Below, piece after piece: positions 1 to 40,589 of a stretch of 40,589 nt of DNA. Within the stretch, counting starts at the first letter, position 1. Each line of letters begins with the position of its first letter. Under the pieces are notes generated by a model, which had not been told where the DNA came from, made no database searches, and was given only the letters and a program-made list of their open reading frames with translations. The stretch is taken from contig CAINCU010000069.1 in assembly GCA_903847155.1 (NCBI GenBank), positions 1 to 40,589 on the forward strand, given 5' to 3'. Made by a program: the position numbers and the translations under genes. This DNA comes from an uncultured Gallionellaceae bacterium (GTDB taxonomy: Bacteria > Pseudomonadota > Gammaproteobacteria > Burkholderiales > Gallionellaceae).

Positions 1-140
1 CCCGCAAGCTAACCCGCCCAAGACGCAGGGTCAATGTGAAAAACGGCCTATATATTTTATCCGCATTGCCAGCAAGCCAATATCCACGGCCATCTCCATG
101 ATGCGAATCTTGCAGATCGCCTATTGACGGGCGTTCCCGC

Positions 141-164
141 GTAGGGTGCGTTTACGCACCCTAC
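141..164. repeat. perfect 10-bp hairpin next to the cupin gene
   Basis: GTAGGGTGCG, a TTTA loop, then the exact reverse complement. It lies 3 bases past the stop codon of the minus-strand cupin gene. It has no U-run on the minus strand, so it is not a textbook intrinsic terminator, but it could protect or end that transcript. The GTAGGGTGCG/CGCACCCTAC pair is also the kind of short dispersed palindrome common in betaproteobacterial intergenic DNA. Confidence 0.6.
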
Positions 165-166
165 CT

Positions 167-628
167 TCAAACCATTTTGTCGCCCACCATCGCCGCTGCG
201 TACCAAGCATTCAATTCGGCGGCGCTGCGGCCTTTGCTCCACACCGCAATGTCCGCTTCGGCAATGGGTGCGTACGGGCCGTGCTTCACTTCAAAGATAA
301 CTGCGCCCGCATCGCGCGACAGCACGGCATGCCAGCCGCCTGCGGGTATTTCGACCACACTGGTGTCTGCGCCTAACTCGGCACGTTCGATTACTTTGCC
401 CGCGTCGTCGAACATCAGCACGGTGAATCTTCCATGCAACGCGGTCAGCACTTCCCAGGTGTGCGGATGGCGATGCGGCAGGATCAGCGTGTCCGGTTCC
501 ATGGCAATAGCAAGGCGCTGGATGGGGTCGCTCAGTTCCTGATGCAGGTTGGTATTGGCGCGCAAGCGCGGCGACTGTTGGGCTTGCTGGCTGAGCGTGG
601 TTAAATCGGATACAGTGATTTTCTTCAA
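167..628 (-). CDS. wbuC: WbuC-family cupin metalloprotein
   Basis: Small single-domain cupin of 153 aa. The chosen start is TTG at 628, preceded by GGGAGA at good spacing; it gives an N-terminus (LKKITVSDLTTL) that matches where WbuC proteins begin. A longer reading from 691 has no such ribosome-binding site. The cupin core shows the HRHPHTWE metal-binding histidine cluster (about residues 53-60) and a second motif around AGGWHAV with the second-half histidine. WbuC proteins occur near O-antigen and polysaccharide genes but have no settled reaction. Here the gene stands alone, divergent from the outer-membrane protein gene at 732, and about 20 kb from the polysaccharide locus. Family assignment is good; function is not known. 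Confidence 0.75.
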   Translation of the reverse strand: MKKITVSDLTTLSQQAQQSPRLRANTNLHQELSDPIQRLAIAMEPDTLILPHRHPHTWEVLTALHGRFTVLMFDDAGKVIERAELGADTSVVEIPAGGWHAVLSRDAGAVIFEVKHGPYAPIAEADIAVWSKGRSAAELNAWYAAAMVGDKMV

Positions 629-731
629 AATGGTTCTCCCGTGAGAGCGGCATTTTCTCACGGGAATCTGCGCAAATACTTTTTTCATCATCGCTGTTGC
701 AAGCGGGCGACAACGGATAGAATCCAGCCCT

Positions 732-1685
732 ATGCCCAGCTTGTTCTTTCAGGCGCGTGTGCGCCCTCTCCCGTTTTTTGCCATTGCATTCTGCATGGCG
801 CTTTCCCATTCATTTCAGGTATGTGCACAGGAAGCAGTTGCACCGGCGAAGTCGGAGGTAGTGTATGAATGGGATGCTTACTATTCGGATGTGGACTACA
901 ACATCCCGCTGACCGACAAACCTGTTCCCACTATCACCTCGCGCAACGAAACTGTGTTCTACCATGAACTCGTTAAAGGCTCACTGATCCCGCGATACAT
1001 GCTGCTGGAAGCCAGTGTTTATCCGATGCCGATTCTGGGAACGTATCTCAAAACCCATACGCCCGAACTTTACAAGGATGGCAACATCGGCAACGGCAGT
1101 TTCAATATTATCGAATCGCTCACCACCGGATTTCAGGAACCGTGGGCGGTCTCGGCTTTCTTCGGCAACGTGGCCAAACTTCAACGTCCCGGCGACAAGG
1201 GGGAAACCAATAACTACGGCTATACCGGCTATCTATTCAGCGCCGGCACCAAGCACATCAAGGACAATTCGCTGGTGAGCGACGATTGGCTTGAAATGGA
1301 ATGGAAGATCAAAGGCAAGATTGAGAGTGAGGAGGAAAAACTTTCATGGAGCTTCCGCGTCGGAGCCAAGCTCAACAAGAACCATGAAGTCAACAACGTC
1401 AACTATATCAAGCTTTTCCGCAGCAACACTGAGTTGCAATATTTCGCATGGAGCTGGCTGCAAAATACCAGCATGGATTTCAGTCTGCATTTCTTACAAC
1501 ATGGCGGCAAGCTGGTGCGCTCGGAATTGATCGCAGGCAAGAAAATGCCCTTGCTGGGCAGAAGTTTCATCCCGACCTTCAGCATAGGTTTTATCTGGAC
1601 CAGTCCGGATGAGTATTCTGGCGCACTCAGGAATACATCTTCCAATAAACTGACATTTATCATCCGCCCGTCAATCGAATTTTGA
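732..1685 (+). CDS. predicted outer-membrane beta-barrel protein, family unassigned
   Basis: 317 aa with an N-terminal export signal: basic start, hydrophobic stretch at about residues 13-30, and likely cleavage after VCA-Q near residue 33. The mature part alternates aromatic and polar residues in short strands (for example YIKLFRSNTELQYFAWSWL) and ends in a terminal phenylalanine (IRPSIEF), the usual C-terminal signature of BAM-inserted barrels. I do not recognise the family. Size and strand pattern would fit a 12- to 14-strand barrel such as a porin- or phospholipase-like protein, but no catalytic motif is visible. It starts about 100 bases from the divergent cupin gene and ends 55 bases before the acyl-CoA synthetase gene, so it may share a transcript with the latter. 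Confidence 0.6.
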   Translation: MPSLFFQARVRPLPFFAIAFCMALSHSFQVCAQEAVAPAKSEVVYEWDAYYSDVDYNIPLTDKPVPTITSRNETVFYHELVKGSLIPRYMLLEASVYPMPILGTYLKTHTPELYKDGNIGNGSFNIIESLTTGFQEPWAVSAFFGNVAKLQRPGDKGETNNYGYTGYLFSAGTKHIKDNSLVSDDWLEMEWKIKGKIESEEEKLSWSFRVGAKLNKNHEVNNVNYIKLFRSNTELQYFAWSWLQNTSMDFSLHFLQHGGKLVRSELIAGKKMPLLGRSFIPTFSIGFIWTSPDEYSGALRNTSSNKLTFIIRPSIEF

Positions 1686-1740
1686 ACTTCAAACCGCACG
1701 CAGATGCGATGTATCACGCCGTTCCACAGGGAGAACATGC

Positions 1741-3546
1741 ATGAGCAGCAAAATCGATCTCATCTCGCCGGATGTGGCCGTCACGCTGGACGGTTTGTTT
1801 CATGAGCGCGCACGCCGGACGCCATCCACCAGCGCCTATCGCTATTTCGACGACCACCGCTGTGAATGGTTCGAGCTGACCTGGCAAGAGATGGAGCATG
1901 AGATCGCGCGCTGGCAGGCCGCGATGACGCACGAGGGACTGCAACCCGGTGACCGTGTGGCGATCATGTTGAAGAATACGCCGCAATGGGTGGTGTTCGA
2001 TCAGGCCGCGTTGGGCTTGGGCCTGGTTACCGTGCCGCTGTATGTCGCCGACCGCCCGGAGAACGTGGCGCATGTGTTGCAGGATTCCGGCGCAAAGATG
2101 TTGCTGATCGACAACGCCACGCACTGGCATCCGTTACACGAAGCCTGTTCCGGCATCGACACACTTACCCGCATCGTCACTTTGCGCGCGCCGCCGGAAG
2201 GCGACACCGATGAGCGCTTGCGCAGCGTGGATGAATGGGTGCCGGAAGTCCATAACGGCTTCCGCCACGTGGTCAGCGATGCCGACAAACTCGCCACCAT
2301 CGTCTATACCTCGGGTACCACCGGCAAATCCAAAGGCGTGATGTTGAGCCACCGCAACCTGCTGAGCAATGCGGCAGGCGCACTGCAATGTTTCGAGGTT
2401 TATCCTGCCGACGTGTTCCTTTCTTTCCTGCCGCTGTCGCACGCGTTGGAACGCATGGCGGGTTATTACGTACCGGTGATGGCTGGCGCGAAAGTGGCCT
2501 ACGCCCGCTCGGTGCAACAATTGCAGGAAGACCTGGCGCTGGTTCGCCCGACTATCCTCATCACCGTGCCGCGCATCTTCGAGCGCATCCAGTCCGGCAT
2601 ACGCAGCAAATTGGACAAAGGCCCGGCCTCGACGCGCCGCCTGTTCGAACTGGCGGTGAATGTCGGCAACCATCATTTCGAGTACAGCCAAGGACGCGCA
2701 TCATGGCATCCGAAATTGCTACTGTGGCCGCCACTCAAATCGCTGGTCGCGGACAAACTGCTCGCGCGTCTCGGCGGCAGACTACGCTTGGCATTATCCG
2801 GCGGCGCGGCGCTTTCGCCCGACAACGCGCGCACTTTCATCGGCCTTGGCCTGCATATCCTTCAAGGCTATGGTCTGTCCGAAACCAGTCCGGTCATTGG
2901 CGTCAATCGTATAGCAAACAATCTGCCTAGCAGCATCGGCCTGCCCCTGCCTAACCTGGAAGTGCGTCTGGGTGAACACAAAGCGCTGGAAGTGCGCGGC
3001 CCCAATGTGATGATGGGCTACTGGAACAATGAGCAAGCCACCAAGGCCATGTTCACCGCCGACGGCTGGCTCAACACCGGCGACGTGGCCAGCATCGGCG
3101 CACAAGGCCACATCACCATCACCGGGCGCATCAAGGAAATCATCGTGCTTTCCAACGGCGAAAAAGTGCCGCCCAGCGAGATGGAAGCCGCCATCCTCGC
3201 CGACCCGCTGTTTGAACAAGTGATGGTGGTGGGCGAAGGCCGCGCTTATCTCGGTCTGCTGGCCGTGGTGAATCGCGAACGCTGGAACGCCGCCATGCAG
3301 GAGCGCGACCTACCCGCCGATTGGCCGGAGAGCTTGCACAATTCGCAAGCCAAGGCATACGCATTACAGCGCGTGTCGCAACAGATACAATCCTTTCCCG
3401 GCTACGCCCGCATCCGCCGCATCGCGCTGCTGAACGAAGCATGGAGCACCGAAAACGGACTGCTAACACCTACATTAAAAGTAAAACGCGCCAAGGTGCT
3501 GGAGCATTATAAAAAGGATTTTGCGAGCTTGTATGACGGGTATTAA
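1741..3546 (+). CDS. long-chain acyl-CoA synthetase (AMP-forming)
   Basis: 601 aa, typical for a FadD15/FACS-like long-chain-fatty-acid-CoA ligase, which activates fatty acids with ATP and CoA. The AMP-binding P-loop YTSGTTGKSKG is near residues 190-200, the adenine-binding GYGLSETSP near 375, the hinge/ribose-binding WLNTGDVA near 445, and the GRIKEII...NGEKVPP motif near 463-475, which ends with the catalytic lysine region typical of this subfamily. ATG at 1741 follows GGGAGA. It may be cotranscribed with the upstream barrel gene. No paired beta-oxidation genes are nearby, so membrane-lipid remodelling or fatty-acid recycling is as likely as degradation. Confidence 0.88.
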   Translation: MSSKIDLISPDVAVTLDGLFHERARRTPSTSAYRYFDDHRCEWFELTWQEMEHEIARWQAAMTHEGLQPGDRVAIMLKNTPQWVVFDQAALGLGLVTVPLYVADRPENVAHVLQDSGAKMLLIDNATHWHPLHEACSGIDTLTRIVTLRAPPEGDTDERLRSVDEWVPEVHNGFRHVVSDADKLATIVYTSGTTGKSKGVMLSHRNLLSNAAGALQCFEVYPADVFLSFLPLSHALERMAGYYVPVMAGAKVAYARSVQQLQEDLALVRPTILITVPRIFERIQSGIRSKLDKGPASTRRLFELAVNVGNHHFEYSQGRASWHPKLLLWPPLKSLVADKLLARLGGRLRLALSGGAALSPDNARTFIGLGLHILQGYGLSETSPVIGVNRIANNLPSSIGLPLPNLEVRLGEHKALEVRGPNVMMGYWNNEQATKAMFTADGWLNTGDVASIGAQGHITITGRIKEIIVLSNGEKVPPSEMEAAILADPLFEQVMVVGEGRAYLGLLAVVNRERWNAAMQERDLPADWPESLHNSQAKAYALQRVSQQIQSFPGYARIRRIALLNEAWSTENGLLTPTLKVKRAKVLEHYKKDFASLYDGY

Positions 3547-3584
3547 AGTGGGATCAAAGCTCTCGGTTCACGGAGTGGGAAACC

Positions 3585-3878
3585 ACCTCAAATACTGGAA
3601 ATACTGGAGATTCACAACGCAAAGAACCAATCAAGAATATCTACGAATAACACCCGGAAGCGGTGCAGGACAGACTGTTCAAAGACTATCCGGCAATTGA
3701 AGCACATGCCAAACTTAAAGGTGACGCGATTCGCTGGGGTGATGAAACGGCGGTGGTCAACACGCAAGTGTGCAGTCTGAGCTACGCACCAATTGAAAAG
3801 ACACCGGTGACCTTGGCGGTAGGCAGTACGCGTCTAAAAATCCACAATCACCAATGGCGGATTTTCCGGTTGAAATAA
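3585..3878 (+). pseudogene. IS630-family transposase remnant
   Basis: The reading from about 3663 gives HPEAVQDRLFKDYPAIEAHA, then IRWGDETAVVNT, then SYAPIEKTPVTLA. This is the order of conserved blocks around the first catalytic Asp (W-G-D-E-T) of IS630-family DDE transposases. Upstream, the family's W-G-F-T-P-Q / K-P-I-K-x-x-Y-E blocks can be read only by switching frame (KYWRFTTQR, then EPIKNIYE), and an in-frame TAA separates them from HPEAV. The N-terminal helix-turn-helix half and the C-terminal D and E are absent. It fills the gap between the acyl-CoA synthetase and pgl genes; no terminal inverted repeats were recognised. Confidence 0.7.
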
Positions 3879-3946
3879 AGCGCAAGATACAAACACGTGA
3901 AGGAGTAAATCTTGAAGTCCACACAACAACTGCATGATCAACTTGC

Positions 3947-4669
3947 GTGAGGGATCGCACCGATAAAAAACTGTGTCGCTGGCATGCAGTTGCCGATGCG
4001 AGTGCATTACAACAATTGGCAATTGAGACTATCCTTGCTAGCGCAGCCTGGGCTATTCTTGAACGAGGTCAATTTCATATCGTGTTGGCAGGCGGAAACA
4101 CACCGCGCGAAATCTATCATGGCCTACGCACAGCCAACACCGATTGGTCGGCATGGCATATCTATTTCAGCGACGAGCGTTGCTTGGCGCCATTCGATCC
4201 AGCCCGCAACTCGTACATGGCTGCCGAGGTTTGGCTAAATAGTGTGCCGATTTCCCCATTGCAGTTGCATGTAATACCGGGCGAACTGGGTGCGGATGAA
4301 GCTGCGCAAAAATATTCCGCAGTACTTCGAGCAGTCGTGGACTTCGATCTGGTGCTGCTCGGCCTTGGCGAAGACGGACACACGGCAAGCCTTTTTCCCG
4401 GTCATGAATGGGGTGCAGCACCCGGCTCGCCGGACACACTGGCGGTGTTCGATGCGCCCAAACCGCCGCCGCAGCGTGTGTCGCTGAGTGCGGCGTGCCT
4501 GAGCCGTGCGCGGCAAGTGATCTTTTTGGTCAGTGGCGAGTCCAAGCACAGGGCGGTGGAAGCATGGCGTGCCGAAAAAGACATTCCGGCGCGAGCGATC
4601 AGGCCCGCGGCAGGTGTCGATGTGCTGGTGGAGTCCGCACTGCTAACCCCGTTGGTTGAACCCAAATAA
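3947..4669 (+). CDS. pgl: 6-phosphogluconolactonase
   Basis: 240 aa, DevB/Pgl type, the usual length. It hydrolyses 6-phosphoglucono-1,5-lactone to 6-phosphogluconate in the oxidative pentose-phosphate pathway. Family blocks are clear: [12 protein letters not shown] (about 46-57), [12 protein letters not shown] (about 70-81) and [15 protein letters not shown] (about 138-152). The start is uncertain: GTG at 3947 is the first usable codon, but it has no clear ribosome-binding site and lies close to the IS630 remnant, so native upstream control may have been lost. gnd begins 14 bases after the stop and zwf follows, giving the three oxidative steps in one operon. Confidence 0.88.
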
Positions 4670-4683
4670 AAAGGAGACATCAA

Positions 4684-5703
4684 ATGCAATTAGGCATGAT
4701 CGGATTAGGACGAATGGGAGCCAGTCTGGTGCGACGTTTAAGCGTGGATGGTCACGGCTGCGTCGTTTACGACGTGAATGCCGCCGCAGTGCAGAAACTT
4801 GCGGACCACAACATTCAGGGTGCTGCCTCGATGGATGAATTGGTAGCGAAGTTATCTAAACCCCGTGCAGTTTGGATAATGGTTCCCGCTGCGGTAACGG
4901 GTAAGACTATCGAAGAATTGGCTTCGCGCATGGATGCCGATGACATCATCATCGACGGTGGCAACAGCTACTACCGAGACGATATCCTGAGAGCAAAAGC
5001 GCTCAAAGCCAAGGGCATCCATTACATCGACTGCGGCACCAGCGGCGGCGTGTTCGGACAGGAGCGCGGCTTCTGCCTGATGATTGGTGGAGAGAAACAA
5101 ATCGTAAAGCACCTGGACCCAATTTTTAGAACCATCGCACCGGGTGTTGAAGCCGCAACACGCACCCCGGGCAAACAGGGTGAACCTAATTCAGCAGAAC
5201 AGGGCTACCTGCATTGCGGACCGACCGGTGCCGGCCACTTCGTCAAGATGGTGCATAACGGCATTGAGTATGGCCTCATGGCGGCTTATGCCGAGGGAAT
5301 GAACATCCTGCATAACGCCAACGCCGGCAATCGTTCGCGGGAAAACGATGCCGAAACCACGCCGATGCGCGAACCGGAGTATTACCAGTATGAACTTGAT
5401 TTGCCGCAGATAGCTGAAGTCTGGCGGCGCGGCAGCGTCGTGGCATCATGGCTGCTTGATCTGACGGCAGCAGCTCTGGTCGAGGATGCCGAGCTCTCCG
5501 GCTTCTCCGGGCGTGTTTCCGATTCGGGTGAAGGGCGCTGGACGGCATTGGCCGCCATCGACGAGGGTGTACCGGCACCTGTTATCAGCGCTGCGTTATT
5601 CGGGCGCTTCGCGTCGCGCGGCGACGCCGACTATGCCGATCGCATGCTGTCCGCGATGCGCAAGCAATTCGGCGGGCATGACGAAAAGAAAGACGGGCGC
5701 TGA
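4684..5703 (+). CDS. gnd: 6-phosphogluconate dehydrogenase, decarboxylating (short type)
   Basis: 339 aa. Oxidises 6-phosphogluconate to ribulose 5-phosphate with loss of CO2. Rossmann motif GLGRMGAS (about 7-14), the family block [11 protein letters not shown] (about 93-103), [10 protein letters not shown] (about 118-127), and the catalytic Lys/His stretch [16 protein letters not shown] (about 182-197). The length matches the shorter YqeC/GndA-type enzymes, often NAD-preferring, and not the roughly 470-aa dimeric enzyme of E. coli. ATG at 4684 has a strong AAGGAGAC site. The stop is one base before the zwf start, which indicates translational coupling. Confidence 0.92.
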
Positions 5704-5704
5704 G

Positions 5705-7117
5705 ATGGACTATAAACATATCCGTACGACACCGGCAGATGCGCTGGTGATCTTCGGGGTGACCGGCGATCTGGCCCACAAGATGATCTTTCCGGCGCTG
5801 TACGCAATGGCAAAGCGCGGCCTGCTCAATGTCCCGGTGGTCGGCGTCGCTTCTTCACCATGGACGCTGGCACAACTGCACAAACGAGTAAGGGATAGCA
5901 TCAGGCAAGCCGGCAAGATTGATGATCGCGCCGCGCTCGACTGCCTGCTGTCCCAGCTTCAGTATGTGTCGGGGGATTACAACGATCCGTCTACGTTTGG
6001 CGCACTCAAACAAAAACTGGGTGCTGCCAGACGACCTGCGCACTACCTCGCCATCCCGCCTGCGCTGTTCGCCACGGTAATCAAAAACCTAGGTACGTCG
6101 GGTTTGGCCAAGCAGGCGCGCGTTATTGTCGAGAAACCGTTCGGACGCGACCTGGCTTCAGCACGCGAGCTCAATCGCATCGCGCTGTCGGTGTTCGCGG
6201 AAGACTCGATCTTCCGTATCGACCACTATCTCGGAAAAGAGGCGATCATGAATATCCTCTATTTCCGTTTCGCCAATTCCTTTCTCGAACCGATCTGGAA
6301 CCGCGACAACGTGGCTAGTGTGCAAATCACGCTAGCCGAAGATTTCGGTGTAAAGGAACGTGGCGCGTTTTACGAAAGTGCCGGTTGCCTGCGCGACGTC
6401 ATCCAGAATCACTTGTTCCAGATTGTCGCGTTGCTGGCCATGGAGCCGCCCGCGTTTCAGGGATTCGGTGCCGTCCACAACGAGAAGGCTAAGGTATTCC
6501 AGGCGATGCGCCCACTGGTGCCGGGCGATGTGGTACGCGGACAGTACACCGGCTACCGCAAGGAACCGGGGGTGGCGAAGAAATCAGACGTCGAGACCTT
6601 CTGTGCTTTGCGGCTGTTCATCGACTCGTGGCGCTGGGCGGGAGTGCCGTGGTACCTGCGTTCCGGAAAATTTATGGCGTCAACAGCCGCCGAGGTTATG
6701 GTGGAGTTAAAGCCGCCGCCGCAAAAGTTGTTCAACGATTCACATCCGGCGAACGGGCGTTCCAATTACCTGCGCTTCCGGCTTTCCCCCAACTCTGCCA
6801 TCGCGCTTGCCGCGCGCGTCAAGTGCGATGGCAAGGCGTTCGTTGGCGAGCAGCGCGAACTCTATCTGCTGGATGAACATCATGGAGCTGAACTGCCGTA
6901 TGAGCGATTATTGTGTGACGCTATGGCCGGCGATGGCGCGCTTTTCTCCCGCGAAGATGCAGTAGAGGCCGCTTGGGCGGTGGTTGACCCAGTCCTTGAT
7001 ACGCACGCTCCGGTTCACCCGTATAAGCCCGGCAGCTGGGGGCCGCGACAAGCTGACGCACTTATTGCAGCAGACGGAAGCTGGAACAATCCGATAATGG
7101 TGAAAACGAAAAAATGA
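5705..7117 (+). CDS. zwf: glucose-6-phosphate 1-dehydrogenase
   Basis: 470 aa from ATG at 5705, directly after the gnd stop; an open frame extends further upstream inside gnd but is not expected to be used. Converts glucose 6-phosphate to 6-phosphogluconolactone. The coenzyme loop [16 protein letters not shown] is at about 17-32, the EKPFGRD block near 140, and the substrate-binding [10 protein letters not shown] motif, with its catalytic His-Tyr-Lys, near 172-181. The order pgl-gnd-zwf puts the second, third and first enzymes of the pathway on one transcript. Such clusters are typical of bacteria that use this branch heavily for NADPH or in cyclic formaldehyde/sugar-phosphate oxidation. Confidence 0.94.
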
Positions 7118-7411
7118 ACAATGTGAAAGCAGCACACAGCGCAGCAGCACTACTGAAGCCATCATTTGAATAATCGGAACTCTGAGCCACTTGCAGCTCG
7201 CGATGCAAAGAAAAAACTCACCCGGAAATAGAAAACTGGGGCAGCGCCGTTCCGCTGCATGAAGAAGGTTACCCTCTTAAATTCGATGCATTATTGTCTT
7301 GACGTAGGGGTATACCATAGTTGCAATGATTAGAGGAAACGCGCCTAACTGGCAGCTGCGATTTCTGCGTGAAAACCGGGCACAGCTATAGTGCACAGCT
7401 TCGTATCAAAT
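7118..7411. other. intergenic stretch with a small orphan reading frame
   Basis: No complete gene seen. One plus-strand reading ending at 7302 encodes HPEIENWGSAVPLHEEGYP and a few more residues after a stop near 7185. It looks like the tail of a lost protein, but I cannot name the family. The rest shows no terminator hairpin for the pgl-gnd-zwf operon. Confidence 0.35.
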
Positions 7412-7496
7412 TGGTGCGGAAGACAGGACTCGAACCTGCACACCTTGCGGCGCTGGAACCTAAATCCAGTGCGTCTACCAATTCCGCCACTTCCGC
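7412..7496 (-). tRNA. tRNA-Leu (anticodon UAG)
   Basis: Complete cloverleaf with the long variable arm expected for leucine. The acceptor GCGGAAG pairs with CTTCCGC, followed by A and an encoded CCA. The anticodon stem CTGGA/TCCAG encloses TTTAGGT, giving UAG, which reads CUA and other CUN codons. The T-arm contains GGTTCGAGTCC. The gene sits downstream of, and on the same strand as, the AcuI-type reductase, with its own likely promoter overlapping that gene's end. Confidence 0.97.
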
Positions 7497-7500
7497 ATTC

Positions 7501-7557
7501 GAGACATTGATTGTCTCGGAGGGCGCGCATTATAACCGAGTGATATTATTCCGGCAG
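7501..7557 (-). promoter_or_regulatory. likely tRNA-Leu promoter and leader hairpin
   Basis: On the minus strand a TATAAT -10 box (7529-7534) is followed by a GC-rich discriminator GCGCGCCC, typical of stringently controlled stable-RNA promoters. The -35 position (7552-7557) reads CTGCCG, a weak match. Between promoter and tRNA is a 6-bp hairpin GAGACA/TGTCTC (7501-7517), which would form in the precursor's 5' leader. Confidence 0.5.
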
Positions 7558-8541
7558 AAATTCCACAACCGAGCGTCCATGTGCTTCGCCGCGAATCAAA
7601 TTGGCGCAGACTTGCGGCAGATCGGCGAGTGCAATGCGATGACCAATCATATCTAGATGCTCGATGCGCAGATCACCTGCTAAACGTTGCCATAACTGTT
7701 GGCGCAAAGGAGTCTGCGTTGCTGATGAATCCACGCCTAATAACTTTACCCCGCGTAAAATGAACGGAAACACCGTGGTATGCAGCTCAACGCCACCTGC
7801 GTTGCCGAAACAAGCGATGGCGCCGTTCTGTTGCATGGTGCGCAGCAGCCAAGGCAACGTATCACCGCCCACTGCATCCAGCGCCCCAGCCCACTGGACG
7901 CTTTCCAGTGGACGTTTGCTGGCAAAGTCTATTTCGCTGCGCAGCAAAACCTCCTCTGCTCCCAGCGAATGCAGGTATTCCTGTTCGGTAGCCTTGCCCG
8001 TCATCGCCACCACGTGATAGCCGATCTGAGACAACATGCGCACCGCCAGACTACCCACGCCGCCCGTAGCCCCGGTCACTACCACCTTGCCTTTAGCTGG
8101 TGTTAATTCATTCTGCTCCAAGCGATGTATCGCCAGTGCCGCCGTAAAACCGGCAGTGCCCAAGATCATCGCATCGAACAGCGTCAAACCTTGCGGCAAC
8201 GCCACCACCCAATCCGCCGGCACGCGAACGTATTCGGAAAAGCCGCCATCATGCGCCACACCCATGTCGTAGCCAGTGACCAACACCTGATCGCCTACTT
8301 TAAAACGCGCATCCTGCGAAGATTCAACCACTCCCGCCGCATCTACTCCGCCCACACAAGGAAATCGCCGAATGACCTTGCCAGTCCCCGTTGCCGCCAG
8401 TGCGTCTTTGTAATTCACACCTGAAAAATGCGTGCGAATTACCACCTCGCCAACATCGAGATCGTCAAGCGATAACTCGACAAAACGTCCGGCGGACTTG
8501 GCGTTTTCTTCAACGATTTGATATGCGGAAAATTTTTGCAT
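7546..8541 (-). CDS. AcuI/YhdH-type NADPH-dependent quinone/acryloyl-CoA reductase
   Basis: 331 aa medium-chain dehydrogenase/reductase. ATG at 8541 is chosen because it aligns with the start of YhdH/AcuI proteins and has GGGAT upstream; a longer reading from 8598 is possible. Family signs: GVNYKDALAATGTGKVIRRF (about 39-58), GVDAAGVV, a DMGVAHDGGFSEY block replacing the zinc site of classical alcohol dehydrogenases, and the cofactor-binding GATGGVGSLAVRML near 155. AcuI enzymes reduce acryloyl-CoA to propionyl-CoA; YhdH homologues are often annotated as quinone reductases, and the substrate here cannot be told from sequence. Confidence 0.85.
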   Translation of the reverse strand: MQKFSAYQIVEENAKSAGRFVELSLDDLDVGEVVIRTHFSGVNYKDALAATGTGKVIRRFPCVGGVDAAGVVESSQDARFKVGDQVLVTGYDMGVAHDGGFSEYVRVPADWVVALPQGLTLFDAMILGTAGFTAALAIHRLEQNELTPAKGKVVVTGATGGVGSLAVRMLSQIGYHVVAMTGKATEQEYLHSLGAEEVLLRSEIDFASKRPLESVQWAGALDAVGGDTLPWLLRTMQQNGAIACFGNAGGVELHTTVFPFILRGVKLLGVDSSATQTPLRQQLWQRLAGDLRIEHLDMIGHRIALADLPQVCANLIRGEAHGRSVVEFLPE

Positions 8542-8653
8542 GTAATCCCAATCTATCTGCTCAGTTACGCCTCGCTCCACCTTGAACATAGTCTTCACGG
8601 TAAGCTATTTCGACAGCCTTGGCACCCCGAGGCTCACATGACCTCAACTTCTC

Positions 8654-8726
8654 GAACCGCCTGGTGCGGACCCGCATGCCAGATGGTGTGGCAGGGGCGC
8701 AGCTAACTGCTACCCCCTATGCCGAT
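8654..8726 (+). mobile_element. 3' remnant (domains V and VI) of a group II intron
   Basis: On the plus strand, GAACCGCC...GCGGACCCGC...GGTGGTGTG-like sequence (8654-8690, here with AGATGGTGTG) has the form of the domain V hairpin found at the 3' end of many bacterial group II introns. It is followed by a GGGGCGCAG-loop-CTGCTACCCCC hairpin with an unpaired A and a terminal TATGCCGAT (8691-8726), as expected for domain VI and the 3' splice site. No reverse transcriptase is present upstream, so this is a fossil. Its last base coincides with the stop codon region of the radical SAM gene on the other strand. No fold was computed. Confidence 0.6.
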
Positions 8727-9847
8727 CAAGGCATGATCTCAACATACTCATACACCTCCGCATCGATCAGTTCTTTCCTCACCGTGAGAGCTGCCTCGGC
8801 GAACCATGCGTGCGGATCATGTTTGTCGATTTCGCGCCCCATGAAGCGGACCAGTTCACAGATCGGCTCGACTACATTGGCTCGGTAGCGTTCGTCCTTC
8901 TTCACGTATCCCATGTAGAGGTTCTTCATGCAGTTGCCGCGACACCAAGTATAGGCCTCGCAAGCATTGCAGGGCATGTCCGGATGCTGCTGCAACGGAC
9001 TTTTTTTCAGCCAGTTACCCTGTATCTCGCCCATTTGCATGCTCGGCAAGTAGGTCATATCGGGACAGGGAAATATCTTGCCGTCCGGCATGATATTGAG
9101 AATGTGCGTCGAGACGCGGCATTGTGTTTGGCCGGAATATAACTCCTTGGCGCGATTCGGCAATACCTTGTTGCGCACGATTCCCATGATCGGGATCAGC
9201 GGGTAAAGTTTGTCTGTACGGCAGAAGAATTTATCGATGAGCTGGATTAGCACCGCCTTGCGCTTGTCCAGCGAATCGTCAAAATATTGTTCGTCAGCGA
9301 CAAACTGCCAGTACAGGTAATCGAAAGATTCAGCGAGGTCGTCGAGTTCCTCAAAACTGGTATCAGAGTGACCCCAAGTCACGCGTGCAGTAACACTGCC
9401 GCCAAGCCTGTCGCGCACATGGTTCACATTTTTGTGCACTTGACGCCAAACACCCCGACCTCGGTAACGGTCCGTGATTTGCTCCCCTCCATCGATGGAA
9501 ACTAGGATGTTCGACAGTTTGTGCAACATCCAATCCGGCAGGTTATCCAGCAGCGTACCGTTGGTTTGCAACTGATAGCGGAAAGAAGGGAAACGGCGCA
9601 TGACTGTTTCCATCATCTCTCGATTGAGCGTCGGTTCGCCGCCATAAAACGTGACATAGATTTCCTTGCCGCCGAGGTTGTGCTCGATAAAGGCGGCGAG
9701 TTGTTCGATGTCGTATTTCAGCTCGGTCTGTGAGCCTAATACTTCGCCTACGCTCATCGAACAATAAGTGCATTTCAGGTTGCACTTAAGCGTGGTGAGA
9801 AGCTGTAGTTCGACGCGACCGCCGACAATGGGATTGATATCGGACAT
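8726..9847 (-). CDS. radical SAM protein with C-terminal SPASM-like cysteines
   Basis: 373 aa from ATG 9847 (AGG upstream; a TTG nine codons earlier is less likely). The [4Fe-4S]/SAM site CNLKCTYC (CxxxCxxC) lies near residues 22-29 after a beta-strand (VELQLLTTLK). YGGEPTL (about 69-75) is the SAM-binding GGEP motif. The C-terminal third has further cysteines (CRVS, FPCPDM, MPCNACEAYTWCRGNC), as in SPASM/twitch domains that hold auxiliary clusters. Such enzymes modify ribosomal peptides or mature enzyme partners; no precursor peptide or partner is recognisable nearby. The stop codon lies exactly at the edge of a group II intron remnant, so the extreme C-terminus may have been altered by that insertion. 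Confidence 0.8.
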   Translation of the reverse strand: MSDINPIVGGRVELQLLTTLKCNLKCTYCSMSVGEVLGSQTELKYDIEQLAAFIEHNLGGKEIYVTFYGGEPTLNREMMETVMRRFPSFRYQLQTNGTLLDNLPDWMLHKLSNILVSIDGGEQITDRYRGRGVWRQVHKNVNHVRDRLGGSVTARVTWGHSDTSFEELDDLAESFDYLYWQFVADEQYFDDSLDKRKAVLIQLIDKFFCRTDKLYPLIPIMGIVRNKVLPNRAKELYSGQTQCRVSTHILNIMPDGKIFPCPDMTYLPSMQMGEIQGNWLKKSPLQQHPDMPCNACEAYTWCRGNCMKNLYMGYVKKDERYRANVVEPICELVRFMGREIDKHDPHAWFAEAALTVRKELIDAEVYEYVEIMP

Positions 9848-9985
9848 AATTACCTGCGTTGCCACAGGAGACAAGATATGGGAGTAGTGTAACCGGATTC
9901 GGAGAGCGCCTTGAGGATTTTCGGCACTAGTATCTGGTCGCCAAAACTAGTTGGCACTATGTTCACACCCATTTACTTACCGTCA

Positions 9986-10027
9986 GGTGCGCGATTAGTC
10001 TCGAACCAATGATTCTCACCATTTCAA
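9986..10027 (-). repeat. degenerate copy of the tRNA-Val 3' half (possible attachment-site remnant)
   Basis: Read on the minus strand, 39 bases here match the tRNA-Val(GAC) gene at 13950-14026 from inside the anticodon loop to the acceptor stem with 32 identities, including TTGGTTCGAG and AATCGCGC, followed by ACC. It is in the same orientation as the intact tRNA. The other half of the tRNA is missing. Most of the differences read as G-to-A or C-to-T decay. This is the arrangement left when an element integrates at a tRNA 3' end. Confidence 0.6.
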
Positions 10028-10123
10028 CGGGAAAAAAACTTGCATTTATCTGCCATCTATATAGTGGTCTAATAAAAACGTACACCTCGATAGAATTATA
10101 ATTCACCAAAAGAGGAAACACCG

Positions 10124-10360
10124 ATGAGCAAGCAATACGAAGCTCCATTTAAGTTAGAAGTTGCCCGCATGGAAGTTGATCAACGATTGAGCGTCGCGCA
10201 AGTAGTCAAAGACATGGACATAGGTCGCACAGCAGTGAATCGCTGGATTGAGCAATACCGAGCCGAACAACTGGGTAAAACCGGTATCGGCGAGCCGATC
10301 ACCGCCAAGCAGCAACGTATCCGCCAATTGGAAAGCGAGAACCGCCAACTGCGTTCCGAT
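10124..10360 (+). pseudogene. IS3-family transposase OrfA, truncated
   Basis: 79 residues with a helix-turn-helix of IS3 OrfA type: APFKLEVARM, then LSVAQVVKDMDIGRTAVNRW, and the leucine-zipper start RQLESENRQLRSD. Full OrfA proteins continue with the block that leads to the programmed frameshift into OrfB. Here the similarity stops abruptly at 10360 and the frame runs on into unrelated sequence to 10504. No orfB is present. A good AAAGAGGAAAC ribosome-binding site precedes ATG at 10124. The sequence from 10361 to 10510 has no recognisable gene. Confidence 0.75.
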
Positions 10361-10510
10361 TCTGTACAGTTATACGAGCGGCCATTCGGGTCTCGCACGG
10401 CATGGGCAAGCTGGTGCTCAATGAAGTCCGGGCGCACCCCTAGGAGGTTTGGGTGTTCGCGCCCTGACCGCCGTTTTCCCCATGATCCACACGGGGGACG
10501 GTAGAAATCT

Positions 10511-10813
10511 CTATGCTGCCTTGAGTTGCTGGATGTGGGCGTAGTCGCCTTGCTGCTCCAACGTCCAAACATCAACGGCCTGTTGCATCCGTAGCCAAAA
10601 GCCAGCGCCATTGCCCAGCAACTTGCCCAAGCGAATTGCCATGTCAGGCGTTACCGGTCGGCGCTCGTGCAGAATCTCGGACACGGTGCGGCGAGACACA
10701 CCCATCCGATCAGCAAACTCGCCTTGAGTGATGCCCAGCTCGGGCATCACTACATCGCGCAGCAATGCGCCAGGGTGAGATGGTGCTCGGCGTTTGTAGC
10801 GTAAATTGTCCAT
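10511..10813 (-). CDS. higA: HigA-type antitoxin (XRE helix-turn-helix)
   Basis: 100 aa. The DNA-binding domain is typical of HigA: HPGALLRDVVMPELGITQ, then EFADRMGVSRRTVSEILHERRPV (about residues 13-53), followed by the family's AIRLGKLLGNGAGFWLRMQ helix. HigA neutralises the mRNA-cleaving toxin HigB and represses the operon. The start ATG overlaps the stop of the upstream higB fragment (TGATG), the normal higBA arrangement. Because higB has lost its N-terminus, this antitoxin is now an orphan and the original promoter, upstream of higB, has been removed. Confidence 0.87.
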   Translation of the reverse strand: MDNLRYKRRAPSHPGALLRDVVMPELGITQGEFADRMGVSRRTVSEILHERRPVTPDMAIRLGKLLGNGAGFWLRMQQAVDVWTLEQQGDYAHIQQLKAA

Positions 10814-10986
10814 CAGTGGTAATCCTCCAAATCCAGTATGTAGGCATCGCCGTTTTCAAACTCAAACGTGATGCGCCAATTTGCCGACACTCTCACACTC
10901 CACAGGTTGCGCTTGTCGCCCTTTAAGCGATGCAGCCGGAAGCCAGGCAAGTCCAGCTCATTCACTAATTCCGCTGCATCTATTGC
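10813..10986 (-). pseudogene. higB: HigB toxin, N-terminally truncated
   Basis: 57 C-terminal codons remain: AIDAAELVNELDLPGF, RLHRLKGDKRNLWSV, then ANWRITFEFENGDAYILDL and EDYH. These match the second half of RelE-superfamily HigB toxins (about 92 aa), including the WRI..F strand that carries active-site residues. The missing part is roughly the first 33-35 residues. The break falls exactly at the right end of the tnpB element (10987), so insertion, possibly with a deletion, destroyed the toxin. Confidence 0.8.
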
Positions 10987-11130
10987 TTGACGTCCTCCCC
11001 GGCATGAATGGCGGAGATTCCTACCGCGCTATGCACAAGTCACCTCACGCATAGTCGCCTCGGCGGGTTCCTGCTTCACGGAACGGCCTGACTGCGCCAA
11101 TTCTCCACAGGCTAACAAGCGATATCCTCG
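10987..11130 (-). ncRNA. putative omega/re RNA of the tnpB element
   Basis: Known TnpB guide RNAs overlap the 3' end of tnpB and run to the right end, with the guide taken from flanking DNA. Here the corresponding segment covers the tnpB end, the untranslated tail with AGCGCGGTAGGAATCTCC, a small stem, and the terminal GACGTCAA; the guide would begin in the higB fragment at 10986 (GCAATAGATGCAGCGG). The same segment is kept in the fragment at 18128-18256. The 5' boundary given is only an estimate; no folding was possible. Confidence 0.4.
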
Positions 11131-12252
11131 CTCTAAAACATTGATAGCGCCGACCAAGTCAGCGTTATTCTCATAGCCGCAATCCACGCACGCGAACCTG
11201 GCTTGTGTCTGGCGATTCTCTACCGACACATGGTCGCAGGCCGGACACGTCCGGCTGGTATTTCTGGCCGGTACCACCAGCACGTCACCGCCTAGCCAAA
11301 CCTGCTTGTATTCCAGCTGCCGCCTGAATTCGAACCACCCCTGATCGAGGATAGACTTGTTCAGGCCGGATTTGGCTTTGACGTTACGTCCTGGCGAATC
11401 GCTGCTGCCTGCAGAGGACTTGGACATATTCCGTACCTGCAAGTCCTCGATACACACTATCGCGTGGTTTTGGCTGATCGTGGTTGAAGTCTTGTGCAGG
11501 AAATCGCGGCGGACATTGGCGATGCGGGTGTGAATCTTCTGGACTCGGGCTTTCGCTTTCTTCCAGTTGCTGCTGAACTTCGTCTTGCGCGACATGGCCC
11601 GTTGATAGCGAGCCAGCCGTTGTTGATGTTTCCTGAAGGTATTAAGCGGTACAATGTAGCTACCATCGCTCAAGGTGGCAAAGCGGGTGATACCCACGTC
11701 GATGCCAATGATCGAGGTTGATGGATGTGCCGGCTCTGCAATCTCGCGTTCGGTCTGGATCGCCACGAACCACTTGCCGCCAGACTGGCTCACTGTGGCG
11801 TTACGCAACTCGCCCAACACGTCCCGGCTGAGGCGCATGCGCATCCAGCCCAGCTTGGGCAGGAAGATGCGGTTATTGGCCTGATCGAGCTTGATTTGCT
11901 TTGGGTCGGGGTAACGGAAACTGTCACCGCTGCCTTTCTTCTTGAAGCGCGGGAAGTCTGCACGCTTGGCAAAGAAGTTTTTGTACGCCTTCTCCAGGTC
12001 TTTCAGGGCATGTTGCAGTGGGTGGCATGGGGCATCCTTGAGCCACGGCGTTTCGCTGCCATTGCGCCATGCCGTGAGATGTTTCGCCATCGCCACATAG
12101 CCGATGAATTTGTTTCCGGCCTCGTGATTATCTTTTTGCAGCGCCAGCGCCTTGTTGTAAACGAAACGGCATGACCCCGCGAAGCGGCGCATGTCGCGCT
12201 GTTGCTGTCCGTCGGGCCGTAACTCGAACTTGTAGGCTTGCTGGCGTTTCAT
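11029..12252 (-). CDS. tnpB: RNA-guided endonuclease TnpB
   Basis: 407 aa from ATG 12252 (a TTG ten codons earlier is also open); normal length for TnpB, ancestor of Cas12. N-terminal helix-turn-helix/wedge region MKRQQAYKFELRP; RuvC-like catalytic residues in IIGIDVGITRFA (Asp), VCIEDLQVRNM (Glu) and NNADLVGAINV (Asp); zinc knuckle CPACDHV...CVDCGYENN between the last two. All three acidic residues and the four cysteines are present, so the nuclease appears intact. It would use a guide RNA from the element's right end to cut the empty donor site. The adjoining ends and flanks are described under the insertion sequence. Confidence 0.92.
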   Translation of the reverse strand: MKRQQAYKFELRPDGQQQRDMRRFAGSCRFVYNKALALQKDNHEAGNKFIGYVAMAKHLTAWRNGSETPWLKDAPCHPLQHALKDLEKAYKNFFAKRADFPRFKKKGSGDSFRYPDPKQIKLDQANNRIFLPKLGWMRMRLSRDVLGELRNATVSQSGGKWFVAIQTEREIAEPAHPSTSIIGIDVGITRFATLSDGSYIVPLNTFRKHQQRLARYQRAMSRKTKFSSNWKKAKARVQKIHTRIANVRRDFLHKTSTTISQNHAIVCIEDLQVRNMSKSSAGSSDSPGRNVKAKSGLNKSILDQGWFEFRRQLEYKQVWLGGDVLVVPARNTSRTCPACDHVSVENRQTQARFACVDCGYENNADLVGAINVLERGYRLLACGELAQSGRSVKQEPAEATMREVTCA

Positions 12253-12375
12253 AAAACTTATTGTAGCGTATATTACTGACAATAAGAACGTTCGTTCTGC
12301 GCATTTAAGATGGATGCCTTCGACATCCGCGCTATCCTTCCCCGCCCTGAAGGGCGAGGTTTGCCGCGCAACTGA

Positions 12376-13623
12376 TCAACAGCCATCCCACAGGCTGCGT
12401 ATTGGCACAGCAAATAATTTGTCGCCAAATGGGGTCGTCACTTCACCGTCATACAAAACGACACCTCCAGCAAAGCGTTCCCCTGCGCTTTCCTTCAATT
12501 TGCGCAACCCGCGAAAATCGTTTGCCGTTACCGTAGCAGAGGCTTTCACCTCAACACCGGCCACACGTTGACCGACACCCTCCAATACGATGTCCACCTC
12601 TGCACCGTCTTTGTCCCGGAAGTGATAGAAAGTGATTGTGTCATCGCGCCAACTCGCTTGGCGGCGCAGCTCTTGGAAAATAAAAGTTTCCAAGAGCTGC
12701 CCAAGCAAGGTGCGATCTGCCCATAACGCTGCGCCATCCACACCCAGCAAAGCGCAGGCAAGCCCGGTATCCCCTAAATGTAGCTTGGGGGTTTTGACCA
12801 GCCTGCTTAAGCGGTTGTTATGCCAGGGTGGCAACTCTTCCAGCAAAAATACGCGCGCCAGTAACGTCACATAATCGCGAATTGTTGGGCGGCTCAATTG
12901 AAAAGGCGATGCCAGATCTGCCACATTGAGCAACCTCGCCGTCTGTCCGGCTGCTAATGTAAGCAAACGTGGCAATACATCCAGCGAGCTGATGCGTGCC
13001 ATATCTCGCACATCACGCTGCACCAGCGTTTCGATGTAATCACGATACCAAGTGACACGCCTGCGTGATGATGGTCGTGCAAGCGCGGCGGGATAGCCAC
13101 CAGCAGCAATCCGGTCGGCGAGCTCCTTGCCCAATCTTGCCTGTTGCTTCGTCTTAAAACCAACTCCAAACAACGCATCCAGAAAGTCCGGCTGCTTTGC
13201 TGCCAGCTCAGACTGAGCGAGCGGGTGCAGTCGCAAAATTTCCATGCGCCCTGCCAGCGAGTCTGCCAACCGTGGCACCAATAGCACGTTTGCCGAGCCA
13301 GTCAGAATGAACCGCCCCGGTCGCCGGTCACGATCTACTGCGACTTTCAACGCAGTAAACAATTCAGGAACACGCTGCACCTGATCCAACACCACCTTAT
13401 CCGGCAAATCTGCCACAAACCCCACCGGGTCGGCCAGAACCGATGCTCGCAACACATCATCATCGAAACTGATATAGGCATAGCCAGCCGCATCACCCAC
13501 AGCGCGGGCGAGCGTAGTCTTGCCGCATTGGCGCGGGCCGTGAATCAGCACCACAGGCGTATCTTGCAGCGCCTCGGTCAGGTGAGAGAGCGCGAAACGG
13601 GGATGGAAGATTGGATCAGTCAT
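12376..13623 (-). CDS. AAA ATPase with DUF4143 domain
   Basis: 415 aa. Walker A GPRQCGKTTL (about residues 29-38), a Walker B region ending PDKVVLDQVQRVPEL where the usual Asp-Glu is Asp-Gln, and the sensor segment FILTGSANVLL. The C-terminal half carries the DUF4143 fold with a nuclease-like core (DGAEVDIVLE...VAGVEVKASATV, the D..E.K pattern of PD-(D/E)XK proteins). Such ATPases are frequent in accessory DNA and have no agreed function. The stop TGA is part of the TTGAT at the left end of the tnpB element; the C-terminus has a normal family length, so little or nothing was lost. Confidence 0.82.
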   Translation of the reverse strand: MTDPIFHPRFALSHLTEALQDTPVVLIHGPRQCGKTTLARAVGDAAGYAYISFDDDVLRASVLADPVGFVADLPDKVVLDQVQRVPELFTALKVAVDRDRRPGRFILTGSANVLLVPRLADSLAGRMEILRLHPLAQSELAAKQPDFLDALFGVGFKTKQQARLGKELADRIAAGGYPAALARPSSRRRVTWYRDYIETLVQRDVRDMARISSLDVLPRLLTLAAGQTARLLNVADLASPFQLSRPTIRDYVTLLARVFLLEELPPWHNNRLSRLVKTPKLHLGDTGLACALLGVDGAALWADRTLLGQLLETFIFQELRRQASWRDDTITFYHFRDKDGAEVDIVLEGVGQRVAGVEVKASATVTANDFRGLRKLKESAGERFAGGVVLYDGEVTTPFGDKLFAVPIRSLWDGC

Positions 13624-13949
13624 GCGGCCAAGTGTAACTCAATGTATCGGCCAATTGAAATGTTTTAATACGACCAAATGAAACCATGGCATATTCAGAA
13701 TGGAACTCCGCTGCAATTTTTTCAGGAATTTGACGGATGGTCGAGCTTCACGATGGCGCAAAGATAGGCGCACCTTTCAGGAGAACATTTGCGAGCCTGG
13801 GTGAACCGCACGCCCTTGCATTTGGTAGCAAATGCCGAGGTTTTGGCGGGTTCGGATGGTGAATGGCAGGTTTCAGCCATACCGAACAAAAAAACCGCAT
13901 AAGCGGCTTTAATGTAAATCGTAACGTGTTGTTTTACCTACGATATTTT
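13624..13949. other. gene-poor stretch with a small protein-coding remnant
   Basis: The plus-strand frame from about 13768 to 13902 encodes RAWVNRTPLHLVANAEVLAG, then SDGEWQVSAIPNKKTA, and a stop. Codon use looks genuine and it has the feel of the C-terminus of a lost gene, with an in-frame TAG just upstream at 13765. I cannot name the family. Nothing else is seen before the tRNA. Confidence 0.35.
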
Positions 13950-14026
13950 TGGTAGGCGCGATTGGACTCGAACCAACGACCCCCACCATGTCAAGGTGGT
14001 GCTCTAACCAGCTGAGCTACGCGCCT
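13950..14026 (-). tRNA. tRNA-Val (anticodon GAC)
   Basis: Complete 77-nt tRNA with encoded CCA. The acceptor AGGCGCG pairs with CGCGCCT; the D-arm region is GCTCAGCTGGTTAGAGC; the anticodon stem CCACC/GGTGG encloses TTGACAT, giving GAC, which reads GUC/GUU; the T-arm contains GGTTCGAGTCC. Its 3' half is partly repeated at 9986-10027, so it may have served as an integration target. Confidence 0.97.
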
Positions 14027-14040
14027 GTAAAAGGACGCGC

Positions 14041-14070
14041 ATTGTAACCGAATAGATTGAACGTTGCCAA
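14041..14070 (-). promoter_or_regulatory. tRNA-Val promoter
   Basis: On the minus strand TTGGCA (14070-14065), an 18-base spacer, then TACAAT (14046-14041) and a GCGCGTCC discriminator that fits stable-RNA promoters. It lies between the dnaB stop and the tRNA. Confidence 0.6.
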
Positions 14071-14090
14071 CGAATTAGTGCACCATCAAC

Positions 14091-15482
14091 TTAACGTTGA
14101 GATGATGCATAATTTTCGAAACGCGTGAACTCGCCACGGAAGGTCAGCTCAACCTTGCCGATGGGGCCGTTACGCTGTTTGCCGATGATGATCTCAGCTT
14201 TGCCTTTGTCAGGTGTATCCGGGTTATAAACTTCATCGCGGTAGATGAACAGAATCAAGTCAGCATCCTGCTCTATAGCGCCTGATTCGCGCAAGTCGGA
14301 CATGACTGGACGTTTGTTAGGACGTTGCTCCAAACTACGATTGAGCTGAGATAGTGCGATCACTGGCACATGCAACTCCTTCGCCAGCGATTTCAATGAA
14401 CGAGAAATTTCTGAAATTTCTGTTGCCCGATTTTCGCTCGATCTGCCAGCCGGAGAAGACATCAGCTGGATATAGTCAATCACGATCAAGCCAAGGCCGT
14501 CTTTATTCTGGCGGTGAAGACGGCGCGCGCGCGAACGCAGTTCCAATGAGTTCAAACCAGCAGTCTCATCAATAAAGATCGGGGCATCGTTCAATTGCCC
14601 CAAAGCGTGGGTCATACGCGACCAGTCATCGTCTTCCAGTCGTCCGGTACGCAGGCTGTGCTGATTGAGTCGTCCAACCGAACCAATCATACGCATCGCT
14701 AACTGCGTGCCACCCATTTCCATACTGAAGATGGCGACCGCTTTATTCGATTCCAGCGCCACATTCTCCGCAATGTTGATGGAAAACGCGGTCTTGCCCA
14801 TACTCGGGCGTCCCGCAACAATGATGAGATCGCCGGGTTGCAAACCGGAGGTCATGCTATCCAGATCAGTGAAGCCAGTAGCGATTCCTGTGATATCACT
14901 CGAATTTTCGCGGCTGTATAAACTCTCGATGCGCTCGACCACTTGCGTCAGTAACGGTGGCATTGAGGTAAAGCCTTGCCGTCCGCGTTCGCCTTGTTCG
15001 GAAATTTCAAAAACCTTGCTTTCAGCTTCATCCAATAACTGCCCGGCATCGCGTCCGCCCGGATTGTAGGCGCTGGTGGCGATCTCGCTGCCCACTTCCA
15101 CCAACTTGCGCATGATGGCGCGCTCGCGCACGATTTCGGCATAGCGGCGGATATTGGCAGCGGAAGGCACGTTCTGCGCCAGCGTACCCAAATAGACCAG
15201 ACCGCCCGCCTTTTCCAACTCGGCGTGGCTCTCCAGCGATTCGGCAACAGTGATGACATCAATCGGCTTGGCGTGCTCAGTCAGACGACCGATGTGCCGC
15301 CAAATCAAACGGTGTTCGTGGCGGTAGAAATCACTCTCGCTCAGCAGGTCGGCGATTTTATCCCAAGCGCTGGTATCCAACAGAATGCCACCCAGCACCG
15401 ACTGCTCCGCTTCGACGGAATGCGGAGGAAGTTTCAAAGCATCAAGCTGAGAATCGGCAACAGGAGTAGGATAGTTTTGCAT
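14091..15482 (-). CDS. dnaB: replicative DNA helicase DnaB
   Basis: 463 aa from ATG 15482; an open frame continues upstream into the inserted mobile DNA but MQNYPTPVADSQ is the natural beginning. Hexameric helicase that unwinds DNA at the replication fork. N-terminal domain PPHSVEAEQSVLGGILLD (about 20-37); RecA-like ATPase with Walker A GRPSMGKTAFS (near 208), IFSMEMGG, Walker B LIVIDYIQLM and the H4-type motif ALSQLNRSLEQRPNKRP. Its usual partners rplI, rpsR, priB and rpsF lie on the same strand 3 kb upstream, beyond the insertion, so dnaB is likely now driven by a different promoter. Confidence 0.96.
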   Translation of the reverse strand: MQNYPTPVADSQLDALKLPPHSVEAEQSVLGGILLDTSAWDKIADLLSESDFYRHEHRLIWRHIGRLTEHAKPIDVITVAESLESHAELEKAGGLVYLGTLAQNVPSAANIRRYAEIVRERAIMRKLVEVGSEIATSAYNPGGRDAGQLLDEAESKVFEISEQGERGRQGFTSMPPLLTQVVERIESLYSRENSSDITGIATGFTDLDSMTSGLQPGDLIIVAGRPSMGKTAFSINIAENVALESNKAVAIFSMEMGGTQLAMRMIGSVGRLNQHSLRTGRLEDDDWSRMTHALGQLNDAPIFIDETAGLNSLELRSRARRLHRQNKDGLGLIVIDYIQLMSSPAGRSSENRATEISEISRSLKSLAKELHVPVIALSQLNRSLEQRPNKRPVMSDLRESGAIEQDADLILFIYRDEVYNPDTPDKGKAEIIIGKQRNGPIGKVELTFRGEFTRFENYASSQR

Positions 15483-15508
15483 GGGATCAACGCAAATTTC
15501 GGAATGTA

Positions 15509-15517
15509 ATTTTACCA
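15509..15517 (-). promoter_or_regulatory. possible extended -10 promoter for dnaB
   Basis: TGGTAAAAT on the minus strand, an extended -10 (TGn-TAAAAT), ends 27 bases before the dnaB ATG and lies exactly at the edge of the mobile left end. No convincing -35 is seen. It is the best candidate to drive dnaB after the operon was split. Confidence 0.35.
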
Positions 15518-15635
15518 GATTTGCGCGAAAAACCCTGCCCTTTAGGGCGGAGATGAATAGCAAGGATGTCGCAGGCACCTGTTTTTTGACTTTAAGTTTA
15601 TGTGCTAAACGTCTCAAACTTGGCTTTATGGTCGG

Positions 15636-15705
15636 GTAGCGGCAGCGCATTGCTGCGCCGCCGCACCCTAAGATCCGTACGTGCGTCTCACAACGCATAC
15701 GGCTC
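15636..15705 (-). ncRNA. group II intron domains V and VI
   Basis: Domain V at 15705-15672 reads GAGCCGTATGCG, a GTGA-type loop, CGCACGTACGGATC: the 34-nt catalytic hairpin with the AGC/bulge architecture. Domain VI (15669-15636) is a long GGGTGCGGCGGCGCAGC/GCGCTGCCGCTACCC hairpin with an unpaired A near the 3' end, the expected branch point. Both appear intact. Confidence 0.75.
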
Positions 15706-15762
15706 AAGCCTCTCAACGGCATTTTTCAGCACCCAGTTTCACTACTTTATTTTCCAGCGTTG

Positions 15763-17109
15763 TTAGTAATTCCTACCGCAATTGAGATGGTGCATTTTAA
15801 GATTGCTTGCGGCATCCGTTCCGCCGTCGGTTCTTTTCACGATATGTCGAACATCCCATGGGATGCCTTTTGTGATGGGTTCCCGACAGGTGGGACACAT
15901 GCCATCTTGTCTTAGCCATACACGGTAAAGCTTCGCACGGCCTCTCGTCGAGTTCAGCATTTTCTTACCCCATCGGGATTCGAAATACGGTTCCCATTGA
16001 GGGTCGTGCGGGTTGGCATCAGCTTTGATTTTGATATGCCTTACTATTGGCGTATCCATCTCCTTTAGCAAGATGATATTCTTTTGCGTGCCATCTTCTT
16101 TTTCTTCTGTTGCAGCAAATACCCAAGTTCGGGTGCCTCTGGATTTAAAGTATTTTCTCTTAACCCATCGGTCTCCTTTATTCGGATGCCGTCTTACCGC
16201 CCATTGCCATAGCATTGACCAGACATAGGTATCAACTTTACCAAAGGCTTCCTTGGCGACTGCATGACTATGGTAATTCGCCCATCCCCGTAAAACAGGA
16301 TTGAGCAACCTTATCAGGTTTGCCTGTTTAGCCGTCTTGTTGGCCTTGATGACTTCTCGGATTTTATCAAGATGTGCTTTGACGTTCGCTTTCGACGGCT
16401 TCATCAACAACGTGCCGTCATACTTGCGAATGTTCCATCCGAGGAAATCAAACCCTTCCCTGATATGCGTTATTTTGGTCTTCTCCGGCGATAGGACTAG
16501 CCCGCGTTCCGCCAGAAATTCAACCACCGCTGGCTTGACCTCATGCTCCAGCCACTCTTTCGAATTGCCAGTAATAATGAAATCGTCCGCATAACGCACC
16601 ATGTTCATTTTTCGACCTGTCCGCTTTGCATTTGGAAACTTCTCCGCCAGCATTGATTCGAGGCCGTCCAACGTCATGTTTGCCAGAACCGGACTGATGA
16701 TGCCCCCTTGCGGGGTACCGGCGTCAGTAGGAAAGAGTTCGTTTTGATACACGAATCCCGCCTTGAGCCACTTCTTTAGAATCGCCTTGTCCGTGGGGAT
16801 GTTGGCAATCATCCAGTCGTGACTGATATTGTCGAAACATCCTTTGATGTCGGCCTCCAGCACCCACTCCGCCGCTGTTTTCTGCACTAGGGAATTGAAA
16901 CATTGCTTCCCCGCATCGGCGGTTGATCGTTCCGGTCTGAATCCATAAGAATTCAGGTCGGCAGTGGTTTCCGCAATGGGTTCCAACGCCAGCAGATGTA
17001 GCGCTTGCATGGCGCGGCATTTCATTACGGGGATGCCGAGCGGCCTTGTCTTGCCATTCTTCTTCGGTATAAAAACTCTCCGAAGCGGAAGCGGCGAATA
17101 CCTGACCGC
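15763..17109 (-). pseudogene. ltrA: group II intron reverse transcriptase/maturase, N-terminus missing
   Basis: About 448 residues of the intron-encoded protein remain. The frame begins after an in-frame TAA (17112-17110) at RYSPLPLRRVFIPKKNGKTR, i.e. RT block 1; the N-terminal extension and block 0 (some 80-90 residues) are absent. Later blocks are present: SYGFRPERST, the GTPQGGIISPVLANM block, the catalytic MVRYADDFIITG, and the thumb/maturase region. The C-terminal HNH endonuclease (CPTCREPI, then VRHIVKRTDGG and HHLNCGRN) is complete. The first in-frame ATG is at 17025. Loss of block 0 suggests the protein is inactive, so mobility would need help in trans. Confidence 0.8.
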
Positions 17110-17395
17110 TTACCATTTTTGGTTCAAGCCTATCAGCACATTTGGCTTGTCATGTTTTACGACGTTTAATAAAGGTTCACGTATGTTGATCGTACCCACT
17201 CATCCCTAGCTCCTCTCCGCCTCCGTGCTGGCAGATTTCGCTTCCCCTCGCGGGTCGGCGTACCGAATTAATCGGCGGTTACATTGTCCCCAGAGCTTCA
17301 CACCGAGCTGTTACCGGCTCCGCATGTCTGGGTAGGGAACGGTTGACCTATCTTGCCATCACGTCATGATTGCCTGAACAATCGGTGGAGTGCGT

Positions 17396-17815
17396 TTAGC
17401 GTCCAGCCTTCAACGTTTTCAGATGCCCGGCTGTACCATAATTTAGCAATAATTGATCGTCTGTAATCAGTAACGCGCCAAGATGGCGAGCTGTCGCGGC
17501 AATCAAACGATCTGCCGGATCAGAATGAATATTACCTGGAAGCCGTGTGCTGGCAACCGCAATTTCTGGTGAAATTGGTTCGAGTCGGATACCCGGAATA
17601 GATACGGCCGTGTCTACCCATTCACCTACATCACGATCCAATGTAAGTCTTCCTTTGCTAACCAGCATGGCCACCTCCCAAGGAGAAATGGCCGACAACA
17701 ATACTGCTTCTTCGGATAATGAGCGTTCAATAGCTTTCACGGCCTTTGGATTAAGTTTGGGGTCGCCGTTTAGCAACCATACCCAAGCGTGAGTATCCAG
17801 CAATACCAAACTCAC
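17396..17815 (-). CDS. vapC: PIN-domain toxin (VapC-like)
   Basis: 139 aa. PIN ribonuclease with the acidic residues in place: LLDTHAWVWLL (first Asp), LSAISPWEVAML (Glu), HSDPADRLIAATA (Asp) and LITDDQLLL (Asp pair). This is the COG3744 type, often paired with Phd/YefM antitoxins. The start overlaps the antitoxin stop by 4 bases (ATGA), so the pair is translationally coupled. It cleaves RNA when free of antitoxin (family knowledge; target unknown). It lies between the intron and the right end of the gutted IS. Confidence 0.85.
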   Translation of the reverse strand: MSLVLLDTHAWVWLLNGDPKLNPKAVKAIERSLSEEAVLLSAISPWEVAMLVSKGRLTLDRDVGEWVDTAVSIPGIRLEPISPEIAVASTRLPGNIHSDPADRLIAATARHLGALLITDDQLLLNYGTAGHLKTLKAGR

Positions 17816-18039
17816 TTGGCAGATTCCCAGTCGGCGTTGATAGGTGAAATAATGTCATGCTCTTCAACAACACTCCCCTTTAGCGCCCCGAACAAGTGTT
17901 GTTCTGGCTCTACTGGTACAAGTTTGGCGACGGGTTTGCCATGTTTTGTGATGACTAAAGTCCCACGTTGTTCGGCAACGTCGTCGAGAAGTTGTAGACA
18001 CTTTGCCTTGAATTCTCCCGCTCCTATGGCTGTTTGCAT
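17812..18039 (-). CDS. vapB: Phd/YefM-family antitoxin
   Basis: 75 aa from ATG 18039, chosen because GGAGG lies 6 bases upstream; a start six codons earlier lacks this. The N-terminal DNA-binding fold is typical of Phd/YefM: AGEFKAKCLQLLDDVAEQRG, then LVITKHGKPVAKLVPV. The C-terminal tail would wrap the toxin. Just upstream, ATATGAC occurs twice within about 20 bases (18047-18070), a possible operator for autoregulation. The antitoxin precedes the toxin gene, as usual. Confidence 0.85.
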   Translation of the reverse strand: MQTAIGAGEFKAKCLQLLDDVAEQRGTLVITKHGKPVAKLVPVEPEQHLFGALKGSVVEEHDIISPINADWESAK

Positions 18040-18127
18040 TGCGCCTCCAATAGTCATATATAGTGGTCATATTGTAGCACGCCCTCCAGAAAATCCGGAT
18101 ACCTAAAAAAAACACATCAGGAAGAAG

Positions 18128-18221
18128 CTCTGTCACAAGATTGCATGGGTTGGCGAAGTCATGCCGTTCCGTGAAGCAGGAACCCGCCGAAGCGACTATG
18201 CGTGAGGTGACTTGTGCATAG
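18128..18221 (+). pseudogene. tnpB: tnpB 3' fragment
   Basis: Reads SCRSVKQEPAEATMREVTCA and a TAG stop, against SGRSVKQEPAEATMREVTCA in the intact TnpB, and a weaker match (LHGLAKS against LACGELAQS) just before. The untranslated tail GCGCGGTAGGAATCTC continues past the stop. No other part of tnpB is present between here and the left end at 15516. Confidence 0.8.
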
Positions 18222-18340
18222 CGCGGTAGGAATCTCAGGCATTCATGTCGGGGGGCTGACCTTGGCGTCATTTTGTCACACCCATTCTCTTTTCGCGTAT
18301 GCGGAAGCCTAAGGCTGAGGGATGTCAATTCCAGTTACTA

Positions 18341-18376
18341 CAAAAAGAAATGTCCCCGAATTTCTTCAGGGACATT
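18341..18376 (-). terminator. intrinsic terminator after rplI
   Basis: Perfect 8-bp stem AATGTCCC/GGGACATT (18349-18356 with 18369-18376), loop of 12, and on the minus strand a TCTTTTTG tail. It stands 115 bases past the rplI stop and would end the ribosomal transcript before the mobile DNA. Confidence 0.6.
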
Positions 18377-18490
18377 AGTAATCTTTCTAATTACGAAATC
18401 TAGTTTCTTTATGGCTTATGCGTCATTAGTAAAATTTTTACTCACGAGACGTCACAGCCCTTTTTCTGCACTACATGATGAGCAAAATTA

Positions 18491-18937
18491 CTATTCGCCC
18501 AGCACCGACACGGTAATGTTTACTACCACATCAGGATGAAGCGTGATGCTGACCGGATGATCGCCGATCTGCTTCAGATGCCCAGTCGCCATATTCACTT
18601 GGCCCTTTTCCACCTTGTAGTCTTGAGCCAACAGTGCTGCTGCAACGTCAGCGTTGGTCACGGAACCAAACAGCTTGCCATCGACGCCAGCCTTTTGGAC
18701 AATTTGCACGGTCAAGCCTTCCAGCTTTTCGCCACGTGCTTGCGCATCAGCCAGCTTGGCTTGATCTGCCGATTCCAATTCAACACGACGTGCCGCGAAG
18801 TCTGCAACGCTGCTTTCCGTAGCACGCTTGGCTTTGCCTTGCGGGATGAGGAAGTTACGCGCGAAACCATTTTTCACTTTGACCACATCGCCCAACTGGC
18901 CGAGGTTGATCACTTTTTCCATCAGAATAACTTGCAT
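18491..18937 (-). CDS. rplI: 50S ribosomal protein L9
   Basis: 148 aa, normal length. N-terminal rRNA-binding domain [19 protein letters not shown], the [18 protein letters not shown] block, a long central helix and the C-terminal domain ([16 protein letters not shown]). Strong TAAGGAG site. Last gene of rpsF-priB-rpsR-rplI; the gap to rpsR is 10 bases. Confidence 0.97.
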
Positions 18938-18947
18938 GATCTACTCC

Positions 18948-19217
18948 TTAGTGCAAATCGGTGTAAGGCAGCAAAGCCAGGAAGCGTGCGCGCTTCACGG
19001 CAACGCTTAATTGACGCTGGAAGCGCGTCTTGGTACCGGTAATGCGAGCCGGAATCAGCTTGCCGTTCTCGGTAATCATTTCCTTCAGGATGTTGAGATC
19101 CTTGTAATCCACTTCCGCGATCTTTTCTGCGGTGAAACGGCAGAATTTGCGGCGCTTGAACAATTGACGTGAAGAACTGCTCTTCTTGTCATCTTTTTTC
19201 TTAAATACACGAGCCAT
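18948..19217 (-). CDS. rpsR: 30S ribosomal protein S18
   Basis: 89 aa with the S18 core [17 protein letters not shown], then [17 protein letters not shown] and [16 protein letters not shown]. It binds the central domain of 16S rRNA beside S6. GGGGCAC precedes the ATG; it starts 9 bases after priB. Confidence 0.97.
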
Positions 19218-19226
19218 GTTGTGCCC

Positions 19227-19523
19227 CTATCTCAATGTAACGTTATCAATGTGCAATACCAGTTGCGTGATCTTCAGGCTGCGCTGCGCAAGAAAACCTT
19301 CGGCTTTCACCATCTGTCCGGGTTGCAAGCGGCTGACTTGCTGTGCCGCTTCGCCTAGTGCCAGTGCTGGAACATCGCACTGAACTTGACGTTGCATCCC
19401 TGCTTCCTGCTGCATCGAAGCGTGGCGCAATTTAAACGCCACCCTTGCCAAACCTGCCGGGGTGTAGCGCAAGCCTTCCAGCTCGACCACCTCCCCTTCA
19501 ATCACACAACGGTTACTGCTCAA
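19227..19523 (-). CDS. priB: primosomal replication protein N
   Basis: 98 aa single-strand DNA-binding OB-fold protein that helps PriA restart stalled replication forks. The start is TTG at 19523 (MSSNRCVIEGEVVEL), which aligns with PriB N-termini and directly follows AAGGA, 6 bases after the rpsF stop. Blocks: KLRHASMQQEAGMQRQVQCD, then MVKAEGFLAQRSLKI. Its place between rpsF and rpsR is diagnostic of beta-/gammaproteobacteria. Confidence 0.92.
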   Translation of the reverse strand: MSSNRCVIEGEVVELEGLRYTPAGLARVAFKLRHASMQQEAGMQRQVQCDVPALALGEAAQQVSRLQPGQMVKAEGFLAQRSLKITQLVLHIDNVTLR

Positions 19524-19529
19524 TCCTTG

Positions 19530-19934
19530 TTATACAGCCGCAGCCGGAGCTGCTTCAGCGACGACCGGAGCCGGTGCTGCTTCTACAGCAGCATCGCTGT
19601 TGAACGAACGCGACTTCTCTTCCTTCATCATGGCGGAAGGCACAACAACTGCAGCCTTGGTCTTGATAGTCAGATGGCGCAGCACAGCATCGTTGAACTT
19701 GAATGCGTGCTCGAGCTCGTCCAGTGTTGGCTGGTCAACCTCAATATTCATCAGCACGTAATGTGCTTTGTGGATTTTCTGGATCGGGTAAGCCAGTTGA
19801 CGGCGACCCCAGTCTTCCAGACGGTGGATGTGACCGTTCTTGCTAGTCACCAATGTGCGATAACGCTCGACCATCGCGGGCACTTGCTCGCTCTGATCGG
19901 GATGCACGATAAATACGATTTCGTAATGTCGCAT
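19530..19934 (-). CDS. rpsF: 30S ribosomal protein S6
   Basis: 134 aa from ATG 19934 with AAGGAGATGT upstream; an upstream extension of the frame is not used. Core: [49 protein letters not shown]. The last about 35 residues form a low-complexity Ala/Pro/Val tail ([17 protein letters not shown]), longer than the E. coli acidic tail. First gene of the operon. Confidence 0.96.
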
Positions 19935-20044
19935 TACATCTCCTTGTGGTTGTAGCCCCCCATCATGCGAAAGATGGTGGAGCAAGGTTAAAACTACGGG
20001 TAATTCCGCTCGATCACCAACTTACGGTTTTCAAGGGAGGGCGG

Positions 20045-20072
20045 ATTATAGCGATATTCGGCTTGCAGTCAA
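20045..20072 (-). promoter_or_regulatory. sigma70 promoter of the rpsF operon
   Basis: Minus-strand TTGACT (20072-20067), a 16-base spacer and a perfect TATAAT (20050-20045). The start of transcription would be about 20038, leaving a leader of about 100 bases before rpsF. That leader can form a hairpin CCATC/GATGG (about 19960-19977) close to the ribosome-binding site, a possible place for S6:S18 feedback. I did not establish the known consensus. Confidence 0.75.
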
Positions 20073-20173
20073 CAAAAGCAGGAGCACAACTCAGGTACTG
20101 CACGCTATAACTTGTGTCAGCCAACAGCGGTTAAAGGCGCGGCGAAAACGAATTTGGACGAAACAAATTTGAA

Positions 20174-21088
20174 TCAGGTCACTGGCACTGCACTAGGCGT
20201 ATAGAGCAAACGCACGCATTCCGCCAGATCGTCTTGCCATTCAGGCAGTCTCAGGTTGAAGGCTTGTTTGATCTTGTCGGTTGAAAGCACCGAATTGGCA
20301 GGACGCTTGGCAGGTAGTGGATATTCATGCGTGGCGATGGGCTGAATGGTCAATGGCTTCTGGTTAAGCGCTTCGTCGTATTGCCGCGCCAAACGCACGA
20401 TTTCTTCCGCGTATTGATGCCAGTTGGTGCGACCACCGGCAGTCAAGTGATACACACCGGATAAACTACTATCAAAATTTTGATGCTGCCAGCGCTGCAA
20501 AATCAGCGCTGTGGAATTGGCCAACAAGTGCGCCCATGTTGGTGCGCCAAATTGATCGGCGACGATGCGCAGTTCACTGCGTTCTCTGGCTAAACGCAAA
20601 ACCGTTTGTACAAAATTGGCGCCATGCACGCCATATACCCAACTGGTGCGCAAGATGAGATGTTTGCAACCTGATGCATTGATTGCTTCATCGCCAGCCA
20701 GCTTGGTCTTGCCGTAAACACTTTGCGGATTGGGTGCATCAGTTTCGCTATAAGGCGTGGGCTTGCTGCCGTCGAACACATAGTCGGTGGAATAGTGAAC
20801 CAGCAAAGCCCCCAGTTTTTTGGCTTCTTCAGCAAATATACCGGGAGCAACACCGTTCACCGCCATAGCCAAATCTGGTTCGCTCTCGGCTTTATCGACA
20901 GCGGTGTAGGCCGCTGGATTGATGATGATGTCGGGCTGACATTCACGCACAAATTGACGTATGGCATCGGGCTGGCATAAGTCTAGCTGCTCGCGGTCGA
21001 TAGCGATGATTCGGCCAAATGAAGCCAGCGTTCGCTGCAACTCCCAACCGACTTGCCCGTTTGCGCCGGTGATCAGGATGGTTTTCAA
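20174..21088 (-). CDS. rmlD: dTDP-4-dehydrorhamnose reductase
   Basis: 304 aa from TTG 21088, which overlaps the rmlC stop (TTGA). Final step to dTDP-L-rhamnose. NAD(P)-binding GANGQVGWEL (about 8-17), the DVIIN-like PDIIINPAAYTAVDKAE block, HYSTDYVFDG with the catalytic Thr/Ser, and YGKTKLAGDEA with the Tyr-x-x-x-Lys pair. Cytoplasmic. Last gene of rmlBACD. The 170 bases between its stop and the rpsF promoter hold nothing further. Confidence 0.93.
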   Translation of the reverse strand: MKTILITGANGQVGWELQRTLASFGRIIAIDREQLDLCQPDAIRQFVRECQPDIIINPAAYTAVDKAESEPDLAMAVNGVAPGIFAEEAKKLGALLVHYSTDYVFDGSKPTPYSETDAPNPQSVYGKTKLAGDEAINASGCKHLILRTSWVYGVHGANFVQTVLRLARERSELRIVADQFGAPTWAHLLANSTALILQRWQHQNFDSSLSGVYHLTAGGRTNWHQYAEEIVRLARQYDEALNQKPLTIQPIATHEYPLPAKRPANSVLSTDKIKQAFNLRLPEWQDDLAECVRLLYTPSAVPVT

Positions 21089-21633
21089 GCGAAAACCTCG
21101 GCTTCGCGCAAGGATTTTCCGGCTGCATCTTTGGCGGAAAGCAGCGGTGCCGCATTGCCCAACTGCCAGTCGATAGCCAACTCGGCATCGTTCCATGCGA
21201 TGCAGCGCTCGTGCTCCGGCGCCCAGTAGTCAGTGGTCTTGTACAAGAATTCAGCCGACTCGCTCCGCACCACAAAACCATGTGCGAATCCCTTTGGAAT
21301 CCATAACATCTTCTTGTTCTCGGCGGACAAATTTACGCCCACCCACTTGCCAAATGTGGGCGAACTTTTGCGAATATCGACAGCGATGTCCAAAACCTCA
21401 CCCGCTGTAACACGCACCAACTTACCTTGTGGTTGGCTGATCTGATAATGCAAACCACGCAGCACGTTGCGCACTGATTTGGAATGGTTATCCTGCACAA
21501 AAGAATCTGTCACACCCGTCAATTCTGCGAAGCGGCGTTGATTGAAGCTCTCATAAAAAAAACCTCGATCATCGCCGAATACTTTGGGTTCGATAATGAG
21601 CAGACCGGCAATAGCTGTAGCTATGACATGCAT
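21085..21633 (-). CDS. rmlC: dTDP-4-dehydrorhamnose 3,5-epimerase
   Basis: 182 aa from ATG 21633, sharing one base with the rmlA stop (TGATG). Double epimerisation of dTDP-4-keto-6-deoxyglucose. Family signs: VFGDDRGFFYESF, FVQDNHSKS, VLRGLHYQ with the catalytic His, the DIAVDIRKSSPTFGKW block and the FAHGFVV motif. Normal length. Confidence 0.94.
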   Translation of the reverse strand: MHVIATAIAGLLIIEPKVFGDDRGFFYESFNQRRFAELTGVTDSFVQDNHSKSVRNVLRGLHYQISQPQGKLVRVTAGEVLDIAVDIRKSSPTFGKWVGVNLSAENKKMLWIPKGFAHGFVVRSESAEFLYKTTDYWAPEHERCIAWNDAELAIDWQLGNAAPLLSAKDAAGKSLREAEVFA

Positions 21634-22508
21634 CAACGTCTCTCTTCCTGCAACAGACGTTGCAGATATTTACCATAACCGTTCTTCGCCAACGGCACGA
21701 TCAACTTTTCTAGTTGTTCGGCTGTGATGTATCCCTTGCGGTAAGCGATTTCTTCCGGGCAAGCAATCTTCAATCCCTGGCGCTTCTCTAGCGTCTGAAT
21801 GAACATTGATGCTTCCAGCAGCGATTCGTGTGTACCCGTATCAAGCCAAGCGTAGCCGCGTCCCATCAACTGTACATCAAGCTTGCCTTGATCCAAATAT
21901 ATCTGGTTAACGGTAGTGATCTCTAATTCGCCGCGAGCGGATGGTTTGATGGATTTGGCGATCTGCACCACATCGTTATCATAGAAATACAAGCCGGTCA
22001 CGGCATAGTTAGACTTTGGTTTGAGCGGTTTCTCTTCGATGCTGAGCGCTTTGCCAGTCGCATCGAAATCGACCACGCCGTAACGTTCCGGATCTTGCAC
22101 GTGGTAAGCGAATACCGTAGCTCCACTAGTCTTGCTGGCTGCGGGAGCTAGCAGGGAATCGAAAGCGTGACCGTAGAAAATATTGTCGCCCAAAACTAGC
22201 GAGCAAGCATCGTTGCCGATGAATGATTCACCGATGATAAAAGACTGCGCCAGACCATCAGGTGAAGGTTGTACTGCATAAGAAAAATTCATACCCCATT
22301 GCGAACCGTCGCACAGTAGCTGTTCAAAACGCGGTGTGTCCTGCGGGGTGGAGATCACCAACACATCGCGGATTCCTGCCAACATCAAGGTGGTAAGCGG
22401 ATGGTAGATCATCGGCTTGTCATACACCGGCAGCAGTTGTTTGGAAATGGTTTGGGTCACCGGATAGAGCCTTGTGCCGGAACCGCCAGCGAGGATGATA
22501 CCTTTCAT
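21633..22508 (-). CDS. rmlA: glucose-1-phosphate thymidylyltransferase
   Basis: 291 aa from ATG 22508 with AGGAG upstream; an open frame extends into rmlB. Makes dTDP-glucose from glucose 1-phosphate and d[16 protein letters not shown] (about 6-18) is the nucleotide-binding signature; [23 protein letters not shown] and [20 protein letters not shown] follow. It overlaps rmlB by 4 bases (ATGA). The long RmlA isoform, as expected for rhamnose clusters. Confidence 0.95.
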
Positions 22509-23572
22509 GCTGCACTCCTGTTGGTGTAGTTCGTTTGAACCCAATGCTGATATTCGCCGCTGGTTACGCCCTGCACCCACACGTCGTTGGTAAGATACCA
22601 CTCAACGGTTTTGCGCAGGCCGGACTCGAAATTCTCCTGCGGTTTCCAGCCCAAGTCGCGCGCAATTTTGTTGGCATCAATCGCGTAACGTTGGTCATGT
22701 CCCGGACGGTCGGTTACGTAAGTGATGAGCTTGTTGTGCGGTGCGCCTTGCGGATGCAATTCGTCCAAGATAGAACAAATGGCTTGCACCACTTGTAGAT
22801 TGGTTTTCTCATTCCAACCGCCGATATTGTAGGTCTCTCCCAACTTGCCGCGTTCCAACACCAAGCGCAAGGCTCGTGCATGGTCATCCACATACAGCCA
22901 GTCGCGAATGTTATCGCCCTTGCCATAAATGGGCAGCGGATTGCCGCTGACTGCATTGAGGATTACCAAAGGTATTAACTTTTCAGGAAAATGGTACGGC
23001 CCGTAGTTGTTGGAGCAGTTGGTGGTAACCACAGGAAAACCGTAAGTGTGATGCCAAGCACGCACCAGATGGTCGGACGATGCCTTGCTGGCGGAATAGG
23101 GAGAGTTAGGCTCGTATGGCATGTCTTCAGTAAAGAATCCGGTCTCGCCCAAACTGCCATATACCTCGTCGGTGGAAATGTGGTGGAAGCGAAACGTTGA
23201 TTTGCGTTTGGCATCCAGACCGTTCCAATGGTTGCGCGCCGCTTCCAATAGCGTATAGGTGCCGACGATGTTGGTCTGGATGAATGCCGCCGGGCCGGAG
23301 ATGGAGCGATCCACATGGGACTCAGCTGCCAAGTGCATTACCGCATCTGGTTGATGTTCGCGGAAAACTCGCACCAGTTCGGCAGCATCGCAAATATCGA
23401 CGTGCTCGAAGTGGTAACGCGGATTGTTCGATACCGAAGCAAGAGATTGCAGATTGCCGGCATAGGTTAGCTTGTCAACATTGACCACGGCGTAATCAGT
23501 ATCGTTGATGAATTGACGCACAACAGCAGAGCCGATGAATCCGGCACCGCCGGTAACGAGGATTTTTTTCAT
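22505..23572 (-). CDS. rmlB: dTDP-glucose 4,6-dehydratase
   Basis: 355 aa extended short-chain dehydrogenase. [15 protein letters not shown] (about 7-21), [12 protein letters not shown], the catalytic [10 protein letters not shown] with Asp-Glu, and [15 protein letters not shown] with Tyr-x-x-x-Lys. First gene of rmlBACD. The ribosome-binding site is poor (AT-rich), and the 90 bases upstream contain TAAAAT but no full promoter consensus, so read-through from the gfc-type genes is possible. Confidence 0.95.
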
Positions 23573-23662
23573 TTTATTATTTTACTTGATGATCAATGAA
23601 ACCTGAATGCTGAACATGAGTAAGTGCTGAATCAATGTGCACTGACACCAAAAAGTAGAAAA

Positions 23663-26545
23663 CTAGTTCTTCTCGATTCCCCAATTCTCTGGACGCTGTG
23701 ACGGTATCGGGATGTCATTGTCCAATTTAGCAGGGCGATATTGCATTGCGCGCTCATCCAACAGCTCCGTCATGTCATAAAGCTGGACTGCACGATCCAG
23801 TTTGGCACCTCCATCGCGAATAAGCGGCTTCCAGATGAAGCGTCCGACCTTGCTGCTTGACTTGGTAAGCATCGCATCAAACGGGATATTCACGTACACG
23901 CACTTATCGAAACTCCCCTCGCCGAACTGCTGAGCCGAGACATTGGTCTTGGTGAAGTAGCCGCCAATGCGCACACCATTCTGGAAAACGCGCGCCAACT
24001 CGACAGTCGCGCCAACATCTCCCGCCAAGTAACGACCCGCGCTTAGAGTTGCCAGCACGTCATTCCACCCAGTGTCCCAATATAGGGTGGCGTGCCCGGT
24101 TCCAACCTGATAGTCACGCAGTGCAAAATCCTGTTTAAAATCCCTTTGCCGCACTTGGTTCACATCAATACCCAGAGCAATAGGGCTACCCAAAGAGCGA
24201 TATAACCACTCCGCGCCCACACCGGCATACATACTCTCAAGATACCCGGCATATGCACTGAAATATTGGTTGTCAGACAATTTATTTGCATGAGTCAATT
24301 GCAAATTTGGCATGGTGACTCTTGAGCTGGTTAGATACTCGCGTAAATAGGTTCGCACGCGCGGCAGGTTGCTGGGGGCATCGTATTTAAACTTGTCGTA
24401 GTTATCCAACAACCCCAATTGCAAATCTCCCTGCAACCAAGTGTCATCGCGCAAGCGCAACTTGGCCTGCTCTTCGGCAAATATCTGGTAGAGGATAAAT
24501 CCATCAGGACCTCCGAGGTTGTAACGCAGCCCCACCCCCGGTTCGGCTTCAAATATCGAGCGTGTTCCCAGATAAATGGGCTGAGTTGCCCCCCCATTCG
24601 CTGCTAGCGGCTCAACAGTTTTTACAGTGACTGCATCGCGCTGTTCGCTGGGTGGCAATGGTTGTGTTTTTTGATGCGCCCAAACGTCCCGGTCAGTCTG
24701 TTGTTCGACCATGGGCATACCATGCTGATATTGCACCAAAGTGAACTCATCTATTTCTTGCGGCGCATCACGATGCAACACAGCATTGGCTCGATCAATG
24801 CGATCGCGCCAATAAAATGCCTCTGCATCATTAACGTTCACGCGCAACTCGTGGCCATGCTGTTCGATACTGGAAACCGGCCAACCGGTTTGATTTGCCA
24901 AATCTCTTGCCGTTACATCGCTAATGGCTGAATGTTGCGGACGGTACGGTGATACAAATAATGGTGCGGGATCGTCCAGTTTGGGTGTGGACATATTCTT
25001 CAAATCCGTTTGAAAAGTGATACTCAATGTCACAGTGTTGCCGCGCTCAATCCCCAGCGATACATCCATTACCCGTCCGGCACGATAGACCGCACCAATG
25101 TTCCATGGTGAATCCTGGCGTTGGTTATTGCTCTGCGGCTCGTGCTGATAGTTGTTACCGTCGTATTCCAATTTCAGAACCAAAGGATCCCAAGGAGATT
25201 GGTATTGCAGCCCGCCAAATACAGCTGTGGGGCCGTGAAAATAACTACTCACGGAAAAGTTACCCCCCTGACCAACATCCAGCTTGCGGGTATCAAAAGC
25301 AGGACTCAGCGACGATAAAGGATTGCGCAAATTGCCGCGTCCACCAACATAACCCCAACCCAAGCCCATACTCCAGTCGAACGCACCGGAGCGTTTGTTC
25401 GCTACAACGTATTCGCCAGAGAATAATCCGGTGCCCGTAATGTCGCGCAATCCCAGCGCAACTTGTGGCAGATATGCCGACTCATCAAGCAAACCGAACT
25501 TGACATCAATGCTCTTGTCCTTATAGGCCTGATCGCCCGCAATTGAAGGGCCATACAATCGATTGCTGATGCTGGTATACCGAAATCCGAATTCCATCCA
25601 ATCAAATGGCTGCAAAAAGAAATTCATGTGCGAATAAGGGTATGTGCGGCTCATTGTTATAGAACCATGACCAGCGGTTCGCATTCTTGCCGTGGGAGAC
25701 TGCAACAAACCAACACCACCCCAATCGTTTGCTGTTACGACGGAATCGGTAAAGAAGTCGTTTCCGCCATCTTTGTTGACTGATGATCCACTTAAATCTG
25801 CCGCACTGCTTGCATTAGCTGGTTCCGGCGCAATCCCTTGTGTTGCCAGAAACTCAGACAACTCCGCGGATAAACCTCCTGCCCACTTATCTTGCCGTAA
25901 CGGCATCCATATCCAAGCGCCAGGTGCAGGTTCAGCTTGTTTCTGTATATTCCAATTAGCAATACCAAAGCGGCTGACCTTTCCATCCGGTTGCACAACC
26001 CATGCCCAATCTATCTGACTCAACGCCTCAGGAGCACAAGCTGCAAGATACCGTTTGGCCAAAAAACCAGATATATGAGGCAACTGACAGCGAACCCCAC
26101 TCGAAGTGATCAGCGTTACGGTATGCGGACGCTTGGGTAGAATCACCTGATGTTCAGGAAGAATAACCGGATCGTGATTCGGATTAGCGCGCAACCAATC
26201 GGCATCAACGATGGAAATGGGAACTCGCCCCGTGACCGGCATCTCTGCGAACCAATCATGCAAACGATGCCTCGCAGCATCATCTCCTTTGCTGTCAACC
26301 AAGCTTTTTGGCAAATCAGATTGCTGCTGTGCTTGAGTTACCTTCTCACCCGGCACAAGCCATTCCAATCCCAGCAGATAGTCATCAGTGGTGATGGTTC
26401 TGGATGACAACCATTCGCTTAACCGCTGTTGACCTTCTTGCGCATGGGAGTTTGGTGTTGAAAGAATTAGCGTGCAGAAAAACAGAGTCAACGCAACTTC
26501 TGGAGTTTGCGTGATCAATACAAGCCGTTTTATCAAAGAAATCAT
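23663..26545 (-). CDS. outer-membrane polysaccharide export protein, apparent GfcC-YjbH fusion
   Basis: 960 aa from ATG 26545, with a signal peptide (RLVLITQ...LILSTPNSHA, cleavage before QEGQQ). The frame stays open upstream through a palindromic repeat, which is not natural coding. Residues about 40-240 resemble GfcC/YjbG: RLSEWLSS, a TGRVPISIVDADWLRANP segment, VILPKRPHTVTLITSSG. From about 260 it follows YjbH/GfcD: DWGGVGLLQSPTARM, SITMSRTYPYSHMNFF, LEYDGNNYQHE and late SPIALGIDVNQVRQRDF, YLAGDVGATVELAR. E. coli YjbG is about 245 aa and YjbH about 700, so the total fits a fusion. The YjbH part is thought to be an outer-membrane barrel for polymer secretion. It ends 90 bases before rmlB. 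Confidence 0.8.
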   Translation of the reverse strand: MISLIKRLVLITQTPEVALTLFFCTLILSTPNSHAQEGQQRLSEWLSSRTITTDDYLLGLEWLVPGEKVTQAQQQSDLPKSLVDSKGDDAARHRLHDWFAEMPVTGRVPISIVDADWLRANPNHDPVILPEHQVILPKRPHTVTLITSSGVRCQLPHISGFLAKRYLAACAPEALSQIDWAWVVQPDGKVSRFGIANWNIQKQAEPAPGAWIWMPLRQDKWAGGLSAELSEFLATQGIAPEPANASSAADLSGSSVNKDGGNDFFTDSVVTANDWGGVGLLQSPTARMRTAGHGSITMSRTYPYSHMNFFLQPFDWMEFGFRYTSISNRLYGPSIAGDQAYKDKSIDVKFGLLDESAYLPQVALGLRDITGTGLFSGEYVVANKRSGAFDWSMGLGWGYVGGRGNLRNPLSSLSPAFDTRKLDVGQGGNFSVSSYFHGPTAVFGGLQYQSPWDPLVLKLEYDGNNYQHEPQSNNQRQDSPWNIGAVYRAGRVMDVSLGIERGNTVTLSITFQTDLKNMSTPKLDDPAPLFVSPYRPQHSAISDVTARDLANQTGWPVSSIEQHGHELRVNVNDAEAFYWRDRIDRANAVLHRDAPQEIDEFTLVQYQHGMPMVEQQTDRDVWAHQKTQPLPPSEQRDAVTVKTVEPLAANGGATQPIYLGTRSIFEAEPGVGLRYNLGGPDGFILYQIFAEEQAKLRLRDDTWLQGDLQLGLLDNYDKFKYDAPSNLPRVRTYLREYLTSSRVTMPNLQLTHANKLSDNQYFSAYAGYLESMYAGVGAEWLYRSLGSPIALGIDVNQVRQRDFKQDFALRDYQVGTGHATLYWDTGWNDVLATLSAGRYLAGDVGATVELARVFQNGVRIGGYFTKTNVSAQQFGEGSFDKCVYVNIPFDAMLTKSSSKVGRFIWKPLIRDGGAKLDRAVQLYDMTELLDERAMQYRPAKLDNDIPIPSQRPENWGIEKN

Positions 26546-26604
26546 TTCTGATGTGTAATGACGATCAGCCAGGATAAAATCAAATAATCCTTTAGGATAA
26601 AACT

Positions 26605-26731
26605 CGTCATTCCGGCGAAGGCCGGAATCCAGTTGATTAAAAATCCCCAGCGAAAGCGGATCAATACCGTTTTTTTGTCCGCTTCGCAGAGTGTTTATTT
26701 TTGCTGGATTCCGGCCTTCGCCGGAATGACG
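26605..26731. repeat. REP-pair (REPIN-like) palindromic element
   Basis: Two perfect 28-base inverted arms, each containing ATTCCGGCGAAGGCCGGAAT (26605-26632 and 26704-26731), surround about 70 bases that hold a second inner inverted pair (GCGAAAGCGGA / TCCGCTTCGC). Each arm is itself a small GCCGG-CCGGC-type hairpin, the common proteobacterial REP form. It lies between the gfcB-like stop and the start of the fusion gene and could alter the relative expression of the two. Confidence 0.8.
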
Positions 26732-26760
26732 GGCTAATGGATTATTTGGGATAAATCCAC

Positions 26761-27438
26761 TCACTTCTTCTCCTCAGCACGTACCGGCCATCGCTGCCAG
26801 GAAAAACAAAGTTTCGCGGAAACGCATTGCTCACCATATACGACGCTTTCTTTTGTATCGCGCAAATCAACCGCATAACGCGCGAGCGGCAAGTCGTCTG
26901 CCTGTTGCGTTTCAATGCGCTCTTCAAACCAGGTAAGCTGTTGAGGATCAATCTTCTTGATTTGTGAATCATTAGGCGGAGGTATGCGTCGCAAAAGAAG
27001 AGAATCATGCACGCCAAAACGATAACCCGGCATCACATCGCGTATGCGCATCCACCTGACTGGCTCTTTTGCTACTGCAAGTACAGACCAAGCAGGTAGC
27101 TCAGGAATTACCACTCTACGCCATTCCGTCGCGAGCCCCACCGCCGCAACCAGACGACCATTTTGAAAACGAAGTACCTCTCGCCCAGCGCTATACCAAA
27201 CATTGACATATTTTTTTGAATCTACATCAGGAGTGTCAGACGCCATGAAAATAACGTTGTCACCAACCGCCACTCTTAGGTAATGGTACGCTGGATCGAA
27301 CTGTGACCGCTCAGAATTATCGCTTTGCGGAATGGCGTGATGCAACATCTGCGCCATCGGATTGGATTCAAAGGAAGAGCACCCTACCAATACCAGTAAA
27401 AATGCAAGTGCGATAAAGCGAGAAGTCAGTGAGATCAT
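26761..27438 (-). CDS. GfcB/YjbF-family lipoprotein
   Basis: 225 aa. Lipoprotein signal LAFLLVLVGCSS with the lipobox cysteine at residue 20. The mature part matches the YjbF/GfcB layout: DNVIFMASDTPDVDSKKYVNVWYSAG-like strands (here split by VWYS), LRFQNGRLVAAVGL, and a C-terminal WEERI-like region. GfcB proteins take part in group 4 capsule or Yjb exopolysaccharide secretion in E. coli. It is followed by the GfcC-YjbH fusion and preceded by a GfcA-like gene beyond a terminator, so gene order is A, B, then C+D. Confidence 0.78.
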   Translation of the reverse strand: MISLTSRFIALAFLLVLVGCSSFESNPMAQMLHHAIPQSDNSERSQFDPAYHYLRVAVGDNVIFMASDTPDVDSKKYVNVWYSAGREVLRFQNGRLVAAVGLATEWRRVVIPELPAWSVLAVAKEPVRWMRIRDVMPGYRFGVHDSLLLRRIPPPNDSQIKKIDPQQLTWFEERIETQQADDLPLARYAVDLRDTKESVVYGEQCVSAKLCFSWQRWPVRAEEKK

Positions 27439-27485
27439 TAGAGAAAATTTCTAACTTGCCAAAGAACACGTCGAATGAATAAACA

Positions 27486-27518
27486 AAAAAATCCTTGGCT
27501 AAAAGCCAAGGATTTTTT
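27486..27518 (-). terminator. intrinsic terminator between the gfcA-like and gfcB-like genes
   Basis: Perfect 15-bp stem of AAAAAATCCTTGGCT with its complement, loop AAA, symmetric A and T runs, so it can work in both directions. On the minus strand it would end most of the GfcA-like transcript and reduce expression of the genes behind it. Confidence 0.85.
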
Positions 27519-27540
27519 AACTGATGTAACTGACGTGTAA

Positions 27541-28083
27541 TTAATTGCCTGTACCTGTACCACCCGACCCACCACCTGAAGCTGCCGCAGCAACCACTGC
27601 CACGCCTACACCAGCAGCAATCATTGTCGTCGCGCCAATCGCGCCAGTTGCAGCAGCGGCAGCACTCGTCCCAGCCGCAGCAGCGGGAGCAGCAGCAACT
27701 GGAGCCGCCGCCGCAGGAGCAGCAGCAACTGGAGCCGCCTCAGCAGGAGCAGCATTAGCTGCAGCCTCGGCAGCAGCCTTTTCAGAAGCAGCCCTAGCAG
27801 CTTCCTGCTGTGCAGCTTCAGCAGCAGCTTGTCTTGCGGCTTCCTGCTTAGCAGCTTCAGCTGCAGCCTGCTTAGCTGCAGCCTGCTTAGTAGCTTCAGC
27901 AGCAGCTTGCTCAGCCGCCTTCTTTTCAGCTGCCTTTTGAGCCGCCCTCTTCGCAGCAGCCTTGCTCAACTTCTTCTTGACAACCTTCTTCGTTGCAGTC
28001 GGAGCAGCATCTTCAGCTGCCAACGCGTTAAAACCAAAAGTTGCTGCGAACAACATTGCAAATATCAATGCGATTTTTTTCAT
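27541..28083 (-). CDS. Ala-rich secreted GfcA/YjbE-like protein
   Basis: 180 aa from ATG 28083 (GGGGGTGATC upstream). Signal peptide MKKIALIFAMLFAATFGFNA, cleaved near ALAA. A basic segment (KKVVKKKLSKAAAKRAAQ) leads to a long Ala/Lys/Glu/Gln coiled coil, then an Ala/Pro repeat and a Gly-rich end, GVAVVAAAASGGGSGGTGTGN. That end is like the C-terminus of the small YjbE/GfcA proteins (A-A-T-G-G-G...), and the position before gfcB supports the match. The coil insertion is unlike the roughly 80-aa E. coli proteins. A minus-strand TATACT at 28155-28150 could be its -10. A high-level structural or export role is plausible; no function is proven in the family. Confidence 0.6.
   Translation of the reverse strand: MKKIALIFAMLFAATFGFNALAAEDAAPTATKKVVKKKLSKAAAKRAAQKAAEKKAAEQAAAEATKQAAAKQAAAEAAKQEAARQAAAEAAQQEAARAASEKAAAEAAANAAPAEAAPVAAAPAAAAPVAAAPAAAAGTSAAAAATGAIGATTMIAAGVGVAVVAAAASGGGSGGTGTGN
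27684..27743. repeat. 30-base tandem repeat in the Ala-rich gene
   Basis: Two consecutive 30-base units, each containing GGAGCAGCAGCAACTGGAGC, differ at only a few bases. They encode a doubled APVAAAPAAA segment. Units of 30 bases keep the frame, so slippage or recombination would change protein length by ten residues without breaking it. Confidence 0.75.
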
Positions 28084-28232
28084 GATCACCCCCACCAAAT
28101 TAAAGTTCAAAACAACTAAATTGACAAACCAACACATATTACATAATTTAGTATAACACTACCTAAACAAAAGAAAACAAGACTAAATTAAAATTTTTAA
28201 ATAAAACAAAAAATAAATTATCAGATAAAACC

Positions 28233-28850
28233 CTAATGCACATCTCTACGTAGCACAACAGCAACGAAAGTTTTCCACAGAATTTGAAAATCTAAGAAAA
28301 GTGAGCGACGGTCTATGTAATCTAAATCGAACTTAATGGTTTCCATTTTTGTCAGTACATCTCGACCTGTGCATTTTGATAGGCAAGTTATTCCAGGCTT
28401 AACTGAAAGATATTTTTTTTCATGCAATCCGTAGAGCGAAACTAACTCTGGAATTTCTGGACGCGGCCCCACCAAGGACATATCCCCAAACACTACATTA
28501 ATAAAATTTGGCAACTCATCGATGCTGGTGCGACGAACAAATGAACCCATTTTAGTGATGCGCGGGTCATTTTTAACATGGAAGAAAAAATTGAGTTCAT
28601 AATTATTGTTATACTTATATAAGTCTGGAAAACGCTGTCGCGCATCTACAAACATGCCGCGCAATTTAATTATTCTGAATGGCTTGCCACGCAAACCAAT
28701 TCTTTTCTGAATAAAAAACGCATTGCCTGGCGTCTCAAGCCGAATAAGGATAGCAGCAATTAGAAAAATTGGGGCTGATACTAGCAATAATGTAGACCCC
28801 AAACTAATATCAAGTAATCGTTTAACAAATTTATATCCAAGACGCTCCAT
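28233..28850 (-). CDS. undecaprenyl-phosphate sugar-1-phosphate transferase
   Basis: 205 aa of the bacterial sugar transferase family (C-terminal catalytic domain only, as in WcaJ/WbaP/PglC-type monotopic enzymes). One hydrophobic helix (LLLVSAPIFLIAAILIRLE), then KRIGLRGKPFRIIKLRGMFVD, with the conserved LRGM where KLRTM is usual, and the RRTSIDELPNFINVVFGDMS / LVGPRPEIPEL active region. It would load the first sugar phosphate onto the lipid carrier at the inner membrane. Catalytic Asp-Glu present. It ends 150 bases before the GfcA-like gene, an AT-rich gap with only a weak promoter. Confidence 0.86.
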   Translation of the reverse strand: MERLGYKFVKRLLDISLGSTLLLVSAPIFLIAAILIRLETPGNAFFIQKRIGLRGKPFRIIKLRGMFVDARQRFPDLYKYNNNYELNFFFHVKNDPRITKMGSFVRRTSIDELPNFINVVFGDMSLVGPRPEIPELVSLYGLHEKKYLSVKPGITCLSKCTGRDVLTKMETIKFDLDYIDRRSLFLDFQILWKTFVAVVLRRDVH

Positions 28851-28897
28851 TTATAGTCTCTGCCTTTTTCAAATTCAAAATCTTATTCGCAAGCGCA

Positions 28898-29833
28898 CTA
28901 TAATTTCCCGGCAGACACCATTTCTGTCATCCAGTTTTTCATTTCCAATAAACCATCATTTAATGCAATACTTGGTTGCCAACCAATCTGCTCTTTTGCT
29001 CTATCACAGTTCAACACGACCCTTGGGACATCAAAACCGCGTGATGGCAACCTATTTATCCTTACAGGCTTTTCTACAACACTTTTTACAGCAAGCATCA
29101 GCTCACTAATGCTTGTACCAACTCCGCTCCCTACATTCAGCACACCCACATCATCAGACTCGACAGCTGCCACACATGCTCTGGCAAAATCCGAGGCATA
29201 GATAAAGTCACGCACCACGCCACCATCACCCCAAATATTAATGTCCTTCCCCTTCAGCATATTATACATAAATACTGCTGCAGCCCCCTGCTTGCGAGTT
29301 GGATCTTGACGCGGCCCATACGGGTTAGATAGTCGTAAAACGTGATACTTCAAGCCATGCATAGAAAAAAATAGCCGAAGATATTTCTCAATCGCGAGTT
29401 TAACAATACCGTATGAACATAAGGGGAGCGCTATATGATCCTCATTAATGGCCTCATTTACACGTGGTATACCGTAAACTGTACCGCCAGAAGATACAAA
29501 AACAACTTTTTTCACATTGTGCTTGACGCACATTTCAAAAAGTACAATTGACTCCACCAGATTTGACTGCACATCAAAAACCAAGTCTTCATTTGAAGTT
29601 TGAGGGATAGTACTAGAAACGAGATGGACGACCACATCCACACCCAGTTTCAAAACCTCCTCCAACTCCCCTCTATTACCAAAATCTGACTGGAAAAAAA
29701 TGGCATTCTTAGACATTTTACGAAATCGCTCTGGATAGCGATCTAAAGACATAACCGTATGTCCCGCAGCTAGCAATTCATCCACGGCGTAACTTCCCAA
29801 AAATCCACTGCCTCCCAACACTAATACTTTCAT
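28898..29833 (-). CDS. NAD-dependent nucleotide-sugar epimerase/dehydratase
   Basis: 311 aa extended SDR. GGSGFLGSYAVDELL (about 7-21), the VVVHLVSSTIPQTS block, catalytic VSSGGTVYGIP and SYGIVKLAIEKYLRL (Tyr-x-x-x-Lys), and FSNPYGP-like RLSNPYGPRQDP. It is closest in layout to UDP-glucose 4-epimerase/GalE-like proteins (NVGSG, DGGVVRDFIYASDFA). Likely supplies the initiating or a branch sugar. It lies 48 bases before the sugar transferase gene, same strand, so likely one operon. The exact substrate is not readable. Confidence 0.82.
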   Translation of the reverse strand: MKVLVLGGSGFLGSYAVDELLAAGHTVMSLDRYPERFRKMSKNAIFFQSDFGNRGELEEVLKLGVDVVVHLVSSTIPQTSNEDLVFDVQSNLVESIVLFEMCVKHNVKKVVFVSSGGTVYGIPRVNEAINEDHIALPLCSYGIVKLAIEKYLRLFFSMHGLKYHVLRLSNPYGPRQDPTRKQGAAAVFMYNMLKGKDINIWGDGGVVRDFIYASDFARACVAAVESDDVGVLNVGSGVGTSISELMLAVKSVVEKPVRINRLPSRGFDVPRVVLNCDRAKEQIGWQPSIALNDGLLEMKNWMTEMVSAGKL

Positions 29834-30348
29834 GACAGTTGGTATCTGTAGTTGCTACGATCAATACTAAAGAGTGACACGCGGCGTATGACGCAGCATA
29901 TCCTTTTTAATAACGGAACACCCAGATAGGCATTATTTTGACTGGCGTTGCCAGAAACAAATATAGTTATAGATATAGCTGTATTCATATTGATTCATTC
30001 AACTCCATTTGTTCGATCTTCGCTTCTGACAGCATGAAACGAAATGGTTTAAGACTTAATCAGAGATTTATTAAGTGTATCTACTGTCATTCATTTGGGC
30101 AACTTTGTTTCCAATCAACAAAAGCTTGGAGAAATAATTCAGGTTTTACAACCAGAACAGACCGCACTCGGCGCTTAACGATAAAATAACAGATGAGTTC
30201 TACTTTGATAATCTGCCTGCCATGCAATAAGCAACGTATGTATTATCTGCAAGACTTCCATATGGGGCAATCTGTCTAATTTAGTGATGCAACTTCTTCT
30301 AACGATGCGGCAAAATCCGCATTTCTATTATGCAATGGAGGTTATGCA
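29834..30348. other. AT-rich divergent intergenic region
   Basis: Separates the minus-strand epimerase from the plus-strand beta-helix gene, so it should hold both promoters. I find no full -35/-10 pair with confidence. A small plus-strand open frame (29938-30189) has atypical composition and no family features. No hairpin terminator, tRNA or IS end was seen. Confidence 0.4.
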
Positions 30349-32025
30349 ATGAGCCAACGATACCTGCTAACGCTACTATTTTCGCTGCTACCCATGATAG
30401 TGGCGGCAGAAGTCGTCAATCCTGCATTTGTTGCGAATGTGTCGGGAACGCAATCCAATCGTAATGGAGACCGAGACACGATCAATGTCGCGGACTATGG
30501 TGCGAAGTGTAACGGAACTGAAGACGATACGGCGGGAATTGTCAGAGCAATCGCGGCGGCAAAGTCGGGTGCCGTGGTAATGTTCCCAACTGGTGGGACA
30601 TGTACAGTTCAAGCTGGGCAAGTGCACCTATATAAGCGCGTTGTGTTAAACGGGCAGGGCGCAACGCTCATACCGAAGCACGGGACTACTGGCGATCTGC
30701 TTACGGTGGGAACAGATGTGGGTGGTGTAACACCGTTTGGAGATAAGTTTCTGAATGGGCTTCTGGACGGGGCGGGGGTGAGTAATTTGCGCATACTTGA
30801 TCCGAACAATCGTGTGGAGTCTGTTAACGGTCTGTATCTGTCATCGGTCGATTCATTCAATCTGAGTCATGTGAGTATTGAAAAGCTAAAGGGCTACGGC
30901 TTGCGCATCATGGATGATAATTCCGTGCGGGAAGCAGTATTTGAAAATCTATCCATTCGGCAAAGCGGCGATGTGGGGAAACCTTCTATATATATTAAAA
31001 ACGTGCCATCAACAGGCGACGCACACAATGAATTGTTTTTTCGGGGGCTGCGCCTGAATTATTGCGCGGATCGTTGTTTGCATGTAACGCGCGGGGCAAC
31101 CAGTGGTGGTCAGGGGGTACGCCTCCTATATGTGGAGGATTTCCAGATCGAACAAGATCCTACTGGAACACATTTTGCGCAACCGGCGACGGAAATGGTA
31201 TGGATTGAAGAGGGCGGCATTGAGGTGAATTTTAGTCATGGAGCCTTCATAAACTCGACTCCAGACACGGACGCAAAAAACTGGGGCTATCCCGCCTTGC
31301 GTCTTGGCAATGACACAAATGGTTTTAGTGTATATCGTACAAAGTTATCAGATGTTATGTTTTTTAATTCGGTTGCAGGCGGCATTGGATTGCAAGTGGA
31401 GGGGGCTACGCTTATTCAGCTATCGAACGTAAGCTTTTCAGTGGCGGGAGGTGGTCTTATGCGTAGCATGGTCATCGGTAAAACCACTCCTAGAAGTTCG
31501 ACGATTGGTACTGTGTCGAATGTACCCTATGTGCTGGCATCTGGGGTGGATTTTTTTGACGATGGCCCGGCATTCGCGGCGGAAAGCTACCGTGCAAAGA
31601 TGGTTGGAACGCAAGGAATTAGGAAAATACTGGTATCGCGCGGACTTTATAGCGGGAGGAAATCCTACCTCATTGCCACAGGCGGCAATGTGACGAAAAC
31701 AATAAATTTGAGCGACTTTACGGAAGTGGTGGCTGATATGGCAGGTGCGACCTTTATCATCAAATGCCGCGCGGATGCAGGCGGTTCTGGTGAAGTCGTT
31801 CAATCGGCTATCGCAAATTTCAACGATACAAATATCGTCGGCTCGGTGTTTCTGTTGGGTAAATCGCGATTAAACGTAAATCTTGATGTAAATATTGAAA
31901 CCGTGGGGCGGCTTAGTGCAGGGACACTCAGTGCAGAGAATGGCTTAAAAGTCGATGTGGTTATGACAAATAACACTGGCGCAAGTCAGACGTTCGACTG
32001 TTCTGCTTTGCGATTGGGCCTGTAG
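30349..32025 (+). CDS. secreted right-handed beta-helix protein (pectate-lyase superfamily)
   Basis: 558 aa. Signal peptide YLLTLLFSLLPMIVAA, cleaved near residue 20. INVADYGAKCNGTEDDTAGI (about 44-63) is the entry signature of the pectate-lyase-3/tailspike fold (V-x-D-Y-G-A..D-D-T..I..A). Short strand repeats follow (VSNLRILDPNN, LSHVSIEKLKGYGL, LFFRGLRLNYC, LSNVSFSVAG) as expected of a parallel beta-helix. GGAGG precedes the ATG. It is the only plus-strand gene in the polysaccharide locus. A secreted depolymerase, lyase or surface scaffold are all possible; no active site can be assigned. Confidence 0.7.
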   Translation: MSQRYLLTLLFSLLPMIVAAEVVNPAFVANVSGTQSNRNGDRDTINVADYGAKCNGTEDDTAGIVRAIAAAKSGAVVMFPTGGTCTVQAGQVHLYKRVVLNGQGATLIPKHGTTGDLLTVGTDVGGVTPFGDKFLNGLLDGAGVSNLRILDPNNRVESVNGLYLSSVDSFNLSHVSIEKLKGYGLRIMDDNSVREAVFENLSIRQSGDVGKPSIYIKNVPSTGDAHNELFFRGLRLNYCADRCLHVTRGATSGGQGVRLLYVEDFQIEQDPTGTHFAQPATEMVWIEEGGIEVNFSHGAFINSTPDTDAKNWGYPALRLGNDTNGFSVYRTKLSDVMFFNSVAGGIGLQVEGATLIQLSNVSFSVAGGGLMRSMVIGKTTPRSSTIGTVSNVPYVLASGVDFFDDGPAFAAESYRAKMVGTQGIRKILVSRGLYSGRKSYLIATGGNVTKTINLSDFTEVVADMAGATFIIKCRADAGGSGEVVQSAIANFNDTNIVGSVFLLGKSRLNVNLDVNIETVGRLSAGTLSAENGLKVDVVMTNNTGASQTFDCSALRLGL

Positions 32026-32162
32026 GTCAGAGGTAAATTTGCCCACATCTTGAGCGGCAGTTCCATGCAATCCGCAACTATGCCCAACAAGTGTGACTTG
32101 CTCACATACATGGTCAAAAAAACGTGCCAGAAGGCTACCCTCAGATATTCGCAATTAACCTA

Positions 32163-32729
32163 TTAATGGGGGGTGACACTTAACAAATCGATACCCTCAC
32201 GCAGCGTTGTTATTACATGGGTGGCTGCATTCGAGAGACCGCTACCCTCCCCGCACGCCAAATAGTGGCATCGTATTCCTATGCCGGCTTTACTAGCTGC
32301 TTGCATATCAGAATCTTTGTCACCAATCATGATTGAATTTTCTAGAATAATTCCATACAAATCTGCTGCCCGCAACAACATTCCAGGATGTGGTTTTCGA
32401 TCAAACGAATCCTTTTTGTATTCCCCAAGACCATGTTCAGGATGACAGGGGCAATAGAAAACATCTGTAATTGGAGCTTCCTCTTTTATGAAGCGCTGTT
32501 GCATCCATTCTGTCAGAGAGAGAAAGTCCTGTTCAGAATAGTAACCGCGACCAATTCCCGCCTGATTAGTCACAACAATTATCAAATAACTAAACCGTTT
32601 TGCAGCACGACAAAGATCAAAAATTCCATCAATGTATTTGAAATCCTCCTTAGCTGAGGTATATCCTGAGTCATGGTTAATAACACCATCTCTATCAAGA
32701 GATAATGCGCGATACCCGGACTCGCTCAC
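32163..32729 (-). CDS. gmhB: D-glycero-D-manno-heptose 1,7-bisphosphate phosphatase
   Basis: 188 aa HAD-family phosphatase. LDRDGVINHDSGYT (catalytic Asp-x-Asp, about 11-24), VVTNQAGIGRGYYS, the zinc-type CPCHPEHGLGEY (C-x-H-P), RKPHPGML and IGDKDSDMQAA. It removes the C7 phosphate. The start is GTG 32729, overlapping the hddC stop (GTGA). Last gene of the heptose run. Confidence 0.9.
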   Translation of the reverse strand: MSESGYRALSLDRDGVINHDSGYTSAKEDFKYIDGIFDLCRAAKRFSYLIIVVTNQAGIGRGYYSEQDFLSLTEWMQQRFIKEEAPITDVFYCPCHPEHGLGEYKKDSFDRKPHPGMLLRAADLYGIILENSIMIGDKDSDMQAASKAGIGIRCHYLACGEGSGLSNAATHVITTLREGIDLLSVTPH

Positions 32730-33412
32730 AGCTCTGCCAGTACCGTCTGAGCGAGGGCGTAGTCGTCCGGAACACCTATATCAATGAAACATCCGTGCGT
32801 AACGAAACCATCAAATCGGACGTGGTTGAGATATTTGATGAAGAACTCAGTCTCAAGAGAAAATGGCTGGTTCAAAGGAAAGTCATCCAATGCAGTTATT
32901 GGCAATACATAGCATCCTGCATTGATAAGGCCTTTACTGGATATTCCTTTCTCGAGAAAGGCATCTACCCTCCCACCGCTCATCTCGACTCTGCCGAAAC
33001 GTGCTGTATCTGGCACTTCGCGCACCACAATGATCGGGTGTCGCTCTGACTGCCAAAGGCGTTCCAGTTCATCAACTTCGAGATCCAGATAGGTGTCTCC
33101 ATTGAAGACAAAGACATGGTCGGCCACACAACGCTTCAGTGCCGCTCTTATTGCACCTCCAGTGCCCAACGGTCTGGACTCAACTTCGTACACCAACTCC
33201 ATTCCTTGGAAGCTGTCGCCAAAATGCTCAATGATTTTCTCAGACATGAAGCCAAGAGAAAGGACAACCCGTGTAACCCCTTTTCGTGCAATCATCCCAA
33301 GCAGAATCTCTAGGAAAGGACGGCCTGCAACAGGCGCCATAGGCTTTGGCAGATCAGGCACAACTTGCCGCAACCTGGTCCCAAATCCACCCGCAAGAAC
33401 AATCGCCTCCAT
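32726..33412 (-). CDS. hddC: D-glycero-D-manno-heptose 1-phosphate guanylyltransferase
   Basis: 228 aa nucleotidyltransferase. LAGGFGTRLRQVVPDLPKPM (about 6-25) carries the G-G-x-G-T-R-L and Lys of the family; VFNGDTYLDLE holds the metal-binding Asp. Makes GDP-heptose from heptose 1-phosphate and GTP, by context with hddA, gmhA and gmhB. Both ends are coupled: one-base overlap with gmhA, four with gmhB. Confidence 0.87.
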   Translation of the reverse strand: MEAIVLAGGFGTRLRQVVPDLPKPMAPVAGRPFLEILLGMIARKGVTRVVLSLGFMSEKIIEHFGDSFQGMELVYEVESRPLGTGGAIRAALKRCVADHVFVFNGDTYLDLEVDELERLWQSERHPIIVVREVPDTARFGRVEMSGGRVDAFLEKGISSKGLINAGCYVLPITALDDFPLNQPFSLETEFFIKYLNHVRFDGFVTHGCFIDIGVPDDYALAQTVLAEL

Positions 33413-33996
33413 CAGTTCGCAGTCTTGAACAACGCTTGTTCAACCAAGCCACACAAAATATGCCCGAGGACCAAGTGCCCCTCCTGAATTTTCGGGGTAT
33501 CGCCAGAAGGAATCTCCAGCACGTGGTCACATAACTCTAGCATCGGCCCTTTGCGGTTCCCTGTCAGTCCGATGCACACAAGTCCTCGTTTGCGTGCCTC
33601 TTCAAATGCACGAATGATATTCATGGATTTGCCTGATGTTGAATATCCAATGAAAACATCTCCGGCATTACCGAGCGCCTGTATTTGACGCTCAAACAAC
33701 CTTTCAAAGCCATAGTCGTTACCAATGGCAGTCATGACCGATGTGTCAACTGTTAACGCAATCGCTGGCAAACCCGGACGATCAAAAGCAAAACGACTGA
33801 CAAATTCACCGGCAATATGCTGTGCATCAGCAGCACTGCCACCATTACCCGCCAGCAAAATCTTCCCTCCACCTTGAAGGCAAACAACACATGCCATCGC
33901 CGCAGACTCCAGACATTCATTTAGATGCACATCCCGCTGCATCTCGGCCATTACACGATGCGATTCTGACAGTTGTGAACTGATATAGCCTTTCAT
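33412..33996 (-). CDS. gmhA: phosphoheptose isomerase
   Basis: 194 aa from ATG 33996 (GGAGGG upstream), overlapping the hddA stop (ATGA). SIS-fold isomerase, sedoheptulose 7-phosphate to heptose 7-phosphate. LLAGNGGSAADAQHIAGEFV is the diagnostic phosphosugar-binding block; GYSTSGKSMNIIRA and GLTGNRKGPM follow. It opens the heptose pathway, cytoplasmic. Confidence 0.92.
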   Translation of the reverse strand: MKGYISSQLSESHRVMAEMQRDVHLNECLESAAMACVVCLQGGGKILLAGNGGSAADAQHIAGEFVSRFAFDRPGLPAIALTVDTSVMTAIGNDYGFERLFERQIQALGNAGDVFIGYSTSGKSMNIIRAFEEARKRGLVCIGLTGNRKGPMLELCDHVLEIPSGDTPKIQEGHLVLGHILCGLVEQALFKTAN

Positions 33997-35021
33997 CCGA
34001 CCCTCCAAGCCTGCGTGCCGTTCTTGGAAAAATGGCAGTTACTCACCTGTCCTTCGAAACGATTCAACGTGCGAATTACATCCATGCGACGCTCAGTAGG
34101 CACAAAAAACATCATAAATCCGCCGCCTCCGGCACCAGATACTTTACCTGCCAACGCACCCTCTGCAATAGCCGCATCATAAATGCTTTCAATAAGAGGA
34201 TTCGAGACAGTCTTTGCTGAACGCTTCTTGCTTTCCCACCCTTGTCGCATGGAATCTACGATGCCGCCAAAGTCTCCTCTAAGCAGACATTCTTTCATTA
34301 CAATCGCCTCATGCTTGATGCCATGCATCGCCTCCAAAGCATCTACAGAACCCGACTTCACGTTACTGCTCTGGTCGGCGATGATCTTTGCGGATTCGCG
34401 CGAGACGCCTGTGTAAAACAGAACAAGAGATGCTTCCAACTCGCATATGATCCAATTCTTGATTCGCAGCGGATTGATCACAGTTCGTTCAGCAGCGTAA
34501 AACTCCATAAAGTTGAAGCCACCAAAGGTTGCAGAATATTGATCCTGTCTCCCTCCCTGGAAGCAGCAATCCACACGCTCAATCTTGAATGCCAATTTAG
34601 CGATGGTGTAATCATCAAGCGGCAAATTCAGAAGTTCACCAAAAGCACGAATCATTACTACGACCAACGTGGAAGAGGAACCCAAACCAGAACCGGCAGG
34701 AGCATCACAAAATGTACTCAACTCAAGCGAAATCGGCACCCCGCCGTTGAAATGTTGAATCATGTGGTTATAGACCGCCTTATGCAAGTCAAGCTTGCCA
34801 TTAAGGAGAAAAGGCTCTGAGACAGACTTAACCTTTACGATCTGCTGATCAGTTGCAATAAACCGTACAACCGGCTCATCCAGAGTCTTAATCACTGCAT
34901 AAGCATAGCGATCAATAGTGGCATTTAGAACATAGCCGCCGTGAGTATCACAATATGGTGACACATCTGTTCCGCCTCCAGCAAGACCAAGTCGCAAAGG
35001 CGCACGTGCACGAACGATCAT
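33993..35021 (-). CDS. hddA: D-glycero-D-manno-heptose 7-phosphate kinase
   Basis: 342 aa GHMP kinase. RAPLRLGLAGGGTDVSPYC (about 6-24), the ATP loop APAGSGLGSSSTL (P-x-x-x-G-L-G-S-S, near 108) and the third motif KVSGAGGGGFMMFF (near 300). Adds the C1 phosphate in the alpha configuration to give the GDP-heptose branch, and so points away from the ADP-heptose core-LPS route. AGGA before ATG 35021; 7 bases from the dehydratase gene. Confidence 0.9.
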   Translation of the reverse strand: MIVRARAPLRLGLAGGGTDVSPYCDTHGGYVLNATIDRYAYAVIKTLDEPVVRFIATDQQIVKVKSVSEPFLLNGKLDLHKAVYNHMIQHFNGGVPISLELSTFCDAPAGSGLGSSSTLVVVMIRAFGELLNLPLDDYTIAKLAFKIERVDCCFQGGRQDQYSATFGGFNFMEFYAAERTVINPLRIKNWIICELEASLVLFYTGVSRESAKIIADQSSNVKSGSVDALEAMHGIKHEAIVMKECLLRGDFGGIVDSMRQGWESKKRSAKTVSNPLIESIYDAAIAEGALAGKVSGAGGGGFMMFFVPTERRMDVIRTLNRFEGQVSNCHFSKNGTQAWRVG

Positions 35022-35028
35022 ATTTATC

Positions 35029-36045
35029 CTATCTGGTTAAGAAAGCTTGGCCTGATTGCACGCGATCGCGCCAATATTCCAGCAAGTCACTCATGGTTTG
35101 TTCAAATGGAATTACGGGCTCCCATCCGGTGACAGCTTTAAATTTGGCTGTATTAGGCACTTGCAAATCGGCATCAATTGGACGAAGCCGCTCCGGGTCT
35201 GTCTCAACTTTGATATTTTTTACGGTTGACATAGAAATTAGAGTTTTCAACATATCGTCAATAGAGCAGGTATAAGTACCCCCTATATTGTAATAGGCTG
35301 CCGGGATAGGGTTAACTGTCACCAGCATGTAATATGCACGAACAGCATCACGCACATCAGCAAAAGTTCGCAAAGAATCAAGATTGCCTGTTTTTACTAT
35401 TGGCGGAATCAGGCCTGCTTCGATCATCGCTATTTGCTTGGCAAAGGTTGACTCAGCAAAAACATCACCACGGCGAGGACCTGTATGCGTGAACATACGT
35501 GTCGTCATCACAGTCATGTTATAGGCTTCAGCATAATAACGCCCGAGCAAGTCCGTCCCCACCTTTGAGATTGCATAAGGAGAGGCAGGATGGAAAGTAC
35601 ACTCCTCATCAATCGGAAGTTTCTCTCTGGGCACTCGCCCGAAAACCTCCGAAGATGCACAAACATGCGTGATCGCCTTAATGTTATTCTTGCGCAACGC
35701 CTCCAGTACATTTGCAGTCCCCTGAACATTGGTTTCCAGAGTATCCAAAGGGGAGTCAAAACTTGTCTTGGGATAGCTTTGTGCAGCCAGATGAAATACA
35801 AAATCAGGTTGAGCCTTCCTAACCGCCTCGTGGATAGACAAATAATCGCGCAAGTCACCATATAGCAAATGCATGCGATCATTTGCGTTTATTCGCGGCA
35901 GTAGGTGAGAAATATTATCCAACGGACTGCGCCACCGGCATAGCCCATAAACTTCCCAATTTGTATTTTCGAGAAGGTAATCTGCCAAGTGCGAACCTAC
36001 CATACCCGTGATTCCAGTTATAAATGCACGCTGTTTCAATTTCAA
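35029..36045 (-). CDS. dmhA: GDP-sugar 4,6-dehydratase, likely acting on GDP-heptose
   Basis: 338 aa extended SDR of the GDP-mannose 4,6-dehydratase group. ITGITGMVGSHLADYLL (about 10-26), HLAAQSYPKTSFDSP, catalytic ASSEVFG (Ser, Glu) and YAISKVGTDLLGRYY (Tyr-x-x-x-Lys). Position next to the complete GDP-heptose gene set and a second reductase mirrors DmhA/DmhB of Yersinia and WcbK/WcbJ of the Burkholderia pseudomallei capsule, which form GDP-6-deoxy-D-manno-heptose. GDP-mannose as substrate cannot be excluded from sequence. Confidence 0.78.
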   Translation of the reverse strand: MKLKQRAFITGITGMVGSHLADYLLENTNWEVYGLCRWRSPLDNISHLLPRINANDRMHLLYGDLRDYLSIHEAVRKAQPDFVFHLAAQSYPKTSFDSPLDTLETNVQGTANVLEALRKNNIKAITHVCASSEVFGRVPREKLPIDEECTFHPASPYAISKVGTDLLGRYYAEAYNMTVMTTRMFTHTGPRRGDVFAESTFAKQIAMIEAGLIPPIVKTGNLDSLRTFADVRDAVRAYYMLVTVNPIPAAYYNIGGTYTCSIDDMLKTLISMSTVKNIKVETDPERLRPIDADLQVPNTAKFKAVTGWEPVIPFEQTMSDLLEYWRDRVQSGQAFLTR

Positions 36046-36052
36046 CTCTCCC

Positions 36053-36895
36053 TTAATTCATTTCAGCAACAATAGCTTGACGAAGCGTATGTAACGATTC
36101 CCCCAACAGTCCTTGGAGTATAGGCGATCTCATACGAATGGCGTGTGGTCGGTGATCAAAAAAGGAGGGAGGAGGCTCAGTGATGCTCAAACTTAGGCTT
36201 GGCAGCATGATCTCCCGTATTACTTGAGCCATTTCAAACCGTGAAAAAGTTTCTGGGCCACCTAAATTAATATATTTTTGAGGAAACACATCCCATTGCA
36301 TCGCCAGAGTAACGACAGCGTTTACCACGTCTTCTCGGTAAATCACGGACCGATATAAAGAATTATAAACTTCTGCGGGTTTTTCTAAGGTTGAACAGTT
36401 TGATAAGTACTGTGTAAATTTATCCTCTGCCGAAAAAACATATGACAAGCGAACTGATTTAAACAACTGAGTTTCGCAAAAGACCTTCTCTACCTGATGT
36501 TTCATCTGAGCGTATTCACCAAGCGGGTTACACATTGAAGATTCATCGAAGAAATCAGGTTGTTCTCCATATACAGTATCGCTAGAAAAGAAAATTACGC
36601 GTGCCCCCTTGGAAATGGCTTTTGATATAAAAAATGATGTTCCATGTACATTCACCTGCTCGGCTATCACGCGTTCGCGCGAACAAAAATCTGGGGAGGA
36701 AACAGCTGCAGCAAGAATCACCACATCCCCGCAGTTCAAAAGTGCGTAGTCAAACTCTTCTGGTCTCTCAAGGCGAAGCGCAATACTGTCAGCACCGCCG
36801 ACGCTGGTTGTCCCAACGACAGTGAAAAATTTCTTCGCGTACAACATCAAGCATTTTCCGATGTACCCATTACACCCGACAACTATCATTTTCAC
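36053..36895 (-). CDS. SDR-type nucleotide-sugar reductase (DmhB/WcbJ-like role)
   Basis: 280 aa extended short-chain dehydrogenase. GCNGYIGKCLMLY (about 8-20), DVVILAAAVSSPDF, FFSSDTVYGE (Ser/Thr-x-x-Tyr-Gly) and YAQMKHQVEKVF (Tyr-x-x-x-Lys). It looks like an RmlD/GDP-4-keto reductase. Following the dehydratase by 7 bases, it is inferred to reduce the 4-keto intermediate to the 6-deoxy-heptose. The start is GTG 36895 (GGAGAT upstream), which overlaps the glycosyltransferase stop (GTGA); ATG at 36889 is an alternative. Confidence 0.7.
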   Translation of the reverse strand: MKMIVVGCNGYIGKCLMLYAKKFFTVVGTTSVGGADSIALRLERPEEFDYALLNCGDVVILAAAVSSPDFCSRERVIAEQVNVHGTSFFISKAISKGARVIFFSSDTVYGEQPDFFDESSMCNPLGEYAQMKHQVEKVFCETQLFKSVRLSYVFSAEDKFTQYLSNCSTLEKPAEVYNSLYRSVIYREDVVNAVVTLAMQWDVFPQKYINLGGPETFSRFEMAQVIREIMLPSLSLSITEPPPSFFDHRPHAIRMRSPILQGLLGESLHTLRQAIVAEMN

Positions 36896-38220
36896 GATTG
36901 ATCTCCAGAACTCGCCGCCGTCGAACAGCCTTTACTCTGTTCAAATTTAGACGTCATCAGTCCCTCAATCAACTCTTCCCATGCACTTACCACCATATGC
37001 GGTGCGCTATATCTTTCCAGCTGCTCTATGTCTTTCAAAAAATACTTATTCCTATCATCGAAGATAGTTTGAATTTTGGAAAACGCACTGACGTAACCGT
37101 CCAGTTCTTCGGCTACCAGAACGGTAGTGAGGCCAATCTCCTGAAGTGGACGAGCACCCAATTCATTTGTAACCACAAACACACCGTTAGCTACCGCTTC
37201 CAGTATTTTGGAACTAACACCACTTCCCGCAGCTACCGGCGCCAATAGAAATCCACAGTCTGCGGTAGCACTGTAAAGATCATCGACATACCCTAAATAT
37301 TCAACGTGTGGCAGTCCTTGAGCTAAGCACTGAAGATTGCTCGGCAGACTCGGTCCGATAATTTTGAAAATATAACCCTCAAGACTTGGCAACACCTTTT
37401 CAAGAATAAAACGAACCGCAAACAAATTCGGCGCATAAGCGTAGTTGCCAATAAAGTATCCAATTTTAGCCATCCTATGCTCTGGCGCTATGTCCAAGAC
37501 GTTTCGTCGAGTAGCAGTGGCAAACGGGATATGTCGCACCTTATTTGGATATTTACATTTCTTTACAAGCAATTCAACCTCAGAACGAGAAACGAGCACA
37601 ACAGAATCAAAATCCAGTACAGTTTTTTCTTCAAGCTTGCCTACTGCCAAGGCCTCATACTTCAATACAACTCGTCCGGCGATGCGAGCAAGATATTGAA
37701 AATATTTTGGAATATATTTTTTTGCATACCCAAAATAATCAACACCAGCTGTATCCCTTGCTTTCAGCAATGTACAGTATCTTGCTGAAAGCAAATCGCC
37801 CACATCAATAATCGTTAGCGGCCGTGTTCCCTGATTTAGCCACCAAAAAAACGGATATGCCCTCACATAGTCAAAAATAATGACATCCGGTTTGTATTCG
37901 GATAACACCTGCATATAAATTTTATTATTATAGTGATTGTCGAAGAGTGCGCACTGAATTGGCCGCAATCTGAAAATATTAGATAATGACTTCAAAGCTA
38001 GCCCAATCCCTTTTGAAATACGTAGAGCCTTATATTCCAAATTCAATAAATACTGACGCTGATCCTGATCAACGCTCAGTGCTGTTGGCGCAAATTCAGG
38101 CGACATTAATACGACATTATTGTTTTCCGCAAGACCCGCTAACAACACGCCGAGTGTGTAATTTCTCGGCTCAAATGAGTTACTAATATTTCTCGTGGAA
38201 ATAAAAAGAATCTTAGTCAT
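36892..38220 (-). CDS. GT4-type glycosyltransferase
   Basis: 442 aa, two Rossmann-like halves (GT-B). N-terminal acceptor part KILFISTRNISN; C-terminal GT4 blocks GYFIGNYAYAPNLFAVRFI and the donor-binding LLAPVAAGSGVSSKILEAVA (G-S-G.S.K..E.). It adds a sugar to the growing repeat unit at the inner membrane; donor unknown, with GDP-6-deoxy-heptose a reasonable guess because it is coupled to the pathway genes. Confidence 0.8.
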   Translation of the reverse strand: MTKILFISTRNISNSFEPRNYTLGVLLAGLAENNNVVLMSPEFAPTALSVDQDQRQYLLNLEYKALRISKGIGLALKSLSNIFRLRPIQCALFDNHYNNKIYMQVLSEYKPDVIIFDYVRAYPFFWWLNQGTRPLTIIDVGDLLSARYCTLLKARDTAGVDYFGYAKKYIPKYFQYLARIAGRVVLKYEALAVGKLEEKTVLDFDSVVLVSRSEVELLVKKCKYPNKVRHIPFATATRRNVLDIAPEHRMAKIGYFIGNYAYAPNLFAVRFILEKVLPSLEGYIFKIIGPSLPSNLQCLAQGLPHVEYLGYVDDLYSATADCGFLLAPVAAGSGVSSKILEAVANGVFVVTNELGARPLQEIGLTTVLVAEELDGYVSAFSKIQTIFDDRNKYFLKDIEQLERYSAPHMVVSAWEELIEGLMTSKFEQSKGCSTAASSGDQS

Positions 38221-38307
38221 GGCAAAGAACTTGTCGAAAAATCAAATACCGATGCATATTACATGCGATAAAGAAACAATCATTACAACTTCTACAGTCT
38301 TTCAGAT

Positions 38308-39159
38308 TCACGATTGCAAAATCCCTTTCAGCAACGCTCTAAGTCGGGCATTCCGCCCTGGGAGAAATGCGAACATAAGCAACAAATGCCATGCCTGCCA
38401 AACCACTTTTCTTACGACATATAATGGGAAAACAAAGAAATATTCTGCCACAAGCAATCGTGTATGGTGCACTTGAAGCATTACCCTAAAAGGTGAGTAC
38501 TGAAACACATTTACCAAATTGAATACTTTGAGCGATTCACCAATTTCATGCCCCATCAAAACATCGCTCGTCAACCATATTGCGTAGCCATTTTTCCGCG
38601 CCCTGATGCAGAATTCCTCGTCCACGCCATCGACAAATCTTCTTTCGTCAAAACCTCCTACCCTGACGATATCTGATACCCTGACGAAAAGGCCGGATCC
38701 AATAGTCATTTCAACCTCGCCTTTGTTTTCCCCTTTTCGACCACTACGCAGTCCCATAATGCGATTGTCGGCTCCAAACTCCGCCTGCAATTTACCAATG
38801 TCGCCGAGGGCACAATCTACGAATCCCTTATTTATTGTGCTATCCTGATCAAAGAAGACAACATACTCGACCCCATCCATTTTCGCTCTCTGAACGGCGA
38901 GATTGTACGCTTTGGCGAGCCCGATATTATTTCCCCCATGAACCATGACAACCCCATCAGTTTGTGGCAGGAAAACGTCGTGATCAGATTCTGAATTGTC
39001 GACAATATAAACGCATCCGCACTCGCTCAACAACGAATCCACCAACCCGATGACATTCCGTTTGGGATAGAACAGCACAAGTACAGCCCCAACGCGATGA
39101 CGAGCGCCGTTACCAAAATGCAAATCATCAACAGACAAGGATTTGTTGAAATATATCAT
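38308..39159 (-). CDS. GT2-type glycosyltransferase, rhamnosyltransferase-like
   Basis: 283 aa GT-A fold. VGAVLVLFYPKRNVIGLVDSL, DNSESDHD, NNIGLAKAYNLAVQRA, then the metal-binding FFDQDS (Asp-x-Asp). The GSGLFVRVSDIVRVGGFDER / FVDGVDEEFCIRARKNG region is typical of dTDP-rhamnose transferases. A hydrophobic C-terminal stretch (LLVAEYFFVFPLYVV) may anchor it. Rhamnose as donor agrees with the rmlBACD genes. 87 bases separate it from the GT4 gene. Confidence 0.8.
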   Translation of the reverse strand: MIYFNKSLSVDDLHFGNGARHRVGAVLVLFYPKRNVIGLVDSLLSECGCVYIVDNSESDHDVFLPQTDGVVMVHGGNNIGLAKAYNLAVQRAKMDGVEYVVFFDQDSTINKGFVDCALGDIGKLQAEFGADNRIMGLRSGRKGENKGEVEMTIGSGLFVRVSDIVRVGGFDERRFVDGVDEEFCIRARKNGYAIWLTSDVLMGHEIGESLKVFNLVNVFQYSPFRVMLQVHHTRLLVAEYFFVFPLYVVRKVVWQAWHLLLMFAFLPGRNARLRALLKGILQS

Positions 39160-39166
39160 CGTATGG

Positions 39167-40126
39167 TTATGAACGACTTTTAGGAGAAATGCCGCCCTGA
39201 GTGCGTGTCATTAAATCGACAATTAACCGTTCCCCAAAAAAAGTACTCAACCGCGCGAATCCAAGAACGGCACGAACAGAGCTCCCAATATCGCCGTGCC
39301 ATAGTTGGGCAAGGTTCTCCTTTAGCTCATAAAAACGATTCACTCTAACCAGTTCGCTTCTGCTAATCATTTCCTTTCCTTGCCCAAAATCTCGCTGAAT
39401 ATATGACGCTAACGCCATAAATTCACTATATTTCTTGTTTGGCGACATAAGTGCCTTAACACCTTGCTGATGCTGCCCGAACTCAACATAATTAGCCTCA
39501 TGGTGTCCGATAACCATTCCACCAAAAGAAATGTTTTCAAGAAACCAGTATATATCTGCAATATCCCCTAATTCCGATTTGAATCTTGGAAAAGAACGAT
39601 CATCGGTTCGCCGCACAAGCACACCCGCAGGGTAATTAAATATATTTACGCCACAACTGGACATGAGCCGTAAGAACTCACGAGCACTAACATTAATATC
39701 ATAGTGCCCCTCTCTTAATATCCAGCCAACTCGTTTTCGGTTAAGTAAGTTCCCGCCCTTAACCAGGCCCCCCCCCATAACCAAGGTTGCCTCCGCCCAC
39801 CCTCGAAACAGAATCATTTCGGTTTCGAGGGCTAAAGGCAACAGGAAATCATCAGAGCACAAAACCTTAAGATATTCCCCAGATGCTTGCTCGATAAGGA
39901 AATTGAAATTGTTCCACATACCTATGTTTTGGCTTTGTCTGAAAAGTTTGACTCGCTTGTCACGTACCAAATACGACTCCACTAAATCATCGGTTCCGTC
40001 ATCCGAGCAGTTGTCGGAAACCAAGAGTTCAAAGTCATCAAAAGATTGCCCCAGCACCGAGTCGATGGCTCGCCCCACAAGATCAACTCGATTGCGCACG
40101 GGAATTACAATAGAAATTTTAGGCAT
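39167..40126 (-). CDS. GT2-type glycosyltransferase with a G9 tract
   Basis: 319 aa. ISIVIPVRNRVDLVGRAIDS (about 4-23), FELLVSDNCSDDGTDDLV and LKVLCSDDFLLP, with the Asp-x-Asp-like metal site near residue 100. Residues VMGGGLVKGG are coded by nine consecutive G (39776-39768 on the minus strand). Length and motifs are otherwise normal, so the copy shown is in the on state. Seven bases after the membrane-protein gene. Confidence 0.83.
   Translation of the reverse strand: MPKISIVIPVRNRVDLVGRAIDSVLGQSFDDFELLVSDNCSDDGTDDLVESYLVRDKRVKLFRQSQNIGMWNNFNFLIEQASGEYLKVLCSDDFLLPLALETEMILFRGWAEATLVMGGGLVKGGNLLNRKRVGWILREGHYDINVSAREFLRLMSSCGVNIFNYPAGVLVRRTDDRSFPRFKSELGDIADIYWFLENISFGGMVIGHHEANYVEFGQHQQGVKALMSPNKKYSEFMALASYIQRDFGQGKEMISRSELVRVNRFYELKENLAQLWHGDIGSSVRAVLGFARLSTFFGERLIVDLMTRTQGGISPKSRS
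39768..39776. repeat. C9/G9 homopolymer inside a glycosyltransferase gene
   Basis: Nine C on the plus strand, G on the coding strand, about one third into the 39167-40126 gene. Gain or loss of one G would frameshift the enzyme. It is the longest G/C run I noticed in the window. Confidence 0.9.
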
Positions 40127-40133
40127 AATCTGT

Positions 40134-40589
40134 TCAACTTTTGAAAAATAGGACAGGCATCACTAATAACAAAGCCCCTATCACATAGGAAGCGAATTTC
40201 CAAACTGCGCGGCGTATCTTTATATAGCTTAGAACAAAGCCGCATACAACACCAATCGCATTAAGATAAATCAACTCTTCAATTCTAAAAGAACCATATA
40301 CGGATCTAGCCAATAAATATACTAACCCAGGAGCGAAGCTTGCAATTAAAAAATAGGCTGACCGCTTCTCTTCTATATGCTCAACAATGTTCAATTGAAG
40401 GCCTGTAGTCAACAATGAATATACGGAAAGCGTTGCAAGCATATTCGGCAAGATGACATCATATTCACTACCAAGATTAAATGCGGGCGATAGCTTTAAT
40501 AGCATGAAAGTAATTGACGAGAGTGCCACGACTTGTGCAGTCAGGAGCATCATCCAATGCTCCTCTGGATTGTATTTTTTATAATACAA
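40134..40589 (-). CDS. multi-spanning membrane protein, C-terminal part (possible flippase)
   Basis: The gene runs off the right edge; 151 residues are visible and the true start lies outside. It shows at least four or five hydrophobic segments (LTAQVVALSSITFMLL, YDVILPNMLATLSVYSLL, AYFLIASFAPGLVYLLA, YLNAIGVVCGFVLSYI, YVIGALLLVMPVLFF). Its place beside glycosyltransferases suggests Wzx-type or polymerase function, but no motif decides it. Confidence 0.5.
   Translation of the reverse strand: MYYKKYNPEEHWMMLLTAQVVALSSITFMLLKLSPAFNLGSEYDVILPNMLATLSVYSLLTTGLQLNIVEHIEEKRSAYFLIASFAPGLVYLLARSVYGSFRIEELIYLNAIGVVCGFVLSYIKIRRAVWKFASYVIGALLLVMPVLFFKS

Follow-up and report, generated by a model that had tools for sequence, protein, structure and literature searches.

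We have analysed the interval between dnaB and rplI on a 40,589-nucleotide stretch of DNA (the window), which is the entire contig C69 of a genome of 3.08 Mb in 76 contigs. The interval contains, in order, a fragment of the left end of a tnpB-type element, a group II intron remnant, a vapBC toxin-antitoxin pair with a single ISL3-type repeat, and a fragment of the right end of a tnpB-type element. The dnaB-rplI junction was searched for in 60 relatives, and the loci at the junction were retrieved and compared for 20; in all 20 the gap is well under 200 bp, with no insert. Similarity between the window and the relatives ends at or before position 15516, in several cases right after the motif TTTTAC, and the ancestral sequence picks up again at approximately 18455, within the apparent right arm of the rplI/dnaB terminator. 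This ancestral terminator is partly gone, and the exact string of its left arm, AAAGGGCTG, was not found in window positions 15500-18460. Compared with the relatives, the net change is a gain of nearly 3 kb and a loss of approximately 30 bp. The near-empty junction in the relatives indicates that insertions and deletions have piled up locally at 15516-18454, in line with the alternative that a first-pass annotation of this DNA had offered beside a mobile cargo unit bounded by the tnpB ends.

Fragments of tnpB-type elements and of a group II intron

The left-end fragment of an IS200/IS605 tnpB-type element (15516-15595, plus strand) is located upstream of dnaB, directly behind TTTTAC (15510-15515). 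Comparison with the relatives places its boundary, 15515/15516, at this target-like motif, and a hairpin is seen by eye beside it, as expected for the left end of an IS200/IS605 element. The window also contains an intact tnpB-only element (10987-12374, minus strand; TnpB at 11029-12282, with OrfB_IS605, Cas12f1-like TNB and HTH_OrfB domains), which serves as the reference; no TnpA gene is seen by eye beside its TnpB. Positions 15521-15577 are identical to the reverse complement of 12315-12371 at 46 of 57 positions, with an alignment score of 59, the best of 500 shuffles of the left-end stretch giving 23. Over a longer stretch (15507-15595; 75/88 identical, plus 3 gap positions) the fragment aligns with the left end of another tnpB element, on contig C75 of the same genome, the TnpB of which is weakly similar to the intact TnpB (70/242). 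Since the left ends of the intact and C75 elements are themselves alike (59/67), the left end is weak evidence on descent.

The right-end fragment (18150-18253, plus strand) includes the last codons of tnpB, and these are all of the gene that is present between the two ends. It is identical to the reverse complement of 10997-11100, from the right end of the intact element, at 98 of 104 positions; against the 3′ region of the C75 element there is a chance-level match only (13/14). The intact copy terminates in GGAYGTCAA, as do 10 of 11 related right ends. The window fragment breaks off at 18253, before this sequence, and so lacks the terminal sequence of an IS200/IS605 right end. The unrelated DNA beyond it (18254-18454) is absent from this site in the relatives, and when 150 genomes of the family were searched with 18254-18450, nothing beyond two short matches, of 29 and 31 target bases, turned up outside the source genome.

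Both ends are therefore real, with the order and orientation assigned to them by the first-pass annotation, which had also seen that only the last tnpB codons survive; the left-end alignment is above chance, as it had asked. Two segments belong to neither end: 18254-18454, and 18105-18149, between the end of the vapBC cassette (similarity ending at 18103-18107) and the beginning of right-end similarity at 18150. Both ends match those of the intact element, as it had noted, but the left end matches the C75 element over a longer stretch. The ends were also searched for in 150 family genomes, scoring at most five candidates per genome, so that weak copies could escape. Including the source genome, left-end matches were found in at least four genomes and right-end matches in at least 11. 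Two genomes, G114 and G138, matched both ends, but on separate contigs. Among the matches listed there was no second locus at which the same end pair surrounded other cargo, the observation that the first-pass annotation had looked to for support.

A spacer (15596-15630) separates the left-end fragment from the 3′ end of the group II intron remnant (15631-17385, minus strand; Rfam RF00029 and RF02012), which has the orientation of vapBC and is antisense to the direction of tnpB. It is recognised as a group II intron by domains V-VI (15631-15707) and the D1-D4 region (17209-17385), placed by Rfam, together with a reverse transcriptase/maturase fragment of 420 aa (15763-17025, minus strand; RVT_1, GIIM). 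No group I intron match is listed by Rfam for 9800-19000. The reverse-transcriptase frame of 420 aa compares with one of 576 aa in the relative G024. The window intron has diverged from the copy on contig C43 of the same genome, to which it is 85% identical. The C43 copy matches the window in two blocks, 15631-17111 and 17098-17346, with approximately 580 bp of its own sequence between them, indicating that the window intron is internally deleted. It also extends farther upstream, to GTGCGACC, which we take to be the start of the intron; this part is missing from the window copy. The intron remnant noted in the first-pass annotation is thus a group II intron that is 5′-truncated and internally deleted, and it lacks both a complete 5′ end and a complete reverse transcriptase.

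The vapBC pair and its terminal repeat

The interior of the stack also carries a complete toxin-antitoxin pair, as had been read from the sequence at the outset. The vapC gene (17396-17815, minus strand) encodes a PIN-domain toxin of 139 aa (PF01850, 8e-15) and vapB (17812-18057, minus strand) a Phd/YefM-type antitoxin of 81 aa (PF02604, 6e-8). Both frames are intact. G029 and G013 have the same vapBC pair at different loci, and the similarity there is confined to vapBC. Inverted repeats were first visible in the flanks of the vapBC copies in relatives. In the window one ISL3-type terminal inverted repeat of the vapBC cassette remains (18082-18104, minus strand), with one mismatch to GGTATCCGGATTTTCYGGYGGG and three to the 23-nt consensus, and with eight T's directly outward of it. 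The opposite repeat is gone at approximately 17381-17389, where the 3′ flank of vapC meets the intron fragment, so that the window cassette has one end only in place of inverted repeats at both.

Only 12-15 nt lie between the stop codon of vapC and the point at which similarity to the relatives ends. An attC site is longer than this. An integron-like reading of vapBC and the intron was therefore dropped, the spacer being too short for attC and the intron running in the same direction as vapBC.

Two other VapBC cassettes, L157 and L159, have both ends, although their repeats are degenerate (5 and 3 mismatches, and 2 and 6 mismatches, respectively). No such repeats were seen by eye in the flanks displayed for VapBC relatives in other genera (L065 and L066), which indicates that the pair also travels by other means. 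The source genome holds a second cassette, with an MqsRA pair between two perfect repeats on contig C73. No transposase of the ISL3 clade that such units encode was found in this genome at E 1e-40, and no full transposase of the clade in the other cassette-bearing genomes of the genus. With one end missing and no clade transposase in its own genome, the window copy of vapBC is probably immobile.

Toxin-antitoxin units with ISL3-type repeats in the family

The pattern GGTATCCGGATTTTCYG, with one mismatch allowed, was found at 14 places in 6 of 34 genomes of the genus, and its reversed control at none. When the pattern was lengthened and up to two mismatches were tolerated, 158 family genomes yielded 20 places, spread over 10 of them, and the reversed control yielded one. 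At the level of the order (399 genomes) this longer pattern gave six single two-mismatch places outside the source genome and no pairs, from which the repeat family seems to be local at that stringency. Inspection of the pattern loci revealed seven units that have both ends; two more came from a protein search in which the transposase of one of the seven was the query. Four further loci were set aside as cut by contig ends (L160, L161 and L184) or having a single end (L185), as were degenerate copies (L186/L187) and a single site inside a gene that is probably due to chance (L158). As the searches started from the repeat or from a cargo-carrying transposase, within one bacterial family, the nine units do not sample ISL3 elements at random.

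All nine units with both ISL3-type repeats contain a presumed toxin-antitoxin pair, of six types in total. A full transposase is absent from six of them. These cassettes hold MqsR/MqsA (L153 and L154, the latter also by NCBIfam name), a ParE-like/ParD-like pair (L155), DUF4258/DUF2283 (L156), which we take to be a toxin-antitoxin pair although no model names the association, and VapBC (L157 and L159, read as L014 and L015). The other three carry an ISL3 transposase, beside a GNAT/TacA1 pair in L183 and Gp49/HI1420-type pairs in L201 and L202 (in L202 also by NCBIfam name). The GNAT protein is called a toxin solely because of its TacA1-type partner. A duplication of the target matching at 8 of 8 positions flanks L154, L156, L183, L201 and L202; L155 and L159 match at 7 of 8 and L157 at 6 of 8. 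Thus eight of the nine units have a duplication of at least 6/8, and L153, at 2/8, is without one. In L156 the C-terminal part of a transposase is retained (73/81 identical) and in L153 the beginning of an HI1420-type antitoxin (31/45). In view of these two remnants, at least some of the cassettes seem to have arisen from full elements by deletion.

Unoccupied sites were searched for with the joined flanks of the nine units, taking at most the best two candidates per genome. The site of L202 is uninterrupted in G143, with a single copy of GAAATTTC, the joined flanks being matched over the full 360 nt; the junction is crossed more weakly in other genomes, probably in related genes. L155 lies within a dispersed repeat, and all four copies that were fetched cross the insertion point without the cassette. 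This junction is matched in many genomes, with a one-base gap near the duplication or further along in some of the alignments. Among the matches listed there was no unoccupied site for L153, L154, L156, L157, L159, L183 or L201.

The L183 transposase has the ISL3 transposase domain (PF01610, 3.2e-60; NF033550 above its cut-off), and that of L201 is 69% identical to it. The closest plasmid-borne transposases are 67.6, 56.5, 56.3 and 56.1% identical, and in all four cases a gene annotated as a RelE/ParE or HigB toxin lies less than about 0.8 kb upstream; the Aeromonas plasmid record has no antitoxin gene among the features listed. Repeats enclose the pair and the transposase in two of these four cases, L195 (with an 8/8 duplication) and L194 (with no clear one). 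For the Aeromonas and Azospira plasmid elements (L196 and L197) right ends were recognised and left ends were not. The 12 plasmid neighbourhoods that were read, of 379 records, included eight more distant transposases (≤47% identical), and these are accompanied by different genes, including restriction-modification genes, a nucleotidyltransferase with DUF86, a DUF86 gene, an AbiEii/AbiGii toxin-family gene, a Fic-family gene and, about 2 kb off, an addiction-module antidote. Since these are partly toxin-like or defence-like, the cargo may not be special to the clade; the preference may reach beyond it, or may mirror plasmids in general. Two distant transposases from the family (33% identical; L203 and L204) have no recognisable repeat pair.

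Origin of the arrangement and relation to known elements

We are fairly confident that 15516-18454 is a graveyard of insertions and deletions, into which the vapBC pair came from the group of ISL3-type toxin-antitoxin units, and not a single mobile unit. The pieces would have accumulated through one or two insertions of IS605 type, the insertion of an intron and that of a vapBC cassette, and deletions would have fused them. One version of this stack has a single tnpB element inserting after TTTTAC, to be gutted later by nested insertions and deletions. The order and orientation of the ends are consistent with this, as is the left boundary at the target-like motif, but the left end is nearer to the C75 element while the right end is like the intact element and at chance level to C75, and the proportion of mismatches to the intact copy is not the same for the two ends (Fisher p 0.014). 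The left ends are short and differ little from one element type to another, so this objection is weak, and we give a single insertion slightly less than an even chance. That the tnpB ends act in trans to mobilise the intron and vapBC, as a non-autonomous IS200/IS605 unit, is on the other hand highly improbable. Two ends in the right order and orientation, with the left at a target-like motif, are what such a unit would present, but its right terminus is missing, approximately 200 bp of other DNA lies to the right of it, ancestral sequence has been lost, and the intact element has no TnpA gene that is seen by eye next to its TnpB. The occurrence of vapBC and of related introns elsewhere without tnpB ends also argues against it. 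With no right terminus, and no second both-end locus among the matches listed from the 150 family genomes (separate contigs in G114 and G138), the TnpB-ended cargo unit of the first-pass annotation is rejected. Could the assembly have joined unrelated pieces through a repeat such as the intron? Intron sequence does occur at the ends of contigs C43, C36, C34 and C20, but the divergence of the window intron from the C43 copy, and flanks that run into dnaB and rplI on both sides as in the relatives, make this very unlikely.

For the repeats round vapBC, coincidence has to be weighed, since toxin-antitoxin genes may simply gather at the same places as insertion sequences. The degeneracy of the repeats in VapBC units, and VapBC pairs without visible repeats elsewhere, would fit such an origin; perfect or near-perfect repeats with 8/8 duplications round other pairs, unoccupied sites for two units and 20 places against one in the control do not, and we consider chance very unlikely. 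Full units have the ISL3 transposase beside the pair with the inverted repeats outside, and cassettes the repeats and the pair without a full transposase. The transposase would bind the repeats in cis or in trans and move the unit, as suggested by the ends, the 8-bp duplications and the two unoccupied sites; judged from sequence, this is most likely the mechanism. The toxin-antitoxin pair would penalise loss of the unit. The non-autonomous addiction cargo of the first-pass annotation is thus likely to be real for vapBC, with ISL3-type repeats as its ends and not those of TnpB. A further-reaching reading, which we consider somewhat more likely than not, is an ISL3 lineage specialised in toxin-antitoxin cargo, in which full elements would swap the types of pair, cassettes without a transposase and with little besides a pair would spread in trans, and the window copy would be a decayed member.

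Several parts of this picture are known. Tn3-family transposons carry toxin-antitoxin pairs, and passages of PMC7157771 describe varied type II pairs, acquired several times, as part of the transposon. The units here resemble these, but have an ISL3 transposase and 8-bp duplications; no resolvase is annotated among the features listed within the two plasmid units, and none was seen by eye in the open reading frame lists of L183, L201 and L202. Mobile insertion cassettes and TIMEs, as treated in part of PMC4133298, likewise have the inverted repeats of a parent element, no transposase, and target duplications. Their ends are of Tn3 type in that account whereas ours are of ISL3 type, and all of our both-ended units have a presumed toxin-antitoxin pair. 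ISPpu12-type ISL3 elements also combine the transposase with extra genes inside the element, but the passengers named in the relevant passage of PMC4133298 are a signal peptidase and a metal antiporter. An association of type II toxin-antitoxin systems with IS/Tn and with IS clusters is described in part of PMC12548467, in which ISL3 has no occurrence and no ISL3 lineage is named. Of the literature matches listed, mainly freely readable papers, none described an ISL3 lineage devoted to toxin-antitoxin cargo. As for the frame of the stack, IS200/IS605 tnpB elements are the source of both fragments, although tnpB and the right terminus are lacking. IStrons combine a group I intron with an insertion sequence (PMC4227781, in part), whereas the stack has a broken group II intron antisense to the direction of tnpB, and is not an IStron.

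The arrangement as first framed is ordinary, an accidental stack, and it illustrates that what seems to be TnpB cargo can have an accidental frame. It has long been asked by what route toxin-antitoxin pairs on chromosomes come to occupy so many unrelated places. Short cassettes bounded by repeats, with varied pairs, 8-bp duplications and an identifiable ISL3 partner, provide a concrete and testable vehicle and, if it is true, a dedicated ISL3 lineage would make toxin-antitoxin pairs mobile by themselves.

Repeats and targets of ISL3-type units

The window's own genome (G000) carries a second ISL3-repeat cassette on contig C73 (L153, 230-1236), in which MqsR/MqsA is enclosed by two perfect repeats and which additionally holds the start of an HI1420-type antitoxin. 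This cassette shows no target duplication. The target of the cassette with the ParE-like/ParD-like pair (L155) is a dispersed repeat that measures 115 bp or more, as seen in the L155 flanks and in loci L223-L226, and this repeat is found in many genomes of the family.

Several ISL3-type units contain a second, weaker repeat copy about 56 bp inward from one end. It lies at 4131-4153 in L183 and 3882-3904 in L201, both with a full transposase, at 1617-1639 in L156, which lacks one, and at 2016-2038 in L184, which is cut by a contig end. This copy is possibly a second binding site for the transposase.

Neighbours of plasmid relatives

Defence-like genes often adjoin the more distant plasmid ISL3 transposases (L198, L207-L212); they include type ISP restriction-modification, a nucleotidyltransferase with DUF86, and AbiEii.

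Palindromes and flanking genes in the window

The interval 18254-18454 contains an imperfect palindrome (18340-18373) with short matches in genomes G112 and G124; it may be the repeat of another mobile element.

Within 10800-10990, the right end of the intact tnpB element adjoins a gene fragment that by eye resembles a RelE/HigB-type toxin C-terminus and neighbours an HTH gene (10511-10813). Upstream of tnpB, both this element (12283-12310) and that on contig C75 (L008, ~1440-1470) have an AGAACG..CGTTCT palindrome, perhaps an operator.
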